From Kineosporia babensis (GTDB lineage: Bacteria; Actinomycetota; Actinomycetes; Actinomycetales; Kineosporiaceae), in the NCBI RefSeq assembly GCF_021129305.1, contig NZ_JAJOMB010000002.1, forward strand, positions 186,001 through 250,000: a DNA stretch of 64,000 nucleotides, in the 5' to 3' direction. A program made the position numbers and the translations under genes. The notes under the pieces are model-generated. The model was not told the origin of the DNA, searched no databases, and saw only the letters and a list, made by a program, of their open reading frames with translations. Of the stretch, positions 1-64,000 are shown piece by piece; the stretch's first letter is position 1; each line of letters opens with the position of its first letter.

Positions 1-1
1 G

Positions 2-745
2 GCGGTTCGTGCGGCAGGGCTCGCCTGGACGCAACCGCAGCTCGTGAGGCGGTTCGGTGTAGTGAACGCCGGTACTGCCCGGGCGAACGTTCCTCGTCTG
101 CTGGATCTCACGGTCTGTGGCCACGAGCGCGCTGCCGTCCTGGCGGTGGACCGGGCGGGTACCGGGGTTCGTCTCGTTGCGCCGCCCGGGCCGGTGCCGC
201 AGGACAACCTGCGGGTGCTGGCGGGCAAGGCCGGTCTGCGATTCCTGGCGGTCGCCCGGCCGCGGTCCGACGACGTCAACGCCTCGGCTCGATTCCTCGG
301 GGTGCCAGGCACGATGGAGCTGGTCTCGGTCGGTGGTGCGGAGCTACGGCTGCCGGCGGTGCTGAACGGGCACGCCGACCTGGGGTTCGATCGGCTGAAC
401 GCGCGCTCGCTGCGGCCCTCCGGCCCGGTGCCGGAGTATCCGCAGGTGAGTGATGTCACCGATCCGCTGCTCGGGTACCGGCGCCGGCTGGAGCGGGTGG
501 TCTCCGGAGGCAGGCGCACGCTTTCCGTTCCGGGGGTGCCCCAAGAGGTCCGGTCGGAAGCTGCGCGCCTGCGCAGTGAGCAGCTGACCACCGCGGCCAC
601 CCTGCTGGAGAACCTGCTGCAGGCGGCTCATCCGCACCGACGGGATGAGTTCGGCCGGCTCGCCGGTCCGGCCGATGACGCTCTGGCGAAGGCCTGGTTG
701 GCCGCCGCTACTTATCGGCGGGCCCTGCTCGGAGCGCCCTTGTGA
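2..745 (+). CDS. Partial hypothetical protein (5' end outside window)
   Basis: The reading frame is open from base 2, so the gene begins upstream and only the last ~247 residues are seen; the ATG/GTG codons near base 44 need not be starts. The visible part is rich in Ala, Arg and Leu, has no membrane segment or signal peptide, and ends in an Ala/Leu-rich, probably helical tail. I recognise no family motif. It stops at TGA 743-745, 85 bp before the SPOR gene on the same strand. Codon use is typical of the window, so I treat it as real coding sequence of unknown function. Confidence 0.55.
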   Translation, partial: AVRAAGLAWTQPQLVRRFGVVNAGTARANVPRLLDLTVCGHERAAVLAVDRAGTGVRLVAPPGPVPQDNLRVLAGKAGLRFLAVARPRSDDVNASARFLGVPGTMELVSVGGAELRLPAVLNGHADLGFDRLNARSLRPSGPVPEYPQVSDVTDPLLGYRRRLERVVSGGRRTLSVPGVPQEVRSEAARLRSEQLTTAATLLENLLQAAHPHRRDEFGRLAGPADDALAKAWLAAATYRRALLGAPL

Positions 746-830
746 TTCTTGGTGAATTTGAGGCTGGAGAGGCTGTGGCCTGGGCGGATTTAAGGGAGCG
801 CGCCGAAGTAGCGCCTAGACTCCGGTCATC

Positions 831-1325
831 GTGACGGAGTTGAGCAGCGCCTCCCAGCCGGAGGCCGAGCAGGAGCAGGCGGCTGAGGGCGATTCCGTCG
901 CCGTCTCGCGGTGGTCGCTCCAGGCCCCGGGGATCGACGTGTTCTGGCCGATTCTCGCGGCCGTTCTCACCACCATCGTCATCGTGGTCGCGTTGGTGGC
1001 GCACTCTTCGATGGCGGCGGTCGGCGTGGGTACTCCGCGGACCGACTGGGCGCCTCGGCCCACCCCCGAGGCCGACCAGCCGTTCGTGGTGGTGCAGGTG
1101 GCCAGCTTCCCCAGCCGGGACGAGGGGCAGAGCGAGGTGCGCAAGCTGCGGCAGTCCGGCCTGGACGCGGCGGTGCTGAAGTCCGACCGCTACGCCCCGA
1201 TGAACGAGGGCTGGTACGTGGTCTACATCGGGCCGTTCACCGCGGACGCCGAGGGCCGGGCGCAGGCCAAGAAGTTCACCAAGGACATCGAGGGCTCACT
1301 CGTGCGCACTCTCCACCGGCGCTGA
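831..1325 (+). CDS. SPOR-domain membrane protein
   Basis: 164 residues from GTG. A charged, acidic cytoplasmic N-terminus (~35 residues) is followed by one membrane helix (about residues 38-58), a Pro-rich linker, and a C-terminal SPOR-like repeat (about 82-160) with the typical alternation FVVVQVASF...EAEVRKLRQSGLDA...WYVVYIGPF. SPOR domains bind denuded peptidoglycan glycan strands, often at division sites, so a cell-envelope role is likely. A TAGACT hexamer at 816-821, 9 nt before the GTG, could be a -10 box for a nearly leaderless mRNA. The 3' end overlaps the convergent TetR gene by 30 bp. Confidence 0.8.
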   Translation: MTELSSASQPEAEQEQAAEGDSVAVSRWSLQAPGIDVFWPILAAVLTTIVIVVALVAHSSMAAVGVGTPRTDWAPRPTPEADQPFVVVQVASFPSRDEGQSEVRKLRQSGLDAAVLKSDRYAPMNEGWYVVYIGPFTADAEGRAQAKKFTKDIEGSLVRTLHRR

Positions 1326-1949
1326 GAGCCCCACCGCGGGCAGGATCACGTGGTCGATCAGGCGCAGCATGCTCTCCCGGGAGGGCGCCTTCTGGTGGTA
1401 CAGCGCCCGGAACATGCCCATGGCCGGGCCGAGTGAGGACATCAGCTCGACGTCCACCCCGTCCTCGATCTCGCCGCGCTCGATCGCCCGCTGGAACACC
1501 GTTTGGTAGGCACTGGCCCGCGGCCGGAGCATGATGTCGTTGATCGCCTCGAGCAGTTCCGGGTGGGCGGAGATCATCGAGGCCACGCCGAGCATGATCC
1601 GCAGGTGGCGATTGCTGTCGCTGACCGCCTTCGGCTTCACCATCGCCACCAGGTCGCCGCGCAGCGTGCCGGTGTCCGGCGGCAGGAACACCTGGCCCTG
1701 GCCCGGGCCCGGATGCTGCTTCATGCAGGCGATCGCGTCGATCACCAGCTCGGCCTTGGACGGCCAGCGGCGGTAGAGCGTGGCCTTACCGGCCTTGGCC
1801 CGGGTGGCCACCATGTCGACCGTCATGCCCTCGTAGCCGACCTCGGCCAGGACGTCGAGCGCGGCCTCGAGGATCTCCGGGTCGCGGGAGTGGTCGCGCT
1901 TGCGACCGACCCTGCTCGGCCCGGCCGGCTTCGCCGTCGGCGTGGTCAT
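1296..1949 (-). CDS. TetR/AcrR family transcriptional regulator
   Basis: 217 residues from the ATG at 1949; the frame stays open upstream, but that extension runs through the palindrome array and looks non-coding. The N-terminal HTH is clear: ILEAALDVLAEVGYEGMTVDMVATRAKAG, then KATLYRRWPSKAELV. The C-terminal half is an all-helical ligand-binding domain. It is divergent from the DHA2 exporter and separated from it by five phased palindromes, so it most likely represses both the exporter and itself and is released by an exported compound. The ligand is unknown. Confidence 0.9.
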   Translation of the reverse strand: MTTPTAKPAGPSRVGRKRDHSRDPEILEAALDVLAEVGYEGMTVDMVATRAKAGKATLYRRWPSKAELVIDAIACMKQHPGPGQGQVFLPPDTGTLRGDLVAMVKPKAVSDSNRHLRIMLGVASMISAHPELLEAINDIMLRPRASAYQTVFQRAIERGEIEDGVDVELMSSLGPAMGMFRALYHQKAPSRESMLRLIDHVILPAVGLSAPVESAHE

Positions 1950-2035
1950 CTCGGTGGCACCTCGGTTCGTTGTCCGGACTGCGTTCGCGTTGCCCGTCAG
2001 GACAACGACGCCCCGAGGCAAAGAGTACCCGGGAT

Positions 2036-2109
2036 GTTCCGGAACTGCCCGGTTGCGGAACTCCTGGGTACCGGAACGGAGCAGTCCCGGAACTTTCTTG
2101 TTCCGGAAC
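2036..2109. promoter_or_regulatory. Array of five phased GTTCCGGAAC operators
   Basis: Five 10-bp elements begin at 2036, 2052, 2068, 2084 and 2100, exactly 16 bp apart: GTTCCGGAAC, GTTGCGGAAC, GTACCGGAAC, GTCCCGGAAC, GTTCCGGAAC. The first and last are perfect palindromes; the middle three differ only in the left half-site. The array fills the promoter region between the TetR gene and the exporter and ends 15 bp before a TATGGT -10-like hexamer (2124-2129). It is most simply the operator array of the adjacent TetR protein. Binding is inferred. Confidence 0.75.
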
Positions 2110-2136
2110 TGATGAGTCTCGTATATGGTGGCCGTC

Positions 2137-3651
2137 ATGTCCATGACCACCGCGGCGCCGTCCGCATCCTCCGGCCGGTGGCTGACCCTGACCACGGTCG
2201 CGTTCGCCCAGCTGATGGTCGTGCTGGACACGACCATCGTGAACATCGCGCTGCCCTCCGCCCAGGCCGACCTCGGCTTCTCGGACGGCGACCGGCAGTG
2301 GATCGTCACCGCCTACGCGCTCACCTTCGGCAGCCTGCTGCTGCTCGGCGGCCGGCTCTCCGACCTCATCGGCCGGCGCCGGGCCTTTGTGATCGCCCTG
2401 ATCGGATTCGCCGTCGCCTCGGCTCTCGGCGGCGCCGCCTCCTCGTTCGGCTGGCTGGTCGCGGCCCGGGCCCTGCAGGGGGTCTTCGGCGCCCTGCTCG
2501 CCCCCACCGCGCTGGCCGTGCTGGCCACCACCTTCACCGACCCGGTGGAACGCCGCCGGGCCTTCGGCATCTTCGGCGCCATCGCCGGTATGGGCGGCGC
2601 CATCGGCCTGCTCCTGGGCGGCTTCCTGACCGAGCACTTCGACTGGAGCTGGACGCTCTACGTCAACTGCGTGATCGCGGTGATCGCGGTGATCGGCGCC
2701 CTGTTCTTCCTGCCCAACGTGCAGCGCACCGGCTCTCGCCCGCGCCTCGACGTGCCCGGCACCGTGCTGGTCTCGGCCGCGCTCTTCTCGCTGGTCTACG
2801 GCTTCTCCCACGCCGAGACCGAGGGCTGGTCCAACGGCCTGACCATCGGCCTGCTGATCGCCTCGGTGGTGCTGGGCACGGTGTTCGTCTGGTGGCAGAC
2901 CCGGGCCGAGCACCCGCTGATGCCGCTGTCGATCGTGCTCGACCGCAACCGCTCGGCCTCGTACCTGGCGGTGCTGCTGGCCGGTATCGGGATGTTCGGC
3001 ATCTTCCTGTTCCTGACCTACTACCTGCAGCTCACCCTGGGCTACTCGCCGATCCGGACCGGTGTCTCGTTCCTGCCGATGATCGTGGCCCTGGTCTTCA
3101 CCGCGCAGATCTCCAGCAACTTCCTGCTGCCGCGCTTCGGCCCCCGGGTGATGGTGCCCTCCGGCATGTTGTTCGCCGCCGTCGGCGCGTTCTGGCTGAC
3201 CGCACTCGACCTGAACAGCTCCTACGCCCCGGGCATCCTGTTCCCGCTGATCCTGATGGGCATGGGCTTCGGCCAGATGATGCCCGCCGCGATCCAGACC
3301 GCCACCCTGAACGTCGACCCGCGCTTCGCCGGCGTGGCCTCCGCCCTGGTGAACACCGGCCAGCAGGTGGGCGGTTCGCTCGGCACCGCGCTGATCAACA
3401 CCCTGGCCGCCTCCGCCGCCACCTCGTACCTGGCCGGCCACCAGCCCGCCACGACGCAGGTGCTGGCCGAGGCTGCGGTGCGCAGCTACAGCACGGCCTA
3501 CGCCTGGGTCGGCGGATTCTTCCTGGCCGGTGCCCTGCTGTCCGCCCTGATGTACCGCTCCCGCACCTCGACGATGCAGGTCACGGCCACGACCGGCGCC
3601 CCGGCCGGGTCCGGCGCAGCCGACGATGCCGAGCCGGTGATCATGCACTGA
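2137..3651 (+). CDS. DHA2-family MFS drug/metabolite exporter
   Basis: About 504 residues with about 14 hydrophobic segments, the size and topology of DHA2 (EmrB/QacA-like) proton antiporters. Motif D1-like LDTTIVNIALPSAQADLG lies in TM1; the loop 2-3 motif is GGRLSDLIGRRR; motif C-like GGAIGLLLGG lies in TM5. Starts at 2125, 2137 and 2143 are in frame; I prefer 2137 because TATGGT lies exactly 7 nt before it, the spacing of leaderless actinobacterial transcripts, and the 2125 ATG overlaps that hexamer. It is divergent from its likely TetR repressor. The substrate cannot be read from sequence. Confidence 0.9.
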   Translation: MSMTTAAPSASSGRWLTLTTVAFAQLMVVLDTTIVNIALPSAQADLGFSDGDRQWIVTAYALTFGSLLLLGGRLSDLIGRRRAFVIALIGFAVASALGGAASSFGWLVAARALQGVFGALLAPTALAVLATTFTDPVERRRAFGIFGAIAGMGGAIGLLLGGFLTEHFDWSWTLYVNCVIAVIAVIGALFFLPNVQRTGSRPRLDVPGTVLVSAALFSLVYGFSHAETEGWSNGLTIGLLIASVVLGTVFVWWQTRAEHPLMPLSIVLDRNRSASYLAVLLAGIGMFGIFLFLTYYLQLTLGYSPIRTGVSFLPMIVALVFTAQISSNFLLPRFGPRVMVPSGMLFAAVGAFWLTALDLNSSYAPGILFPLILMGMGFGQMMPAAIQTATLNVDPRFAGVASALVNTGQQVGGSLGTALINTLAASAATSYLAGHQPATTQVLAEAAVRSYSTAYAWVGGFFLAGALLSALMYRSRTSTMQVTATTGAPAGSGAADDAEPVIMH

Positions 3652-3670
3652 ACCGATCTGGTTCCTGACC

Positions 3671-3705
3671 TGCGGGTCCTCGCAAAGATGCGAGGATTAC
3701 CCGCA
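3671..3705. promoter_or_regulatory. Bulged hairpin reaching the GTPase start codon
   Basis: TGCGGGT (3671-3677) and CCTCGCA (3678-3684) pair with TGCGAGG (3689-3695) and ACCCGCA (3699-3705) around a 4-nt AAGA loop, leaving a 3-nt ATT bulge. The 14-bp stem ends on the A of the GTPase ATG (3705). It could terminate exporter transcription, mask the GTPase start, or be a protein operator. Confidence 0.5.
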
Positions 3706-4856
3706 TGGCACCGGCTCCTCGGGATTGGTTCAGCAAGCAGTTCGGCGACACGTTCGACGAGAAGGCGCGCGAGATCGGCCGGTTCAACCTGGCCATCTTC
3801 GGCAAGACCGGGGTGGGCAAGAGCACGCTGGTCAACGCCATCTTCGGGGAGGACGTGGCCGAGACCGGGATCGGGCAGCCGGTCACCCAGGACAGCCACC
3901 TCTACATGCACGCCGACGGTCACTTCGGGGTGCTGGACACCCGTGGCCTGGAGATCGGCACCGACGACGAGACCATCCTGTCCGAGCTCAAGGACTACGT
4001 GCGCCAGATGCGGCGCCGGCCGCAGGCCGAGCAACTGCACGTGGCCTGGTACTGCGTGCGCTCGCTGGACCGGCGTTTCGAGGAGACGGAAGAGCACTTC
4101 ATCCGGGAGCTGGACCGGCTCGGCCTGCCGGTGCTGCTGGTCCTGACCCAGGTCCCGATGCGCGAGGGCCGTTGTCACCCCGACGCGGTGGCGCTGCGCG
4201 ACGACATCGCCGCGCGCGACCTGCCGCTGGTCAAGGACGAAATCTTCCTGACCAACGCCAAGGCCGACGACTTCGCCGGCCTGGAGGCGCACGGGCTGCA
4301 GGAACTGCTCGATGCCACCTTTCGCGTTGCCCCGGCCGGAGTCGAGGAAGCGCTGGTGGCCGCTCAGAAGATCGACCTGACGCGGAAACGGGAATCGGCG
4401 AACAAGGCGATCCGCACCGCGGTCGGGGCGGCCGCCGCGGCCGGGGCCACGCCGATCCCGTTCTCCGACGCCGCAGTGCTCGTGCCCATCCAGCTCACGA
4501 TGATGGCGTCGATCGCGCACATCTACGGGGTGGGTGTGGACCGGGCCACGGCGGCGGCGCTGGCGGCTACCGCGGCGGCCACTGCTGGTGGGCGTTCCCT
4601 GGTGACCGGGCTGATCAAGTCGGTACCAGGGGCGGGCACGCTGATCGGCGGAGGCATTGCCGCGGCGGTCGCCTCCAGCGTGACCTGGGCGGTGGGTCAG
4701 GCCTGGACCACGGTCTGCTCGCACCTGTCGCAGGGCAAGCTCACCGGGGTTTCCGGAGCGCTGGACAGCGATGCGATCCGAGAGCTCTTCCTGGACGAGT
4801 TCCGTGGGAACATGCGCAAGAAGCTCCCCGGCGGCTACAGGCAACCAGGCGACTGA
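3705..4856 (+). CDS. P-loop GTPase with C-terminal DUF697-like domain
   Basis: 383 residues. The N-terminal TRAFAC-type G domain has Walker A GKTGVGKST (33-41), the switch II/G3 motif DTRG (78-81) and, in the G4 position, TQVP (148-151) instead of NKxD, as in YfjP/IRG-like GTPases. After about residue 230 comes an Ala/Gly-rich, hydrophobic helical region resembling DUF697, which mediates membrane association in related proteins. Function is unknown; membrane stress or remodelling roles are proposed for relatives. No clear Shine-Dalgarno precedes the ATG, which sits at the base of a hairpin. Confidence 0.8.
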   Translation: MAPAPRDWFSKQFGDTFDEKAREIGRFNLAIFGKTGVGKSTLVNAIFGEDVAETGIGQPVTQDSHLYMHADGHFGVLDTRGLEIGTDDETILSELKDYVRQMRRRPQAEQLHVAWYCVRSLDRRFEETEEHFIRELDRLGLPVLLVLTQVPMREGRCHPDAVALRDDIAARDLPLVKDEIFLTNAKADDFAGLEAHGLQELLDATFRVAPAGVEEALVAAQKIDLTRKRESANKAIRTAVGAAAAAGATPIPFSDAAVLVPIQLTMMASIAHIYGVGVDRATAAALAATAAATAGGRSLVTGLIKSVPGAGTLIGGGIAAAVASSVTWAVGQAWTTVCSHLSQGKLTGVSGALDSDAIRELFLDEFRGNMRKKLPGGYRQPGD

Positions 4857-4939
4857 GACACGTCCTTAAGCTCTGAGACCCAAGGTGCCGGCCAGACGTC
4901 CGCAAGCTCCGCAACCAAGGTGGCAACGGACGTCCGCCA

Positions 4940-5542
4940 TCAGTTCTTGCGACGCCACCAGGCCTGCTCGGGCTCGGAGATCGGCACCCGCGAACCCGGT
5001 GCGGCCGCCTTCTGCGTGACCTTGCCCTCCGAGGGCGCGAAGATGATCTGCGAGATCTGCTGGTAGTGCAGGTCCGAGTCCGGGATGTAGTTGATCGTGC
5101 TCAGCGCCTGGTCCTGACCGGCCGACTCCATCACGAACTTGCCGTACCCCAGCAGCTGGCCGGTCACCGTCCGGTCGTACCGCATGTCGGTGACCTTGCC
5201 CATCGGCATGATGTCGACCTGACGGGTGATGATGCCGTGGACCAGCATCAGCCGGCGGTCGGTGGCCAGGAACAGCTCCTCGTACCACTCCCAGGCCCGC
5301 AGGATGGTCCGGGCCAGCAGGAGCAGCCACAACCCGGTGAGGATCTGGGTGAGCAGGCCGGGCACGTTGTCCAGGCTGCTGGCCCAGGCCAGCAGGATCA
5401 TCCCGAAGACCGACGTCGCCACCGGCTCGGCCAGCACCACCCAGTGCCGGCGCAGCATGAAGACGATCTGCTCGCTGGGGATGAGGTAGCGGTCCAGTTC
5501 TTTGGGGACGCCTGGGCCGAATCGTTCTGAATGCCCGACCAT
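4940..5542 (-). CDS. PH-domain (bPH2/DUF304-like) membrane protein
   Basis: About 200 residues. Two hydrophobic helices (roughly residues 37-75) precede a bacterial PH-like beta domain, seen in ELFLATDRRLMLVHGIITRQVDIMPMGKVTDMRYDR...GYGKFVMESAGQDQALSTINYI. Such proteins are widespread, poorly characterised envelope proteins. I chose ATG 5542 over GTG 5551 because TAGAGT (plus-strand 5550-5555 as ACTCTA) lies 7 nt upstream, the leaderless spacing. It is convergent with the GTPase and divergent from the FAD oxidase. Confidence 0.8.
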   Translation of the reverse strand: MVGHSERFGPGVPKELDRYLIPSEQIVFMLRRHWVVLAEPVATSVFGMILLAWASSLDNVPGLLTQILTGLWLLLLARTILRAWEWYEELFLATDRRLMLVHGIITRQVDIMPMGKVTDMRYDRTVTGQLLGYGKFVMESAGQDQALSTINYIPDSDLHYQQISQIIFAPSEGKVTQKAAAPGSRVPISEPEQAWWRRKN

Positions 5543-5693
5543 GCGGGTCACTCTAGGGCAGCTCAGCGTGGTTGTGGCTGATCAACTCGGGAATGTCACG
5601 CCTCGATATTCCCCTGAGGCAACTGTCGGCACTGTCGTCTCACTGCACCACAAGAAATTATGTCGACAGGAAAAATCGAGAAAGGGGTGTGTC

Positions 5694-7085
5694 ATCACTA
5701 CGAGCAAACTCCAGGCGCTCCGGGCCGCGCTGCCCGAGGCGAACCTGATCGTGGACGGCGACGTCCTGGCGAGTCTCAGCCAGGACGACGCGGAGTGGGC
5801 ACCGGTCGGCCGGGCCCTGGCGGCGCTCCGGGCGACGAGCACCGACGAGGTCAGCCGGGCCGTGGCCGCCTGCGCCGACCTGGGCATCCCGGTGGTCAGC
5901 CGGGGAGCCGGCACCGGCCTGTCCGGCGGTGCCAATGCGGTGGACGGCTGCCTGGTGATCGATCTGTCGCGGATGAACCAGGTGCTCGAGATCGACGTGG
6001 AGAACATGATCTGCGTGGTCCAGCCCGGCGTGGTCAACAACGACCTGAAGGCCGCGGTCGCCGAGCACGGCCTGTGGTATCCGCCCGACCCGGCCAGCGC
6101 GCCCTGGTCGAGCATCGGCGGCAATGTCAGCACCAACGCCGGGGGCCTGTGCTGCCTGAAATACGGCGTGACCCGGGACTACGTCCTCGGCCTGGAGGTC
6201 GTGGTGGGCGGCCCGGCCGGCGCCTACGGCACGGTCACCCGGCTCGGCCGCCGGACCACCAAGGGCGTGGCCGGCTACGACCTGACCGGCCTGTTCGTCG
6301 GTTCGGAAGGCACGTTCGGCGTGATCACCGAGATCACCCTGCGCCTGCGCCCGGCCCGTCGGGAGGCCCCGCGCACCGTGGTCGGTGCCTTCCCCAGCCT
6401 GGTCGCTGCCGGTGCGGCGGTGGCTGCGGTCACCGCCGCCGGCCTGTTGCCCACCGCGCTCGAACTCCTCGACCGCGCCTGCCTGGAGGCGGTCGAGGAC
6501 TGGAAGCACCTGGGCCTGGAAGCCGACGCCGAGGCTCTGCTGCTGGCCCAGATCGACACCCCGGGCGAGTCCGGCCAGCTCGAGGCCGCCGCCATGGCCG
6601 AGGTGTTCGAGAAGGCCGGTGCGCTGTGGGCCGCGGTCTCCACCGACGAGCAGGAGGCCGAGGCGCTGTTCGCCGCCCGCCGGCTCGCCTACCCGGCGCT
6701 GGAACGGCTCAGCCCGGTGCTGACCGAGGACGTCTGCGTCCCCCGCTCGCAGGTGCCCGCCATGCTGGCCTCGATCGTCGAGATCGGCGAACGGCACGGG
6801 GTTTCGATCGCGACCATCGCGCACGCCGGGGACGGCAACCTGCACCCGCTGATCCGTACCCCGGCCGGTGACGAGGCCGCGCGGGTGGCCGCTCAGGCCG
6901 CGTTCGAGGAGATCCTGAGCTCGGCGCTGGCCAAGGGCGGCACGGTCAGCGGGGAACACGGCATCGGCCTGCTGAAACGTGAGGGCCTGCGTAAGGAACT
7001 GCCGGCCGAGGTGCAGGCGATGCAGCTGGCGCTCAAGCAGACCCTGGACCCGCTGAACCTTTTCAACCCCGGCAAAGCGATCTGA
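5694..7085 (+). CDS. FAD-linked oxidase, GlcD / D-lactate dehydrogenase type
   Basis: About 463 residues. The N-terminal PCMH-type FAD domain shows VVSRGAGTGLSGGANA, and SIGGNVSTNAGGLCCLKYGVTRDYVLGLEVV; the C-terminal domain ends with HAGDGNLHPL and GTVSGEHGIGLLKR...DPLNLFNPGKA, hallmarks of glycolate oxidase GlcD and D-lactate/D-2-hydroxyglutarate dehydrogenases. It oxidises a 2-hydroxyacid to a 2-ketoacid; the exact substrate is unclear. The start is odd: homology begins at about 5694, where the SD-like AAAGGGG (5681-5687) precedes an ATC codon. In-frame canonical starts lie only further upstream (GTG 5568, GTG 5574, ATG 5541). A nearby ATG (5660) is out of frame. Confidence 0.88.
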   Translation: MTTSKLQALRAALPEANLIVDGDVLASLSQDDAEWAPVGRALAALRATSTDEVSRAVAACADLGIPVVSRGAGTGLSGGANAVDGCLVIDLSRMNQVLEIDVENMICVVQPGVVNNDLKAAVAEHGLWYPPDPASAPWSSIGGNVSTNAGGLCCLKYGVTRDYVLGLEVVVGGPAGAYGTVTRLGRRTTKGVAGYDLTGLFVGSEGTFGVITEITLRLRPARREAPRTVVGAFPSLVAAGAAVAAVTAAGLLPTALELLDRACLEAVEDWKHLGLEADAEALLLAQIDTPGESGQLEAAAMAEVFEKAGALWAAVSTDEQEAEALFAARRLAYPALERLSPVLTEDVCVPRSQVPAMLASIVEIGERHGVSIATIAHAGDGNLHPLIRTPAGDEAARVAAQAAFEEILSSALAKGGTVSGEHGIGLLKREGLRKELPAEVQAMQLALKQTLDPLNLFNPGKAI

Positions 7086-7127
7086 GGCCCCTTTCGCCCG
7101 GGTGCCGGCCCGGATAAGACTGACGGC

Positions 7128-7892
7128 ATGCGGAGCTTCGTTGTCACCGGCGGCGGCCGAGGAGTTGGACGGGCGGTCGTGGAACGGCTGTTGCTGGGCG
7201 GCGATGCGGTGGTCGCGGTCGAGCTGGACGCCCGCGCCCTGACCTGGATCGAAGCGGCGGGTGGGAAAGCGGTCGCGGTACGTGGAGACGCCTGTCTGGA
7301 GGAGGTGGCCGAGCGGGCGGCGCATCTGGCCGAGGAGATCGCGCCGCTGGCCGGCTGGGTCAACAACGCCGCGCTGTTCCGCGACGCCTCGCTCGACACC
7401 GACGATGCGGCAACCATTCTCGACCTGATCACCAGCAACCTCGCGGCCGCGGTGACCGGGTGCGCGGTGGCGGTGAAGCATTTTCTGGCGGCCGGGAGCG
7501 GGGGCGCGATCGTGAACGTCTCCAGCCACCAGGCCCAGCGGCCGGTGCGCGGGGCTCTGCCCTACGCCACCGCCAAGGCCGCGATCGAAGGGCTGACCAA
7601 GGCTGCCGCCGTCGACCACGGCCCGGCCGGGATCCGGGTGAACGCCGTGGCCCTGGGCTCGATCGAGACCGAGCGCTACCAGCAGTTCCTGGCCGGGCGG
7701 AACGCGGCCGAGGTGGCGGTGGTGAACGCGCAGATGGCCGAGCTGCATCCGCTGGGGCGGATCGGGCTGGCCGGTGAGGTGGCCGACGCGGTGGCCTACC
7801 TGCTCTCCGACACGGCCTCGTTCGTGACGGGGGCGGTGCTGCCGGTGGACGGCGGCCGGGCGGTGCGCGGCCCGGATCCCGAAGAGAATTAG
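7128..7892 (+). CDS. Short-chain dehydrogenase/reductase (SDR)
   Basis: 254 residues, a classical SDR. The cofactor-binding motif is TGGGRGVG (7-14), followed by VNNAA (78-82), catalytic Ser in NVSS (~131-133) and YATAK (Tyr146, Lys150). The family oxidises or reduces alcohols and carbonyls with NAD(P)(H). It lies 42 bp after the FAD oxidase on the same strand and may be cotranscribed, so a joint role in hydroxyacid metabolism is possible but unproven. Confidence 0.88.
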   Translation: MRSFVVTGGGRGVGRAVVERLLLGGDAVVAVELDARALTWIEAAGGKAVAVRGDACLEEVAERAAHLAEEIAPLAGWVNNAALFRDASLDTDDAATILDLITSNLAAAVTGCAVAVKHFLAAGSGGAIVNVSSHQAQRPVRGALPYATAKAAIEGLTKAAAVDHGPAGIRVNAVALGSIETERYQQFLAGRNAAEVAVVNAQMAELHPLGRIGLAGEVADAVAYLLSDTASFVTGAVLPVDGGRAVRGPDPEEN

Positions 7893-8009
7893 GGACGAGG
7901 TGCTCACCTGAGCAGATACATGACTGTATGCATGTTGTTGCTCACGAACAGTGGTCTAGGATCGCCGCGTACTGCTGCATACCGGTCCGATTCGGGGAGG
8001 CCACCCTTC

Positions 8010-8576
8010 ATGAGCACGGATGTCCCGCAGACCGCTGAGCCCACCGTCACCGGTGCTCCGGAGATCACCGACCCGCGTCTGGCGGCGGTGCACAAGTTCA
8101 CCGACGAACTGGGTGCCCCGCAGGACGGCGCCTTCGACCGGATCGCGCAGATGGCGGCCAAGATCTTCGGCACGCCGATCGCCACGGTCAGCATCGTCGA
8201 CGAGGACCGGGTCTGGTTCGCCGCCACCGAGGGCCTGGACGGGGTGGCCCAGGTCGGCACCGAGCCCGGCCTGTGCGCCTCGGTGGTCCACCAGGAGGGG
8301 CCCTACATCGTGCAGGACGCGCAGAACGACCCGCGCACCGCCGACCACCCGCTGGTCACCGGCGACCTGGGGCTGCGCTTCTACGCGGCGGCGCCGATCG
8401 AGGTGGAGGGGCACGCCCTGGGCACGGTCAACGTGATCGACCAGAAGAGCCGCCCGCAGCTCGACCCCACCCAGATCAGCCTGCTGGTGGACCTGGCCGC
8501 CACGGTCGCCCAGCTGATGGAGATCCGGCTGGTCGCGCTCACCGCGATGAAGGAACGCAAGGTCGTCCAGGTCTGA
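8010..8576 (+). CDS. GAF-domain protein
   Basis: 188 residues. ATG 8010 is chosen because the purine-rich GGGGAGG lies about 8 nt upstream and the longer frame (from 7920) adds unlikely sequence. After a short tail, a single GAF domain fills the protein: FDRIAQMAAKIFGTPIATVSIVDEDRVWFAATEGL...GLCASVVHQEGPYIVQDAQNDPRTADHPLV, ending with the helix LLVDLAATVAQLMEIR. No effector domain is attached, so it is a stand-alone small-molecule or redox sensor or a protein-interaction module. The ligand is unknown. Confidence 0.85.
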   Translation: MSTDVPQTAEPTVTGAPEITDPRLAAVHKFTDELGAPQDGAFDRIAQMAAKIFGTPIATVSIVDEDRVWFAATEGLDGVAQVGTEPGLCASVVHQEGPYIVQDAQNDPRTADHPLVTGDLGLRFYAAAPIEVEGHALGTVNVIDQKSRPQLDPTQISLLVDLAATVAQLMEIRLVALTAMKERKVVQV

Positions 8577-8743
8577 ACGTTAAGACCTGATCAGGCTGCA
8601 TTCATAAAGTCTCCACATGAATTGACCGGCCCGGCGGCGCCGGTATTACATGGGCGGCAGGCCCGGTGCGCAACCTGGTGACGCGGTTTCCGCAGCCTCG
8701 GAAATCCGCTGTCTCCGGCCGGTTTCGCCCGGTGCCCGGCGGC

Positions 8744-8792
8744 GGCGTGACCGCTTCGCGACGACCCTGACCGTCGCGCAATCGGTCACGCC
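8744..8792. terminator. Two-tier hairpin between convergent genes
   Basis: GGCGTGACCG (8744-8753) pairs perfectly with CGGTCACGCC (8783-8792), and inside it CGCGACG (8757-8763) pairs with CGTCGCG (8772-8778). The element ends 1 nt before the stop codon of the minus-strand membrane gene and follows the GAF gene, so it probably acts as a bidirectional terminator. There is no U tract, as is common in actinobacteria. Confidence 0.55.
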
Positions 8793-8793
8793 G

Positions 8794-9801
8794 TCAATCA
8801 GCCCGTTCCCGGCTGGCCCGGGTCAGGTCCACGATCAGGTCCAGCCCGTCGGGCGCCGCGGATCCCCGCCCGAACGCGGTGCCGAGCACCGAGTCGTCAC
8901 GGTGCACGCTGAGCCCGGGCGCGCTGCCCGAACGGCCCTGAAGCCGGCCGAAGATGTCGGGCAGGACGTTCGGCCCGGTGTAGCGGATCAGCTGCCGCAG
9001 GATCGCGATCCGCCAGATGTCCTGATGCCCGGTGTCCTCGCGCAGCCGGCTGAACAACGCGTCGAACAGCGTGAGCAGCTCGGCGAACCGGTCGGTCTCC
9101 AGCGGGTTCCCGCTCTGCCGGGGCACGAACGCGACCGCGCTGTCCACCGTGCGCTTCAGCTCCTCCGGGTCCATCTCCCGGGCCTGCGGCAGCAGCGCGT
9201 GCGCCAGCTCGGCCACCTGGTCGCGGGCGGACTGCTGGGTGGCGTGCGAGCGGGTCAGCAGCGCCTTCTCCAGGATGCTGAACTCGGTGATGCAGTCCGG
9301 GTCCAGATAGCCGGACGAGGACAGCGGCGCCACCCGCCGGATCCAGCGGGCCAGGCGCAGGTTCGCCCGGCGCTCGGCATTGTGGGCCAGCAGGTAGAGG
9401 GAGAGCGCGAACCCGGTGAGGACGGCGACCGCGGGGGCGTAGGGGAGCCAGCCCAGCGGGGTGAAGGCCTCGGGCCCGAAACCCAGCCACCAGAGCCCGG
9501 CACTGCCCAGCGCGGCCAGCCCGGTGATCCAGGCGAACAGATCCACCACCAGGACCAGGAACCCCCGGCCGCCGCGGCGGACATGGCGTTCGGTGATCTC
9601 CTCGGCGGCCAGGCGTGCGCTCTGGTCGAGATCCTCCACCCGGTAGGGGCGGATCGCCGCGCTGATCGCGTCCTGGGCCAGGGCCCGCCGCAACCGCCGG
9701 ATCCCGGCCCGGCAGAGCCCGAAGGCCAGCACCGCACCGCCGAGAACCACGCCGAGCCAGAGCGTCTCGCCGCTCAGCCGGGCGGTCAGTTCCGCCCCCA
9801 C
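8794..9801 (-). CDS. Unknown membrane protein, second gene of a two-gene operon
   Basis: 335 residues from GTG. Hydrophobic segments lie near residues 13-32, 80-105 and 120-140, followed by a long soluble, helix-rich cytoplasmic part with many Arg and Glu residues (~145-335). No enzymatic motif is recognised. The start is separated by a single base from the TGA of the upstream gene, so the two are translationally coupled and probably act together. Confidence 0.7.
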   Translation of the reverse strand: MGAELTARLSGETLWLGVVLGGAVLAFGLCRAGIRRLRRALAQDAISAAIRPYRVEDLDQSARLAAEEITERHVRRGGRGFLVLVVDLFAWITGLAALGSAGLWWLGFGPEAFTPLGWLPYAPAVAVLTGFALSLYLLAHNAERRANLRLARWIRRVAPLSSSGYLDPDCITEFSILEKALLTRSHATQQSARDQVAELAHALLPQAREMDPEELKRTVDSAVAFVPRQSGNPLETDRFAELLTLFDALFSRLREDTGHQDIWRIAILRQLIRYTGPNVLPDIFGRLQGRSGSAPGLSVHRDDSVLGTAFGRGSAAPDGLDLIVDLTRASRERAD

Positions 9802-9802
9802 C

Positions 9803-10762
9803 TCAGGTCACGTTCTCGGTGACGGCGTACGCGTAGCAGACCCGGTCGCCGCGCAGGTGGCTGCTGATCCGGCCGCTCTGCTGCAGCACGATCAGGGCGT
9901 GGGCCACGTCGTCCCGGTCGAACTGGGTGCCCAGGATGATGTCCACGACGTCGAGTTGCAGCCACGGACGCCGGGCCAGGTAGGTCATCACGGTTCGCGC
10001 GGTGGCGATGCGGTCCGCGTTGGGGACGAACCCACGAGCGGACGCGGACGGGCGGCGCTGCGGGGTACGTCGGGGCGGCGTCTTGTCACGCAAGGACGTC
10101 CGTGGTGAACGTTGTGAGGGAACCGCACCGGTGTTGTTCAGGGGCAGCGGGGCAGCGGACATGCCCGTCCGGCTCACGGTCGGCGCGGACCGTCGGCGGA
10201 GCGGCTGAACAGGAGACGGTTGCGCCGGGAGTACGGCCAGTTGCCCGGGCTCCTCGTACCTGCCTACCCGCGCGCTGACATCGTCCTCTGGTGGTTCTTC
10301 TTCCTCCTGATACCGGCGGGCCAGGGTCCGCTGGTAATCGGCCTGGTAGGCCGCCCGGTCGTCCTCGACGGTCTGGTTGTAGGGCTGGTGATACACCTTG
10401 TCGAACTGCGGATTACCGGCCGCCGGCTCGTCGTCGTAGTACTCGTCCTCGTCGAAGTCCTCGTCCGGCTGCGAATAGTCCGGGCCGGGATAAGCCTCGG
10501 GGTAACCGTCGGAGGATGTTTGACTCCGAAACGATTCTTCGTCGCCGGCCATTGTCCCGAGTGATTCACCGACCGGTCCGGAATCGGGATTTTCACCGGC
10601 TTCGTAAGAATCTTCCGGCCATTGTGAACTGGAATGGCGGGGTCGACGGCGATCGCGCCGGCGCGGGTACGGCGTCGCGGAAGAACCCGGATCCCCGGCT
10701 CGGTAAGAGTTGGGGGCGGGGAAGGGGTCTGGGCCTCCGACGGGCGAGCGGTACTCCGGCAC
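9803..10762 (-). CDS. Disordered acidic protein with C-terminal winged-helix-like domain
   Basis: 319 residues from GTG. The first ~235 residues are low complexity: Pro/Arg/Ser/Tyr-rich with an acidic DEDEYYDDE stretch and basic patches, probably disordered. The last ~75 residues (IATARTVMTYLARRPWLQLDVVDIILGTQFDRDDVAHALIVLQQSG) look like a small winged helix. TATAGT lies 6 nt before the GTG (plus-strand 10769-10774), suggesting a leaderless mRNA. Function is unknown; a DNA- or partner-binding adaptor for the downstream membrane protein is a guess. Confidence 0.65.
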   Translation of the reverse strand: MPEYRSPVGGPDPFPAPNSYRAGDPGSSATPYPRRRDRRRPRHSSSQWPEDSYEAGENPDSGPVGESLGTMAGDEESFRSQTSSDGYPEAYPGPDYSQPDEDFDEDEYYDDEPAAGNPQFDKVYHQPYNQTVEDDRAAYQADYQRTLARRYQEEEEPPEDDVSARVGRYEEPGQLAVLPAQPSPVQPLRRRSAPTVSRTGMSAAPLPLNNTGAVPSQRSPRTSLRDKTPPRRTPQRRPSASARGFVPNADRIATARTVMTYLARRPWLQLDVVDIILGTQFDRDDVAHALIVLQQSGRISSHLRGDRVCYAYAVTENVT

Positions 10763-11147
10763 GGCGCGACTATAGCCCTGGGTATTTGCCTGATAGCGCT
10801 ATGTGTTCACCGCGCCACGCCGCAACTTGCCGAGTGCCGGGAGTTATCGGCTAAACCGGGCGGTCGAGATCCGGCGACCGGGCATTGCAGCGCCGGTGCC
10901 ATGGCCTCCGTCATCCTTTTCCGGTAATTTTGGCCCGAAGTTTCGTAAGGCACCGAGCAGGCGCTATCGCGGGACTTTGTCCATGGCGCCCGTTCGGACG
11001 GTGAGTTCGTATTCCGGCCGCAAAAAACCGGCGCAAACGCCCGGAGCGTCTTATATTGACTTCGCCCAGCGGCTGCTTCAGCTTCAGGCACCGGGGGAGT
11101 GCGTCGAAGAGCCAGGTAACTATCTGACCGCTTCCGGGAGGACATCG
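10763..11147. other. Intergenic region between divergent genes
   Basis: 385 bp with lower GC than its surroundings, between the disordered-protein operon (minus) and the GGDEF-EAL gene (plus). It holds the likely -10 box of the minus gene (10769-10774). The GGDEF-EAL frame stays open through much of it, but codon use there is poor and the strong SD/GTG pair at 11136-11148 argues that this part is untranslated leader. Confidence 0.5.
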
Positions 11148-13442
11148 GTGCTGGACGCTCGCCGTGCCTCGTACTTGGTCGTGTTCGTCGGCCTGGTGCT
11201 GGCCGGGCTGTACGCCCTTCAGCTCGGGCCGACCGTCGAGGCGATCAGTTCGGCAGTCGTCGGGGTGGGGACCCTCGCGGTCATGGCAGTCGGGTTCCTG
11301 GTCCACCGCCCGGAGCACCGGCCGCCCTGGTTCGTGCTGTTCCTGGGCGCCATCAGCTTCCAGATCGGGGTCCTCGCCCGGCCGTGGGCCACCGAGCAGT
11401 CCGGTCCGGCCTCCTTCACCGCCGACATCTTCTCCGTCGGCGGGTACGCCCTGGCCATCCTGGCCCTGCTGCTGATGTTGCGCCGGCAGGCCGGGCTGCA
11501 GCGGCACGCCGTGGTCGACGGCGTCATCGTGGCGCTCGGGGCCGGGCTGATCGCCGTCGAGTTCTTCGCGCTGCCGGCCGCCCGGCTCGGCAACCGGCCC
11601 GAACTGGTCTCCCTCCTGGCCGGCCTCTACCCGCTGTGGGACATCGTGATCCTGCTGCTGGTCGTGAACCTGGGTTTCACCACGGCCACCCGGCTACCCA
11701 GTTTCCGGTTCCTGGCGCTGTCCCTCACGGCTGTGTTCGTCGGTGACATCGGCTACGCGATCATCGGCGCCCGTGGCCAGCTGACCGGGTCCGCCTTGCT
11801 CGACCTGCCGTTCCTGATCGCCTTCCCCCTGCTCGCGGCCGCCACCCTGCACCCCTCGATGATCGAGATGAGCTTCATCCGGCCGCGCCAGGTCCAGGCC
11901 TGGTCGCCGCTGCGGCTGGCGCTGATCCTGCCCGCGCTGGCCACTCCGCTGGTGGTCATCGTGGTGATCCACGGCAACGAGAGCAACAACCTGGTCCTGG
12001 CGCTGGCCACCGGCGGGCTGATCGGCGCCCTGATGTTCCGCTCGGTCTCCGCGGTCCGCAGCAACGCCGAGATCCAGCGCGGGCTGGTCTTCCGGGCCAC
12101 GCACGACCCGCTCACCCGGCTGCCCAACCGCGATCTGCTGGCCCAGCACGTCGACGAGATGCTGCAGGCCCGCCGGCAGGACGGGATCTGGCTGCTCTAC
12201 CTCGACCTGGACGGGTTCAAGCTGGTCAACGACCACTGGGGGCACGAGGTCGGCGACCTGCTGCTGGTCGAGGTGTCCAAGCGGCTGCACGAGATCACCC
12301 AGCCGTTCGCCGTGCTCGCCCGGATCTCCGGCGACGAGTTCGTGGTGGCCGACCACGGTCCGGCGGCCCAGGCCGAGACGATGGCCGAGAAGATCCAGGC
12401 CGAGCTGACCAAGCCGATCGAGCTGCCCGGGATCGAGCTGGTGACGGTCGCCTCGATCGGGATCGCCCAGCTGACCGACCAGCGCGACGCCGAATCGCTG
12501 CTGCGCGACGCCGATCTGGCGATGTACCGGGCCAAGTCCGAGGGCCGGGGCCGGATCAAGGTGTTCGACGCCGGGATGCGCCAGACCGTGCGCGAGCGGG
12601 TGGAGATCGAGCTCGCCCTGCGTCAGGCCGTGCAGCGCAACCAGCTGTGGCTGTCCTACCAGCCGATCGTCGACCCGCTCACCGGCCGGGCCGGCGGTGC
12701 CGAGGCGCTGATCCGCTGGACCCACCCGGAGCGCGGCCCGATCTCACCGGTCGAGTTCATCCCGGTGGCCGAGGAGACCGGCCTGATCGACCAGATCGGC
12801 ACCTTCGTGCTGGAGGAGTCGCTGCGGCAGATGGCGCTGTGGCGGGACGAGGGCCTGCTGCCCGAGCGCTTCTACATGTCGGTCAACGCCTCGGCCCGGC
12901 AGTTGCGCGACCACACCCTGCGCGGCCAGATCGCCGACGGTCTGCGGGTCTACCGGCTCGGGCCGGAGCGGCTGACGATGGAGATCACCGAGTCCATCCT
13001 GGTCGGCGACAGCACCCAGGTGGTGGACGTGCTCAACAGCCTGCGCGGGCTGGGGGTCGGCCTGTCGGTGGACGACTTCGGCACCGGCTACTCGTCCCTG
13101 AGCTACCTGAGCCGGTTCCCGGTGACCACGGTGAAGGTGGACCGGGCCTTCGTCACCGGCCTGGGCGTGGACCCGGGTGACGAGGCGATCGTCCGGGCGA
13201 TCGTGGCGATGTCGACGGCGCTGCACCTGAACGTGATCGCCGAAGGTGTGGAGACCACGGCCCAGCGCGACGCCCTGATCGCCCTGGACGTGTCACGCTG
13301 CCAGGGCTGGCTGTGGGGCAAGGCGGTGGCTCACGACGAGTTCGCCGAGAAGCATCTGCGGGTGCTGCAGGACGAGTCGGCCTGGACCCCGCCGCTGCAG
13401 CAGACCGCCGGAGCACCGCAGTCCGGGGTCAGCAACAACTGA
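11148..13442 (+). CDS. Membrane-bound GGDEF-EAL cyclic-di-GMP protein
   Basis: 764 residues. GTG 11148 is chosen because GGGAGG (11136-11141) lies 6 nt upstream. About eight to nine hydrophobic helices fill residues ~5-290. The GGDEF domain follows (ATHDPLTRLPNRDLL, motif SGDEF near residue 393), then an EAL domain with the signature EALIRW (~518), NASARQL, EITES, DDFGTGYSSLSYL, KVDRAF and AEGVET, so metal- and substrate-binding residues look intact. It can plausibly both make and degrade c-di-GMP; which activity dominates is unknown. The N-terminus is an unidentified membrane sensor. It ends 3 bp from the convergent GNAT-like gene. Confidence 0.92.
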   Translation: MLDARRASYLVVFVGLVLAGLYALQLGPTVEAISSAVVGVGTLAVMAVGFLVHRPEHRPPWFVLFLGAISFQIGVLARPWATEQSGPASFTADIFSVGGYALAILALLLMLRRQAGLQRHAVVDGVIVALGAGLIAVEFFALPAARLGNRPELVSLLAGLYPLWDIVILLLVVNLGFTTATRLPSFRFLALSLTAVFVGDIGYAIIGARGQLTGSALLDLPFLIAFPLLAAATLHPSMIEMSFIRPRQVQAWSPLRLALILPALATPLVVIVVIHGNESNNLVLALATGGLIGALMFRSVSAVRSNAEIQRGLVFRATHDPLTRLPNRDLLAQHVDEMLQARRQDGIWLLYLDLDGFKLVNDHWGHEVGDLLLVEVSKRLHEITQPFAVLARISGDEFVVADHGPAAQAETMAEKIQAELTKPIELPGIELVTVASIGIAQLTDQRDAESLLRDADLAMYRAKSEGRGRIKVFDAGMRQTVRERVEIELALRQAVQRNQLWLSYQPIVDPLTGRAGGAEALIRWTHPERGPISPVEFIPVAEETGLIDQIGTFVLEESLRQMALWRDEGLLPERFYMSVNASARQLRDHTLRGQIADGLRVYRLGPERLTMEITESILVGDSTQVVDVLNSLRGLGVGLSVDDFGTGYSSLSYLSRFPVTTVKVDRAFVTGLGVDPGDEAIVRAIVAMSTALHLNVIAEGVETTAQRDALIALDVSRCQGWLWGKAVAHDEFAEKHLRVLQDESAWTPPLQQTAGAPQSGVSNN

Positions 13443-13445
13443 CAA

Positions 13446-13997
13446 CTAAGCGGTCTTCGGCTCCGGGAACTCGTAGCCCCAGAAGACCTGGGCGTCGAGC
13501 CGGACCCGCTGGACCCCCGGCAGAAAGTTGTCGGTCAGCTGCTCGAGGACCCCGGCCAGCCGCGCCCGGGTGGCGTGCTCGCAGATGTCCAGGCAGATCA
13601 GGCCGGCCGCGCCCTCGGCATCCCGGCAGACCATCTCGATCAGCTGGGTCATCGCGCCGGTGCCCTGGTAGGCCGGGTCCACCGCGACGAAGCTGACGTA
13701 CCAGATCCGCTGCTGCTCATACAGGTTCGGCCAGCGTCGCTGGAAGTACTCCGGCGAGATCAGGTGTACCGCATCGAGATTGGTGGTCACGGCCGCCAGC
13801 GCGGCGGCCCGCCCGAGCTCGGGATCGCGGATCGCGTACTTCGTCACCCGCTTGTCCTGCATCAACTCGTCGAACTCGGCCCGCAGCATCAGGTGCCGCT
13901 GGACCGCCAGGCTGCGCAGGTCGTCGAACGCGTTCTCGTAGAGGGACCAGTAACCGCCGTCGTCGTCCTCGAGTCTGCCGGACACGATCTGCTCCAC
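13446..13997 (-). CDS. GNAT-like acyltransferase-fold protein, paralogue 1
   Basis: 183 residues from GTG 13997 with GAGGGG upstream; this gives the same length and aligned N-terminus as the next paralogue. The centre resembles a GNAT acyl-CoA site: WYVSFVAVDPAYQGTGAMTQLI, with the Q-x-G-x-G/A turn, then LICLDICEH. Both copies share the C-terminal block RLDAQVFWGYEFP. Acetyl-CoA binding is plausible for this copy; the acceptor is unknown. ATG 14018 is an alternative start. Confidence 0.65.
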   Translation of the reverse strand: MEQIVSGRLEDDDGGYWSLYENAFDDLRSLAVQRHLMLRAEFDELMQDKRVTKYAIRDPELGRAAALAAVTTNLDAVHLISPEYFQRRWPNLYEQQRIWYVSFVAVDPAYQGTGAMTQLIEMVCRDAEGAAGLICLDICEHATRARLAGVLEQLTDNFLPGVQRVRLDAQVFWGYEFPEPKTA

Positions 13998-14093
13998 CGC
14001 CGGAACCCCTCTTCCCACGCGACCTGATCGAATGACACCACTTCGTGCAGACGATACGCGCTGAAAGCGAGGTTTATGGGTGTTTCTACCCTT

Positions 14094-14645
14094 TTAGGCA
14101 GCCGTCGCGTCCGGGAACTCGTAGCCCCAGAACACCTGGGCGTCCAGGCGCTTGCGCTTGAGGTTGGGCAGGTGCTGGGCCGCCATCCGCTCGATCCCGA
14201 TGGCGAACATCCGGCGTGAGCGGTGCTCGCAGATGTCCACCACGAACATTCCGTCGGCGGCGTTGACGTCGGCGCACATCCGCTCGATCAGCTGGCTCGC
14301 GGCCGGGCTGCCCTGGTAGTCCGGCGCCACCGCGAGGAAGCCGATGTACCAGATCCGCTGCTGGGCATACAGTTCCGGGTACTGGTGCTGGAAGTACTCG
14401 GGGGAGACCAGCGGCACGGCGTGCAGATCGTTGGTCATCGTGGAGAGCGCGACGAGCCGGCCGGTCTGCGCGTCGCGGACCATGTACTTGGTCACCCGCT
14501 CGTCGAGCATGACCTCTTTGAACTCGGTGTCGTACATGAGGTGGCGCTGGACCGCCTGGTGCCGCAGGTTCTGGAAGGCGTCCTGGTACAGGGCCCAGAA
14601 TTCGCCGTCGTTGTCCTCGACGCTGCTGGTGACGATCAGTTCCAC
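14094..14645 (-). CDS. GNAT-like acyltransferase-fold protein, paralogue 2
   Basis: 183 residues from GTG 14645 with GGAGG upstream. It is clearly a tandem duplicate of the downstream gene (shared YWxLYxxAFxxLR, AVQRHLM, RVTKY, SPEYFQ, QQRIWY, DICEH, RLDAQVFWGYEFP). The acyl-CoA loop reads YQGSPAASQLI, with Pro where the active-type copy has Gly, so this copy may bind CoA poorly or have another role. The 96-bp gap between the copies and separate ribosome sites allow independent expression. Confidence 0.65.
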   Translation of the reverse strand: MELIVTSSVEDNDGEFWALYQDAFQNLRHQAVQRHLMYDTEFKEVMLDERVTKYMVRDAQTGRLVALSTMTNDLHAVPLVSPEYFQHQYPELYAQQRIWYIGFLAVAPDYQGSPAASQLIERMCADVNAADGMFVVDICEHRSRRMFAIGIERMAAQHLPNLKRKRLDAQVFWGYEFPDATAA

Positions 14646-14786
14646 CGTAGTTCCTCCGCACGTTCCGTTGTTCGTGAGGATGACGTTAGGTGGTCGCGAG
14701 GGCGACAGGTAGTGAGCTAGAGCCCAGCTGAGTGACTTAGCGTGCCCAATTGCCCCCGCTGGGACGTCAGTGGTTACTCGCTGTTG

Positions 14787-15584
14787 CTAGCTGAACAACT
14801 GAGGGAGAGTGATCAGCATGATCAGTGACCAGGTGGCGTGGGTGGCCATCGGCGCCAGGATCCCGCCGGTGGCCCGGCGCTCCAGGCCGAGCACGGCCCC
14901 TAGCACCAGGGCCGCGAACACCAGCATCGGATTGCGGGTGGCGATCGTGGCCACCGCGTAGACCAGCGTCGAGATCAGCACCGGATGCCGGCGGCCGATC
15001 GCCGCGAACAGGGCGCCGCGGAAGAACACCTCCTCGGCCAGGCCGTTCAGCAGGGTCACCGCCGCCACCAGCAGCACCGCGCCCTCGCGTTCGTGGGCCA
15101 GCACGTGCGTCACGAAATCACGCAGCGGCGGGATCTCCCGCACCACCAGAGCGCCCGCTACGAAGATCGCCCCGGCCACCAGTCCCAGCGCGATTCCATT
15201 CAGCAACGGACGTCGCAGGGCGCCTTCGCGAGTCGTCCAACCTAGGTGCAGTGGTCCGGAGGCCAGCCCGCCGACCGTCCAGATCACGGCGACCAGCAGG
15301 GTAAGGGGGTAGAACACGGGGTCGCCCGGTTCCACCGACAGGGAGATCCCGAGCAGGACGGCCCCAAGGACGAGCGTGACTGCGGTGACGATGCGCCGGC
15401 GGCGAAAGCGCGAGTCCGGCTCCCAGTGATCGCGCGGCACTCTTTCAATCAGGGACGATCGCAGCAGGTTCTCGACGGCCCGTCCGGTTGCGGTACGGCG
15501 TAGGTAGCGGTGCGACTGCTCGAGCCGGCGGCTCGCCCGGGCCTCCAGCCCCGAACGGGTCGGGTTCTGGGTGCCCTTGGTCAC
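14787..15584 (-). CDS. CPBP-family intramembrane protease-like protein
   Basis: 265 residues from GTG, with a basic N-terminal tail and about seven to eight membrane helices. Motif 1 of the Abi/CPBP family is present, EEVFFR (Glu184, Glu185, Arg189), and a C-terminal His lies in ATHATWSL. The His expected in motif 2 (FxxxH) is not apparent; that helix reads LVYAVATIATRNP, so activity is uncertain. The GTG overlaps the TGA of the upstream NAD(P)-binding gene by 4 bp (GTGA), implying coupled translation. Confidence 0.8.
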   Translation of the reverse strand: MTKGTQNPTRSGLEARASRRLEQSHRYLRRTATGRAVENLLRSSLIERVPRDHWEPDSRFRRRRIVTAVTLVLGAVLLGISLSVEPGDPVFYPLTLLVAVIWTVGGLASGPLHLGWTTREGALRRPLLNGIALGLVAGAIFVAGALVVREIPPLRDFVTHVLAHEREGAVLLVAAVTLLNGLAEEVFFRGALFAAIGRRHPVLISTLVYAVATIATRNPMLVFAALVLGAVLGLERRATGGILAPMATHATWSLIMLITLPQLFS

Positions 15585-16537
15585 GACGAGGTTTCCCGCG
15601 CCTCGCCCTGCTCAGGTTCGCGCTGGTCCGGTTCGTGCTGCTCTTGTTCGGCCCGTTCGCGTTCGGCCAGGGCCAGCCGGACCGCCTCGTCGTAGCCGAT
15701 CGAGGGCCCGGGGACGATCTGCTCGATCGAGCGGTCGCGCACCACCACCTCGTTGATCATCGAGTCCACCAGGGTGCGCCCGGTGGCCGTGTCCACGTCG
15801 GTGACCAGGGCCAGCCAGCGCGAGGAGAGGCCGGGCGTGAGCAGCGGCACGGTGACGTTGGGCAGCCGTTTGTCCATGATCTGCGCGGCCCGGGCCAGCA
15901 TGTCCTTGTAGCGCAGCACCTCCGGGCCGCCGATCTCGAACACCCGGCCCCGGGCCGCCTCCGGCTCCAGCACACCCTCGAGGTAGCGGATCACGTCGGG
16001 CAGGGCGATCGGCTGGGTCCTGGTGTTCACCCAGTGCGGCGTCACCATCGCGGGCAGGTGGTCCACCAGCTGGCGGGTGATCTCCCAGCTGATCCCGCCG
16101 TGCCCGACCACCACGGCGGCCCGCAGCACCGTCACCGGCACCCCGGCCAGTGGCAGCAGCTGCTCCACCTGGCGGCGCGAGCGCAGATGGGCCGAGAGCT
16201 GCCCGTCGTCCTCGCCCAGCCCGCCCAGGTAGACGATCCGTTCCAGCCCGGCCCGGGCGGCGGCCTCACCGAAGTTGAGGGCGGCCTCGGCGTCCTTCTG
16301 CTCGAAGTCCTCGGACTCCAGCGAGTGCACGAGATAGTACGCGGCGTCGCAGCCGGCCATCGCCGCGGCCAGGCTGTCGGTGTCGGTGACGTCGCCGAAG
16401 ACCGCTTCGCCCGCTCCGGAGTAACGATCCGGCTTCCGGGTCATCGCCCGCACGGTGTGACCCTTGCGTTCCAGACGCTGCGCCAGGTGTGAGCCGATGA
16501 ACCCGGAGGCGCCGGTGACCAGCACTGTTCTTGCCAT
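15581..16537 (-). CDS. NAD(P)-binding NmrA/SDR-like protein
   Basis: 318 residues. ATG 16537 starts directly at the Rossmann fold: MARTVLVTGASGFIGSHLAQRL (motif TGASGFIG), followed by FGDVTDTDSL and VYLGGLG. This is the atypical, often non-catalytic SDR group (NmrA-like, YwnB/complex I-assembly-like) that binds NAD(P)H and modifies or senses quinones, lipids or redox state. The C-terminus is a Glu/Gln-rich charged tail. It is the first gene of an operon with the CPBP protein and is divergent from the cytidylyltransferase. Confidence 0.82.
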   Translation of the reverse strand: MARTVLVTGASGFIGSHLAQRLERKGHTVRAMTRKPDRYSGAGEAVFGDVTDTDSLAAAMAGCDAAYYLVHSLESEDFEQKDAEAALNFGEAAARAGLERIVYLGGLGEDDGQLSAHLRSRRQVEQLLPLAGVPVTVLRAAVVVGHGGISWEITRQLVDHLPAMVTPHWVNTRTQPIALPDVIRYLEGVLEPEAARGRVFEIGGPEVLRYKDMLARAAQIMDKRLPNVTVPLLTPGLSSRWLALVTDVDTATGRTLVDSMINEVVVRDRSIEQIVPGPSIGYDEAVRLALAERERAEQEQHEPDQREPEQGEARETSS

Positions 16538-16755
16538 GTGCCCAGTCTCGCGGCGCCGGGCGGATCGGGCACCCGCAGTCCGCCCGGCCCGTTTGCTCCC
16601 GATCGGCCCAGAGCTGGTGATCCCGCCGCGCCCGGTGAGGCAGAATAGTTCGCTCACCGGACATACCTCGTTCACCGGTTCGACGGCCCGGAGCCATCGA
16701 CGGCCCGGGGATGCCGGACGGCCTGCGTCCCCCTGGTTCTTACGGAGCTCGTGCA

Positions 16756-17157
16756 ATGAAGACTGTGATCACCTTCGGCACCTTCGATGTCCTGCACATC
16801 GGTCACCTGCGCATCCTGGAGCGGGCCAAAGCGCACGGCGACCGGCTGGTGGTCGGCGTCTCCTCGGACGCGCTGAACATGAGCAAGAAGGGCCGCAACC
16901 CGATCTTCAGCGAGACCGAGCGCAGCACCCTGATCGAGGCGCTGCAGGTGGTGGACGAGGTGTTCGTCGAGGAGTCGCTGGAGCTGAAGGCCGAGTACGT
17001 GCAGAAGTACGGCGCCGACGTGCTGGTGATGGGCGACGACTGGGCGGGCCGGTTCGACTGGATCAAGGAGCACTGCGAGGTGGTCTACCTGCCGCGCACC
17101 CCCTCGATCTCGACCACCGCGGTGATCGAGAAGATCTCCAAGCTGCCCAGCGCCTGA
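16756..17157 (+). CDS. tagD: Glycerol-3-phosphate cytidylyltransferase (TagD-like)
   Basis: 133 residues, the usual TagD length. GGAG (16744-16747) precedes ATG 16756. The nucleotidyltransferase signature GTFDVLHIGHLRIL carries the HIGH motif, and the C-terminal RTPSISTT matches the RTxGISTT motif. It makes CDP-glycerol from CTP and sn-glycerol-3-phosphate, a precursor of teichoic-acid-like or glycerol-phosphate-decorated polymers. A related activity on another small phospho-alcohol is possible, since no teichoic acid genes are adjacent. Confidence 0.85.
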   Translation: MKTVITFGTFDVLHIGHLRILERAKAHGDRLVVGVSSDALNMSKKGRNPIFSETERSTLIEALQVVDEVFVEESLELKAEYVQKYGADVLVMGDDWAGRFDWIKEHCEVVYLPRTPSISTTAVIEKISKLPSA

Positions 17158-17578
17158 GAAGCCGCACCGCCCGGTGTCCGGTTTAGCTATTTATGCTGAA
17201 TTTAGCGCCGAATCGGTGGACGCCGATCAGCGTGGCGCGTAGATTTCAGGGATAGCGAAAATCAGATTCGGGGGCGTCTGAACAGGGGTTGATCCGGCGG
17301 TTCTGGCCACATTTGTGCTGGTCAGCGCGAGTCAAAGGGGCGGCTCGCCGGAGATCGGCTTTATCGACCGAAATGGCAAGGCGCATTCAAGTTGTGCCGC
17401 TTTTGTCGGTATTGCCAATAATTCTTGTTCAGCTGAAGGCGTCAGCCGGAAACTTTTCGTCAGTGGGCTTTCAGTCCACGCCGCACAGGCCCTCGGGCGG
17501 TGCTCCGACCCCTCCCGGAGCACTGCCCGAGTCTGCTGTCCAGGCCCGCCGGGCGGGCAACCGGTAGGAGCCGTCGCT
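17158..17578. other. Intergenic region between convergent genes
   Basis: 421 bp of visibly lower GC than the flanks. Short frames in it lack ribosome sites and family resemblance. It contains one clear hairpin, GTGCTCCG (17500-17507) with CGGAGCAC (17516-17523), 8-nt loop, a candidate terminator for the convergent cytidylyltransferase and K+ channel genes. I see nothing else. Confidence 0.45.
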
Positions 17579-19627
17579 CTACTGCGGCAGCCGCCGGCCG
17601 GCCAGCTGCCGCCAGATCCAGCTCTCCGGCATCCGCGCCCCGGTGACCACGTACTGCGCGGTGCCCTCACTGAGCAGCGTGGTCTGCAGCTCGCGCTGCG
17701 CCACCCGGGTCCCGGCCACCAGCAGTTCGTCGTTCAGGTGTAGTTCGGTGTCGTCCGCCGGGGCGATCGTCGCCTCCCCGTCGCGCAGCAGCATCAACGG
17801 CACCACCGGCAGCCGCTCGTCCCGGTCGTCCGGGTCGCGGAACAGGTCTCCGATGGTCAGCGGCACCCGGCCCTCCTGACCGGCGTGCCGGCGCTGACGC
17901 TGGCGCGGCGGAACCGCCTCCGGATCCAGGTATCCGGCCAGGGCGGGCGCCTGCCACGACGTCAACTCGACGTTCCAGACGTCCTTCATGAACTGCCCGC
18001 ACCGGTCCTTGATCCGGTGGATCAGATCGATCGCCTCCTGCTCGCCCCGCTGCGGCATCTCCTCCAGGAAACGCCAGAGCGTCGGGGTGGAGAGCCGGGC
18101 GTACGCCTCCCGGGCCACCATGTCGGCCGGCACCAGCAGCATGTCCAGGTGCATGGCGGTGAACAGCGACTGGTTGGTCGGCAGGTTCTGCCGCCCGGCC
18201 ACGTACAGGTCGGGGTTGCGCTGCCGGGCCGCGGCGATCAGCGAGAGGTTGGTGGTGTCGTCGTCGGTGCCGGCCACGAAACCCACCGCGTGGTCGATCC
18301 CGGCCTCGTCCATCACCTCCGGCTCCGAGCCGTCGCCGTGGATCACCTTCGGCAGGCGCTCGATCGGGATTCCCAGCTCAGCGGCCAGGAACTCGTCCGA
18401 GGGCGGGTCCGGCTCGATCACCACGACGTCCAGGCCCTCGGCAAGCAGGTCGCCCACCACCTCCTGGCCGAACCGGCCGTAGCCGCAGACCACCCACAGC
18501 CCGTCGGCCGGTGGGGAGCCCGGCGGCGGCTGCTCCGAGCCCGGGCCGGCCTCCAGCCAGGAGTACAGCCGGAACGAGGCCGGGGCGCTCAGCGCCATCC
18601 GCAGGTGGTCGCCGAACCGGTCGAACGGGTTGATCACGGTGGGCGAGCCCCAGGCCAGCATCCGGTCCTCCACCGGGGCCGAGATGGTGCGGGCGATCAC
18701 CGGCAGGTCCGGCCGCAGCAGCGCCGCGGTCATGGTGATCGCCAGGTTCACGTCGTCGTCGTCGGTGAGCGCCAGCACGGCCTCGCAGTGCGGGTTCTTC
18801 AGCCCGGCGAGCTTGAGGTTGAACGGGTTCGAGGCATCGGCGTTCAGCCCCGGCGGGTCGGCGTAGTACTGGTCCACGTCGAGCGACTCGATCCGGGTGG
18901 CTTCCTTGTCCACGGCCACGAAGTTGCGCCCGAGGTGGTCCCAGGCCTGGCCCAGTCGCTGCCCGGTGTGCCCGTAGCCGGCGATCAGCAGGAACGGCTC
19001 GCGCATCCGCTCCACCCGGCCGGTGAACCGCCGCATGTCCAGCGCGGTCCGGAAACCGCGGTCCTGCAGCAGCGACAGCAAAGTACCGATGGCGTACGCC
19101 CAGCCGACCACGCTCAGGTAGATGCTGGCGGTCATCACCAGGCGCTGCTCGGCGGTGAACGGGTACGGGATCTCGCCGAAGCCGATCGTGCTGGCCGTGT
19201 AGGTGATCACGTAGAAGGCGTTGAACATGCCCATCCGGTGCGGCTCGCCCTCGGGCGTCTCACCCGGGGCCACCGCCAGCGCGAACGTGGTGATCGCGAC
19301 GATGATGATCAGCACGATCAGCGGGGTCCGCATCCGGCGCATGATCAGGAAGATCGGCGCCGAGACGGCCTCGATCCCGCGCGAGCTGAGCGGGCCGCCG
19401 CTCGGGCCGGGCAGGTCACCGGCCTGCCGGAACCGGGAGATGGCCTGCCACCGGCCGGCCCCGGTGATCAGCGCGTTGGTGGCCACCGGGTCGTGGTTGA
19501 GCGGGGCCGGCTCCAGCGGGGCGCCGGGTTTGCGGGCACCCGGCGGCCGGCGGGTGCCGTAGCGCCGGCCCGGATGCCGGTCGTGCCAGCGCTCCTGCTC
19601 GGTCCGGGGTCTTTCGGGCGGGTGCAT
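17579..19627 (-). CDS. Two-TM potassium channel with two TrkA-N (RCK) domains
   Basis: 682 residues. After a Pro/Arg-rich, probably cytoplasmic N-terminus (~95 residues) come a first membrane helix (~101-120), a pore loop with selectivity filter TIGFGE (147-152) and a second helix (~160-185). Two Rossmann-type RCK domains follow, with GYGHTGQRLG (~217) and GYGRFGQEVVG (~405), and a TrkA-C-like segment near the C-terminus. It should conduct K+ (or act as a K+-selective filter) gated by nucleotide or ion binding to the RCK ring. Its ATG overlaps the stop of the small membrane gene by one base (TGATG), so the two are coupled. Confidence 0.9.
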   Translation of the reverse strand: MHPPERPRTEQERWHDRHPGRRYGTRRPPGARKPGAPLEPAPLNHDPVATNALITGAGRWQAISRFRQAGDLPGPSGGPLSSRGIEAVSAPIFLIMRRMRTPLIVLIIIVAITTFALAVAPGETPEGEPHRMGMFNAFYVITYTASTIGFGEIPYPFTAEQRLVMTASIYLSVVGWAYAIGTLLSLLQDRGFRTALDMRRFTGRVERMREPFLLIAGYGHTGQRLGQAWDHLGRNFVAVDKEATRIESLDVDQYYADPPGLNADASNPFNLKLAGLKNPHCEAVLALTDDDDVNLAITMTAALLRPDLPVIARTISAPVEDRMLAWGSPTVINPFDRFGDHLRMALSAPASFRLYSWLEAGPGSEQPPPGSPPADGLWVVCGYGRFGQEVVGDLLAEGLDVVVIEPDPPSDEFLAAELGIPIERLPKVIHGDGSEPEVMDEAGIDHAVGFVAGTDDDTTNLSLIAAARQRNPDLYVAGRQNLPTNQSLFTAMHLDMLLVPADMVAREAYARLSTPTLWRFLEEMPQRGEQEAIDLIHRIKDRCGQFMKDVWNVELTSWQAPALAGYLDPEAVPPRQRQRRHAGQEGRVPLTIGDLFRDPDDRDERLPVVPLMLLRDGEATIAPADDTELHLNDELLVAGTRVAQRELQTTLLSEGTAQYVVTGARMPESWIWRQLAGRRLPQ

Positions 19628-20013
19628 CAGCGGCGGTGGAACGAAACGGTCTCGATCACCAGCAGCACCACCGAGACCAGGTTGGCCAGCAGGGCACCGC
19701 CGGACAGCGACACGATGCTGGCCATCGCGTGCTCGTCGAGACCGGAGGTGGAGATGTAGTCGGCGTAGATCCAGACCAGCGTGGCGGCGATCAGCTGCAG
19801 GTCGGCGACCAGGCTGGTGGCCAGGTGCACCGCGCCGATCTGGGTGCGGTCACCGAACTTCAGCACCGTGGTGATCAGGCTGACCACCACCGCGGCGTAC
19901 AGCTCGTACTCACTGTGCAGCTCGTGGTTGGAGATGTCACCGATGAAGAAGCCGAAGTTCAGCGTGGCGGCAAGCAGCACGAAGAAGCCGAAGATCACTT
20001 TCTCGAGGTTCAT
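19627..20013 (-). CDS. Small four-helix membrane protein coupled to the K+ channel (DUF6394-like)
   Basis: 128 residues with about four hydrophobic helices. Conserved-looking blocks are MNLEKVIFGFFVLLAATLNFGFF, the polar loop HSEYELYA, and TVLKFGDRTQIGAVHLATSLVADLQLIAA. I believe this resembles the uncharacterised DUF6394 family, but I cannot verify that here. The one-base overlap with the channel gene and conserved order suggest an accessory subunit or regulator. Confidence 0.7.
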   Translation of the reverse strand: MNLEKVIFGFFVLLAATLNFGFFIGDISNHELHSEYELYAAVVVSLITTVLKFGDRTQIGAVHLATSLVADLQLIAATLVWIYADYISTSGLDEHAMASIVSLSGGALLANLVSVVLLVIETVSFHRR

Positions 20014-20097
20014 CGACCCCTCCGGTCGAACGGTGCACGACGGTGTACGTGATGAAACAGGACGGATGCATCCTGCACCCCACCGATGCGTGAACGC

Positions 20098-21297
20098 TCA
20101 TCGGGATGCCGCAGTGCCCGTCGGCCGGGCTCCGATCCCCAGCGATCCGCCCACCGCCATCACCACGATCATCCCGGCGACCAGCAGCATCGGCGGGACC
20201 CAGGAGCCGGTGGCCGCATGCACCGCTCCGACGATGATCGGCCCGAGCGCGCCCAGAATGTAGCCCACGCCCTGCACCGTCGCGGACATCCGCCGGGCGT
20301 CGTCGGAGTTCAGCGCCCGGGCCACCACCACGCTGAAGATCACCGTGAAGCCGCCGCCCTGGGCGAAGCCGCCCAGGCAGGACCACAGCACCCACAGCGC
20401 CGGGGCGAAGGCCAGGCCCAGCGGGAGGCTGATCCAGCAGGTGCAGACCAGCAGCAGGGCGGCCCGGCTGGACAGACCCCGCCGGATCGCCCAGGGCAGG
20501 CCGAACGCCGACACCAGGGCGAGCATCTGGAACAACGAGGCGCTGCCGCCGGCCTGGGTGGCGCTCAGGCTCTGCTGATCGGCCAGCAGGGTGGGCAGCC
20601 AGGCGGTCACGCCGTAGTAGCTGAACGACTGCCCGGCGAAGCAGAACACCATCCCGGCCACCAGACGCCGGTTCATCGGGGTTTTCGAACTGGGGACGCC
20701 GGTGGGCTCGGGGGGTGCGCTCTCCTGGGTGACCGGGGTGGCCCGTTTCCAGGCCAGTGCGGCCAGGAGCACCACCAGAGCCCAGGTCAGCAGGGCCCAG
20801 CGCCAGGTCAGCCAGCCGGCCAGCGGCGCGCCCAGGGTGGTGGCGGTCATCGCGCCCAGGTTCATCGCAGCCGTGTAGAAGCCGGTGACCTCGGTGGTCC
20901 GCCCGGCGAAGTCCCGCCCGATGATCACCGGCACCACCACGTTGGCGATGGTGATGCCCAGCCCGATCACCACGGTCCCGGCCAGCGCGGCCCCCAGGCC
21001 ACCGGCCGAGCGCAGCACGATCCCGGCCAGCACCACGGCCAGCGCGATGTGCATCGAGTTGTTGATCCCCGAGCGTCGGGTGAGCACCAGCACCAGCGGG
21101 GTGGCCAGGCCGAAACAGATCACCGGCAGGGTGGTGAACAGCCCGGCGGTGGCGCTGTCGATGTCCAGAGCGGCCTGGATGTCGGCGATCGCCGGGGCCA
21201 CGGAGATGAACGGGGCCCGCATGACGAACGCGATCAGCAGCAGTCCGGCCAGGAGCACCAGGGGCAGGGTGGTGCGCCGGGTCTCGGTGATGGTCAC
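20098..21297 (-). CDS. CynX/NimT-type MFS transporter
   Basis: 399 residues with about 12 membrane helices in two halves joined by a polar loop (~residues 190-210). The N-terminal MRAPFISVAPAIADIQAALDIDSATAGLFTTLPVICFGLATP is typical of the cyanate/2-nitroimidazole (CynX/NimT) MFS group. GTG 21297 is chosen because TAAACT (plus 21306-21311 as AGTTTA) lies 8 nt upstream and the longer frame is Arg-rich and poorly coding. A perfect inverted repeat lies just upstream of that hexamer, so the gene is probably repressor-controlled. The substrate is unknown. Confidence 0.85.
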   Translation of the reverse strand: MTITETRRTTLPLVLLAGLLLIAFVMRAPFISVAPAIADIQAALDIDSATAGLFTTLPVICFGLATPLVLVLTRRSGINNSMHIALAVVLAGIVLRSAGGLGAALAGTVVIGLGITIANVVVPVIIGRDFAGRTTEVTGFYTAAMNLGAMTATTLGAPLAGWLTWRWALLTWALVVLLAALAWKRATPVTQESAPPEPTGVPSSKTPMNRRLVAGMVFCFAGQSFSYYGVTAWLPTLLADQQSLSATQAGGSASLFQMLALVSAFGLPWAIRRGLSSRAALLLVCTCWISLPLGLAFAPALWVLWSCLGGFAQGGGFTVIFSVVVARALNSDDARRMSATVQGVGYILGALGPIIVGAVHAATGSWVPPMLLVAGMIVVMAVGGSLGIGARPTGTAASR

Positions 21298-21311
21298 GGG
21301 CGCCGAGTTTA

Positions 21312-21336
21312 GGCAAATTCGTAGGATGAATTTGCC
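21312..21336. promoter_or_regulatory. Perfect 9-7-9 inverted repeat, probable operator
   Basis: GGCAAATTC (21312-21320) and GAATTTGCC (21328-21336) are perfect inverted copies separated by GTAGGAT. The repeat abuts the TAAACT -10-like box of the MFS gene on the minus strand, so a bound dimer would block the promoter. No regulator gene is immediately adjacent; the nearest is the LysR gene at 22281-23165. Confidence 0.6.
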
Positions 21337-21396
21337 AGGGGCCTCGCGCCCGGCCTGGTCACCGGCCCGTACCCTGCCGTTCATGTCCTTGCGCAG

Positions 21397-21468
21397 TGCC
21401 CGTCGAACCCCTGCGGGGAATGCCCGGTGAACCCTGGCAGGGAATGCCCGTCGAACCCCGGCGGGAAC
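21397..21468 (+). repeat. Three tandem 24-bp repeats before the PAP2 gene
   Basis: Three imperfect 24-bp units (21397-21420, 21421-21444, 21445-21468), each starting TGCCCG and each containing a G-rich SD-like run. With the preceding base they create in-frame start codons GTG 21396, ATG 21420 and ATG 21444, so upstream translation would add eight-residue units of the form MPxEPxxx. Confidence 0.8.
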
Positions 21469-21470
21469 CG

Positions 21471-22292
21471 ATGACCTACCTGCACCCGAGCTGGCAGCTG
21501 TCCGCCGGCTGCGCCGTGCTGCTCGCCGTCCTGTGGGGCGCACTCTCGCTGAGCCCGCGTTCCGGCCCGGTGGAGGTGCTGCGCTCGTTCGCCCGCGAGT
21601 TCGCCGTGGTGATGACCCTGCTGGGGATCTGGCAGTACGTCGGCCGGCTGGTCCGCACCCGGGTCGACGGCGCCTACCAGCACGCCGAGCAGGTCCAGGA
21701 ACTGCAGCGGCTGCTGCACCTGCCGGACGAGCTACGGCTGCAGGAACTGGTCCTGCCGCACGACTGGCTGGTCCAGGCGATGAACGTCTACTACGCCTTC
21801 GCCCACCTCAACGGCATGGCGATCTTCCTGGTCTGGATCTGGTGGCGACGCCGCGAGTCGTTCCGCGCGGTCCGCAACACCCTGGTCGGCACCACCCTGA
21901 TCTGCCTTCTGGTGCAGATGATTCCGGTTGCCCCGCCCCGGCTGCTGCCCGGTGCCGGCTTCGTAGACACCGCCCTGCAGTACGGGCAGTCGGTCTACGG
22001 CGAGTACGCCACCGGCGTGGCGGCCCAGCTCACCGCCATGCCCTCGGTGCACGTGGCCTGGGCCGCGATCGTCGGCTGGTACATCACCGGACTCGGCCGG
22101 GGCCCGCTGCGCTGGATCGGCCTGACCCACCTGGTGCTCACCGTGCTGGTGGTCGTGCTCACCGCCAACCACTGGTGGCTGGACGGGATCGTGGCCGCCG
22201 CGATCATGCTCGCCGTACTGACCGTGCAGCGGCTGGTCTCGACCGCGCTCGCCCGCAGGCCGGAACCCGAGCCGGTGCCCTCACCGGTGTGA
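21471..22292 (+). CDS. PAP2-superfamily membrane phosphatase (PAP2_3 type)
   Basis: 273 residues from ATG 21471 with five to six membrane helices. The phosphatase motifs are in the Aur1/inositol-phosphotransferase-like arrangement: AMPSVHVAWA (PSVH) and ANHWWLDG (H...D). It should hydrolyse or transfer a lipid-linked phosphate or pyrophosphate on the outer membrane face. Upstream in-frame starts inside the 24-bp repeats (21396, 21420, 21444) would lengthen the N-terminus by 9-25 residues; the true start is uncertain. Confidence 0.85.
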   Translation: MTYLHPSWQLSAGCAVLLAVLWGALSLSPRSGPVEVLRSFAREFAVVMTLLGIWQYVGRLVRTRVDGAYQHAEQVQELQRLLHLPDELRLQELVLPHDWLVQAMNVYYAFAHLNGMAIFLVWIWWRRRESFRAVRNTLVGTTLICLLVQMIPVAPPRLLPGAGFVDTALQYGQSVYGEYATGVAAQLTAMPSVHVAWAAIVGWYITGLGRGPLRWIGLTHLVLTVLVVVLTANHWWLDGIVAAAIMLAVLTVQRLVSTALARRPEPEPVPSPV

Positions 22293-23165
22293 CGCGTACA
22301 GCTCCTTGGCCAGGGTGACCAGTTCGCGCACCAGCAGGGGAGTTTCGTCGCGGCGCCAGGCCAGCCACACTGGTGAGGGCTCGGCGTCGCGCACCGGGCG
22401 GTAGACGACGCCCGGCCGCGGGTACTGCGCCACCGTCGCCTCCGACGTCATGCCCACGGCCTGACCGGCGGCGATCATGGTCAGCCACTCGTCGACCGAG
22501 TGCGAGTCCAGAACCTGGGCCGGACCGGCTCCTTCGGGCCACAGGTCCAGCGTGGTGGTGCCGGTGCGCTGGTCGACCGAGATGGTCCGCCCGGCGAAGT
22601 CCCGCAGCCGGACGAAGCGGCGCCGGGCCCACGGGTCGTCGGTCGCCACCGCGGCGAAACGGGCCTCGGTGGCGATCAGTTCGGTGGTGATGTGGGCGTG
22701 CCGGGACCCGGGCAGAGGCCGCCGGATCACCGCGACATCCGCGGTGCCCTCGGCCAGCCCGGCGGTCGGGGTGTTGGACTGCACCAGAGCCAGCCGGGTG
22801 CCGGGATGCTGCCGGGCCCAGGTGCGCTGCAGGGCCACGGTGTGCCGGCCGAGCGCCGACCAGGCAAAACCGAGCCGCAGCTGCGGATCCACGACGTGCT
22901 GCAGCTCGGCCACCTCGGCCAGGATCCGGCGGGCCCGGGCGATCACCGTGACCCCGACCGGGGACGCCTCGACGTGCCGGGTGGTGCGGTGCAGCAGCAC
23001 CACGCCGAGCTCGGCCTCCAAGGCCGCGATCGAACGGGAGACCGCGGCCTGGGAGACCCCGAGCTCGATCGCCGCGTCGGTGAAGGTCCCGTTCTCGGCC
23101 ACCGCCACCAGGCTGCGCAGCTGGCGCAGCTCCAGACCCGGTCTCGGGGGCCGCTGGGGATTCAT
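22281..23165 (-). CDS. LysR-family transcriptional regulator
   Basis: 294 residues. The N-terminal HTH is ELRQLRSLVAVAENGTFTDAAIELGVSQAAVSRSIAALEAELGVVLLHRTTRHVEASPVG, followed by a LysR substrate-binding domain. ATG 23165 is preceded 6 nt upstream by TACGAT (plus 23172-23177 as ATCGTA), a leaderless-type promoter. It is divergent from the EamA transporter and probably regulates it. Its 3' end overlaps the convergent PAP2 gene by 12 bp. Confidence 0.9.
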   Translation of the reverse strand: MNPQRPPRPGLELRQLRSLVAVAENGTFTDAAIELGVSQAAVSRSIAALEAELGVVLLHRTTRHVEASPVGVTVIARARRILAEVAELQHVVDPQLRLGFAWSALGRHTVALQRTWARQHPGTRLALVQSNTPTAGLAEGTADVAVIRRPLPGSRHAHITTELIATEARFAAVATDDPWARRRFVRLRDFAGRTISVDQRTGTTTLDLWPEGAGPAQVLDSHSVDEWLTMIAAGQAVGMTSEATVAQYPRPGVVYRPVRDAEPSPVWLAWRRDETPLLVRELVTLAKELYASHR

Positions 23166-23234
23166 GACTTCATCGTATGAATAGCGACTGCGCTGCATTT
23201 CTCCAACCCGCCGCAGGAGTCGCACAGTGGCGGT

Positions 23235-24161
23235 ATGACGACGGTAGAAGACCTGATCGAGCCCCGCCGGGCCGAGCGCGACGGCTTCCACGGCAGTCTC
23301 CCGATCTCCATCGCCACCATGCTCTTCAGCGGCACCAGCAGCCAGGTCGGGGCCGCCGTGGGCGCCCAGGCGTTCGGCGCGATCGGCCCGGCCGGAGTGG
23401 TCGGGGTCCGCCAGCTCGTGGCCGCGGCCGTCCTACTGCCCATCGCCCGGCCACCGATGCACCGCTTCACCTGGCGCCAGTGGTGGCCCACCCTGGCCCT
23501 CGGGGTGGTGTTCGCGGTGATGAACCTGGGCCTGTACACCGCGATCGACCGGATCGGCCTGGGTCTGGCCGTGACCCTGGAGTTCCTCGGCCCGCTGAGC
23601 GTGGCACTGGCCCGCTCCCGCACCCGGCTGGACGCCGCCTGCGCGGTCCTGGCCGGAGCCGGAGTGGTGGTGCTGGTGGCGCCCGGCCCGAGCAGCGACT
23701 GGCTGGGCATCGGCGCCGGACTGCTCGGCGCCCTGTGCTGGGCCGCCTACATCCTGCTCAACGCCGAGGTCGGGGCCCGGCTCCCAGGCCTGCAGGCACC
23801 GGCCGCAGCCTCCACGGTGGCGGTGATCCTCTACCTGCCGGTCCTGATCACCCTGGCCGTGAACGAGAAGTTCACCCTGGCCGCGTTCGCCGTGGCGGCC
23901 GCGGCCGGCCTGGGCTCCTCGGCCGTGCCCTACGCCTGCGACCTGATGATGCTCCGCCGGGTCCCGGCCCAGTTCTTCGGCGTCTTCATGAGCGTCCAGC
24001 CGGTCCTCGCCTCGGTGGTGGGCATCGTGCTGCTGGGTGAACTGCTCGGCGCCCGCGAATGGGCCGGCGTGGTCATGGTCATCGCCGCCAACGCGATCAC
24101 CACCACCCGCTCGTACACCCGGGCCCGCAACGCTCAGGCCGGGACCGGAATCAGCCGATAG
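23235..24161 (+). CDS. EamA/RhtA-like DMT-family exporter
   Basis: 308 residues with about ten membrane helices and two EamA repeats: the first includes GPAGVVGVRQLVAA and LGLAVTLEFLGPLSVAL, the second ALCWAAYILLNAEVG and SAVPYACDLMMLRRVP...LASVVGIVLLGELL. It resembles RhtA-type amino-acid (threonine/homoserine) exporters. The adjacent divergent LysR gene is the probable regulator, activated by the exported metabolite. Confidence 0.87.
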   Translation: MTTVEDLIEPRRAERDGFHGSLPISIATMLFSGTSSQVGAAVGAQAFGAIGPAGVVGVRQLVAAAVLLPIARPPMHRFTWRQWWPTLALGVVFAVMNLGLYTAIDRIGLGLAVTLEFLGPLSVALARSRTRLDAACAVLAGAGVVVLVAPGPSSDWLGIGAGLLGALCWAAYILLNAEVGARLPGLQAPAAASTVAVILYLPVLITLAVNEKFTLAAFAVAAAAGLGSSAVPYACDLMMLRRVPAQFFGVFMSVQPVLASVVGIVLLGELLGAREWAGVVMVIAANAITTTRSYTRARNAQAGTGISR

Positions 24162-24169
24162 ACCTTCCT

Positions 24170-26515
24170 GTGGAGACGGGCCGCGAGGGCGGAGCCGACT
24201 TCGGGTCGGCGGCCCGGGGCGTGCTCGCCGACCTGCGTGCCTGGGTCGGCCTGGAGAGCTGGGCGATCCTGCGCCGCGACGACGAGGAGCTCGTCGTCAT
24301 GCTCACCATCGACGACACGTTCGGCCTGTTCGACGGCCAGACCCGGCCCTGGGCCGAGTCGTACTGCTGCCAGGTGGTGGAGTGGGGCCGGCCCGAGGCG
24401 GTGCCCGACGCCGCCGAGAACCACCTGCTGACTCAGGCCTTCAAGAACGACCGGGTGCTGGCCGGTGCCGCGCTGATGGTGCCGTTGCGATCCCCCGAGG
24501 GCAAGGTGCTCGGCGCTCTGAGCGGGCTCTCGGCCCGGCCGGTGCCCGATCTGGAACGCCACCTGCCGGCCGTGCGCCGTCAGGCCGCCCTGCTCGGGGC
24601 CCTGCTGGGCTACGAGCTCTCCGTACAGCGCGAGGACCGCCGCGACCAGAGCCCTCCGGTGGAGTTCACCGACCTGCTCACCGGCCTGGCCAACCGCCGG
24701 GCCTGGGACGACGCGCTTCGGGCAGAGGACGCCCGGGCCACCCGTTACGCCGGCTCGGCCGCGGTGCTGGTGCTCGACATCGACGGCCTGCGCCGGGTCA
24801 ACTCCGGCACCGGGCACGCCAGCGGCGACGACGTACTGATCACCACCGCCACGGTACTGGCCGGCCGGATGCGCTCGGTCGACTTCGTGGCCCGGATCGG
24901 CGGCGACGAGTTCGGCGTGCTGATGCCCGAGACCACCGCCGAACAGGCCAATATCGTGCTCAGCGACCTGCGCAAGGCCCTGGCGGCGGCCGGGGTGACG
25001 GCCTCGTTCGGGGTGGGCCAGCGGCGCAGCAACACCGGCCTGCAGGCCGCCTGGCGAGCCGCCGACGTCGAGATGTACGCCGACAAGATCCAGACGGCCG
25101 GCCGCCGGATCCCGCGCCAGCCGAGCGTCTCCTCCGAAGAGGACGGTCCGAAGGAGCCCTACGTCGGCCCGGAACGGCGCCGCAACGTGGGCCGTCGTGA
25201 CGAGGACGAGGCCGTCCGGCAGATCCCCGAACAGCCCAAAAAATCTGCTGAAGAACAGATCCCGGGGCAGGCCGAGGCCGAGGCCGTGCAGGCGCTCGCG
25301 GTGGAGACCGTAGGGCGCCGGCTGACCAGCGTGGACGCCCTGCTCCAGCTGGCCAAGGACCAGCTCGGGATGGACGTGGCCTTCCTGGGCACGTTCGAGG
25401 GCAGGACCGGGCAGCAGCGGGTGCGCAACCTGGTGGCCTCGATCGACGTGCCGGTCAGCGTCGGCCAGCTGCAGCCGATCGACGACACGTACTGCAAGGC
25501 GCTCACCGACGGCCGGCTCGCCTCGGTCATCCCGGACACCGCAAAAGATCCGGTCACCCGGGCCCTTTCGCTGACCCGCGAACTGTCGATCGGCTCGCAC
25601 GTGGGGATACCGCTGCACCGGCGCGACGGGCGGCTCTACGGCACCCTGTGCACCTGGTCCACCGCCCCCGACGAAGCCCTGCGCGAACGCGACGCCGAGG
25701 TGCTGCGGGCGATCGGCACGGTGGTGATGGACCTGGTCGACATCGAGGACCGGACCGAGCGCGACCGGCACCAGATGCTCGACCGGATGGACCGGCTGAT
25801 GGCCAACGGCGGGCCCGGCGTGGTGTTCCAGGCGGTGCACGCCCTGGAGGGCCTGAGTACCGTGGGCGTGGAGGCGCTGAGCCGGTTCCCGGCCGGCAGC
25901 GGCCGCCCGGACGAGTGGTTCACCTCGGCCAGCCGGGCCGGGGTGGGCCTGGAGCTGGAACTGGCCGCGGTCCGCAACGCCCTGACGATTCTGCCTGCGC
26001 TGCGCGGGTTCCTGGGGATCAACGTCTCCCCGCGTACCCTGGTCTCGCCCGCCTTCGGCCGGCTGGTCACCTCGCTGCCGCTGAGGAGCATCGTCATCGA
26101 GATCACCGAGCACGAGGCGGTCGACGACTACGACGCGCTGAACGAGGTGCTGCGGCCCTGGCGGGAGCGCGGGATGCGGGTGGCGGTGGACGACGCCGGG
26201 GCCGGCTTCGCCAGCATGCGGCACGTGCTGACCCTGGTCCCGGACTTCATCAAGCTGGACATCTCGCTGGTGCGCGGCATCGACGAGGACCCGGCCAAGC
26301 GCGCCCTGGCCGGGGCGCTGGCGGCCTTCGCCCAGAAGATCGGCAGCAGCGTGATCGCCGAGGGGATCGAGACCGCGGCCGAACTGTCCTGCCTGCGCAG
26401 CCTGAAGGTGGAGTTCGGCCAGGGTTACCACCTGAGCATGCCGGGCCCGCTGGCCGACGAGATGCGCAAGGACGGCGAGAGCCTGCCCGAGCCGGCGACC
26501 CATCACCAGACGTGA
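24170..26515 (+). CDS. Soluble GAF-GGDEF-GAF-EAL cyclic-di-GMP protein
   Basis: 781 residues from GTG 24170, 8 nt after the exporter stop; there is no strong SD, so the start is tentative. Order: GAF-like domain (~10-150), GGDEF domain (FTDLLTGLANRRAW; intact GGDEF near residue 243), a charged linker, a second GAF domain (~360-500) and an EAL domain. The EAL part has VEALSRF (~567), NVSPRTL, EITEHEAVDD, DDAGAGFASM in place of the usual DDFGTGYSS, KLDISLV and AEGIET, so catalytic acids are kept although the loop 6 motif is altered. No membrane helix is seen; it is likely a cytosolic c-di-GMP enzyme sensing two ligands. Confidence 0.88.
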   Translation: METGREGGADFGSAARGVLADLRAWVGLESWAILRRDDEELVVMLTIDDTFGLFDGQTRPWAESYCCQVVEWGRPEAVPDAAENHLLTQAFKNDRVLAGAALMVPLRSPEGKVLGALSGLSARPVPDLERHLPAVRRQAALLGALLGYELSVQREDRRDQSPPVEFTDLLTGLANRRAWDDALRAEDARATRYAGSAAVLVLDIDGLRRVNSGTGHASGDDVLITTATVLAGRMRSVDFVARIGGDEFGVLMPETTAEQANIVLSDLRKALAAAGVTASFGVGQRRSNTGLQAAWRAADVEMYADKIQTAGRRIPRQPSVSSEEDGPKEPYVGPERRRNVGRRDEDEAVRQIPEQPKKSAEEQIPGQAEAEAVQALAVETVGRRLTSVDALLQLAKDQLGMDVAFLGTFEGRTGQQRVRNLVASIDVPVSVGQLQPIDDTYCKALTDGRLASVIPDTAKDPVTRALSLTRELSIGSHVGIPLHRRDGRLYGTLCTWSTAPDEALRERDAEVLRAIGTVVMDLVDIEDRTERDRHQMLDRMDRLMANGGPGVVFQAVHALEGLSTVGVEALSRFPAGSGRPDEWFTSASRAGVGLELELAAVRNALTILPALRGFLGINVSPRTLVSPAFGRLVTSLPLRSIVIEITEHEAVDDYDALNEVLRPWRERGMRVAVDDAGAGFASMRHVLTLVPDFIKLDISLVRGIDEDPAKRALAGALAAFAQKIGSSVIAEGIETAAELSCLRSLKVEFGQGYHLSMPGPLADEMRKDGESLPEPATHHQT

Positions 26516-26549
26516 TGGCTGACCCTCGTCGCTGTGATGCGTCGGGGTC

Positions 26550-26577
26550 TGGACAATCTCTACTGTCTAGGTAGAGT
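26550..26577 (+). promoter_or_regulatory. Promoter of the sulfur operon, with internal inverted repeat
   Basis: A -35-like TGGACA (26550-26555) and -10 TAGAGT (26572-26577) are separated by 16 bp. The -10 lies 7 nt before the ATG of the poly-cysteine uORF, so transcription should start at or next to that ATG. CTCTAC (26558-26563) and GTAGAG (26571-26576) form an inverted repeat with a 7-bp spacer over the -10 region, a possible operator. Confidence 0.65.
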
Positions 26578-26584
26578 AATCGAC

Positions 26585-26656
26585 ATGGAACAGGTGAGCA
26601 CGTCGACGGCGGGGCCGTGTCCCGCCGCTGCGGCCGGTTGTTGTTGTCGCTGCTGA
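26585..26656 (+). CDS. Leaderless poly-cysteine upstream ORF (leader peptide)
   Basis: A 23-codon frame ATG...TGA that ends Gly-Cys-Cys-Cys-Arg-Cys, plus one more Cys at residue 12. Five cysteines in 23 residues is exceptional. It has no SD but sits 7 nt after TAGAGT, so it is probably translated from a leaderless mRNA. It precedes an operon of sulfur-scavenging genes. Leaderless poly-cysteine uORFs that attenuate sulfur genes in response to cysteine are known in mycobacteria; by analogy ribosomes stalling on the TGT-TGT-TGT-CGC-TGC run under cysteine shortage would turn the operon on. Confidence 0.7.
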   Translation: MEQVSTSTAGPCPAAAAGCCCRC

Positions 26657-26850
26657 CTCTTCGAGAGATCACTGCCTGAGGACGCCGGTGGGCGCCCGTC
26701 CTTCGTATCGTCCGGTTCCGTCCGGCCCGGGTTCCGGGTGACCGGCGGACCGTCCTGAAAAAGCACTGAAAAACGCACGCCACCCGACTTTTGCCGGTCG
26801 GTGGTGCGCTGCCGCACGGCCACATCCATGATCCGGGGAGACGGTGCACC
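26657..26850 (+). promoter_or_regulatory. Structured leader between the Cys uORF and the monooxygenase gene
   Basis: 194 nt with several possible hairpins: CTCT/AGAG directly after the uORF stop (26657-26667), CCCGG-GTT-CCGGG (26726-26738) and a bulged stem CCACCCGAC (26780-26788) with GTCGGTGG (26797-26804) ahead of the GGGGAG ribosome site (26835-26840). It is a candidate attenuator switched by ribosome stalling in the uORF. Base-pairing was judged by eye only. Confidence 0.45.
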
Positions 26851-28011
26851 ATGTCTGTCGAGTTCATCAGCGCGATCAACGTCAATCCGGCCAACGAGAT
26901 CAACCGGCTCGGCCGGTTCGACATCGACGTGCCCTACCTGAAGCGCTACTCCCGCCTGCTGGAGGACGGCGGCTTCGACTACACCCTGGTGCCCTACGGG
27001 TCTCCCGGGCACGACCCGTTCACCATCGCCTCCGCGGTGACCCAGTACACCGAGCGGATCAAGCCGATCGTGGCGCTGCGCCCGAACACGCTGTACCCCA
27101 CGGTGGCGGCCAAGGCTCTGGCCACGCTCGACCAGCTCTCCGGTGGTCGCGCAGTGGTCCACTTCATCGCCGGCGGCAGCGACCATGAGCAGCTGCGCGA
27201 GGGCGACACCCTGGACAAGGTGAGCCGTTACGAGCGGCAGGAGGAGTACATCCGCATCCTGCGCCGGGTCTGGAGTGAGACCGAACCCTTCGACCACGAG
27301 GGAAAGTACTACCGGTTCAAGGATTTCGTCTCGCGGGTACGGCCGGTCAACGGCACCGTCCCGGTCAGCGTCGGCGGTTCGTCGGACGAGGCCTACCGGG
27401 TGGGCGGTGCGCTCGGCGACATCTTCGGCCTCTGGGGCGAGCCGCTGGCCGAGACCGCGCAGCAGATCAGCCGGTTCAGCGAAGAGGCACGTAAGGCCGG
27501 GCGTAGTGACGTGCCGCGTACCTGGGTCACCTTCCGCCCGATCATCGCCCCCACTGAGGAGCTGGCCTGGGAGAAGGCGCACCGCACGCTGGAGGTGCTG
27601 AAAGGTACCACCCAGGGCGCGAAGTCGTTGTGGTCGCAGGCCAAGAACTGGAACGGCCCGGAGGGGCCGGCCAACGTCGGCTCGCAGCGCCTGCTCGAGA
27701 TCGCCTCGAAGAAGGATCTGCACGACCGCGCGTTGTGGACCCCCACGGCCACCGCGACCGGCGCGGCCGGGGCGTCCACTGCTCTGGTGGGCAGTTACGA
27801 GACGGTGGCCGCGGCCATCCTCGACTACATCGACCTCGGCGCCGATCTGATCTCGATCCGCGGCTACGACAACCTGAACGACGCGGTGGACTACGGTCGC
27901 TACCTGATTCCGCTTGTGCGGCAGGAGCTTGCGCACCGTGAGGCCACTGGTGAGCGCGGTACCGTGGTCCGGCAGGATCCGCTGGAGAACAGTGGCCTGG
28001 TGACGTCGTGA
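26851..28011 (+). CDS. SsuD-like LLM-class flavin-dependent monooxygenase
   Basis: 386 residues, a bacterial luciferase-like TIM barrel. Blocks shared with alkanesulfonate monooxygenase SsuD include LRPNTLYPTVAAKALATLDQLSGGR, GGSDHEQLREGDTLDKVSRYER, and VGGSSDEAYRVG...LWGEP. These enzymes use FMNH2 and O2 to cleave C-S bonds of sulfonates, or to oxidise related thio compounds. The substrate here need not be an alkanesulfonate, because the operon transporter is of the Dpp type. It is the first structural gene after the poly-Cys leader. Confidence 0.88.
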   Translation: MSVEFISAINVNPANEINRLGRFDIDVPYLKRYSRLLEDGGFDYTLVPYGSPGHDPFTIASAVTQYTERIKPIVALRPNTLYPTVAAKALATLDQLSGGRAVVHFIAGGSDHEQLREGDTLDKVSRYERQEEYIRILRRVWSETEPFDHEGKYYRFKDFVSRVRPVNGTVPVSVGGSSDEAYRVGGALGDIFGLWGEPLAETAQQISRFSEEARKAGRSDVPRTWVTFRPIIAPTEELAWEKAHRTLEVLKGTTQGAKSLWSQAKNWNGPEGPANVGSQRLLEIASKKDLHDRALWTPTATATGAAGASTALVGSYETVAAAILDYIDLGADLISIRGYDNLNDAVDYGRYLIPLVRQELAHREATGERGTVVRQDPLENSGLVTS

Positions 28012-29159
28012 CGCTGCAGATCGCTGATGTCGAACTGGGGGACGACCTGCTCCAGGACGTCAAGGAGCGGCTGGCTGAGGGGGCGGCCGAGAACGATCGC
28101 ACGGGCGAGTTTCCGTGGGTCGGCATTCAGATCGTGCACGATGCCGGGCTGCTGCGGGCGGGGATCGGAAAGGAATACCAGGGAGCGGGTCTCAGCGCGG
28201 TCGACAGCGTTCGCCTGTTCCAGGCACTGGGGGCCGGCGATCCGTCGGTGGCGCTGCTCACCGCTATGACGGTGTTCCAGCACCAGGCACAGGCCAAGGC
28301 GCCGTGGTGGCCGGAGGAGTTGTACCGCCAGGTGGTGGCCGACTCGTACGACCGGCCGGTACTGCTGAATGCGGTGCGGGCCGAACCCGAGTGGGGTGCC
28401 CCGGCCCGGGGTGGCCTGCCGGCGACCACGGTGCGCAAGGTCGAAGGCGGCTGGATCCTGAACGGCCGCAAAGGTTTCGCGACCGGTTCGGAAGGGTTGG
28501 CCTATCACCTGGTGTGGGCCACCACCTCCACCGATCCGGACGACAACCCGCTGCTCGCCCACGCCGTGGTTCCGGGTGACGCCCCGGGCATCGAGATCAT
28601 CCGTACCTGGGACCATCTCGGCCTGCGGGCCAGCAGCACCCACGACGTGATCTACACCGACGTCTTCATCCCCGAGGACAACTTCCGCGGGGTTCCGCTC
28701 TCCGAGCAGGGCCGCGACCTGCCCGGCGCGCTGGGCCTGGGCCTGTCCGCGCTGTACGTCGGCGTCGCCCGCGCCGCCCAGGCCTGGTTCGTCAAGTTCG
28801 CCAACGAGCGAATCCCCACCTCACTCGGCCGCCCGATCGCCAGCACCGAGCGCATCCAGTCGGTGGCCGGTGAGATCGAGGTCCAGCTCATCCAGGCCGA
28901 AGAGGTGCTGCTCGGCCTGGCCGCCGGCCTCGATGCGAACGACCCCAGAGCCGGCCGCCGGGTGCTCAGCGCCAAGATCATCGCCACCCGTAGCGCGGTC
29001 ATGGCCGTGCAGACCGCCGTGGCGGCCCTCGGCAACCCGGCGCTGACCCGGCACAACCCTCTGCAACGCCACCTGCGCGACGTGCTCTGTTCGAGGGTGC
29101 ACCCGCCCCAGGACGACGCGGCCCTGCTGATCGCCGGCCGCACCTCCCTCAAACGCTGA
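28008..29159 (+). CDS. Acyl-CoA-dehydrogenase-fold flavoprotein (SfnB/DszC-like)
   Basis: 383 residues from GTG, overlapping the upstream stop by 4 bp (GTGA). It has the ACAD fold: an N-terminal helical domain (GIGKEYQGAGLSAVDSVRLFQALG), a beta domain (GWILNGRKGFATGSEGLAYHLVWA, TWDHLGLRASSTHDVIYTDVFIP) and a C-terminal four-helix bundle. Its context beside an LLM monooxygenase fits SfnB/DszC-type flavoproteins, which oxygenate sulfur compounds rather than dehydrogenate acyl-CoA. It probably needs a flavin reductase encoded elsewhere, as none is seen in the operon. Confidence 0.83.
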   Translation: MTLQIADVELGDDLLQDVKERLAEGAAENDRTGEFPWVGIQIVHDAGLLRAGIGKEYQGAGLSAVDSVRLFQALGAGDPSVALLTAMTVFQHQAQAKAPWWPEELYRQVVADSYDRPVLLNAVRAEPEWGAPARGGLPATTVRKVEGGWILNGRKGFATGSEGLAYHLVWATTSTDPDDNPLLAHAVVPGDAPGIEIIRTWDHLGLRASSTHDVIYTDVFIPEDNFRGVPLSEQGRDLPGALGLGLSALYVGVARAAQAWFVKFANERIPTSLGRPIASTERIQSVAGEIEVQLIQAEEVLLGLAAGLDANDPRAGRRVLSAKIIATRSAVMAVQTAVAALGNPALTRHNPLQRHLRDVLCSRVHPPQDDAALLIAGRTSLKR

Positions 29160-29184
29160 GCCCGCACAGGAAGTGACCCCAAAG

Positions 29185-30810
29185 ATGAGATACAGACGTC
29201 CTCTGCTTGCCCTGACCGCCCTTGCCACCCTGGCCGCCTGCGGCGGGGGAGCGGACGCCGCGAACGACGGCGACGGTGGCAACCCGGTCAAGGGCGGCAC
29301 GCTGCGCATCGCCTTCTGGGACGACGCCCAGGGCTGCATCGATCCCAACCAGGTGTACTGGATCGAGAGTCGTTCGCTGAACCGGCAGTTCGCCGACTCG
29401 CTCACCGACCAGGATCCGGAGACCGGCAAGATCGTGCCCTGGCTGGCCGAGAGCTGGGAGGTGAACGACGACGCCACCAGCTACACCTTCAAGCTCCGTG
29501 ACGACGTCACCTTCTCCGACGGCACCAAGTTCGACGCCGCGGCGGTCAAGACCGCCTACGACGCGACCCACGCCCTGGGCGCCAAGTCGCTGCTCGGCCT
29601 GACCTACACGGCCGGTTACAAGTCCACCGAGGTGGTCGACGACTACACCGTCAAGGTCGACTTCGACCAGCCGAACAGCGCCTTTCTGCAGGCCAGTTCG
29701 ACCACCACGCTGGCGATCCTGAGCCCGGAGACGTACCGGCAGACCCCGGAAGAACGCTGCACCGGCGACAACCTGGTCGGTACCGGCGCCTTCACCCTGG
29801 ACAGTTACACCGCCGCCACCGAGGCCAAGCTCAGCCGCCGCGACGGCTACGCCTGGCCCTCGGAGCTGATCGAGAACCAGGGCGACGCCTACCTGGACGC
29901 GATCGAGGTCAGCTACATCAAGGAGGACAGCGTCCGGGTCGGCAGCCTGACCAGCGGTGCGATCGACATCGCCTGGCCTCGCCTGCCGATCTCCGAGGCC
30001 GACCAGAAGGTGATCGAGGCCACCGGCGCCGGCATCGAGTCGCGTTCGCTGCCCGGCATCAGCAGCAGCTACTTTCCCAACGTCGGCGCGGGCAAGCCGC
30101 TGGCCGACGTGAAGGTACGTCAGGCGCTGCAGAAGTCGATCGACCGTAAGAGCTACGCCAGCACCGTGTTCTGGGACGGCTACCCGGTGGTGAGCGGGCC
30201 GTTCGACAACACCACGCCGTACGCCACCGACTCCTCCGGCGTGCTGGCCTACGACCCGGAAGGTGCCAAGGCCCTGCTCGACGAAGCCGGCTGGACAGCT
30301 GGGGCGGACGGCTACCGGGCCAAGGACGGTGAGCCGCTCACCCTGACCATCCCGGCGCAGAACACCACCCCGGGCGACCAGCTCGTGCAGGACCAGCTCA
30401 AGCAGGTCGGGATCAAGGTCGAGCTGAACGTGCTCACCCTGGCCCAGTACCAGGCCGCGGCCGCCGACGGCGACTACGACCTGCTGGCCACCTACTACAC
30501 CCGGGCCGACCCCAGCGTGCTCGGCTCGGTGCTGGACTCCGGCGTGAGCCAGGCCGGCACCGCCCAGCTCTCCCAGGACCCGGCCACGAAGAAGGAGATC
30601 AGCGGGCTGTTCGCCGAGGGCCTGCAGGACGTGGCCGAGGACAAGCGGGCCGGTACCTACGCCGATCTGCAGAAGCTGATCCTCGAGCAGGGCGTGATGT
30701 TCCCGCTGTACGAGCGGGTGCAGACGGCCGGGGTGGCCTCGAAGGTGCACGGGTTCGCCTGGACCAGTGAGGCTTTCCTGCGCGCCAACGACATCTGGAT
30801 CAGTCAGTGA
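29185..30810 (+). CDS. Dpp/Opp-type ABC transporter substrate-binding lipoprotein
   Basis: 541 residues. ATG 29185 is chosen over GTG 29173 because AGGAAGTGA (29168-29176), one base off the ideal SD, lies 8 nt upstream. The N-terminus MRYRRPLLALTALATLAAC is a lipoprotein signal with Cys after LAA. The body is SBP family 5 (FADSLTDQDPETGKIVPWLAESWEVNDDATSYTFKLRDDVTFSDG). The family binds peptides, nickel complexes or other small molecules; in this operon the ligand is presumably an organosulfur compound. Confidence 0.9.
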   Translation: MRYRRPLLALTALATLAACGGGADAANDGDGGNPVKGGTLRIAFWDDAQGCIDPNQVYWIESRSLNRQFADSLTDQDPETGKIVPWLAESWEVNDDATSYTFKLRDDVTFSDGTKFDAAAVKTAYDATHALGAKSLLGLTYTAGYKSTEVVDDYTVKVDFDQPNSAFLQASSTTTLAILSPETYRQTPEERCTGDNLVGTGAFTLDSYTAATEAKLSRRDGYAWPSELIENQGDAYLDAIEVSYIKEDSVRVGSLTSGAIDIAWPRLPISEADQKVIEATGAGIESRSLPGISSSYFPNVGAGKPLADVKVRQALQKSIDRKSYASTVFWDGYPVVSGPFDNTTPYATDSSGVLAYDPEGAKALLDEAGWTAGADGYRAKDGEPLTLTIPAQNTTPGDQLVQDQLKQVGIKVELNVLTLAQYQAAAADGDYDLLATYYTRADPSVLGSVLDSGVSQAGTAQLSQDPATKKEISGLFAEGLQDVAEDKRAGTYADLQKLILEQGVMFPLYERVQTAGVASKVHGFAWTSEAFLRANDIWISQ

Positions 30811-31787
30811 CGTCGGTGAAGTGGCTGACCAGCTCGACGGCCAGGTACCTGGCCGGGCGGGTGCTGCAGGCGGTGATCGTGCTGTGGGCGGTGTACACCG
30901 TCACCTTCGGCATCCTCTACCTCCTGCCCAGCGATCCGGTGGAGCTGCAGCTGGCCGCGGCCAACGTGCAGGTCGACGAGCTCAGCCCGGCCGAGCTGGC
31001 CGCGGCCAAGCAGCAGTACGGCCTGGACCAGCCACTGGCCACGCAGTACTTCGACCAGCTGGGCGGGTTGCTGCGCGGTGACTTCGGGCAGTCCATCTCG
31101 CTGCACCGCCCGGTCGGTGAGCTGCTGGCCGAAAGGCTGCCCTCCACCCTGGCTCTCGGCGCGACCGCGATCGGCCTGGCCCTGGTGCTCGGGGGCACCC
31201 TGGCCTACCTGGCCGCCTACGTTCGCGTGGCCTGGTTGAAGACGGTGCTGAACCGGCTTCCGGCCGTGGGGGTCTCGCTGCCGCCGTTCTTCGTCGGGCT
31301 GCTGCTGATCCAGGTGTTCGCGTTCGAGCTGGGCTGGTTCCCGGCCACCGGTACCCAGGGCGCGTCCAGTCTGGTCCTGCCCGCGATCACCATGGCCGTG
31401 CCCACCGCGGCGATGCTGGCCCAGGTGCTCACCCGCAGCCTGGACGACCAGCTCGCCGAGCCCTACGTGGCCACCGCCGCCGCCCGCGGTCTGAGCCGTC
31501 AGTATGTGCAGGCCCGGCATGCGCTGCGAAATGCTCTGCTGCCCACGCTGACTCTGCTCGGGTTGCTGCTCGGCGCCACGGTCACCGAGGCCGTGGTGGC
31601 CGAGACAGTGTTCTCCCGGCCCGGGGTGGGGCAGATGGCCCAGCAGGCGGTGCTGGCCCAGGACGTGCCCCTGGTCCAGGCGATCGTGGTGCTCGCGGCC
31701 GCCGTGTTCGTGGTGATCAACCTGCTCATCGATCTCGTGTACCCGCTGTTCGACCCGCGGATCACGCACACCCCACGGGTCTCTTAG
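30807..31787 (+). CDS. DppB-like ABC transporter permease
   Basis: 326 residues from GTG 30807 (GTGA overlap with the binding-protein stop). It has six membrane helices, an N-terminal LAGRVLQAVIVLWAVYTVTFGILYLLPSDPV signature, and the EAA-loop-like YVATAAARGLSRQYVQARHALRNALLPTL that contacts the ATPase. It forms the importer channel with the next permease. Confidence 0.9.
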   Translation: MTSVKWLTSSTARYLAGRVLQAVIVLWAVYTVTFGILYLLPSDPVELQLAAANVQVDELSPAELAAAKQQYGLDQPLATQYFDQLGGLLRGDFGQSISLHRPVGELLAERLPSTLALGATAIGLALVLGGTLAYLAAYVRVAWLKTVLNRLPAVGVSLPPFFVGLLLIQVFAFELGWFPATGTQGASSLVLPAITMAVPTAAMLAQVLTRSLDDQLAEPYVATAAARGLSRQYVQARHALRNALLPTLTLLGLLLGATVTEAVVAETVFSRPGVGQMAQQAVLAQDVPLVQAIVVLAAAVFVVINLLIDLVYPLFDPRITHTPRVS

Positions 31788-31798
31788 GAGAGTTGGTC

Positions 31799-32680
31799 AT
31801 GTCGGTCGATCTCGCACCAGAACTGGGGACGCGGGTGGTCCCCGAAGTCGCTGCCGGGCAGCGGAGTCCGCGGAGACTGGGACTGCTCACCGCCCGTCCC
31901 GGGCTGATCCTGGCCCTGCTCTTCGTGGGTTTCGTACTGGTCTCGGCGGTGGTGCCGGGCTGGTTCACCCGCTACGACCCGAACGCCACGGCCGGGCCGG
32001 ACAAGCTGCTCGCCCCTTCGGCCGAGCACTGGTTCGGCACCGACGAGCTGGGCCGCGACCTGTTCAGCCGGGTGCTGCACGGTTCCACCCTGACCATCCA
32101 GGCCACCCTCGGCGCGATCGTGATCGCCGTGGTGGTGGGCCTGACCCTGGGCGTGGTCTCCGGCTTCTTCGGCGGCTGGCCGGACTCGGTGCTGATGCGG
32201 GTGGTCGACGTGCTGCTGGCGATCCCGCGCCTGCTGCTGGCCCTGACCATCGTCACCGCCCTGGGTTTCGGCACGCTACCGATCGCGGTGGCGGTGGGGG
32301 TGGGCATCGTGCCCGGCTTCGCCCGGATCACCCGCGCCCGGGTGCTGAGCATCAAGGCCCTGCCCTACATCGAGGCGGCCCGCACCGGCGGCGCCTCGTG
32401 GACCCGGGTGCTGGTGCGGCACATCCTGCCCAACAGCTGGGGGCCGGTGCTGGTGCTGGCGGTGCTGGACTTCGGCGTGGCCATCCTGGCGATCTCGGCG
32501 CTCAGCTTCCTCGGCTTCGGGGCGGCCCCGCCCGCCGCCGAGTGGGGCACGCTGATCTCGCAGGGCCGTAGCTACCTGATCACCTCACCGTGGCTCACCC
32601 TGCTGCCCGGGCTCTTCGTCGGGCTGACGGTGTTCAGCCTGAACCACATTTCCCGCAGCCTTGAGGAGCTTCAGCGATGA
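31799..32680 (+). CDS. DppC-like ABC transporter permease
   Basis: 293 residues. AGGAGAG (31786-31792) precedes ATG 31799 and overlaps the TAG of the upstream permease; the in-frame TTG 31793 is too close to it. The family signature is clear: HWFGTDELGRDLFSRVLHGSTLTIQ near residue 80, and the coupling loop YIEAARTGGASWTRVLVRHILPNSW. Partner of the DppB-like permease. Confidence 0.9.
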   Translation: MSVDLAPELGTRVVPEVAAGQRSPRRLGLLTARPGLILALLFVGFVLVSAVVPGWFTRYDPNATAGPDKLLAPSAEHWFGTDELGRDLFSRVLHGSTLTIQATLGAIVIAVVVGLTLGVVSGFFGGWPDSVLMRVVDVLLAIPRLLLALTIVTALGFGTLPIAVAVGVGIVPGFARITRARVLSIKALPYIEAARTGGASWTRVLVRHILPNSWGPVLVLAVLDFGVAILAISALSFLGFGAAPPAAEWGTLISQGRSYLITSPWLTLLPGLFVGLTVFSLNHISRSLEELQR

Positions 32681-34299
32681 GCGCGATTCTGGAGATCCAG
32701 GGACTGTCGGTGGCCTATCGTCCGCATCGTCACCGCCCGCCGGTACCCGCCGTCCGGGACATCTCGCTCAGCATCGGCCGGGGCGAAACCGTTGCCGTGG
32801 TGGGTGAATCCGGATCGGGCAAGAGCACTCTGGCCGCAGCGGTACTCGGCCTGCTGCCCGGAACCGGAGCGGTGACAGGCGGTTCCATCACCGTTGCCGG
32901 CAAACCGGTCACCGGCGCGAGCGAGCGCGCTTTACGTGATCTGCGCGGCCGCGTGGTAGCGCTGATCCCGCAGGACCCGACGGTCACGCTCAACCCCACT
33001 CGGCGGATCGGCCCGCAGGTGGCCGAATCCGTACGCCGCAGACAACCGGAAGTACCAAAAAGAAGTGTGGACGCGGAGGTCTTGGCTGCGCTGTCGGCTG
33101 CCGGTCTGGAGAACCCGGAATTGCGGGCCCGGCAGTATCCGCACGAACTCTCCGGCGGCTTGCGGCAGCGGGTGCTGATCGCGGCCGGCCTGGCCGGGGA
33201 ACCGGAGCTGCTGATCGCCGACGAGCCCACCAGCGCTCTGGACGTGACCGTGCAGAAGCGGATCCTCGACCACCTGGACCGCCTGGTGGCCGGGCGCGGC
33301 ATCGCTCTGCTGCTGATCACCCACGACCTGGGTGTGGCCGCCGACCGGGCCGACCGGGTGGTGGTGATGCGCTCCGGCGAGGTGGTCGAGAGCGGTCCGG
33401 CGGCAACGGTTCTGGGTTCACCGCAGCACGAGTACACCAAGGAACTGCTCCGCGCCGCGCCGGGCTTCTCGGTGACTGTGCGCGAGGCCGGAGAACGCAC
33501 CCCCGAGCCGATCCTGCAGCTGGAAAGGCTGACCAAAGACTATGCGCTGCCCGGCGGCGGTAACTTCCGCGCGCTCGACGAAGTCACGCTCCAGGTCCCC
33601 AAGGGCCAGACCCTGGGCCTGGTGGGGGAGTCGGGCTCGGGCAAGACCACGGCCCTGCGCTCGGCGCTCGGCCTGATCACCCCCACCGCGGGGCGGATCC
33701 GGTTCGACGGCCAGGACATCACCGATCTGGGCTGGCGGCAGCTGCGCCCCCTGCGCAGGCGCTTCCAGCTGGTGCACCAGAACCCGTTCGCCGCCCTCGA
33801 CCCGCGCTTCAGCGTGGAGCAGACGATCGGCGAACCGCTGGTCTCGTTCCGGGTGGGAGATCGCACCACGCGCCGCCGGCGGGTGCACGAGCTGCTCGAC
33901 GCGGTCGGCCTGCCGCGTGACTTCGCCGGCCGCCGGCCCGCCGAGCTCTCGGGTGGGCAGCGGCAGCGGGTGGCCATCGCCCGGGCGCTGTCGCTGGAGC
34001 CCGACCTGCTGTTGCTCGACGAGCCGGTGTCGGCGCTGGACGTGCGGGTGCAGGAGCAGATCCTGAACCTGCTCACCACGCTGCAGAACGACCTCGGCCT
34101 GAGCTACCTGTTCGTCTCGCACGACCTGGCCGTGGTGGCGGGCCTGGCGCACCGGGTGGCCGTGCTGCGGGGCGGGCGCCTGGTCGAGGAGGGCCCCACC
34201 GCCGAGGTGTTCAGCAACCCGCAGTCCGAGTACACCCAGGAGCTGCTGAGCGCGATCGCCGGCCGGAGCCCCCGGGAGCATGCCGGGACCACATCATGA
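32677..34299 (+). CDS. Fused DppD-DppF-type double ABC ATPase
   Basis: 540 residues; both nucleotide-binding domains on one chain. Domain 1: Walker A GESGSGKST, signature LSGGLRQR, Walker B LLIADEPTSALD. Domain 2 (from about residue 275): GESGSGKTT, LSGGQRQR, LLLDEPVSALD. It energises the two permeases. ATGA overlap with the upstream gene indicates coupled translation. Such fusions are common in actinobacterial and glutathione/peptide importers. Confidence 0.92.
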   Translation: MSAILEIQGLSVAYRPHRHRPPVPAVRDISLSIGRGETVAVVGESGSGKSTLAAAVLGLLPGTGAVTGGSITVAGKPVTGASERALRDLRGRVVALIPQDPTVTLNPTRRIGPQVAESVRRRQPEVPKRSVDAEVLAALSAAGLENPELRARQYPHELSGGLRQRVLIAAGLAGEPELLIADEPTSALDVTVQKRILDHLDRLVAGRGIALLLITHDLGVAADRADRVVVMRSGEVVESGPAATVLGSPQHEYTKELLRAAPGFSVTVREAGERTPEPILQLERLTKDYALPGGGNFRALDEVTLQVPKGQTLGLVGESGSGKTTALRSALGLITPTAGRIRFDGQDITDLGWRQLRPLRRRFQLVHQNPFAALDPRFSVEQTIGEPLVSFRVGDRTTRRRRVHELLDAVGLPRDFAGRRPAELSGGQRQRVAIARALSLEPDLLLLDEPVSALDVRVQEQILNLLTTLQNDLGLSYLFVSHDLAVVAGLAHRVAVLRGGRLVEEGPTAEVFSNPQSEYTQELLSAIAGRSPREHAGTTS

Positions 34300-35345
34300 G
34301 CAGCCGCTACGTGATCATCGGGGCCGGGGCGATCGGTGCCCTGCTGGCCGCGCAGCTGCACCTGGCCGGCAAGCCGGTGGTGCTGGTGGCCCGGGGCCGC
34401 AACCTCGAGGCGATCCGGGCCCACGGGGTGCGGGTGCGCAGGCCAAGCAACACCGAGCAGGTACGGGTGCCGGTGGTCGCCGGCCCGCACGAACTTCAGC
34501 TCACCTCGGACGACGTTCTCGTGCTGACCACCAAGACCCAGGATGCCGAGCAGGTGCTGGCCGAGTGGGCCTGGCAGCCGGTGGCGCCGGACCGGGTGGC
34601 CGCCGACCTGCCCTTGCTCACCTTCCAGAACGGCCTGGCCACCGAGGACCTCGCCCTGCGCCGGTTCGCCCAGGTGTACGGCGTCTCGATCGGGGTGGCG
34701 GCCAGCTATCTCACCCCCGGCGAGGTGGTCTCCCCGTCGTACCCGATCATCGGTGTGGTCTGGCTGGGGCGTTACCCACGGCCCGCCGCTCATGAGCCGC
34801 ACGCCGAGCAGTACCTGCGTGACCTGCGCGAAGCCGGCTACGACGGGAGCCTGGTCGAGGACATCCGCGCCTACAAGGCCCGCAAGCTCCTGCTCAACCT
34901 GGCCAACGGCCTGGGCGTGCTGCAGGGCAGCGACAGCGAGCGCGACCAGGCCCGCGAGAAGCTGGTGCAGGAGGCCCGCGCGGTGTTCCGGGCCGCCGGC
35001 ATCGAGGTCACCCAGGCTGCGCCGGGCCATCTCAGCGTGGAACCGGTACCCGGTCACGAGCCCGGCCACCTGTCCACCTGGCAGAGCTTCGCCCGTGGGG
35101 CCTCCAGCGAGGTGGACTACCTGAACGGCGAGATCGTGCTGCTCGGCCGTCGGCACCGGGTGCCCACCCCGGTCAACGAGCGGCTGCAGCGACTGCTCGG
35201 CGCTCAGGCCGCGGCCGGTCTACCGCCCGGCACCCACCACGTCGCCGACGTCCTCACCAACGACCGCTCACCGAACTACGTTGGCCCTCGCAACCGCGTC
35301 GGCCGATCCGAAGGAAGAACGCATGAGCCCGCTCATCACCGTTGA
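34296..35345 (+). CDS. Ketopantoate-reductase-like NAD(P) oxidoreductase
   Basis: 349 residues, ATGA overlap with the ATPase. N-terminal Rossmann motif YVIIGAGAIGALLAAQL, then DDVLVLTTKTQDA, and the ApbA/PanE C-terminal helical domain with KARKLLLNLANGL and GASSEVDYLNGEIVLLG. Canonical PanE makes pantoate, but homologues in catabolic operons reduce or oxidise other 2-keto/2-hydroxy acids; here it probably processes the carbon skeleton of the imported sulfur compound. Its last residues overlap the sulfurtransferase start by 23 bp. Confidence 0.82.
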   Translation: MSSRYVIIGAGAIGALLAAQLHLAGKPVVLVARGRNLEAIRAHGVRVRRPSNTEQVRVPVVAGPHELQLTSDDVLVLTTKTQDAEQVLAEWAWQPVAPDRVAADLPLLTFQNGLATEDLALRRFAQVYGVSIGVAASYLTPGEVVSPSYPIIGVVWLGRYPRPAAHEPHAEQYLRDLREAGYDGSLVEDIRAYKARKLLLNLANGLGVLQGSDSERDQAREKLVQEARAVFRAAGIEVTQAAPGHLSVEPVPGHEPGHLSTWQSFARGASSEVDYLNGEIVLLGRRHRVPTPVNERLQRLLGAQAAAGLPPGTHHVADVLTNDRSPNYVGPRNRVGRSEGRTHEPAHHR

Positions 35346-36177
35346 CGAACTTCTCACGCTCCAGCAGAACGGATCGCCGCGACTGCTCGACGTGCGCTGG
35401 AAGCTCGGCGGCCCGCCCGGACCGGACGAGTTCCGGGCCGGGCACATCCCGGGGGCGGTGTACGTCGACCTCGACGAGCAGTTGGCCGCGCACGGTGGCC
35501 CCGGCACCGGCCGGCACCCGCTGCCCAGCGCCGAGGCCTTCCAGCGGTCGGCCCGCTCGTGGGGCCTGAACAACACCGACACGGTGGTGGCCTACGACGA
35601 CGCCGGCCTGCTGTCCGCGGCCCGGCTGTGGTGGCTGCTGCGCTGGGCCGGGTTCGACGGCGAGGTGCGTCTGCTCGACGGTGGGCTGCGGGCCTGGAAG
35701 GAGGCCGGGCAGGCGCTGGCCACCGGCGACGCCCCCGAGCCGGCCGCCGGCAATGTCACGCTCGGTGAGGGAAAGCTGCCCACCATCCCGGTCGAGGGTG
35801 TGCTGCCCTTCGTCGCCGACGGTGGGCTGCTGCTCGATGCCCGCCCGGCCGAGCGCTACACCGGCGAAGCCGCCTCGATCGACCCGCGCCCGGGCCACAT
35901 TCCTGGCGCAGTGAGCGCTCCCGCGGTAGGAAACATCGGTGACGACGGACGATTCGCCGCCCCCGACGTCCTCAAGCAGAAGTTCGAGGCTCTTGGCGTG
36001 AGCGACGAGCGCCCGGTGGGCGTGTACTGCGGATCCGGCGTGACCGCCACGCACGATCTGCTGGCCCTGGCGGTGGCCGGATTCGACCCCGACCGGGTGC
36101 CGTTGTACCCGGGGTCCTACTCGCAGTGGGCCGCACTGCCCGACACCCCGGTGGTCACCGGCCGCGAACCTTTCTGA
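35323..36177 (+). CDS. Two-domain sulfurtransferase (thiosulfate/3-mercaptopyruvate type)
   Basis: 284 residues from ATG 35323 with GGAAGAA upstream. Two rhodanese domains: the N-terminal one is inactive (VVAYDDAGLLSAARLWWLLRWAGFDGEVRLLDGG) and the C-terminal one carries the catalytic loop VYCGSGVTA, of the CGSGVT form typical of 3-mercaptopyruvate sulfurtransferases. It moves sulfane sulfur from 3-mercaptopyruvate or thiosulfate to a thiophilic acceptor. A role in the last step of sulfur release is likely. Confidence 0.9.
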   Translation: MSPLITVDELLTLQQNGSPRLLDVRWKLGGPPGPDEFRAGHIPGAVYVDLDEQLAAHGGPGTGRHPLPSAEAFQRSARSWGLNNTDTVVAYDDAGLLSAARLWWLLRWAGFDGEVRLLDGGLRAWKEAGQALATGDAPEPAAGNVTLGEGKLPTIPVEGVLPFVADGGLLLDARPAERYTGEAASIDPRPGHIPGAVSAPAVGNIGDDGRFAAPDVLKQKFEALGVSDERPVGVYCGSGVTATHDLLALAVAGFDPDRVPLYPGSYSQWAALPDTPVVTGREPF

Positions 36178-36247
36178 GACAGGCTCTTTCACCGCAGCTA
36201 CCACGGAAGATCCGTCGGTGGAACATGTTCGGCCAACAGGAGAGATC

Positions 36248-36613
36248 ATGAGCGACAACCTCGAGACCCGGCCCGAGACGCTACCCGAGGCGCCGTTGGT
36301 CGGCGCCGCCGAAGCGCGGGAGCGGGTGGCCGCCGGCGCGGTGCTGCTGGACACCCGCAGCCCGGGTGGGCGGGAGAGGACCGGCCCGATCGAGGGTGCG
36401 GTCATCGTCGACCGTGACAACCTCGACGCCGAGTTCGATTTCGGCTCACCGGTTCGGCATGCCGAGGTGAAGGCGCTGGACACTCCGATCGTGGTGATCT
36501 GCGGTTCGGTGAACGGGTCCGGGCCGGTCGCGCAGGACCTGATCGCCCGCGGCTTCGTGAACGTGGTGCACGTCGAGGGCGGGGCGCCGGCCTGGCACGA
36601 ACTCGACCGCTAG
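36248..36613 (+). CDS. Single-domain rhodanese-like sulfurtransferase
   Basis: 121 residues from ATG 36248 with AGGAGAG just upstream; 70 bp after the two-domain enzyme. One rhodanese domain (LVGAAEARERVAAGAVLLDTRS...GPIEGAVIVDRDNL) with a catalytic-type Cys in VICGSVNGSGPVA and the C-terminal GGAPAWHELDR. It probably accepts or relays persulfide sulfur from the preceding enzyme. Confidence 0.85.
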   Translation: MSDNLETRPETLPEAPLVGAAEARERVAAGAVLLDTRSPGGRERTGPIEGAVIVDRDNLDAEFDFGSPVRHAEVKALDTPIVVICGSVNGSGPVAQDLIARGFVNVVHVEGGAPAWHELDR

Positions 36614-36955
36614 GCTGTGTGTGGCAACTCACACCAGGACGCGGGTCGGAGAGGTTGGTCTCAGGCCCGCGTCGTGCGTTGCGGCACTGGTCGAGGGCGG
36701 AAAGTGCACGATCGCGAGGGTGATCGGGGCAGGCCGCTCACCGCACCGGCGAGAATCTGCGGATCTGGGCCGGGCAGGGTCCTGACCTGCGCCTGAAGTT
36801 GCGAACTAGGCTGTACGAGGGACCATTTCGCACCGCTGCGGCATCGGCGCCACCCCGAGTGACCTCGTCCTTCTGACTCGCCGTCGTCGTCCGAACACCC
36901 TGTGATGCGCGCTTCGGTGTGCGTCTCACAAGCTCGTTGGGCACGATAAGGAATC
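36614..36955. other. Intergenic region before the acyltransferase
   Basis: 342 bp without a convincing gene. Apart from the hairpin at its start it should contain the promoter of the acyltransferase gene; TAGGCT near 36809-36814 is a possible -10 box. AAGGA (36949-36953 area) is the ribosome site of the next gene. Confidence 0.4.
36641..36670 (+). terminator. Candidate terminator of the sulfur operon
   Basis: GCGGG (36641-36645) and GAGA (36649-36652) pair with TCTC (36659-36662) and CCCGC (36666-36670), a stem with a 3x3 internal loop, 28 nt after the last stop. No U tract follows. Confidence 0.4.
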
Positions 36956-38968
36956 ATGACGAGCACTGCCGGGTGGGCCGCGAACGCCGATGTCAGCGCA
37001 TCCGTCCAGGCGCCCGCGCGCAAGGACAGCAAACGCGCGGACATCCAGGGCCTGCGCGCACTGGCTGTGGTGCTGGTCGTGGTCTATCACGCAAACCTGC
37101 CGCTGCCAGCGGGTTTCGCCGGTGTGGACGTGTTCTTCGTGATCTCCGGCTTCGTGATCACCGGGCAGATCGAGCGGCTGCGCCGCACCGGCCGCTTCGG
37201 CTTCGGCTCGTTCTACGCCCGGCGGATCCGCCGGCTGCTGCCCGCCATGGTGGTCATGCTGCTGGCCGTCCTGCTGCTGTCGTTCCTGTTCCAGTCGCCG
37301 ATCGGGGCGCAGTCCGACACCGCCGGCACCGCACTGGCCGCGGTGCTGCTGGCCGGCAACTTCAACCTGCTCAGCACCTCGGGCGACTACTTCGCGGCGG
37401 GGGCGGTGATGAACCCGCTCACCCACGTCTGGTCGCTCAGTGTGGAGGAGCAGTTCTACCTGTTCTTCCCGCTGATGCTGGCGCTGACCTGGAAGCTCGG
37501 CCGGGGCGGGGCGCGCAGCCAGATGATCGGTCTGGGCCTGCTCACCGCGGGCAGCTTCGCCCTGTCCATGTGGCTGTCGTTCGGCGAGTTCCGGGTGCAC
37601 GGCTACCCGGCCGGCGACGTGGCCTTCTACTCCTCGCCCACCCGGGCCTGGGAGTTCGGCGTGGGCGCGATGCTGGCGGTCTGGGTCTCCTCGCGGGCCG
37701 CCCGGCACTACTCGGCCGAGCGCATCGTGCTGCCGGTGGTGCTGGGTGCGGCCGGGCTGGCGCTGCTGGTCTACCTCAACCTGACGGTCACCCACGAGAC
37801 GGTCTGGCCCGGCTCGGCGGCGATGATCCCGGTGGCCGCGACCGCGCTGCTGCTGCTGGCCGGCTCGATCGGGGAGGGCCCGATCAAGCGGGTGCTGTCC
37901 TCGAAGCCGCTGGTCGTCACCGGTGACCTGTCGTACAGCATCTACCTCTGGCACTGGCCGCTGATCGTGATCGCCACCCTGCTGTGGCCCTCGCCCTGGA
38001 TCGCGGCCGCCGCCGCTGTGGTCTCGCTGATCCCGGCCTACCTGAGCTACCGCTTCGTGGAGCAGCCGCTGCGCCACGGCAGCGTGCGACTGCCCAAGGT
38101 CTACCTCGGCGGGGCGGTGTCGGCCGGGCTGGTCGTGGTGGCCGCCCTGACGCTGCAGGTGGCCGGGCCGTGGGCGGTGCCCAACGCTGCGGCTTATGCC
38201 GGGCAGCGCGACGAGCTCACCTTCGGCCGGGAGAACGGCTGCCTGGTGCGCAACCGCCCGTACGAGGAAGCCGACTTCGACCGCTGTATGACCACCGTGC
38301 CGAACTCCAAGGGCTGGGTGATGCTGGCCGGCGACTCGCACGCCGAGGCGCTGTCCACCGGCCTGATCGACGCCAACCGCGAGCTCGGCTACAGCACCCT
38401 GGCACTGACCGGCGCCAGCTGCCCGTTCATGCGCGACGCCCGGCCCAGCCGCGAGGTCTCCAACTGCGGCAGCCTGGCCTCGGCCCTGCTGGACCGGGCG
38501 ACCAAGAGCGACGACCCGCCCTCGCTGGTGGTGATCTCCAACTGGGCCCTGGCCCGGCACGACGTCGACGGCAAGTGGCCCGAGCAGCTCAAGCCCGCAC
38601 TGGAGGAACTCAGCGACGCCGGTATCCCGGTGCTCTACGTGATGGACGTGCCCAACTACGCCACCCAGTCGATGAACCGGCAGACCGCGTGCAGCGGAGG
38701 CTGGCTGAACTTCGTCTGCGACAAGAAGCAGAGCGCGGTCCTGGACTACCAGGCCGACTCCCGCCAGGCCGAGTGGGACGTGGTCAGCAGCGTGCCGGGA
38801 GTCAGTATCTACGACACCTGGGACCGCTTCTGCGACGGCGAGGTGTGCAGCCCGCTGGTCGACGGCAAGCTGGCCTACTGGGACTTCAACCACCTGAACC
38901 GGATCGGCTCGGTGGCGCTGACCGACGAACTGAAGACGACGGTGGGCGGGATTCTCGCCCGACAGTAA
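36956..38968 (+). CDS. OafA/OatA-like O-acyltransferase with SGNH domain
   Basis: 670 residues. The first ~400 are an acyltransferase-3 domain with ten to eleven membrane helices: DIQGLRALAVVLVVVYHANLP (the family His), GVDVFFVISGFVITG, FYARRIRRLLPA, VWSLSVEEQFYLFFP. The extracytoplasmic C-terminal part is an SGNH hydrolase-like domain with GDSHAEAL and the catalytic pair in DFNHLN. Four Cys residues there may form disulfides. It should O-acetylate a cell-surface glycan such as an exopolysaccharide or peptidoglycan-linked polymer. Confidence 0.9.
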   Translation: MTSTAGWAANADVSASVQAPARKDSKRADIQGLRALAVVLVVVYHANLPLPAGFAGVDVFFVISGFVITGQIERLRRTGRFGFGSFYARRIRRLLPAMVVMLLAVLLLSFLFQSPIGAQSDTAGTALAAVLLAGNFNLLSTSGDYFAAGAVMNPLTHVWSLSVEEQFYLFFPLMLALTWKLGRGGARSQMIGLGLLTAGSFALSMWLSFGEFRVHGYPAGDVAFYSSPTRAWEFGVGAMLAVWVSSRAARHYSAERIVLPVVLGAAGLALLVYLNLTVTHETVWPGSAAMIPVAATALLLLAGSIGEGPIKRVLSSKPLVVTGDLSYSIYLWHWPLIVIATLLWPSPWIAAAAAVVSLIPAYLSYRFVEQPLRHGSVRLPKVYLGGAVSAGLVVVAALTLQVAGPWAVPNAAAYAGQRDELTFGRENGCLVRNRPYEEADFDRCMTTVPNSKGWVMLAGDSHAEALSTGLIDANRELGYSTLALTGASCPFMRDARPSREVSNCGSLASALLDRATKSDDPPSLVVISNWALARHDVDGKWPEQLKPALEELSDAGIPVLYVMDVPNYATQSMNRQTACSGGWLNFVCDKKQSAVLDYQADSRQAEWDVVSSVPGVSIYDTWDRFCDGEVCSPLVDGKLAYWDFNHLNRIGSVALTDELKTTVGGILARQ

Positions 38969-38971
38969 CCG

Positions 38972-38992
38972 TCGACTACAACCAGTAGTCGA
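38972..38992 (+). terminator. Hairpin after the acyltransferase
   Basis: TCGACTAC (38972-38979) and GTAGTCGA (38985-38992) form a perfect 8-bp stem with a 5-nt loop, 4 nt after the stop codon. A likely transcription terminator without U tract. Confidence 0.5.
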
Positions 38993-39125
38993 AAGACCCT
39001 TCCGCGCTGCTCCGGACGAGTGACACGACGACCCGGGCGCTCAGCTGTGCACCGGATCTGGCGATACGGATGACTGTCAGCAACGAGCTGACGATCGAAC
39101 GGTGTAATCGTCGGAAGGGGCGGTC

Positions 39126-39491
39126 ATGGCCAAGGTGCTCGTCGTCGAGGACGATCCGGACAACCGCCGGCTGCTGGAGTTCCGCCTGACCGGCATGGGC
39201 CACCAGGTGCTCGGCGCCGGCTGCGCGGGCGAGGCGCTGGCCCTGATCGGCCAGTTCGGGGTGCCCGACCTGGCGGTGATGGACATCGTGATGGAAGGCA
39301 TCGACGGCCTCGACCTGCTGATGATCCTGCGCCGCGTGCCCACCTGCGTGGGGATGCCGGCGATCATGCTGACCGCCCGCCAGCTGGACGGCGACCAGCG
39401 GCTGGCCGCCCGGCTCAACGCGCAGTACATGCTCAAGCCCGTGGTGGCCGCGGACCTGACCCTCGCGGTCGACGCCGCCCTGGCGGCCTGA
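39126..39491 (+). CDS. Stand-alone response-regulator receiver domain
   Basis: 121 residues, a complete CheY-like receiver and nothing else: acidic pair EDD (8-10), phospho-acceptor Asp in VMDIVMEG, Thr in LTAR and Lys in LKP. SD-like AAGGGG lies upstream. No histidine kinase is adjacent, so its partner lies elsewhere. It faces a close relative on the other strand. Confidence 0.88.
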   Translation: MAKVLVVEDDPDNRRLLEFRLTGMGHQVLGAGCAGEALALIGQFGVPDLAVMDIVMEGIDGLDLLMILRRVPTCVGMPAIMLTARQLDGDQRLAARLNAQYMLKPVVAADLTLAVDAALAA

Positions 39492-39557
39492 GCCCGAGGC
39501 CGAAAGCCCCAACAGACCTGCCGACGGTTCGTGAAGCAAGTGCGAGCCCGAGGCCGA
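39490..39557 (+). repeat. 14-bp direct repeat around the receiver stop codon
   Basis: GAGCCCGAGGCCGA occurs at 39490-39503 and again at 39544-39557, 54 bp apart. The first copy overlaps the stop codon of the receiver gene. Confidence 0.6.
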
Positions 39558-39559
39558 CC

Positions 39560-39599
39560 CGGGGGAAGCCGGACAGCTGGACCTGTCCGGCTTCCCCCG
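39560..39599. terminator. 17-bp perfect hairpin between convergent receivers
   Basis: CGGGGGAAGCCGGACAG (39560-39576) pairs perfectly with 39583-39599 around the 6-nt loop CTGGAC. Its position between convergent genes makes it a bidirectional terminator. Confidence 0.75.
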
Positions 39600-39609
39600 T
39601 CCTCCCGGC

Positions 39610-39650
39610 TGGTCGCGGGTTCTGCCCGGCGGGGGCGGAACCCGCGACCA
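39610..39650. terminator. Second perfect hairpin between convergent receivers
   Basis: TGGTCGCGGGTTC (39610-39622) pairs perfectly with GAACCCGCGACCA (39638-39650) around a 15-nt G-rich loop. A second terminator, 10 bp from the first. Confidence 0.65.
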
Positions 39651-39678
39651 TGTCGTCGTTCCCGCCGGTAGCGCCGGA

Positions 39679-40047
39679 TCAGGAGGCCGAGAGCACCTGG
39701 TCCAGCACCCGGTTCAGGCTGGCCGCCTCGATCGGTTTCTGCATCAGGTGGGCGTGCAGTTCCCGCGCCACCCTCTGGTCCTCCTGCAGGTCGCGCGCGG
39801 TGAGCAGGATGACCGGCAGATCCTGCGCCTCGGGCGAACTGCGCAGTTCCCGCAGCAGTTCCAGGCCCGAGGTGCCGTGCATGACGATGTCCAGCACGAC
39901 CAGGTCCGGCACCCCGTAGCGCCGGATCGCCTCCTGGGCGTCGTCGGCCGAAGGCACGCTGATCACGGTGTGGCCCATCCGGGCCAGCCGGATCTCCAGC
40001 AGCCTGCGGATGTCGCTGTCGTCCTCGACGACCAGAACCTTGGACAC
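39679..40047 (-). CDS. Stand-alone response-regulator receiver domain
   Basis: 122 residues from GTG 40047 (the longer frame adds a poorly coding N-terminus). CheY-like receiver: EDDSD (acidic pair), Asp in VLDIVMHG, Thr in LTAR, Lys in MQKP. It is about as long as the convergent receiver and shares the pattern KVLVVEDDxDxRRLLExRLxxMGH, so the two are likely inverted duplicates. No output domain. Confidence 0.87.
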   Translation of the reverse strand: MSKVLVVEDDSDIRRLLEIRLARMGHTVISVPSADDAQEAIRRYGVPDLVVLDIVMHGTSGLELLRELRSSPEAQDLPVILLTARDLQEDQRVARELHAHLMQKPIEAASLNRVLDQVLSAS

Positions 40048-40181
40048 TTCCGGCGACCCCCCAACTTCGCGGACGTGGTTGCCCGGTAAAGCGAGATCGA
40101 ACCCCGCGCCACGGGTCTTTAGCCCCCGCGACCTCTCGTCCGGGACCACTGCGAAGAACGAACCGGGGACGTCGGTGGTGG

Positions 40182-40754
40182 TCAGATCCCGAGAATCTCA
40201 CTCAGATGGGCCTGCGGGTCCGCGGGGGCGTCCGGGCCCAGCGCATCTTCCATCCAGACCCGGAACGCGGCCACCCCCTGGGCCACCAGCAGCCGGGTGC
40301 GCCAGTCGGGGGTGAGCACCGGCCCGTCCGGAACCGCGCGATTGACCAGGTCGACGGCCAGCTGCTGCTCACGGTCGGACAACCGCACGTACGGGCTGAC
40401 CCGGACCGCGGAGGCCCGATGGAACCCGCGCAGCTCGTGCCGGCGCTCCATCACGTGCTCGGCCAGGTCGTGCAGGGCCAGCGTGAACACCGCCGTGTCG
40501 TCCAGCTCCAGCGGCGCGGTCACGAAGAACTCCCGGACCCGCACCGCCATCTGCTGGGCCGGCTCGGCCAGCACGTCCTCCTTCGTGGCGAAGTACCGGA
40601 AGAAGGTGCGCGGGGCGATGTCCGCCGCCGAGCAGATGTCGGCCACCGTCACGTTCTCGAACCCGCGCTCGGAGAACAGCCGCAGGGCCACCTCGACGGT
40701 GAGCGCCCGTGAGGCCGCTCGTTTCCGTTCGCGCAGTCCCTCGCCCGTGGTCAA
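40182..40754 (-). CDS. TetR family transcriptional regulator
   Basis: 190 residues from TTG 40754, preceded by GGGAGG with a 7-8 nt spacer; the longer frame overlaps the divergent promoter. HTH: RALTVEVALRLFSERGFENVTVADICSAADIAPRTFFRYFATKEDVL. The C-terminal domain is helical. Divergent from a second TetR gene; the target is unknown. Confidence 0.85.
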   Translation of the reverse strand: MTTGEGLRERKRAASRALTVEVALRLFSERGFENVTVADICSAADIAPRTFFRYFATKEDVLAEPAQQMAVRVREFFVTAPLELDDTAVFTLALHDLAEHVMERRHELRGFHRASAVRVSPYVRLSDREQQLAVDLVNRAVPDGPVLTPDWRTRLLVAQGVAAFRVWMEDALGPDAPADPQAHLSEILGI

Positions 40755-40896
40755 GCCCCTACCTCCCGGTCGACGTCGAAGGCTGGCCGTCGGATTCGGC
40801 AGCCAAAGGTGGAACGAGCCGCAGGTGTTCGACGTCCCCATCCGTTCTGTGACCGCTCGCACACTGCGATCTGCAGGTCGCCACTACCCTCGGAAG

Positions 40897-41475
40897 ATGG
40901 CGCAGGCTCCCTACGATCCGAAGACCGGGACGCGCCGCCGCGGCCGTCCGCCGGAGCTGGAACGCACCGCGATCGCCCAGGCCGCGCTGGCCGAGATCAG
41001 CGGATTCTCGGTGGCCAAGGTGGCCCGGCGGCTGGGCTCCACCCCGGGCGCGCTCTACCACCACGTCTCGGGCCGGGCCGAGCTGATCACGATGGCGGCC
41101 CAGGCGGCGCTGGAGGAGGTCCACCTGCCCGAGCCCGAACCTGGTCCGGCGCTCGACTGGCGCGGCTACCTGCACGATGTGGCCGAGACGCTGCTTGCGG
41201 CGCTGCAGGCGCACCCCGGTCTGGCGCTGGCCCTCACCGAGCTCAACGCCCCGCCGCCCAGCTACGCCCGGATGCTGCAGCAGGCACAGGTGGTGCTGGC
41301 CGGGCACGGCGTGGCCGAGCGCACCGCCCGGACCGCGATCCACCTGCTCGGGCACCTGGCGATGGACGAGGCGATGGCGGCCGCGCACCGGGAGCCGGAG
41401 GCCGAACTGTGGGGCTGGACCTTCCGCGAGCGGGTCGAACTGGTCCTGGACGGGGTCGCGTTCCGGCGGCCCTGA
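40897..41475 (+). CDS. TetR family transcriptional regulator
   Basis: 192 residues from ATG 40897 with GGAAG just upstream. HTH: RTAIAQAALAEISGFSVAKVARRLGSTPGALYHHVSGRAELITMAA, with the TetR pattern GALYHHVSGRAEL. A TetR_C-like helical domain follows. It is divergent from another TetR gene and lies upstream of the iron-regulated ABC pair, but the intervening iron box suggests that pair is mainly controlled by a DtxR-type protein. Confidence 0.86.
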   Translation: MAQAPYDPKTGTRRRGRPPELERTAIAQAALAEISGFSVAKVARRLGSTPGALYHHVSGRAELITMAAQAALEEVHLPEPEPGPALDWRGYLHDVAETLLAALQAHPGLALALTELNAPPPSYARMLQQAQVVLAGHGVAERTARTAIHLLGHLAMDEAMAAAHREPEAELWGWTFRERVELVLDGVAFRRP

Positions 41476-41501
41476 CGGTTGCGGCGTGAGACAGGCGATT
41501 G

Positions 41502-41520
41502 CGAGGTAAGGCTTGCCTTA
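41502..41520. promoter_or_regulatory. DtxR/IdeR-type iron box
   Basis: The 19-bp CGAGGTAAGGCTTGCCTTA matches the DtxR/IdeR consensus TTAGGTTAGGCTAACCTAA at 13 of 19 positions and has a TAAGGC/GCCTTA inverted core. It lies about 58 bp before the ABC pair, directly before TATTGT (41523-41528), a possible -10. Iron-bound repressor binding here would shut the transporter under iron repletion. Confidence 0.65.
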
Positions 41521-41577
41521 TCTATTGTCTATGGGTGTTCAATAAAGAAGCCGGCCTCGCTCGGGTGAGGCACTGAC

Positions 41578-43311
41578 ATGTCCGCACTGCAAGAACTCCT
41601 GGCCCCGGTCCGCCGGGCCACCGGGCTGGCGATGGGGGTTGCGGCGATCGGCGCGGTCGCCGAGATCGTGCCCTTCGTCGCGATCGGTGAACTGGCCCGG
41701 GTGATCCTCGAACCGGGTGATCCGGATCGTGGCCGGCTGCTCGGGGTGGCCGCGGTGGTGCTGGTCGCGCTCGGCGTGCGGGCCCTGTGCACCTCGGCCG
41801 CGATCATGATCACCCACTACGCCGACGTGCGCCTGCAGTCCGTGCTGCGCCGCCGGATCGTGCTGCGGCTGGGCCGGGTCCGGCTGGGCTGGTTCACCGA
41901 GAACGCCTCGGCCGACGTGGGCAAGGCCGCGCAGAACGACATCCAGACCATGCACTACCTGGTCGCCCACCAGAAGGTCGAGACGGTGACCGGGATCGTG
42001 GTGCCGCTGACCGGGTTCGGCTACCTGCTGTGGATCAGCTGGCCGGCCGCGCTGCTCGCCCTCGTCCCGATTGTGCTCTACCTGCTCTCGTTCGCCTTCA
42101 TGACCCGCGACATGGCGGTGAAGATGAAGCAGATGGACGATTCGCTGGCCGCGGTGAACGCGGCGGCGGTGGAGTTCGTCCGCGGCATCGCCGTGGTCAA
42201 GACCTTCGGCCGGGGCGGGCGCTCACACCAGGCCTACGAGACGGCGACCAAGGACTACGCCCGATTCTTCGCCGGCTGGGTCCGGCCGATGCTGCGGCTG
42301 GAATCTCTCTCCGGAATCGCCCTTTCGGCGCCGTTCGTGCTCACCCTGACCCTCGGCGGCGGGCTGCTGTTCGTGGACCGGGGCTGGATGGAACCGGTCG
42401 AGCTGCTCGTGGCCAGCATGATCGGCGTGGTGATCCCGGCCTCGATCACCCCGCTGCTGCACGGCATGCAGGGGCGGCAGCAGGCCGCGGCGGCGGCCGA
42501 GCGGGTGGCCGCGCTGCTGCGCACCGAACCTCTGCCCGAACCGGCCGAACCCCAGACCCCGGACGGCCATCTGGTCGAGATCAAGGGCATGTCGTTCGGT
42601 TACGGCTCGGCCGAGGAACACCAGGCGCTGCAGGGCGTGAACCTGAACCTGCCTCCGGGAACCGTGACCGCGCTGGTCGGGCCGTCCGGCTCGGGCAAGT
42701 CCACCCTGGCCGCCCTGCTGCTGCGCTTCCACGATGTGACCGAGGGCGAGATCCGGATCGGCGGCGTCGACATCCGGCAGATCGCACCGAAGGACCTCTA
42801 CCGGACCGTCGGTTTCGTGCTGCAGGACGTGGCTCTGCTGCACGGTACGGTCGCCGGCAACATCGCCCTCGGCGAGGAACGGCCCAGCCGGGAGCGGATC
42901 GAGGCGGCGGCCAAGGCGGCCCAGATCCACGACCGGATCATGGAACTGCCGCGTGGCTACGACTCGGTGATCGGTGAGGACGCCCTGCTGTCCGGCGGTG
43001 AGGCCCAGCGGGTCTCGATCGCCCGGGTGATCCTGCACGACACGCCTGTCGTCATCCTCGACGAGGCCACCGCGCACGCCGACCCGGAGTCCGAAGCCGC
43101 CGTGCAGCAGTCGCTCTCGGCCCTCGCCGCCGGGCGCACCGTGCTGGTCATCGCGCACCGTCTGGACACCGTCCGCAGCGCCGACCAGATCGTGGTGCTG
43201 CGCGAGGGCGTGGTGCAGCAGACCGGCCGGCACGAAGAGCTGGTTCAGACCCCTGGCCTGTACGCCGACCTGTGGCGGGCCAGCCACGAAGAAGCCGGAG
43301 TGACCTCGTGA
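41578..43311 (+). CDS. ABC half-transporter, YbtP/IrtA-like (siderophore-type)
   Basis: 577 residues: a six-helix exporter-fold membrane domain (~1-310) fused to an ATPase with Walker A GPSGSGKST, signature LSGGEAQR and Walker B VVILDEATAHADPES. The fold is that of an exporter, but YbtPQ and IrtAB with this architecture import iron-siderophores. The iron box upstream and the coupled second half support iron/siderophore transport. GTGAGG precedes the ATG. Confidence 0.87.
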   Translation: MSALQELLAPVRRATGLAMGVAAIGAVAEIVPFVAIGELARVILEPGDPDRGRLLGVAAVVLVALGVRALCTSAAIMITHYADVRLQSVLRRRIVLRLGRVRLGWFTENASADVGKAAQNDIQTMHYLVAHQKVETVTGIVVPLTGFGYLLWISWPAALLALVPIVLYLLSFAFMTRDMAVKMKQMDDSLAAVNAAAVEFVRGIAVVKTFGRGGRSHQAYETATKDYARFFAGWVRPMLRLESLSGIALSAPFVLTLTLGGGLLFVDRGWMEPVELLVASMIGVVIPASITPLLHGMQGRQQAAAAAERVAALLRTEPLPEPAEPQTPDGHLVEIKGMSFGYGSAEEHQALQGVNLNLPPGTVTALVGPSGSGKSTLAALLLRFHDVTEGEIRIGGVDIRQIAPKDLYRTVGFVLQDVALLHGTVAGNIALGEERPSRERIEAAAKAAQIHDRIMELPRGYDSVIGEDALLSGGEAQRVSIARVILHDTPVVILDEATAHADPESEAAVQQSLSALAAGRTVLVIAHRLDTVRSADQIVVLREGVVQQTGRHEELVQTPGLYADLWRASHEEAGVTS

Positions 43312-45044
43312 TCCCCTCCCTGATCAACGTTCTCGGGCCGGAGCACCGCCGGGCGGTGAAGAGCTACCTGGCCTGGCTGGCCGCCTCGGCCGTGCTGGAG
43401 GGTCTGGCCGTGGCCGTCCTGGTGCCGCTGCTCAGTGCCGTGCTGCAGGACGACCTGGGCTCGGCCGGGCGCTGGCTCGGGGTGCTCGCGGCGGCCACCC
43501 TGGCGGCCTCGGTGGTCTATTACGTCCAGGGCATGCGCGGTTTCACCATGGCGCTGACCGTGCTGGACACCCTGCACGGCCGGATCGGGGCGCACGTGGT
43601 CCGGATGCCGCTGGGCTGGTTCGCCGGGGAGTCCGTCGGCCGCCTCAGCCGGATCACCACCTCTGGCGTCCAAGCCATCGTCAGCAGCATCGCGCACCTG
43701 ATGCAGCCCCTGGTCCGCGGCGTCCTCGCCCCGGTCACCATCGCGGTGGTGGTCTGCTTCTACGACTGGAGGCTGGGTCTGGTCGCGATCATTGCCTCAC
43801 CGTTCATCTACTGGTGCTTCCGGTTCTCGGCGCGGCTGCTGGGCGCCTCCGACGAGCTGGCCGACGAGGCTGCCGTCACCTCCGGCAACCGGGTTCTCGA
43901 ATTCGCCCGGCACCAGCCGGTTCTGCGCGCCTTCGGGCAGTCGACGTCCGGGTACGCGCCGCTGGAGGCGGCGATCGAGAACCAGCGGCAGGTCGGGCGC
44001 AAGCAGCTGAACTGGACGCTGGGCGGGATGTTGCTGTCCGGTACCACGATTCAGCTGACCTTCACGGTGATGGTGCTGATCGTGGTGCTGCTGGCCGGTG
44101 GCCCGCAGACGCAGTCGCTGCAGCTGGTCGCGCTGCTGGCCCTGCTGGCCCGCTTCATCGGCCCGCTCGCCCTGGTCAGCGAGTTGTCCGGGGGAGTGCG
44201 GATGGCCCGCAACGACCTGGACCGGGTGCAGGCGGTGCTGGACGTCAAGCCGCTGCCCGAGCCCGCTGCCCCAGCGGTTTTCGACTCGGCCCAGACCGGT
44301 GCGATCGCCTTCGAGAACGTGCGGTTCGGTTACCCGCAAGCCACTCCGGTGCTGAAAGGCGTCGATTTCTCCGTCCAGCCGGGCAGCGTCACCGCCCTGG
44401 TCGGCCGTTCCGGCTCGGGCAAGACCACGATCACCCGCATCGCCGCGCGTTTTCACGAGGTGGACGGCGGAACGGTCCGGATCGGCGGGGTGGACGTGCG
44501 GGAGCAGACCACGGCCCAGCTGATGGGGCAGCTCTCGCTGGTGTTCCAGGACGTGTACCTGTTCGACGGCACGATCGCCGAGAACGTCCGGCTGGGGCGG
44601 GAGTCGGCCACCGACGAGGAGCTCGCCGAGGCCGCGCAGCTCTCGGGTGTGAACGAGATCGTCAACCGGCTGCCGGCCGGCTGGGACACCCGGGTGGGGG
44701 AGGGCGGCGCCGCACTCTCCGGAGGCGAGCGTCAGCGCGTCTCGATCGCCCGGGCCCTGCTCAAGCGGGCCCCGATCGTGCTGCTCGACGAGGCCACGGC
44801 CGCGCTCGACGCCACCAACGAGGCCCTGGTGCGCCGCTCCCTGCAGGCTCTCAGCCGGCACGGCACGGTCCTGGTGATCGCGCACACCCCGGCGATGATC
44901 ACCAGTGCCGACCGGATTCTGGTGCTGGAACAGGGGACGATCGCGGCCAGTGGGTCGCACGACGAGCTCTTGGTGGCGCATCAGGGTTACGCGTCGATGT
45001 TCGCCGAGCGTGCAGCCACCGCCGGCTGGCAGCTGCGGGCCTGA
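43308..45044 (+). CDS. ABC half-transporter, YbtQ/IrtB-like (siderophore-type)
   Basis: 578 residues from GTG 43308, overlapping the upstream stop by 4 bp (GTGA). Six membrane helices, then an ATPase with Walker A GRSGSGKTT, signature LSGGERQR and Walker B IVLLDEATAALDATNE. It forms a heterodimer with the preceding gene product. Its 3' end is followed by a 17-bp tandem duplication. Confidence 0.87.
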   Translation: MIPSLINVLGPEHRRAVKSYLAWLAASAVLEGLAVAVLVPLLSAVLQDDLGSAGRWLGVLAAATLAASVVYYVQGMRGFTMALTVLDTLHGRIGAHVVRMPLGWFAGESVGRLSRITTSGVQAIVSSIAHLMQPLVRGVLAPVTIAVVVCFYDWRLGLVAIIASPFIYWCFRFSARLLGASDELADEAAVTSGNRVLEFARHQPVLRAFGQSTSGYAPLEAAIENQRQVGRKQLNWTLGGMLLSGTTIQLTFTVMVLIVVLLAGGPQTQSLQLVALLALLARFIGPLALVSELSGGVRMARNDLDRVQAVLDVKPLPEPAAPAVFDSAQTGAIAFENVRFGYPQATPVLKGVDFSVQPGSVTALVGRSGSGKTTITRIAARFHEVDGGTVRIGGVDVREQTTAQLMGQLSLVFQDVYLFDGTIAENVRLGRESATDEELAEAAQLSGVNEIVNRLPAGWDTRVGEGGAALSGGERQRVSIARALLKRAPIVLLDEATAALDATNEALVRRSLQALSRHGTVLVIAHTPAMITSADRILVLEQGTIAASGSHDELLVAHQGYASMFAERAATAGWQLRA

Positions 45045-45072
45045 GTTACTGGGTGGCCTGAACTACTGGGTG
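45039..45072. repeat. 17-bp tandem duplication between convergent genes
   Basis: Two near-identical 17-bp units (45039-45055 and 45056-45072, GCCTGAxxTACTGGGTG) span the stop codons of the ABC gene and of the convergent DinB-like gene. The second unit encodes the last residues and stop of the minus-strand gene. Confidence 0.7.
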
Positions 45073-45785
45073 GCCTGGTGCATCAAATCGCGCAGCAGGC
45101 CCATCCCGGTCAGATCGCCGGTGTAGCTGAGCTTTTCGCCGGCGACCCGGTTGTAGAGCCACAGTTCCAGGTCCGAGGCGCCACCGTGGATCACGGTGGC
45201 GGCCTCGCCCTGGTTGTCGACCGTCAGGCCGTCAGCGCCGAAGTGGATGAACCAGGAACGGGACGGGGTGCGCACCTGGAGGTCCGGGCGGCCGGCTGGG
45301 TAGTCGCCCACCTCGGTGTCGCTGACCAGCATGGCCACCAGCACCTCGTCGATCCCGTCCTCGGCCAGGGCTGCGTCGATCTCGGTGGGGGTGCCCACCG
45401 CCAGCTCGGCGTCGAAGCGGTGCACCGCCGTCTCGTGGGCCATCCGCCGGATCCAGAACCCCACGCTCTGGTCGGGCTCGAACCAGGTCCAGGCCGGAGC
45501 GTCCGGCGGGTACTCCCGGAACATCTCGCTCAGCCGGGCATACCCCTGTTCCAGCACCTCGACACTGCTCAGCCCGCTCAGGTCGGGCTCCTCGGTGGGG
45601 CGGGCTCCTCGCCGGATGCAGTCGACCTTGTGCCAGTACACCTCACCGAGGTGCTGCACCAGATCGTCCAGCGACCAGTCCGGGCAGGAGGGCACCCGGA
45701 TCTCCTTGAGCCCGGTTCCGGGCAGGATCGCCCGGAACCGGCGGTACTCCGCTTCGAGGTGGCGCCTGAGCTCAGAAGTCTCCAT
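45063..45785 (-). CDS. Maleylpyruvate-isomerase/DinB-family protein (mycothiol type)
   Basis: 240 residues from ATG 45785. Four-helix DinB_2-like N-terminal domain with the metal-site pattern: VPSCPDWSLDDLVQHLGEVYWHK and RRMAHETAVHRFDAE (His residues spaced as in the family), plus a C-terminal alpha/beta domain ending GGASDLELWLYNR. Actinobacterial members are mycothiol-dependent enzymes; this one's substrate is unknown. It ends inside a short tandem duplication. Confidence 0.82.
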   Translation of the reverse strand: METSELRRHLEAEYRRFRAILPGTGLKEIRVPSCPDWSLDDLVQHLGEVYWHKVDCIRRGARPTEEPDLSGLSSVEVLEQGYARLSEMFREYPPDAPAWTWFEPDQSVGFWIRRMAHETAVHRFDAELAVGTPTEIDAALAEDGIDEVLVAMLVSDTEVGDYPAGRPDLQVRTPSRSWFIHFGADGLTVDNQGEAATVIHGGASDLELWLYNRVAGEKLSYTGDLTGMGLLRDLMHQATQ

Positions 45786-45816
45786 GCCCTCGATCCTCAC
45801 CCCCTCGTCAAAGGCT

Positions 45817-46863
45817 TTACGACTTCGGCAACCCGACCAGGCCGTCCTCGATCCTGATCGTGTCGAGGTTGTCGGTGAACCAGCGGTAGGTGCTCTCCAC
45901 ACCCTCGCGCAGCGAGACCGAGGGGGCCCAGCCCAGCCCCCGCAGCCGTGAGACGTCGAGCAGTTTGCGGGGGGTGCCGTCGGGCTTGGAGGTGTCGAAC
46001 TTCAGCCGGCCCTCCCATCCCACCACTCCCGCGATCGTCTCGGCCAGTTCCCGGATGGTGACGTCGGTGCCGGTGCCTACGTTGATCGTCTCGGGGGAGT
46101 CGTAGTTCTCGAGCAGGAAGACCAGGGCCGAGGCCAGGTCGTCGACATGCAGGAACTCGCGGCGCGGGGTGCCCGAGCCCCAGATCGTCACCTCGTCCAC
46201 TCCGGCCTGCCGGGCCTCGTGGAAACGACGGATCAGGGCGGGCATGACGTGTGAGTTGGCGGCGTCGAAGTTGTCGCCCGGGCCGTAGAGGTTGGTCGGC
46301 ATGGCGCTGATGTAGGGCAGGCCGTACTGCTTGCGCAGCGACTGCACCTGCATGATCCCGGCGATCTTGGCGATCGCGTAGGCGTCGTTGGTCGGCTCCA
46401 GAGCCCCGGTGAGCAGAGCGGATTCCCGGATCGGCTGCTCGGCGTGCTTGGGGTAGATGCACGAGGAGCCCAGGAACAGCAGACGCTGCACCCCGGCCTG
46501 CTGGGCGGCGTCCATCAGGTTGACCTGGATCCGCAGGTTGTCGGAGAGGAACTCGGCCGGGTAGGTGTCGTTGGCCAGGATCCCGCCCACCCGGGCGGCC
46601 GCCACGACCATCACGTCCGGGCGGGTGTCCAGGACGAACTCCATGGTGGCGGCCCGGTCGCGCAGATCCACCTCGGCCGAGGTGGCGCCGACCAGATCGG
46701 TGAAGCCGCGCGCCCTCAGCGCACGCCAGACGGCGGAACCGGCCAGACCGCGATGGCCGGCCACGTAGACCTTCTGCTGCGGAGTCAGCCGCACGCCGCC
46801 GGAGGCCGGGGCGTGCTCGACCGAGAGGTCCGCCGAGGAGGGGGGAGACGGAAGGGTCGTCAT
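45817..46863 (-). CDS. fcl: GDP-L-fucose synthase
   Basis: 348 residues from ATG 46863. Extended SDR with [18 protein letters not shown], the fucose-synthase block [17 protein letters not shown], catalytic SSCIYPK and YAIAK (Tyr/Lys), and [10 protein letters not shown]. It epimerises and reduces GDP-4-keto-6-deoxymannose to GDP-L-fucose. It is divergent from gmd, which supplies its substrate. TACCGT lies 8 nt upstream of the ATG, again near leaderless spacing. The N-terminus has ~28 extra Pro/Ser-rich residues. Confidence 0.92.
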
Positions 46864-47135
46864 AAACCCGAACGGTACCGGAGGTCCGAAACTTTGCGTG
46901 CTCAATCGGTGACCATCCGTGCCCGCCGGGCGCCGCTCGTCCTAAATCGCCGCCCGGCATCGGGCAAACGCCGGAGGTTGCCGGAACTGGGCCATAACCG
47001 CTCTCTGTTACCGGTCGATCACGCTACGGTACGGATCCATCCAGCTTTCCAGCGAGTCCGATCCGCCGCCACCAGTGCTGCTGGCTCAGGGGTCTCGCGG
47101 CGACCATTCGGCGACATCGGGCGAGGAGCGGCACG

Positions 47136-48146
47136 TTGCAGACTTCGAAGAGGGCTCTGATCACCGGGATCACCGGTCAGGACGGTTCGTACCTGGCTGA
47201 GTTGCTGCTGGAGAAGGGCTACGAGGTGCACGGGATCGTGCGTCGTTCTTCCCAGTTCAACACCAGCCGGATCGATCATCTGTACGTGGATCCGCACGAG
47301 GCCCGGGCCCGGTTGTTTCTGCATTACGGGGATCTGACCGATGGTTCGCGGTTGGTGACGTTGCTGGAGAAGGTGCAGCCGAACGAGGTGTACAACCTGG
47401 CTGCGCAGTCGCATGTGCGGGTCTCGTTCGACGAGCCGGAGTTCACGGGTCTGTCGACCGGGGTGGGTTCGACCCGGTTGCTGGAGGCGATCCGGATGAT
47501 CGGTCTGGAGTGCCGGTACTACCAGGCTTCGAGTTCGGAGATGTTCGGGGCGACGCCGCCGCCGCAGAACGAGGACACGCCGTTCTGGCCGCGTAGTCCG
47601 TACGGGGCGGCCAAGGTGTATGCGTACTGGATGACCCGGAACTACCGGGAGGCGTACGGGATGTTCGCCACCAACGGGATTCTGTTCAATCATGAGAGTC
47701 CGCGCCGGGGTGAGACGTTCGTGACCCGGAAGATCTCGATGGCGGTCTCGAACATTGTGGCTGGTAAGCAGGATTTCCTGTACATGGGGAATCTGGATGC
47801 GGTGCGGGACTGGGGTTACGCGAAGGACTATGTCGAGGCGATGTGGCTGATGCTGCAGGCCGAGGAGCCCAGTGACTTCGTGGTGGCGACCGGGACTGCT
47901 TATACGGTGCGGGATTTCCTGCAGTTCTCGTTCGAGCATGTGGGTCTGGACTGGGAGAAGTACGTCCGGTTCGATGAGCGGTACCTGCGCCCGAGTGAGG
48001 TGGACTCGTTGATCGGGGATGCGTCGAAGGCGCGGGATGTGCTGGGCTGGACGCCCAAGGTGCTGACCCCGGAGCTGGCCCGGCTGATGGTGGATGCCGA
48101 CAGCAAGACCATCGACCTGCGCACCGAGTTGCCTGCCCAGCTGTGA
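47136..48146 (+). CDS. gmd: GDP-mannose 4,6-dehydratase
   Basis: 336 residues. TTG start with GAGGAG 8 nt upstream. Signature: [62 protein letters not shown], catalytic SSSEMFG and [22 protein letters not shown]. It makes GDP-4-keto-6-deoxymannose for GDP-fucose (and GDP-rhamnose) synthesis. Codon use has far more T- and G-ending and TTG/CGT codons than its neighbours, which may mean transfer or different expression constraint. Confidence 0.93.
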
Positions 48147-49555
48147 TCAAGCCGGCGGCCCCGGCCGCCGAGGAGTCGACTGTGCAGACTCAGACCCCGG
48201 TCGTCCTGCCCCCGGCCCGCGCGAACCACGAGCGCGGGCCGGTGTCGCGACCGCGGCTGCGGATGGCGCCGGGCATGTTCCGACGGCTGATCGAACGCTC
48301 GTCTCCGGTGATCGCGACCCCCGACCCGAGCAACTCGCCGCTGGCCAAGTGGGCCCGCAGCGCCGACCCCTGGTTCCAGTTCGGCTCGATCCAGGCCCCG
48401 CCCCGCACGGTGCTGATCATCCGCACCGACTCCACCGGCGATCTGGTGATGACCCTGCCGCTGCTGAGCGCCTTGCGCTCGGCCTGGCCCCAGGCCCGGA
48501 TCACCCTGCTCACCCGCAGCGATCTGCTGCGCAGCGGCGCGCTGGTCGACGAGGTGATCGCCTGGCCGGGCGCAAAGCCCTGGGGCGGTTCGCTGTTCGC
48601 CCAGTTCCGGTACTGGCTGCTGGGCCGTCGCCTACTGCACCGCACGCGTCCGTTGCGGGGGCGGTTCGATCTGGCCATCCTGCCCCGGCGTGATCCGGAA
48701 GCGTTCGGCACCCGCTACGTGGCCTGCACCGCGGCCCGCCGGGTGGTCGGTTTCGATCCGGCCGACCGGCTCGCTCACCCGGGCGAGGTGGACGAGCGCG
48801 ACCTGCTCACCGACCGGGTCGGCTCCGGCGATCCGCTGACCCACGTCCTGCGGCACAGCGAACGGCTGGCCACGGCGATGGGCGTGACGATCACCCCGGA
48901 CGCGTACGACGCCCCCGCTCTGGCTCTGATCGGGCCGGCCGAGCATGCCGCGGCCCGGAGCATCCTTTCCCCGCTGGCCCCTTCGACCGGCCCGCTGATC
49001 GCCGTGCACCTCGGTACCGGCCAGACTCGCCGGGACTGGCCGGCGGCGTCCTACGCGGCCGCGATCAACACCGTTCACCAGCGGGTCGGCGTGCGCGTGG
49101 TGCTGATCGGCGATGTCACCGGCCGGACCCTGGCTGAGGAGTTCGCCTCGGCCGTGGACCCCTGCGTCCCCTTGGTCAGCGCTGTGGGCCGCGGTTACGA
49201 ACTGGCCCTGCTGGCCGGTAGCGATCTGTACCTCGGCGGCGTGGGGGATGCGATGCACCTGGCCTCTTCGGTGGCCACACCGTGTGTGGCGGTGTCCGGC
49301 CAGTCGCTGAACGGCAATCCGGTGGGAGCCGACGCCGTGAACCGGATCGGGCCCTGGTCGTCCGGCTCACGGGTGGTGGCGCCTTCGGACCCGGCCCCGG
49401 GCTGCGCGGACGAGTGCCAGGCCGAAGCCGCGCACTGTGTCCTGGGGGTCAGCGCCGGGTCGGTGTCCCGGGTGATGATCGAGGTGCTCACCGGTTTCAC
49501 CCCGAGCCTGCCGCGTCAGGTCAGCCGGGCCGAGGCCGGGCTCACCACCGCCTGA
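48143..49555 (+). CDS. Glycosyltransferase family 9 (heptosyltransferase-like)
   Basis: 470 residues from GTG 48143, overlapping the gmd stop by 4 bp. After ~85 variable residues comes a GT-B fold: [37 protein letters not shown], and the C-terminal sugar-nucleotide domain [23 protein letters not shown]...[28 protein letters not shown]. Its coupling to gmd suggests it transfers a deoxyhexose such as L-fucose onto a cell-surface glycan, although the family usually uses heptose. Confidence 0.85.
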
Positions 49556-49693
49556 ACCCACTTGCCTCGGCCGGGCCGCCCTCGGCTTGAGTGCTCCGCG
49601 TCACCTTCACCCGAACGGCGGTCGTCACCGCCGGGCGTTCCGGGCGAGTCTTTCCCGCGCAGGTTCGTCACGGTGGGAGAGGTGAGGCAGGAC

Positions 49694-50065
49694 ATGGGTG
49701 CCCGGCAGTGCGTCGTCATCCCGGTCATCGAGCGGCCCAACGGGTTGGTCATGACGCCGTCCTCGACCGAGGGTGGCTACTTCCCGAGGGTCATCGTGGA
49801 AGGCCAGATCCGGTACTCCCGGCTCACCGTCGAGGGCGTCGACGAGGTCTGGGGCCCGACCCTGGCCGAGGCCCAGGAGCGGGTGGCCGAGCAGAACGCC
49901 GCCTGGGGCCTGAGCAACGACGACGTCATGCGGATCCTGATGGGCTGGCAGGTCGCCCGGGACCAGGAGGACGCCCGGGTGTTCTGCCCGGTGTGCCGCC
50001 GGCAGTACGACTGGGCCTCGGGTGAGCGGTGCACCTCGTGCGGGGCGGACGCCACCGGTAAGTAA
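49694..50065 (+). CDS. Small zinc-ribbon protein of unknown function
   Basis: 123 residues from ATG 49694 (AGGCAGGAC just upstream; GTG 49673 is an alternative). The first part is a small alpha/beta region; the C-terminus carries a rubredoxin-like zinc ribbon, CPVC ... CTSC with 13 residues between the pairs. No family is recognised. Confidence 0.65.
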   Translation: MGARQCVVIPVIERPNGLVMTPSSTEGGYFPRVIVEGQIRYSRLTVEGVDEVWGPTLAEAQERVAEQNAAWGLSNDDVMRILMGWQVARDQEDARVFCPVCRRQYDWASGERCTSCGADATGK

Positions 50066-50146
50066 CCGGGTTTTTCCTGGGGTTTTCCTACCGTAACCAA
50101 AGACCTGCGTAGGGTATGGGGCTTACGCGAGTTGGAGGGACTTGTC

Positions 50147-50326
50147 GTGGGTGCTCTTGGTGGTCTGGTCGTGTCCGAGGGGCGCTGGGTGAAGATCGCC
50201 CTGATCGCCGCTCTCGCTATTGTCGTCGGCTCGACGATACTGCTGACGTCGCATCGCGCCCGCACCGGCGCCGCCGACCTCGAGCAACCCGGTGAGCAGT
50301 GCGTCTCCGTCACCACCCCGTGCTGA
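50147..50326 (+). CDS. Small single-helix membrane protein
   Basis: 59 residues from GTG 50147 with GGAGGG (50134-50139) 7 nt upstream. One membrane helix (about WVKIALIAALAIVVGSTILL) and a short polar tail with two Cys residues, the last of which is the C-terminal residue. Function unknown. It lies 7 bp from the end of the convergent AraC-type gene. Confidence 0.6.
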   Translation: MGALGGLVVSEGRWVKIALIAALAIVVGSTILLTSHRARTGAADLEQPGEQCVSVTTPC

Positions 50327-50333
50327 GACCGGT

Positions 50334-51299
50334 TCAGCCAGGGGATTTCTGGGTGCGGCGGTAGGCCGACGGCGGCACGCCGTAGTACTCGGTGAAGGCC
50401 TTGCGCAGGTTCTCCGCCGTGCCCAGCCCGCAGCGGTTGGCGATCGCGGGCAGCGGCAGGGTGGTGGTCTCCAGCAGGTTCGCGGCCGCGCTGGTGCGGG
50501 CCCGGCGCACGTAACGCCCGGGCGCCTCGCCCACCTCCTGCAGGAACAGCCGGGTCAGGTGCCGCGGGCTGACCCCGGCCAGGCCGGCCAGGGCCTCCAG
50601 GCTCAGGTCGGCGGCCAGATCTACCTGCACGTGCTCGGTCACCCGGCGCACCAGGCCGTGCTGCGGGGCCGGGGCGGCGGTGAAAATGCTCATCTGCGAC
50701 TGGTTCCCGGGTCGTTGCAGGTAGGTCACCAGCTGCCGGGAGACCCGTCGGGCCAGTTCGACGCCGTGATCCTCCTCGACGAACGCCAGGGACAGGTCGA
50801 GCGCACTGGTCACCCCGGCCGCCGTCCAGGCCGAGCCGTCGCGGATGAAGATCGGGGCGGCGTCCACCGTCACCTTGGGGAACCGCTTGGCGATGTCGGC
50901 GGCGAAGAACCAGTGCGTGGTGGCCCGGCGGCCGTCGAGCAGGCCGGTCGCGGCCAGCACGCTGGCCCCGGTGCAGACCGAGGCCACCCGCCGCGTGTCC
51001 CGGGCCAGTCGCCGCACGTGCGCGACCAGCGAATTGTCGTCCGCGGCGCGGTTGTAGGTGATGCCGCCGGAGACGACCAGGGTGTCCAGGGGACCGGTGT
51101 GGGTCTCCACCGAGGCATCGGCCTGCAGTACCAGTCCGCTCTGGCACAGGATCGGACGGCCCCCGGGCGCCGCCACGCTGATCCGGTAGGGATCTTCCAG
51201 GCGGCCCACCAGATTGGCCAGCGCCAGCGTGGTGGTGACGCAGGCGATGTCGAGCAGTTCGGCGCCCTCGTAGCCGACGACCAGCACGGATCGCTCCAT
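50334..51299 (-). CDS. GlxA-type transcriptional regulator (DJ-1/PfpI-AraC)
   Basis: 321 residues from ATG 51299. N-terminal DJ-1/PfpI-like domain with VLVVGYEGAELLDI and the nucleophile-elbow-like ASVCTGASVLAATGLLDGR; C-terminal AraC HTH pair with LSLEALAGLAGVSPRHLTRLFLQEVGEAPGRYVRRAR and IANRCGLGTAENLRKAFTEYYGVPPSAYR. GlxA relatives regulate catabolic operons in response to small metabolites. The target is probably not far, but none is obvious. Confidence 0.87.
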   Translation of the reverse strand: MERSVLVVGYEGAELLDIACVTTTLALANLVGRLEDPYRISVAAPGGRPILCQSGLVLQADASVETHTGPLDTLVVSGGITYNRAADDNSLVAHVRRLARDTRRVASVCTGASVLAATGLLDGRRATTHWFFAADIAKRFPKVTVDAAPIFIRDGSAWTAAGVTSALDLSLAFVEEDHGVELARRVSRQLVTYLQRPGNQSQMSIFTAAPAPQHGLVRRVTEHVQVDLAADLSLEALAGLAGVSPRHLTRLFLQEVGEAPGRYVRRARTSAAANLLETTTLPLPAIANRCGLGTAENLRKAFTEYYGVPPSAYRRTQKSPG

Positions 51300-51485
51300 A
51301 CCGACCAGTATGGGGGGATCGCGGCCAGGATGGACGTCGATCCCAAGCATCCGGACCGGACCTCCGGAGTTGCTGGAGCTATCGGTGGGAAGAACGGACG
51401 TCCTGCGCGGCGGGGGAAGGCCCCCGATCGGCTCCGGGGGAGTTCCTGATGGTGATCGTTCCACAGACGCGGCGAATCTGATTGC

Positions 51486-52354
51486 ATGACAACGGAAACC
51501 ACTCAGCTGACGCTCGAGCTCAGACGGAGAGGGGTGATCGCGTTCCTGCTGATCACCTTCGGCGGTTCGTGACGCTGATCCTCGGGCCGTACCTGCTCCT
51601 CGGCTGGTCACTGCTCAATCCGCTGGTCCAGCTGCCCGGTGCGATGATGCCCGCGGTGGCCGCCTGGATCGTGCGAAAGTGGGTAACCCGCGAAGGGTTC
51701 GGTGATGCCGGTCTGCGGCTGCGGTTACGCGAGGCCTGGCCGCAGTACCTGCTGGCGTTACTCGGACCACCGCTGGTCGCGGGCGCCATGGTCGTGACCG
51801 CAGTGCTTTTCGGCTGGTACGACTGGGATACCTCGGAGCTGAACGAGTCGCTGGGCGGGGTCCCGCTCCCGGTCGCGCTGCTGGGGTTGATGGCTTTATC
51901 GATCGTGCTGATGCCGGTGTTCTGGGGCGAGGAGTTCGGCTGGACCGGTTACCTGCGCCCCCGCCTGCTGGTCGGCCGGCCCCTGCTCTCCTTGCTGCTG
52001 ACCTCGCTGCTCTGGGCGCTCTGGCACTACCCGCTGGCCTTCACCGGCTACACCGACTTCGACAACGTCCTGGTCGGGCTGCTGTGCTGGACCGCGATCT
52101 TCTTCCCGCTGCAGGCCCTGTTCACCGCGCTGTACGAACACAGCGGCAGCATCTGGGTACCGAGTCTGGCCCACGCCGGCAACAACTTCGTTCTCTGGGC
52201 CCTGGCCGGTGCGCTGATGATCGACAGCGGGCAACTCAGCTCCTCGACGGTGAACCTGGTGGCCTGCATCCCGCTGAGCCTGCTGGCGATCTGGGCCTGG
52301 CGCAGTTCACCCCGGCACACCGGTCTGCCGCTGGAGACTCAGCCGGCCAGGTAG
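51486..52354 (+). pseudogene. CPBP-family membrane protease gene with apparent frameshift
   Basis: ATG 51486 opens a frame reading MTTETTQLTLELRRRGVI then AFLLITFGGS before a TGA (51570-51572). From about 51569 the typical CPBP sequence continues in another frame: VTLILGPYLLLGWSLLNPL, motif 1 WGEEFGWTGYL, motif 2 LLWALWHYP, motif 3 AHAGNN, so the catalytic core is complete. The two halves together look like one normal protein of ~290 residues, joined by a 1-nt loss (or 2-nt gain) near 51560-51570. It may be a real frameshift, a sequencing error, or use a start at GTG 51569 or TTG 51482. Confidence 0.6.
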
Positions 52355-52791
52355 GCGGCCAGGTTCTCCAGCGAAGAGGCCAGCCCGGCGGCATGATCCG
52401 TTGCGCTGATGCCGTCGGGCACCTGCTCGGCCACGATCTGCACCCGCGACCCCTCCGGAACCGGCGACGCCTGCCAGGTCATCAGCATGGTGCCGGCGAA
52501 GGCCGGATCGTCGGACTCGAAGTCCACCGCCTGCACCAGTCGCTCGCCCGGCACCACCTCGACGATCCGCACGTGCACCAGGTCGGAGTTCTCGGTGGTC
52601 TTGCCGGTCGGGCTCTCGAACCGCAGCCGCAGCCGGTAGGAACCACCCGCCCGCAGGTCGAAATGCTCGAATTCGCCGGTCGAGCCCTCCGGCGGCAGCC
52701 ACTGCTGCAGCGCCTCCGGCGAGACGAAGGCGTCAAAAACCTTCTCCGGCGGGGCAGCGACGACCCGAGATGCGCGGTCGGTACGAGGCAT
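52339..52791 (-). CDS. SRPBCC/AHSA1-like protein
   Basis: 150 residues. START-like fold of the Aha1 C-terminal type: SRVVAAPPEKVFDAFVSPEALQQWLPPEGSTGEFEHFDLRAGGSYRLRL, VVPGERLVQAVDFES, and the C-terminal helix HAAGLASSLENLAAYLAG. It binds a hydrophobic ligand in related proteins; its role is unknown. The 3' end overlaps the CPBP gene by 16 bp on the other strand. Confidence 0.88.
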   Translation of the reverse strand: MPRTDRASRVVAAPPEKVFDAFVSPEALQQWLPPEGSTGEFEHFDLRAGGSYRLRLRFESPTGKTTENSDLVHVRIVEVVPGERLVQAVDFESDDPAFAGTMLMTWQASPVPEGSRVQIVAEQVPDGISATDHAAGLASSLENLAAYLAG

Positions 52792-52806
52792 GGCCCCAGA
52801 ATACGA

Positions 52807-53562
52807 TCAAGAGCCCGACGACGCCCTGGTCTGGCTCACGGCGAATCCGTAGGGCAGTTCCAGCCGGTGCCGGGCCAGCAGCGGCTCGTCGGCCAGGAGT
52901 TCGGCGGTCGGTCCGTCAGCCTGGATCCGGCCGTCGGCCAGGATCACCGAGCGTGGGCACAGCTGAAGGGCGTAGGGCAGGTCGTGGGTGATCATCAGCA
53001 CCGTGACGTCCAGTTCGAGGAGCACCTCGGCCAGTTCCCGCCGGGCCGCCGGATCGAGGTTGCTCGAGGGCTCGTCCAGCACCAGCACCTCCGGGTCCAT
53101 CGCCAGCACGGTGGCCACGGCAGCCCGGCGGCGCTGGCCGAACGAAAGGTGGTGCGGCGCCCGGTCGGCGACATCGCTCAACCTGACCTTGTCCAACGCT
53201 GCGGCCACGCGGGCAGCCACCTCGTCCCGGTCCAGGCCGAGATTCCGCGGCCCGAAGGCCACGTCGTCGCGCACGGTGGGCATGAACAGCTGATCGTCCG
53301 GGTCCTGGAAGACGATGCCGACCCGGCGCCGGATCTCCTTCAGATTGGCCCGGCCGACCGGGGTCTGCCCGATCTGCACGGATCCCTCAGAGGCCTGGAG
53401 CACCCCGTTCAGGTGCAGCGCCAAAGTGGTCTTGCCCGCTCCGTTCGGCCCGAGCACGGCCACTCGCTCACCCGGATGCACGCGCAGGTCCACGCCGTCC
53501 AGCGCCCGGTGGCCGTCGGGGTAGCGGAACCCGAGACCTTCGATCGTCACCGCGTGGTTCAT
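52807..53562 (-). CDS. cbiO: Cobalt/nickel ECF transporter ATPase CbiO
   Basis: 251 residues from ATG 53562, overlapping the CbiQ stop by 4 bp (ATGA). Walker A GPNGAGKTT, Q-loop FQDPDDQLFMPTVRDDVAFGP, signature LSFGQRRR and Walker B VLVLDEPSSNLD. The Q-loop sequence is typical of ECF-type metal importers. It powers the CbiMQ complex. Confidence 0.9.
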   Translation of the reverse strand: MNHAVTIEGLGFRYPDGHRALDGVDLRVHPGERVAVLGPNGAGKTTLALHLNGVLQASEGSVQIGQTPVGRANLKEIRRRVGIVFQDPDDQLFMPTVRDDVAFGPRNLGLDRDEVAARVAAALDKVRLSDVADRAPHHLSFGQRRRAAVATVLAMDPEVLVLDEPSSNLDPAARRELAEVLLELDVTVLMITHDLPYALQLCPRSVILADGRIQADGPTAELLADEPLLARHRLELPYGFAVSQTRASSGS

Positions 53563-54311
53563 GCTCGGGCCGTCAGAGCGAGGAGCCCGAAGAGCACCGG
53601 CAGGCTCAGCCCGGTGGCCCAGGCCGACCAAGGTGCGCCGGAGGCGTCCCCCATCGGCATTCGTCCTTCGTATCCGCGCGCGAGCATGGCCAGATGCACC
53701 CGCTCACCCCGCTCGAAACACCGCACGAACAAGGTGCCTGCACCCCGCGCCACGATCGGCCACTGCCGGATGTCCCGGGCCTCGAAACCTCGTGATTCCC
53801 GGGCGATCCGCATGCGCCGCAGCTCGCCGGCCACCACATCGGTGTAACGCACCATGAAGCTCATGATCTGCACGAGCAGAGCAGGCAGGCGCAGCCGTTG
53901 CAGGCCGTTGAGGATCTCGGGCAATGACGTGGTGGAGGCCAGCAGCACCGAGAGAGACAGGCCGACCGTGGCCGTGGCGATGAGTTCCCAGGCACTCCAA
54001 AGGCCTTCGATGCTCAACGGAAGGCCCAGCACCTCGGTCCGCTCGCCCTGGGCCACGAAGGGCAGCAGCAGGGCGAAGCCGAGGAACGGCACCTCGATCA
54101 GCAGACGCCGGGCCATCAGGCGGGGCGGAATTCCAGCGGTCGCCACCAACACACCCACGACGGCGGCGAAGCACCCGAAAACCCAGATCTGGTGGCGTGG
54201 GGCCGCGACCACGGCCAGCACCGCCAATAGTGCGGCCACCAGCTTCACCTGCGCCGGAAGCCGGTGCAGGACCGAGGATCCCGGACGGTAGAGGCCGTGA
54301 TGCCCGCTCAC
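53559..54311 (-). CDS. cbiQ: Cobalt/nickel ECF transporter transmembrane protein CbiQ
   Basis: 250 residues from GTG 54311 (GTGA overlap with the upstream stop). Five to six membrane segments and the ECF T-component coupling helices: MRIARESRGFE (Ala-Arg-Gly-like motif) and MLARGYEGRMP (A-R-G motif). It links the metal-binding CbiM subunit to the ATPase. Confidence 0.9.
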   Translation of the reverse strand: MSGHHGLYRPGSSVLHRLPAQVKLVAALLAVLAVVAAPRHQIWVFGCFAAVVGVLVATAGIPPRLMARRLLIEVPFLGFALLLPFVAQGERTEVLGLPLSIEGLWSAWELIATATVGLSLSVLLASTTSLPEILNGLQRLRLPALLVQIMSFMVRYTDVVAGELRRMRIARESRGFEARDIRQWPIVARGAGTLFVRCFERGERVHLAMLARGYEGRMPMGDASGAPWSAWATGLSLPVLFGLLALTARA

Positions 54312-54622
54312 TCGTGAGCTCGCGACCGCGGGCCCCGGCGGAATCGAGTCAGCGCGATCACGGTCGAGGCCAGGACGAAAGTGACTCCTACACCGACGAT
54401 GCCGGCCAGCCCGCCGGACAGACGGGGGTTCTCCACCCCCTTCACGCCGTAGTCGGCCAACGGCGAATCGTCCAGAGCGTGGTCCTCGGCCTGGGCTGAG
54501 ATGCCGTGGTCCTCACTGACCTTCTCCAGGCCGTCGGGAGAGCCGCTGGCGTAGAAGCTGACCACCCCGGCGAAGAGCAGGCTGACCAGAAGCAGGCCGA
54601 TGAGCAGGTTGCGGGTACGCAC
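54308..54622 (-). CDS. PDGLE-domain CbiN/NikN-like subunit
   Basis: 104 residues from GTG 54622, 3 nt after the CbiM stop. Two membrane helices flank an extracytoplasmic loop with SPDGLEKVSED, the PDGLE signature of CbiN/NikN-like subunits of metal importers. It likely helps load Co2+ or Ni2+ onto CbiM. Confidence 0.82.
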   Translation of the reverse strand: MRTRNLLIGLLLVSLLFAGVVSFYASGSPDGLEKVSEDHGISAQAEDHALDDSPLADYGVKGVENPRLSGGLAGIVGVGVTFVLASTVIALTRFRRGPRSRAHE

Positions 54623-54625
54623 GGG

Positions 54626-55282
54626 TCAGACCTCCACCGGGGTCGGGGCCAGGCTGCGGTTGAGATGGATCAGGTCCGGCCGGGTGGCGGCGATCGCCCC
54701 CACGGTGAGCGCCGTGATCAGTCCTTCGCCGATGCCGATCAGCGCGTGCACCCCGACCATGGCGGCCGTCACGGTGCCCAGCGCCACCTCGGTGGTGCCG
54801 CCCAGGGCGTAGAACAGCACGAAGGTCAGGCTGGCTCCGACCACCGACACCCCGGCCGCGATCCCGGACGAAACGGCCAGGGGAATGCGGACTCTGAGCA
54901 GGAAGCGGGCCAGCGGGTAGCCGATCAGCACGGTGGCCAGGGCCATCGTGGAGATGTTCAGCCCCAGGGCGGTCAGGCCCCCGTCGGCGAACAGCACGGC
55001 CTGGACCAGAAGAACCACCGACACGCACAGAGCCCCGGTGAACGGCCCGACCAGGACCGCGGCCAGAGTGCCGCCGAGCAGGTGCCCGCTGGTGCCGCCG
55101 GCGACCGGGAAGTTCAGCATCTGCGCGGCGAACACGTACACCGCGACCAGCCCGGCCAGCGGCGCGGTGCGGTCGTCGAGTTCCTCGCGGGCCTTGCGCA
55201 GACAGACCGCGATCCCCGCAGCGGCCACCACCCCCGCGGCGATCGAGGTGGGTGCGTTGACGAAACCGTCCGGAGCGTGCAT
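54626..55282 (-). CDS. cbiM: Cobalt/nickel ECF transporter S-component CbiM
   Basis: 218 residues. ATG 55282 is required because the mature N-terminus MHAPDGF supplies the metal ligands (N-terminal Met amine and His2) of CbiM/NikM. Further signatures: LNFPVAGGTSGHLLGGTLAAVLVGPFTG with the metal-binding His, and about six membrane helices. It binds Co2+ or Ni2+; the Nur-like box upstream favours nickel. Confidence 0.92.
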   Translation of the reverse strand: MHAPDGFVNAPTSIAAGVVAAAGIAVCLRKAREELDDRTAPLAGLVAVYVFAAQMLNFPVAGGTSGHLLGGTLAAVLVGPFTGALCVSVVLLVQAVLFADGGLTALGLNISTMALATVLIGYPLARFLLRVRIPLAVSSGIAAGVSVVGASLTFVLFYALGGTTEVALGTVTAAMVGVHALIGIGEGLITALTVGAIAATRPDLIHLNRSLAPTPVEV

Positions 55283-55336
55283 GGCACCCTCGATTCCTCG
55301 AGCGGAGTGTTGCCCGGCCCGCACAGGCTCACTCAG

Positions 55337-55353
55337 TTGCACGACTTTTGCAA
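55337..55353. promoter_or_regulatory. Nur-like nickel-repressor box
   Basis: Read on the minus strand, TTGCAA-AAGTC-GTGCAA fits the Streptomyces Nur consensus tTGCaa-N5-ttGCAA. It lies 55 bp before cbiM and nothing else is regulated from that gap. It predicts that a Fur-family Ni-sensing repressor controls the transporter. Confidence 0.6.
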
Positions 55354-55396
55354 TAAGGCGGCCGAATCCGATCTGCCGACAGGGCGGCCCGGACGG

Positions 55397-56260
55397 TCAG
55401 CGCGGTCGCAGGATCGCCTGGGCGTACTTCCGGAAAAGCTTCACCAGCCGGCTGTTGTCGTCGGATCGGTGGGCCAGCACCACGTGCCCGGGTGGGGCGT
55501 CCAGCAGCGGAACGCTGATCAGGTCGGGCCGGCCGTAGTGCGGGGCGGCCGGAAGAATCGCGATGGCCTGGCCGGTGGCCACGAACTCGAACTTGTCCTC
55601 GATTCTGGTGATCTTCGGGCCGCCCGGGGCCCGGCGGCCGTCGGGGCGAGGGTCGAGGCGCCAGTACGCGTTCAGGGCCGGGTCGTCGACCTCGGGCATG
55701 GGCTCGTCGGCGATGTCGGCCAGGGTGAGTGACTCCTGGCCGGCCAGGCGGTGGTCGGCGGCCATCACCACCACCCGGGGTTCGTCGTAGAGCACGGTCA
55801 CGTCCAGGCCGGTGGTGGCCAGAGGCAGGCGGGCGACCGCGGCGTCCACCCGCCGTTCCAGCAGAGCCTCGCGTACGTTGTGCCATTCCAGGTGCAGGGT
55901 CTGGATGTCGGCCTCCGGATGGCGTCGCCGCATCTCGAGCACCACGGGGGTGACCACGATGTTGGTCCGCCCGATCACCAGCCGGCTCGGGTCGGCCGCA
56001 GCCCGGGCTTCGGTGGACGCCTGCTCTGCGAGCTTCAGCAGCGACCTGGCCCGGGGCAGGAAGGCGGTGCCGGCCGAGGTGAGCTGCGTGCCCTGCGGGG
56101 TGCGGTCCAGCAGTCGGGCGCCGACCTGCTCCTCGAGCTTGCGCACCTGCCGGCTCAGCGAGGGCTGGGCCACCCGCAACTGCTGCGAGGCCTTGCCGAA
56201 GTGCCGGTGTTCAGCCACCGCGACGAAGTAGCGCACCAGGCGCAGATCGAGGTCCGTCAT
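55397..56260 (-). CDS. LysR-family transcriptional regulator
   Basis: 287 residues from ATG 56260. HTH: LRLVRYFVAVAEHRHFGKASQQLRVAQPSLSRQVRKLEEQVGARLLDRTPQGTQLTSAG. LysR effector domain follows. Divergent from an epimerase-like gene, which is the likely target. Confidence 0.9.
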   Translation of the reverse strand: MTDLDLRLVRYFVAVAEHRHFGKASQQLRVAQPSLSRQVRKLEEQVGARLLDRTPQGTQLTSAGTAFLPRARSLLKLAEQASTEARAAADPSRLVIGRTNIVVTPVVLEMRRRHPEADIQTLHLEWHNVREALLERRVDAAVARLPLATTGLDVTVLYDEPRVVVMAADHRLAGQESLTLADIADEPMPEVDDPALNAYWRLDPRPDGRRAPGGPKITRIEDKFEFVATGQAIAILPAAPHYGRPDLISVPLLDAPPGHVVLAHRSDDNSRLVKLFRKYAQAILRPR

Positions 56261-56426
56261 ACCTGAACGGTAACCTCCGTCGCCTGCCGGAGGCTCAGCG
56301 AAAGTAGGCTGACGTGCGGTGATGCCCGTTTCGCATGTCCGTTTCCGGAACAAGTCTTGGACGCCTTCGACCTGCGGTGGGCACGGTTGGACCACCAGCA
56401 AGGAGTCCAGTTCAGGAGAAGAGATC

Positions 56427-57320
56427 ATGCGGGTATTCGTCACCGGGGCCACCGGCTTCATCGGCAGCGCGGTCGTCCGCGAACTGCAGGCCCACGGTCA
56501 CCAGGTGCTTGGCCTGGCCCGGAGCGAGGCGAGCGCGGACAAACTGCAGTCGGCCGGGGCCGAGGTCCATCGTGGCACCATCGACGATCCGGACAGCCTG
56601 CGGGCAGCCGTGGCCGCGGCCGACGGCGTGATTCACACCGCTTACGACCACAGCGACTGGTCGGCTCTGACCACGACCGCCGCGCACAAGGACAGCCAGG
56701 TGGTCAAGGCGCTCGGCGAAGAGCTGGCGGGCAGTGGCCGGCCCTTGGTGACCACCTTCGGTACCACCGGTCTGCAGCCGGGTTTCGTGCTCACCGAGCA
56801 GTTCCGGCCGGAGGCGGGTCAGCGGGCGGGACGGGCGGTGGTCGAGGCCCTGGTGCTCGAAATGGCAACCACCGACGTACGTACCGTGTCGGTGCGGCCG
56901 GCCACCGTCGTCCACCATCAGGGGGTTCTGGGGTTCGTCCACTTCCTGGCCGAAGTGGCCCGGCAGAAGGGATTCTCGGCCTACCCGGGTGACGGCTCCA
57001 ACCGCTGGCCCGCCGTCCACGTCGATGATGCCGCGGCCGTGTACCGGCTGGGCCTGGAAACCGCGCAGCCCGGAAGCGTTCTGCACGCGGTCGGCGAGGA
57101 GGGGATCACGTCCCGGGCCATCGCCGAAGAGATCGGCCGAGCGCTGGGACTGCCGGTCCAGGCCGTGGCCACCGAGCAGGCAGTGGAGCATTTCGGTTGG
57201 ATCGGATCACTTTTCGCCCTCGACATCCCGGCCTCCAGCCATGCGACGCAGGAACTGCTGGGCCGGCGCCTCACCGGGCCGAGCCTGCTCGAGGACCTCG
57301 CAGCTGGTCTGGCGCACTGA
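56427..57320 (+). CDS. NAD(P)-dependent epimerase/SDR-like protein
   Basis: 297 residues from ATG 56427 with AGGAGAAGAG upstream. Extended/atypical SDR: MRVFVTGATGFIGSAVVREL (TGATGFIG), GTIDDPDSLRAAV, DGVIHTAYDH. The usual YxxxK triad is not evident in the expected position, so it may act as a reductase of atypical type. It is probably under the divergent LysR regulator. Its last bases are tandemly repeated. Confidence 0.83.
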   Translation: MRVFVTGATGFIGSAVVRELQAHGHQVLGLARSEASADKLQSAGAEVHRGTIDDPDSLRAAVAAADGVIHTAYDHSDWSALTTTAAHKDSQVVKALGEELAGSGRPLVTTFGTTGLQPGFVLTEQFRPEAGQRAGRAVVEALVLEMATTDVRTVSVRPATVVHHQGVLGFVHFLAEVARQKGFSAYPGDGSNRWPAVHVDDAAAVYRLGLETAQPGSVLHAVGEEGITSRAIAEEIGRALGLPVQAVATEQAVEHFGWIGSLFALDIPASSHATQELLGRRLTGPSLLEDLAAGLAH

Positions 57321-57334
57321 TGGTCTGGCGCACT
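57305..57334. repeat. Short tandem duplication at the epimerase 3' end
   Basis: TGGTCTGGCGCACT occurs at 57305-57318 and at 57321-57334 (16-bp period). It spans the epimerase stop codon and reaches the stop of the convergent LacI gene. Confidence 0.65.
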
Positions 57335-58352
57335 AACCGGATCGCCGTACCACCAGGTGGGTGGGCAGCACCACGTCCTCGACCGGATCGCCCGGGTGCT
57401 CGATCATCCGGCTGAGGGTCTGGACCATCCGGGCCCCCATGTCCTCGACCGGCTGGTGCACGGTGGTCAGGCTCGGCGTGGTGTGCCGGCTGGTGGGGGA
57501 GTCGTCGAAACCGACCACGGCGACATCCTCCGGCACCCTTCGCCCGGCCGCCGCGAGCTCGGCCAGGGCACCGATCGCCATCTGGTCGGAGGCACAGAAG
57601 ATCGCATCCAGATCGGGAGCCCGCTCCAAAAGCCTTCGCGCCCCGACGCGTCCACTGTTCTCACTGAAGTCGCCGTGCTCGACCAAGGTGGGCAGCGCGT
57701 GCCCGGCCAGCGCCGACGTGTAGCCCTCCAGCCGCAACCGACCCGCCCCCATGTCCAGGGGACCGGTCAGCGTCGCGACGCACCGACGTCCTCCAGCAAC
57801 CAAGTGCTCCACCGCCAGAGCCGCGCCGCCCGCATTGTCCATGTCCACGAAAGGCAGCGACGTGACCGCGGAATGCGGGCGGCCCCCGAGCACCGCCGGT
57901 ACCCCGCGCGCCGCGAGCTGGCCCGGCAGCGGATCGTCCCCATGGATCGACAGCAGCAGCACCCCGTCCACGTGCTGCTTGCTGAGGTAGTCGTTCAGCC
58001 GCTGGCGGTCGGAGTCCCGGTGGTCCACGGCCAGCAGCAACTGCCGGGAGGTACCGGCCAGCGCACTGCTCACCCCGCGCACCACCTGGGCGAAGAACGG
58101 CTCCCCGAACAGCCGGTCCTCCGACTCCGAGACCACCAGGGCGACCACGTCGGTGTGCTGGGTGACCAGCGACCGGGCCGCCCGGTTGGGCACGTAGCCC
58201 AGATCCTGCACCGCCTGCAGCACGGCGTTCCGGGCCGCCTCGCTGACCTGCAGCGAACCGTTGATCACCCGGGACGCCGTGCCCCGCCCGACCCCGGCCC
58301 GCAACGCCACTTCCTCCAGCGTCGGGGGCCGGTTCGGGCTACGCCTGTTCAT
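57333..58352 (-). CDS. cebR: LacI-family repressor, CebR-like
   Basis: 339 residues. LacI HTH: PTLEEVALRAGVGRGTASRVINGSLQVSEAARNAVLQAVQDLGYVPNRAARSLVTQ, then a periplasmic-binding-type effector domain. It lies 15 bp after bglC on the same strand, at the end of the ceb operon, and the operon promoter carries the canonical CebR palindrome. It is therefore the probable cellobiose/cellotriose-released repressor of its own operon. Confidence 0.88.
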   Translation of the reverse strand: MNRRSPNRPPTLEEVALRAGVGRGTASRVINGSLQVSEAARNAVLQAVQDLGYVPNRAARSLVTQHTDVVALVVSESEDRLFGEPFFAQVVRGVSSALAGTSRQLLLAVDHRDSDRQRLNDYLSKQHVDGVLLLSIHGDDPLPGQLAARGVPAVLGGRPHSAVTSLPFVDMDNAGGAALAVEHLVAGGRRCVATLTGPLDMGAGRLRLEGYTSALAGHALPTLVEHGDFSENSGRVGARRLLERAPDLDAIFCASDQMAIGALAELAAAGRRVPEDVAVVGFDDSPTSRHTTPSLTTVHQPVEDMGARMVQTLSRMIEHPGDPVEDVVLPTHLVVRRSG

Positions 58353-58367
58353 CGCAGCAGGGTATGA

Positions 58368-59750
58368 CTACTGATCCAGCGAACGGGAGCGCATGGTGCG
58401 GGAGTACCACAGGGCCGAGTCCTTCGGAGTACGGACCTGGGTCTGGTAGTCCACGTGCACGGCCCCGAACCGCTTGGCGTACCCCTCGGCCCACTCGAAG
58501 TTGTCGAAGACCGACCAGAGGAAGTACCCCTTCAGCGGCACCCCGTCCTCGATCGCCCGGGCACAGGCGGCCAGGTGCTCGCGCACGTAGTCGACCCGCC
58601 GCTGGTCGTGCACCGCGCCGTCCTCGGACAGCTCGTCGTCGAAGGCCGCGCCGTTCTCGGTGATCACCAGCGGCACCGCGGGGTACTCCCGCTTCAGCCG
58701 GGTGAGCACGTCGTGCAGGCCGTCCGGGTCGATCTCCCAGCCGATGTCGGTCAGCGGCTTGCCGTGCCGCACCTCGCGGGCGTGCGCGGCTCCCGGGTAG
58801 GGCGAGTCCAGCTGCCCGGTGCGCTCGCCGACCAGGTCGGGGTGCTCCGGATCGCCGGTGATCAGGTACTTGGTGTAGTAGTTCACGCCCAGCAGGTCGA
58901 TCGGCGCGCTGATCAGTTCCAGATCGCCCTCCTGCACCGCCGGCAGCCAGCCGAACTCGGCGGTGTCGTGCAGCATGTCCTGCGGGTAGCGGCCCTTCAG
59001 CACCGGGTCGAGGAACAGCCGGTTCTGGAAGCCGTCCACCCGGCGGGCGGCGTCGGTGTCCACGGCCGAGTCCGAGGCCGCCTGGACCGAGTACAGGTTG
59101 AGGGTGATCCCGATGTCGGCCACGTTCTGCGCCCGCAGGGCCTGCAGGGCCAGGCCGTGCCCGAGCAGCAGGTGGTGCACGGACTTCAGGGCGGCCTGCG
59201 GGTCGCGTAGACCGGGGGCGTGCCGGCCCGCGGCATAGCCCACGAAGCTGGACACGAACGGCTCGTTCAGGGTGATCCAGTGCTTCACCCGGTCACCCAG
59301 GTGCTCGTGCACGATCGCACTGAAATCGGCGAAGCGCTGGGCGGTGTCGCGGTTCGGCCAGCCGCCCGCGTCCTGCAGGGCCTGCGGCAGGTCCCAGTGG
59401 TAGAGCGTGATCCACGGGTCGATGCCGGCGCCCAGCAGCTCGTCGGTCAGCCGGGAGTAGAAGTCCAGGCCGGCCTCCAGGGCCTTTCCGGTGCCGTCCG
59501 GCTGGATCCGGGGCCAGGACACCGAGTAGCGGTAGGCCTTGAACCCCAGCTCGGCCATCAGGGCCACGTCGTCCTTGAACCGGTGGTAGTGGTCGATCGC
59601 CACGTCCCCGGTGTCGCCGTTGACGACCCGTCCCTCGGTGTGCGAAAAGACGTCCCAGATCGACTTGCCGCGCCCGCCCTCGGTGGCCGCGCCCTCGATC
59701 TGATACGCGGCGGTGGCCCCGCCGAAGACGAAATCGTCCGAGAAAATCAT
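58368..59750 (-). CDS. bglC: GH1 beta-glucosidase
   Basis: 460 residues. GH1 signatures: FVFGGATAAYQIEGAA at the N-terminus, acid/base Glu163 in TLNEP, nucleophile Glu375 in ITENG, and the substrate-site WSVFDNFEW. No signal peptide, so it works in the cytoplasm, hydrolysing imported cello-oligosaccharides to glucose. ATGA overlap with cebG. Confidence 0.94.
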   Translation of the reverse strand: MIFSDDFVFGGATAAYQIEGAATEGGRGKSIWDVFSHTEGRVVNGDTGDVAIDHYHRFKDDVALMAELGFKAYRYSVSWPRIQPDGTGKALEAGLDFYSRLTDELLGAGIDPWITLYHWDLPQALQDAGGWPNRDTAQRFADFSAIVHEHLGDRVKHWITLNEPFVSSFVGYAAGRHAPGLRDPQAALKSVHHLLLGHGLALQALRAQNVADIGITLNLYSVQAASDSAVDTDAARRVDGFQNRLFLDPVLKGRYPQDMLHDTAEFGWLPAVQEGDLELISAPIDLLGVNYYTKYLITGDPEHPDLVGERTGQLDSPYPGAAHAREVRHGKPLTDIGWEIDPDGLHDVLTRLKREYPAVPLVITENGAAFDDELSEDGAVHDQRRVDYVREHLAACARAIEDGVPLKGYFLWSVFDNFEWAEGYAKRFGAVHVDYQTQVRTPKDSALWYSRTMRSRSLDQ

Positions 59751-60652
59751 GCTTTCACTGCTCCATCCATGATTCCGCTGATCAGTTGCCGACCGAAGAA
59801 CACGACGACGACGAGCAGCGGGAGCGTGGCCATCAGGGTGCCCGCCATGACCAGGGACTGGTCGGTGTAGTAGCCGCTCGACAGCCGGGACAATGCGACC
59901 TGCACAGTCGGATTCTCCGGGCTGAGGGCGACGAAGGGCCAGAGGAAATCGTTCCAGTACGTCATGAAGGTGAACAGACCCAGGATCGCGGCGGCCGGGC
60001 GCAGCCCGGGCAGCACCACCGACCAGAAGATCCGCAGGGTCGAGGCACCGTCCACCCGGGCCGCCTCGATCAGCTCGTCCGGGATCGCCTGGATCGCGTA
60101 CTGGCGGACCAGGAAGACTCCGAAACCGCTGAACAGGTAGGGCAGGATCACGGTGGACAGGGAGCCCTGGATGCCGAACCAGTCCATCATGATGTACAGC
60201 GGTACGGTGCCCAGCTGAACCGGCACCATCATGGTCAGCACCACGATGGCCAGCAGCACGTTGCTGCCGCGGAACTTGAGCTTGGCGAAGGCGAAGCCGG
60301 CCAGCGAGGAGAAGATCACCACACCCACGGTGATCGTGCCGGCCACGATGAACGAGTTCATCAGGGACTTGGCGAAGAGCACGTCGGCCTGGTCGAACAG
60401 TGCCTCGACGTGCGTGCCGAGGTTGCTCCCGGGCACGAACGAGGGTGGCATCTGGACGATCTCGTCGTTGGTGCGGGATGCCATCACGAGCATCCAGTAG
60501 AGCGGGAAGACCGAGAGGAAGAACGTGATCACCAGCACCAGGTAGTTCAGCGGGCTGGCCCGGAACAGCTGGGTGTTGCTCTCGACGACCTTACGGCGCA
60601 GGGTCTTCTTGCTGTTCTGCCCGGTCTCCGGCTCGGTGACGACTGCGGTCAT
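59747..60652 (-). CDS. cebG: Cello-oligosaccharide ABC permease CebG
   Basis: 301 residues from ATG 60652; the longer open frame upstream overlaps cebF and is a shadow. Six membrane helices and the CUT1 MalG-like coupling loop AIPDELIEAARVDGASTLRIFWSVVLPGLRPA. Together with CebF it forms the channel of a CUT1 sugar importer. Confidence 0.9.
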   Translation of the reverse strand: MTAVVTEPETGQNSKKTLRRKVVESNTQLFRASPLNYLVLVITFFLSVFPLYWMLVMASRTNDEIVQMPPSFVPGSNLGTHVEALFDQADVLFAKSLMNSFIVAGTITVGVVIFSSLAGFAFAKLKFRGSNVLLAIVVLTMMVPVQLGTVPLYIMMDWFGIQGSLSTVILPYLFSGFGVFLVRQYAIQAIPDELIEAARVDGASTLRIFWSVVLPGLRPAAAILGLFTFMTYWNDFLWPFVALSPENPTVQVALSRLSSGYYTDQSLVMAGTLMATLPLLVVVVFFGRQLISGIMDGAVKA

Positions 60653-60666
60653 GGTGGCTACCTCCT

Positions 60667-61620
60667 TCAGTCCGAGCCGACAAGTCGGCGCACGAGCCAG
60701 ATGTTGATCAGCGAGATGATCAGCACCAGCAGGAAGATCATCGCGGCGACCGCGCCGGCGTAACCGAACTCGAAGCGGGTGAAGCCGTTCTCGATCAGGT
60801 ACATGGTCAGGGTCTGGAACTGGCGGGTGGTGCCGCCCTGGATCGCGCCGGCCCCGGGGGCGAACAGCAGCGGCTCGGTGAACAGCTGCACGCCGCCGAT
60901 GATCGAGGTGATCGTGGTGAAGATCAGGGTCGGGCGCAGTAGCGGCAGGGTGACCGACCAGAACTGCCGGGTCCGGGAGGCACCGTCGATCGCCGCCGCC
61001 TCGTAGAGTTCCTTGGGGATGGCCTGCATGGCGGCCAGGAAGATCAGCGCGTTGTAGCCGGTCCAGCGCCAGTCGACCATCAGTGAGATCGCCAGCCAGC
61101 TCGACCAGGTGTGCGCGGCCCAGTCGATCGCGGTCACCCCGAACCCGCCGAGTACCCAGTTCACCAGGCCGAAGCTCTTGGCGAAGATCATCGAGAAGAT
61201 CAGGGTGACCGCGGCCACCGAGGTGACGTTGGGGATGATCACGCCGACCCGGAACAGGGTCTGGGCCCGGAACTTGCGGTTCAGGGTCACGGCCAGCCAC
61301 AGCGCCAGGGCGAACTGCGGCACGGTGGAGACCACGAAGATCCCCAGGGTGTTCTTGGCGGCGTTCCAGAACTGGGCGTCCTGCAACAGGTTCTGGTAGT
61401 TCTCCAGCCCGGTGAAGGCGTGCTCACCGAGCAGCGGCCAGTCGTGCAGCGACACCCAGAAGGTGTAGATCAGCGGGAAGGCGCCGAAGATCCCGAAGAA
61501 GATGAAGAACGGGGCGACGAACGCGTAGGGGGACCCCTTGTGGTCCAACCGGCTCAGACGCACCCGCCACGCGGGGCGGGTGGTCTGAGCCGGCTGGACC
61601 GGGGCGAGCGTGTCAGACAC
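60667..61620 (-). CDS. cebF: Cello-oligosaccharide ABC permease CebF
   Basis: 317 residues from GTG 61620, overlapping the cebE stop by 8 bp. Six membrane helices, MalF-like; coupling loop AIPKELYEAAAIDGASRTRQFWSVTLPLLRPT. An ATPase is missing from the operon; as in Streptomyces, a shared MsiK-type ATPase elsewhere probably serves it. Confidence 0.9.
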   Translation of the reverse strand: MSDTLAPVQPAQTTRPAWRVRLSRLDHKGSPYAFVAPFFIFFGIFGAFPLIYTFWVSLHDWPLLGEHAFTGLENYQNLLQDAQFWNAAKNTLGIFVVSTVPQFALALWLAVTLNRKFRAQTLFRVGVIIPNVTSVAAVTLIFSMIFAKSFGLVNWVLGGFGVTAIDWAAHTWSSWLAISLMVDWRWTGYNALIFLAAMQAIPKELYEAAAIDGASRTRQFWSVTLPLLRPTLIFTTITSIIGGVQLFTEPLLFAPGAGAIQGGTTRQFQTLTMYLIENGFTRFEFGYAGAVAAMIFLLVLIISLINIWLVRRLVGSD

Positions 61621-62923
61621 CTGCCGCGGCCTTGGCACTGGCGATCGCCTGCTGCCAGGCCTCGTCCGCGGTGCGCTGACCCTGCTCGACCGAACGCAGG
61701 TCGTTCTCGATCGCGTCCCGCACGGCCTGGTTCTTCTCACCCAGGTAGACCGGCTTCAGGTCACGCACACCGTCGATGAAGATCTCGCCGATCGGGGCGT
61801 CGCTGAAGTACTCGTTCTTGAAGTCCTTCAGCTCCGGGTTGTCGAAGTTCTTCGGCGACGACGGCAGCGCGCCGGCCTCACCGAACGCCGACATCTGGCC
61901 CTCGGGGCTGGTCAGGAACTTGGCGAGTTTGATCGCCTCTTCCTGCTGCTTGCTCTGGGTCGGCACGGCCATGAACGAGCCGCCCCAGCTGCCGGTGCCG
62001 CCGGGGATCGTGGCGATGTCCCACTTGCCGGCGAAGTCGTCACCGGCGTTGTTCTTGATGTTGCCGGTCATCCAGGCCGGGCAGCCGAGCACGGCGAAGT
62101 CGTCGGTCTTGAACGCTGCGTCCCACTCCGGGGTGAAGGTCTTCAGGCCGGCCGACAGATCCGCGTCGAGGATCGCGTTGGCGGTGTCCCAGGCCTTCTT
62201 GACCGCCGGGTTGGAGTCGAAGACCAGGTTGTCCTCGGTGTCGAAATACGTGTAGCCGGGCGCAATCCCGGCCTCCTGCATCAGGATCGAGTTGTAGGAG
62301 TTCGTGGAGGAGTCGACGAACTTGGCCTCGCCGCCGGCCTTCGCCACGTAGTCCTTGCCGACCTTGATGAAGTCGTCCCAGGTGGGCCAGAGCGCGGAGA
62401 CCTCCTCACGGTCAGTGGGCAGTCCGGCCTTCTCGAACAGGTCGGTCCGGTAGCACATGGCCAGGCCACCGATGTCGGTCCCGAGGCCGATCGTGGAGCT
62501 GCCGTCGGGGGTGGTGGCCTGCTTGTTCTTCCAGTCCACCCAGTTGCCGGCCTCGAAGCCGTGGTCCTGGAAGTTCACGAACCGGTCGGCCGCCTTGACC
62601 ATCTGGGCGATCGCGCCCTCTTCGATCGCGACCACGTCACCGGCACCGCTGCCGGCCGCGATCCGCTGGGTCAGGGCGGTGGTGTACTTGCCCAGGTCAC
62701 CCTCGTTGGAGGCGACGATCTTGATGTTGGGGTTGGCGGCCTCGTACTCCTTGTAGAGCTCGTCGTAGCCGAACGTGCCGAAAGTCGAGACCTTCAGCGT
62801 GATCTGGCCGTCCGAGCCGGCGTCGCCACCGTCGTCCGAACCGCACGCGGCCATCGTCAGGGCGAGACCTGCGGCAGCGGTCACCGCCAGCATCCGCCGG
62901 GTGCCGCGCATGGTGGGGCTCAT
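61613..62923 (-). CDS. cebE: Cello-oligosaccharide-binding lipoprotein CebE
   Basis: 436 residues from ATG 62923 with AAAGGAG upstream. Lipoprotein signal ending LTMAAC, then an SBP family 1 fold (TLKVSTFGTFGYDELYKEYEAANPNIKI, DVVAIEEGAIAQM). First gene of the ceb operon and downstream of two CebR boxes; it should bind cellobiose/cellotriose outside the membrane. Confidence 0.9.
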   Translation of the reverse strand: MSPTMRGTRRMLAVTAAAGLALTMAACGSDDGGDAGSDGQITLKVSTFGTFGYDELYKEYEAANPNIKIVASNEGDLGKYTTALTQRIAAGSGAGDVVAIEEGAIAQMVKAADRFVNFQDHGFEAGNWVDWKNKQATTPDGSSTIGLGTDIGGLAMCYRTDLFEKAGLPTDREEVSALWPTWDDFIKVGKDYVAKAGGEAKFVDSSTNSYNSILMQEAGIAPGYTYFDTEDNLVFDSNPAVKKAWDTANAILDADLSAGLKTFTPEWDAAFKTDDFAVLGCPAWMTGNIKNNAGDDFAGKWDIATIPGGTGSWGGSFMAVPTQSKQQEEAIKLAKFLTSPEGQMSAFGEAGALPSSPKNFDNPELKDFKNEYFSDAPIGEIFIDGVRDLKPVYLGEKNQAVRDAIENDLRSVEQGQRTADEAWQQAIASAKAAAGV

Positions 62924-62968
62924 GGCTTTCTCCTTTCGGGGCCTCTTCGACCCGGAGGAACATCTCTG

Positions 62969-62982
62969 TGGGAGCGCTCCCA
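62969..62982. promoter_or_regulatory. CebR operator 1 (perfect palindrome)
   Basis: TGGGAGCGCTCCCA is a perfect 14-bp palindrome and is identical to the CebR box known from Streptomyces. It lies 46 bp before cebE. Confidence 0.88.
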
Positions 62983-63019
62983 AAGGTGCGCTCCGGACAT
63001 AGGTGACGTCAAGGGCTCA

Positions 63020-63033
63020 TGGGAACGCTCCCA
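63020..63033. promoter_or_regulatory. CebR operator 2 (one mismatch)
   Basis: TGGGAACGCTCCCA differs from the canonical box at one base. Its centre is 51 bp from that of operator 1, and a TTGACG -35-like hexamer (minus strand, 63007-63012) lies between the boxes, so repressor could occupy both flanks of the promoter or loop. Confidence 0.8.
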
Positions 63034-63135
63034 CGGGTGTTACGGGGTTGTAATAATTGGAGACGTCGGCGGGTGGCAGTTCTAGAGGTGGTGGCGCTTT
63101 CGGAGCAAAGCGCTTGCGCCGCAGTCCTTTGCGAG

Positions 63136-63648
63136 TCAGAGCTCGGCGTCGAGGAGATCCCAGCCCTGCCGGAGCCAGGGCGCTTCGCCGCGGCGCAGCA
63201 TCTCGGCCGTCTGCTCGGCGGTCCGGCGTGCCAGATCGCCCTCTGAACTGCTCATGAATTCCTGAGCGAGCGCTTGGTCGAACTCCGGCCAGTCCTCGAT
63301 CTCGACCCGGCCGTTCGTCTCGTGCCGCACCGGGTCGAGTTCCAGGTCGACGAACGTCCAGCCGTGCGGTGTGCGTTCCGTGGGCAGGCAGACGTCGATG
63401 CTGAGCTGCCGGCCATCGGCCAGATTCAGCCACCACCCGACCCACGGCCGACCCTCGGCCAGCAACATGACCGCCGCGTGATCGAGCCCGCCGGTCTCCG
63501 GCTCGCCCCCGGTCGGGGTCCAGCTCCAGGGCGCGCCGACCGCTCCGTACAGCCAGGTGCCGTGCTCGTCCGCGTGGATCTGCCGCAGGTCGAACCACAG
63601 CGTGCCGCCCGGGCGCTTGATCTTGGTCAGCCGAACCGCGGGAATCAT
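63136..63648 (-). CDS. DUF402-like protein
   Basis: 170 residues. The C-terminal half matches the DUF402 pattern: HGWTFVDLELDPVRHETNGRVEIEDWPEFDQALAQEFMSSSEGDLARRTAEQTAEMLR. Characterised relatives (FomD, Ntdp-like) are metal-dependent nucleotide phosphatases. The N-terminal half is Trp-rich. It is upstream of, and transcribed like, the ceb operon, but lies beyond both CebR boxes. Confidence 0.75.
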   Translation of the reverse strand: MIPAVRLTKIKRPGGTLWFDLRQIHADEHGTWLYGAVGAPWSWTPTGGEPETGGLDHAAVMLLAEGRPWVGWWLNLADGRQLSIDVCLPTERTPHGWTFVDLELDPVRHETNGRVEIEDWPEFDQALAQEFMSSSEGDLARRTAEQTAEMLRRGEAPWLRQGWDLLDAEL

Positions 63649-63811
63649 GACCGCAGGGTAGTCACAAGCCTGGTGCGCCGGGTTTTGGTGCGCTGGCTCG
63701 GGTGCCTTGATGCCGGGGGATGGGCCAATCCATTTTGTCGGTGGTGTGGTTTATGGTCTTTCTTGTCGCGAGGGGGTCGCGAAAAGGAACTTACCGCGGG
63801 GGTGTTCGGTC

Positions 63812-64000
63812 ATGGCGGGGCTGGCTTCGGCATCGTTCGGTGAAAATGTTCCCGCTGGGCTGGCCCAGGCGTTCGACTCCTTGCTGCTCGAGCTCGAGCA
63901 GCTGGTCCAGCTGCCTCAGCCGGGCGCCGAGCGGGCTGCTGCGCACCGTCTGGTCGATCGAGCAGTGCTGATTCAGTGGGTGATTCGCGGTCTGGAGGCC
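63812..64000 (+). CDS. Partial gene, possible DUF222/HNH protein (3' end outside window)
   Basis: 63 codons from ATG 63812 to the window edge. An acidic, Leu-rich helical start (DSLLLELEQLV, then VDRAVLIQWVIRGLEA) resembles the N-terminus of the DUF222-HNH (13E12 repeat) proteins common in actinobacteria, but too little is seen to be sure. Confidence 0.4.
   Translation, partial: MAGLASASFGENVPAGLAQAFDSLLLELEQLVQLPQPGAERAAAHRLVDRAVLIQWVIRGLEA

Follow-up and report, generated by a model that had tools for sequence, protein, structure and literature searches.

The nine genes that begin at position 26851 of the window (the whole 64-kb stretch of Kineosporia babensis DNA that was analysed) stand behind a short upstream ORF (uORF) with a run of cysteine codons before its stop. 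The question raised by this locus is whether cysteine supply could be sensed on these codons and control the genes that follow.

The uORF, its promoter and the operon

The features of the locus are collected in Table 1. The uORF opens with an ATG at 26585 and closes with a TGA at 26654-26656, its peptide ending in GCCCRC and consecutive Cys codons standing near its end (TGT TGT TGT CGC TGC stop). The hexamers TGGACA and TAGAGT, with a spacer of 16 nt, formed the single promoter match of a consensus scan over 26400-26900 on both strands (shuffle mean 0.0). Since TAGAGT occupies 26572-26577 and the ATG follows at 26585, the gap between them is 7 nt, and the corresponding distance is 6-7 nt in 14 relatives. 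These positions bear out the initial annotation, which had described a 23-codon ORF ending Cys-Cys-Cys-Arg-Cys-stop at 7 nt after TAGAGT. From the placement of the promoter, the transcript is expected to start at or beside the uORF ATG, and a transcript beginning at this ATG would be without a Shine-Dalgarno sequence. The annotated lack of such a sequence thus holds if transcription starts at the ATG and is doubtful if it starts further upstream, where the purines GGTAGAG (26570-26576) would offer a possible weak one.

Table 1 Features of the uORF region and of the downstream operon (positions in the window)
Feature	Position	Strand	Basis or remark
-35 hexamer TGGACA	26550..26555	+	Consensus scan; TGGACA or TAGACA at the equivalent place in the genus
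Dyad CTCTAC-N7-GTAGAG	26558..26576	+	Overlaps the -10; candidate operator of a putative regulator
-10 hexamer TAGAGT	26572..26577	+	7 nt 5' of the uORF ATG; sequence and consensus scan
Leaderless-type uORF, 23 codons, MEQVSTSTAGPCPAAAAGCCCRC*	26585..26656	+	Layout repeated in relatives
uORF tail TGT TGT TGT CGC TGC (proposed sensor)	26639..26653	+	TGT TGT TGT also in G003
Untranslated leader, 194 nt, uORF stop to monooxygenase start	26657..26850	+	C/G 1.13
GGGGAG, presumed Shine-Dalgarno of the monooxygenase gene	26835..26840	+	Sequence
LLM flavin monooxygenase, SsuD/SfnG-like	26851..28011	+	Below curated cut-offs of SsuD and SfnG
Acyl-CoA-dehydrogenase-family flavoprotein, SfnB/DszC-like	28008..29159	+	Pfam/NCBIfam, below cut-offs
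ABC importer substrate-binding protein, family 5 (peptide/nickel type)	29173..30810	+	Pfam/NCBIfam
ABC permease	30807..31787	+	Pfam/NCBIfam
ABC permease	31793..32680	+	Pfam/NCBIfam
Fused double ABC ATPase	32677..34299	+	Pfam/NCBIfam
ApbA/PanE-like reductase	34296..35345	+	Pfam/NCBIfam
Two-domain rhodanese (SseA-like sulfurtransferase)	35326..36177	+	Pfam/NCBIfam
Single-domain rhodanese	36251..36613	+	Pfam/NCBIfam

The region between the uORF and the first gene had been annotated as a structured leader, in which a stalled ribosome might prevent termination. Neither part was supported: the fold of the uORF plus leader was not unusual (z = -1.26, with 25 of 200 shuffles folding at least as well), and the consensus scan found no intrinsic terminator-like site in 26400-26900 on either strand. 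Rfam gave no gathering-score match in the window. Long minus-strand ORFs across the leader were set aside as GC-rich artefacts on judgement alone. A perfect dyad, CCATCAC-N5-GTGATGG, at 26500-26518 spans the stop codon of the upstream neighbour, a GGDEF/EAL gene; it is kept in Kineosporia rhizophila and missing from the genus genome G003.

The nine downstream genes, which had been called rich in sulfur enzymes, were confirmed by Pfam and NCBIfam. Alkanesulfonate monooxygenases were the nearest solved relatives of the monooxygenase (best E 2.1e-45), and the downstream genes were placed in sulfur metabolism by family alone. Judged from these gene families, the operon looks like one for organosulfur scavenging. 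The order LLM-ACAD-SBP-PermB-PermC-ATPase was kept in 30 of 47 orthologous loci, several of the rest being truncated.

Recurrence of the Cys-tail uORF

For the chance control, a combination was counted wherever an ORF of 8-60 codons started 5-8 nt after a TANNNT box, and a Cys tail was defined as Cys-x0-1-Cys within the last nine residues. Both strands of the 64-kb window held four such combinations, and the only one with a Cys tail was this uORF. The 47 orthologous loci (751 kb, both strands), which were picked by protein and not by leader and are mutually non-independent (several are from Rathayibacter, for example), held 34 combinations. Of these, 14 have a Cys tail, in 14 different loci, and every one of them is placed 128-350 nt 5' of the orthologous monooxygenase gene and behind TTGGAC. 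The Cys-tail uORF in the window is not due to chance.

When looser promoter criteria were used, a Cys-tail uORF was found upstream of the monooxygenase in 27 of the 47 loci, also where another gene comes first; 25 of these stand behind a TANNNT or TTGGAC-like promoter and two have a start that looks Shine-Dalgarno-led (Table 2). The strict 14 and the three loci with the uORF before SseA come from Rathayibacter, Microbacteriaceae, Subtercola, Cellulomonas, Aeromicrobium and Nocardioidaceae, the uORF being directly 5' of SseA in three Aeromicrobium/Nocardioidaceae loci. In eight Frankia/Parafrankia loci the uORF lies 0.6-1.7 kb 5' of the monooxygenase, with a hydrolase-like gene between the two in at least one locus (L035); we infer that both share one transcription unit there. 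The Frankia uORFs share a TRRRxVDFG segment, as judged by eye. Tails differ by lineage (CCCRC, CCCCS, CCCR, CCCPNC, CSCP, CPCP, CRCSC, CRCRP and CCRCR), and a further uORF ending in ...RLCCCR was found in G219. By eye, G107 (L103) looks like the same species as L056.

Table 2 Classes of the 47 orthologous loci by their front (apart from the strict 14, the assignment relied partly on inspection by eye)
Class	Number	Loci
Strict	14	L015, L016, L017, L018, L019, L020, L022, L023, L027, L028, L043, L049, L058, L060
TTGGAC with other -10, before SseA	3	L021, L024, L025
Frankia type	8	L032, L033, L035, L036, L038, L041, L046, L048
Cys tail, Shine-Dalgarno-led-looking start	2	L030, L051
At most one Cys	4	L047, L050, L054, L056
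Readable front without Cys-tail uORF	9	L026, L042, L044, L045, L052, L053, L055, L059, L061
Truncated or front not readable	7	L029, L031, L034, L037, L039, L040, L057

The Cys codons of the tails are mostly TGT: in the last 14 positions of 28 uORFs, which are related so that the counts are not independent, there were 62 TGT and 16 TGC, compared with 2 TGT and 17 TGC in 11 genes of the window and with 2 TGT and 4 TGC in the first 370 codons of 14 orthologous monooxygenase genes.

The promoter was also surveyed by itself, as TTGGAC-N18-20-TAGCGT-N6-7-ATG, in 297 genomes of the order. There were 28 sites in 26 of the genomes (reversed control 0), and the only one that opens a short ORF is that of a CCCR uORF before this monooxygenase. 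This promoter was rejected as a marker of Cys uORFs because the other 27 sites open ORFs of at least 96 codons. It marks mostly leaderless long genes (L074-L101), of oxidoreductase, LysE-like and thiolase-like types as judged by eye. In L042 and L045 (and L044 by eye), the monooxygenase itself begins at leaderless distance from the -10, with no uORF, and the attenuator is absent. Another dyad, CGATCGG-N5-CCGATCG, lies upstream of five Rathayibacter-type promoters and of L044; a putative LysR-type activator at this site is our guess.

Within the genus, the promoter box with the dyad CTCTAC-N7-GTAGAG was found in five of six genomes (reversed control 0; one extra match with three mismatches elsewhere in G005) and not in G004. 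In G003 a uORF reading MERWITSSAGRARSGCCCCS-stop follows the box; it has TGT TGT TGT in common with the window uORF, while one is 9 nt longer than the other and many of their remaining codons differ. K. rhizophila (G001; L004/L026) keeps the promoter, the uORF start (GTG) and all nine genes in order, with a monooxygenase 94% identical, and its uORF is 14 codons long with no Cys codon. It has lost the Cys codons and would offer a natural loss-of-sensor control. By protein search at E 1e-60, no such monooxygenase was found in G002 and G005, where the box precedes ApbA and SseA and no Cys uORF accompanies it. Of the three genus genomes that have the monooxygenase, two retain the Cys run, so the run is less widely conserved than the promoter. 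In the 4-kb loci of the paralogue in the genome itself (L008) and of the distant homologues L006 and L007, no uORF had a Cys tail, and no convincing Cys uORF was found in the 1.5-kb flanks of cysD/cysH-type genes in the genus genomes.

Conservation of the Cys run amid variable codons, which the initial annotation had named as a test, was found: a Cys tail is present in 27 of the 47 loci, while it was lost in K. rhizophila and is missing from eight further readable fronts. The wide presence of the dyad in the genus, also where the Cys uORF is absent, and a K. rhizophila uORF devoid of Cys codons would fit a fortuitous ORF behind a promoter that is under a DNA-binding regulator alone. However, the Cys tails are recurrent and specific in distant genera, and we regard a fortuitous ORF as very unlikely.

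The layout announced by the initial annotation, a leaderless-type poly-Cys uORF before a sulfur-related operon, recurs at orthologous loci: a promoter near the uORF ATG, a mostly UGU Cys run and an untranslated leader are found at this operon in several actinobacterial families. The presence of similar leaders at this operon in distant relatives suggests that these bacteria raise the operon when cysteine is short. From such sequence comparison we consider it probable that the uORF is a cysteine-responsive leaderless attenuator, acting by cysteine-dependent ribosome stalling, of an organosulfur-scavenging-like operon. Several findings count against the attenuator: nine of the 47 loci have no Cys-tail uORF and another four carry a single Cys or none, the promoter of G002 and G005 is not followed by a Cys uORF, no such uORF is present at L006, L007 and L008, most Frankia uORFs scanned match no NCBIfam model, and the window leader has no terminator, an ordinary fold and none of the C excess of other leaders, nor does modelling give a consistent Shine-Dalgarno change. 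As a whole, the earlier interpretation is partly supported.

Possible read-outs of a stalled ribosome

In the proposed attenuator, a ribosome supplied with enough charged tRNA-Cys would read the Cys run, stop and leave, which would keep expression low. Under cysteine shortage, the ribosome would stall on the UGU codons and the repression would be relieved, and the products of the relieved operon would free sulfur from organic compounds. As to how the stall is read out, we lean slightly towards Rho being kept off the leader, with translational control of the first gene nearly as likely.

In the first case, Rho would load on the untranslated leader after the ribosome has left the uORF and would end transcription, unless the loading site is covered by a ribosome that has stalled on the Cys codons beside the stop. 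A stalled ribosome that covers a Rho loading site near a stop codon is a geometry like that of tnaC. We put this possibility slightly short of an even chance. It fits a window leader without an intrinsic terminator, and C/G is at least 1.5 in 19 of the 20 leaders whose first-gene start is defined, compared with 3.9% of 29762 background windows of 150 nt, although this background is largely coding sequence cut to one fixed length and a C excess is no test of Rho. The window leader is the exception, with its C/G of 1.13, and only one of eight Frankia leaders (taken as the next 200 nt) reaches 1.5. Most non-Frankia leaders are thus C-rich, as would suit Rho, but that of the window is not. Rho has previously been suggested for mycobacterial cys leaders, but the same paper calls the candidate Rho sites not conserved and the prediction weak (PMC1262725).

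Alternatively, the leader might keep the first gene's ribosome-binding site hidden until a stalled ribosome frees it, which we hold possible, though somewhat short of even. In the model, the site of the window leader is mostly paired (P unpaired 0.12-0.21), and two papers describe the mycobacterial precedent as translation control. The initial annotation had likewise proposed that the stall exposes the monooxygenase start. Against this, moving the ribosome from the first Cys codon to the stop changed the modelled accessibility in no consistent manner over 20 leaders, and the first gene begins as far as 87-350 nt after the uORF stop (the length of the untranslated leader in the 20 measured).

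It was also considered that an RNA element is conserved, perhaps a pause or protein-binding hairpin, and not the Cys codons as such. In Microbacteriaceae loci (L015, L016, L028 and others), the uORF contains a hairpin whose 3' arm consists of the Cys-Ser-Cys-Pro codons. Over 10 sequences, 97.0% of 133 cells pair, compared with 33-66% when the alignment is slid, and the Cys-Ser-Cys codons are identical in 10 of 10, synonymous sites included. However, covariation was rejected here: the pairs hold and none changes on both sides. Since shuffles also score as high, sequence invariance explains the hairpin equally well. Furthermore, the predicted folds of Kineosporia and Cellulomonas lack the hairpin, yet their Cys codons are kept. 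Conservation of the RNA in place of the codons is therefore improbable in our judgement, and stalling at the Cys codons is retained as the preferred reading.

Relation to known leader peptides and wider meaning

The window uORF peptide matched no NCBIfam family up to E 10, and none in Pfam; it is therefore below the curated cut-offs of NF042933, NF042934 and NF042936, including the mycobacterial families Ms5788A and Ms4527A, with no match at all. The NCBIfam names Ms5788A (NF042933) and Ms4527A (NF042936) are presumably derived from the work of Canestrari et al. 2020. Among the natural Frankia uORFs, one of the five scanned matched an NCBIfam family, below the cut-off (14.4 of 45 bits, E 0.023). 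A different leader is present in all six genus genomes (14-kb stretches), where an ORF ending in VDLLRTASA(A/T)CR precedes a nitrite/sulfite-reductase (NIR_SIR) gene. In the genome of the window it lies at 5.4-5.9 kb of L104 (contig C15), with NIR_SIR domains confirmed, and the others are in L106-L110. For NCBIfam NF042934, cis_reg_atten (putative leader peptide), this own copy scored 30.8 bits against a cut-off of 27, and the copy of G004 scored 26.7. We count the presence of such a leader in the genome of the window in favour of the attenuator. The genus leader ends in VDLLRTASAACR with a single Cys, whereas the window uORF is without such a motif. The window uORF may work like the nitrite/sulfite-reductase and Frankia-type leaders without belonging to them by sequence.

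Leaderless polycysteine short ORFs have been reported in mycobacteria (Canestrari et al. 2020), with terminal Cys codons and a place before sulfur genes as in the window; the leaderless start would be shared too if transcription of the window uORF begins at its ATG. The window uORF differs from them in the genes downstream, an SsuD/SfnG-like monooxygenase, an ABC importer and rhodaneses. Similarly, leader peptides with Cys runs have been described for cys/cbs operons of Mycobacterium, Propionibacterium acnes and Bifidobacterium longum (Seliverstov et al. 2005, PMC1262725). As in the window, these ORFs are short, carry Cys codons close to the stop and have no obvious terminator, and a role of Rho was suggested for them, but they precede cys/cbs genes and not an operon with an SsuD/SfnG-like monooxygenase. 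Further leader literature was consulted (PMC9094748, PMC13236596, PMC9031893, PMC4633059, PMC8079986, PMC4833913). For Streptomyces lividans, a list of eight leader peptides assigns none of these to cysteine (PMC8079986). One of them, metL before metNIQ, ends in RCMCRRMCAF there, and with three Cys codons in this end cysteine is as plausible a signal as methionine.

Attenuation by poly-Cys leaders is thus already known, and the window uORF would be a further case on a different operon. No description of such control on such an operon was found among the matches listed in the open-licence literature, in agreement with the initial annotation, which knew of none. Going further, the leaders may form a widespread and hitherto undescribed class, in which a leaderless uORF that ends in UGU-biased Cys codons travels together with its promoter as one module upstream of the organosulfur-scavenging operon, whichever gene comes first, and in which charged tRNA-Cys is sensed directly in conjunction with a DNA-binding regulator; we hold this to be hardly less probable than its opposite.

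If true, cysteine attenuation, which is known for cysteine and sulfate-assimilation genes, would also take in organic-sulfur scavenging by soil and plant-associated actinobacteria. Some two dozen leaders from nature, together with natural losses such as that of K. rhizophila, would then be at hand for settling how a stall is read out in high-GC bacteria without an intrinsic terminator.
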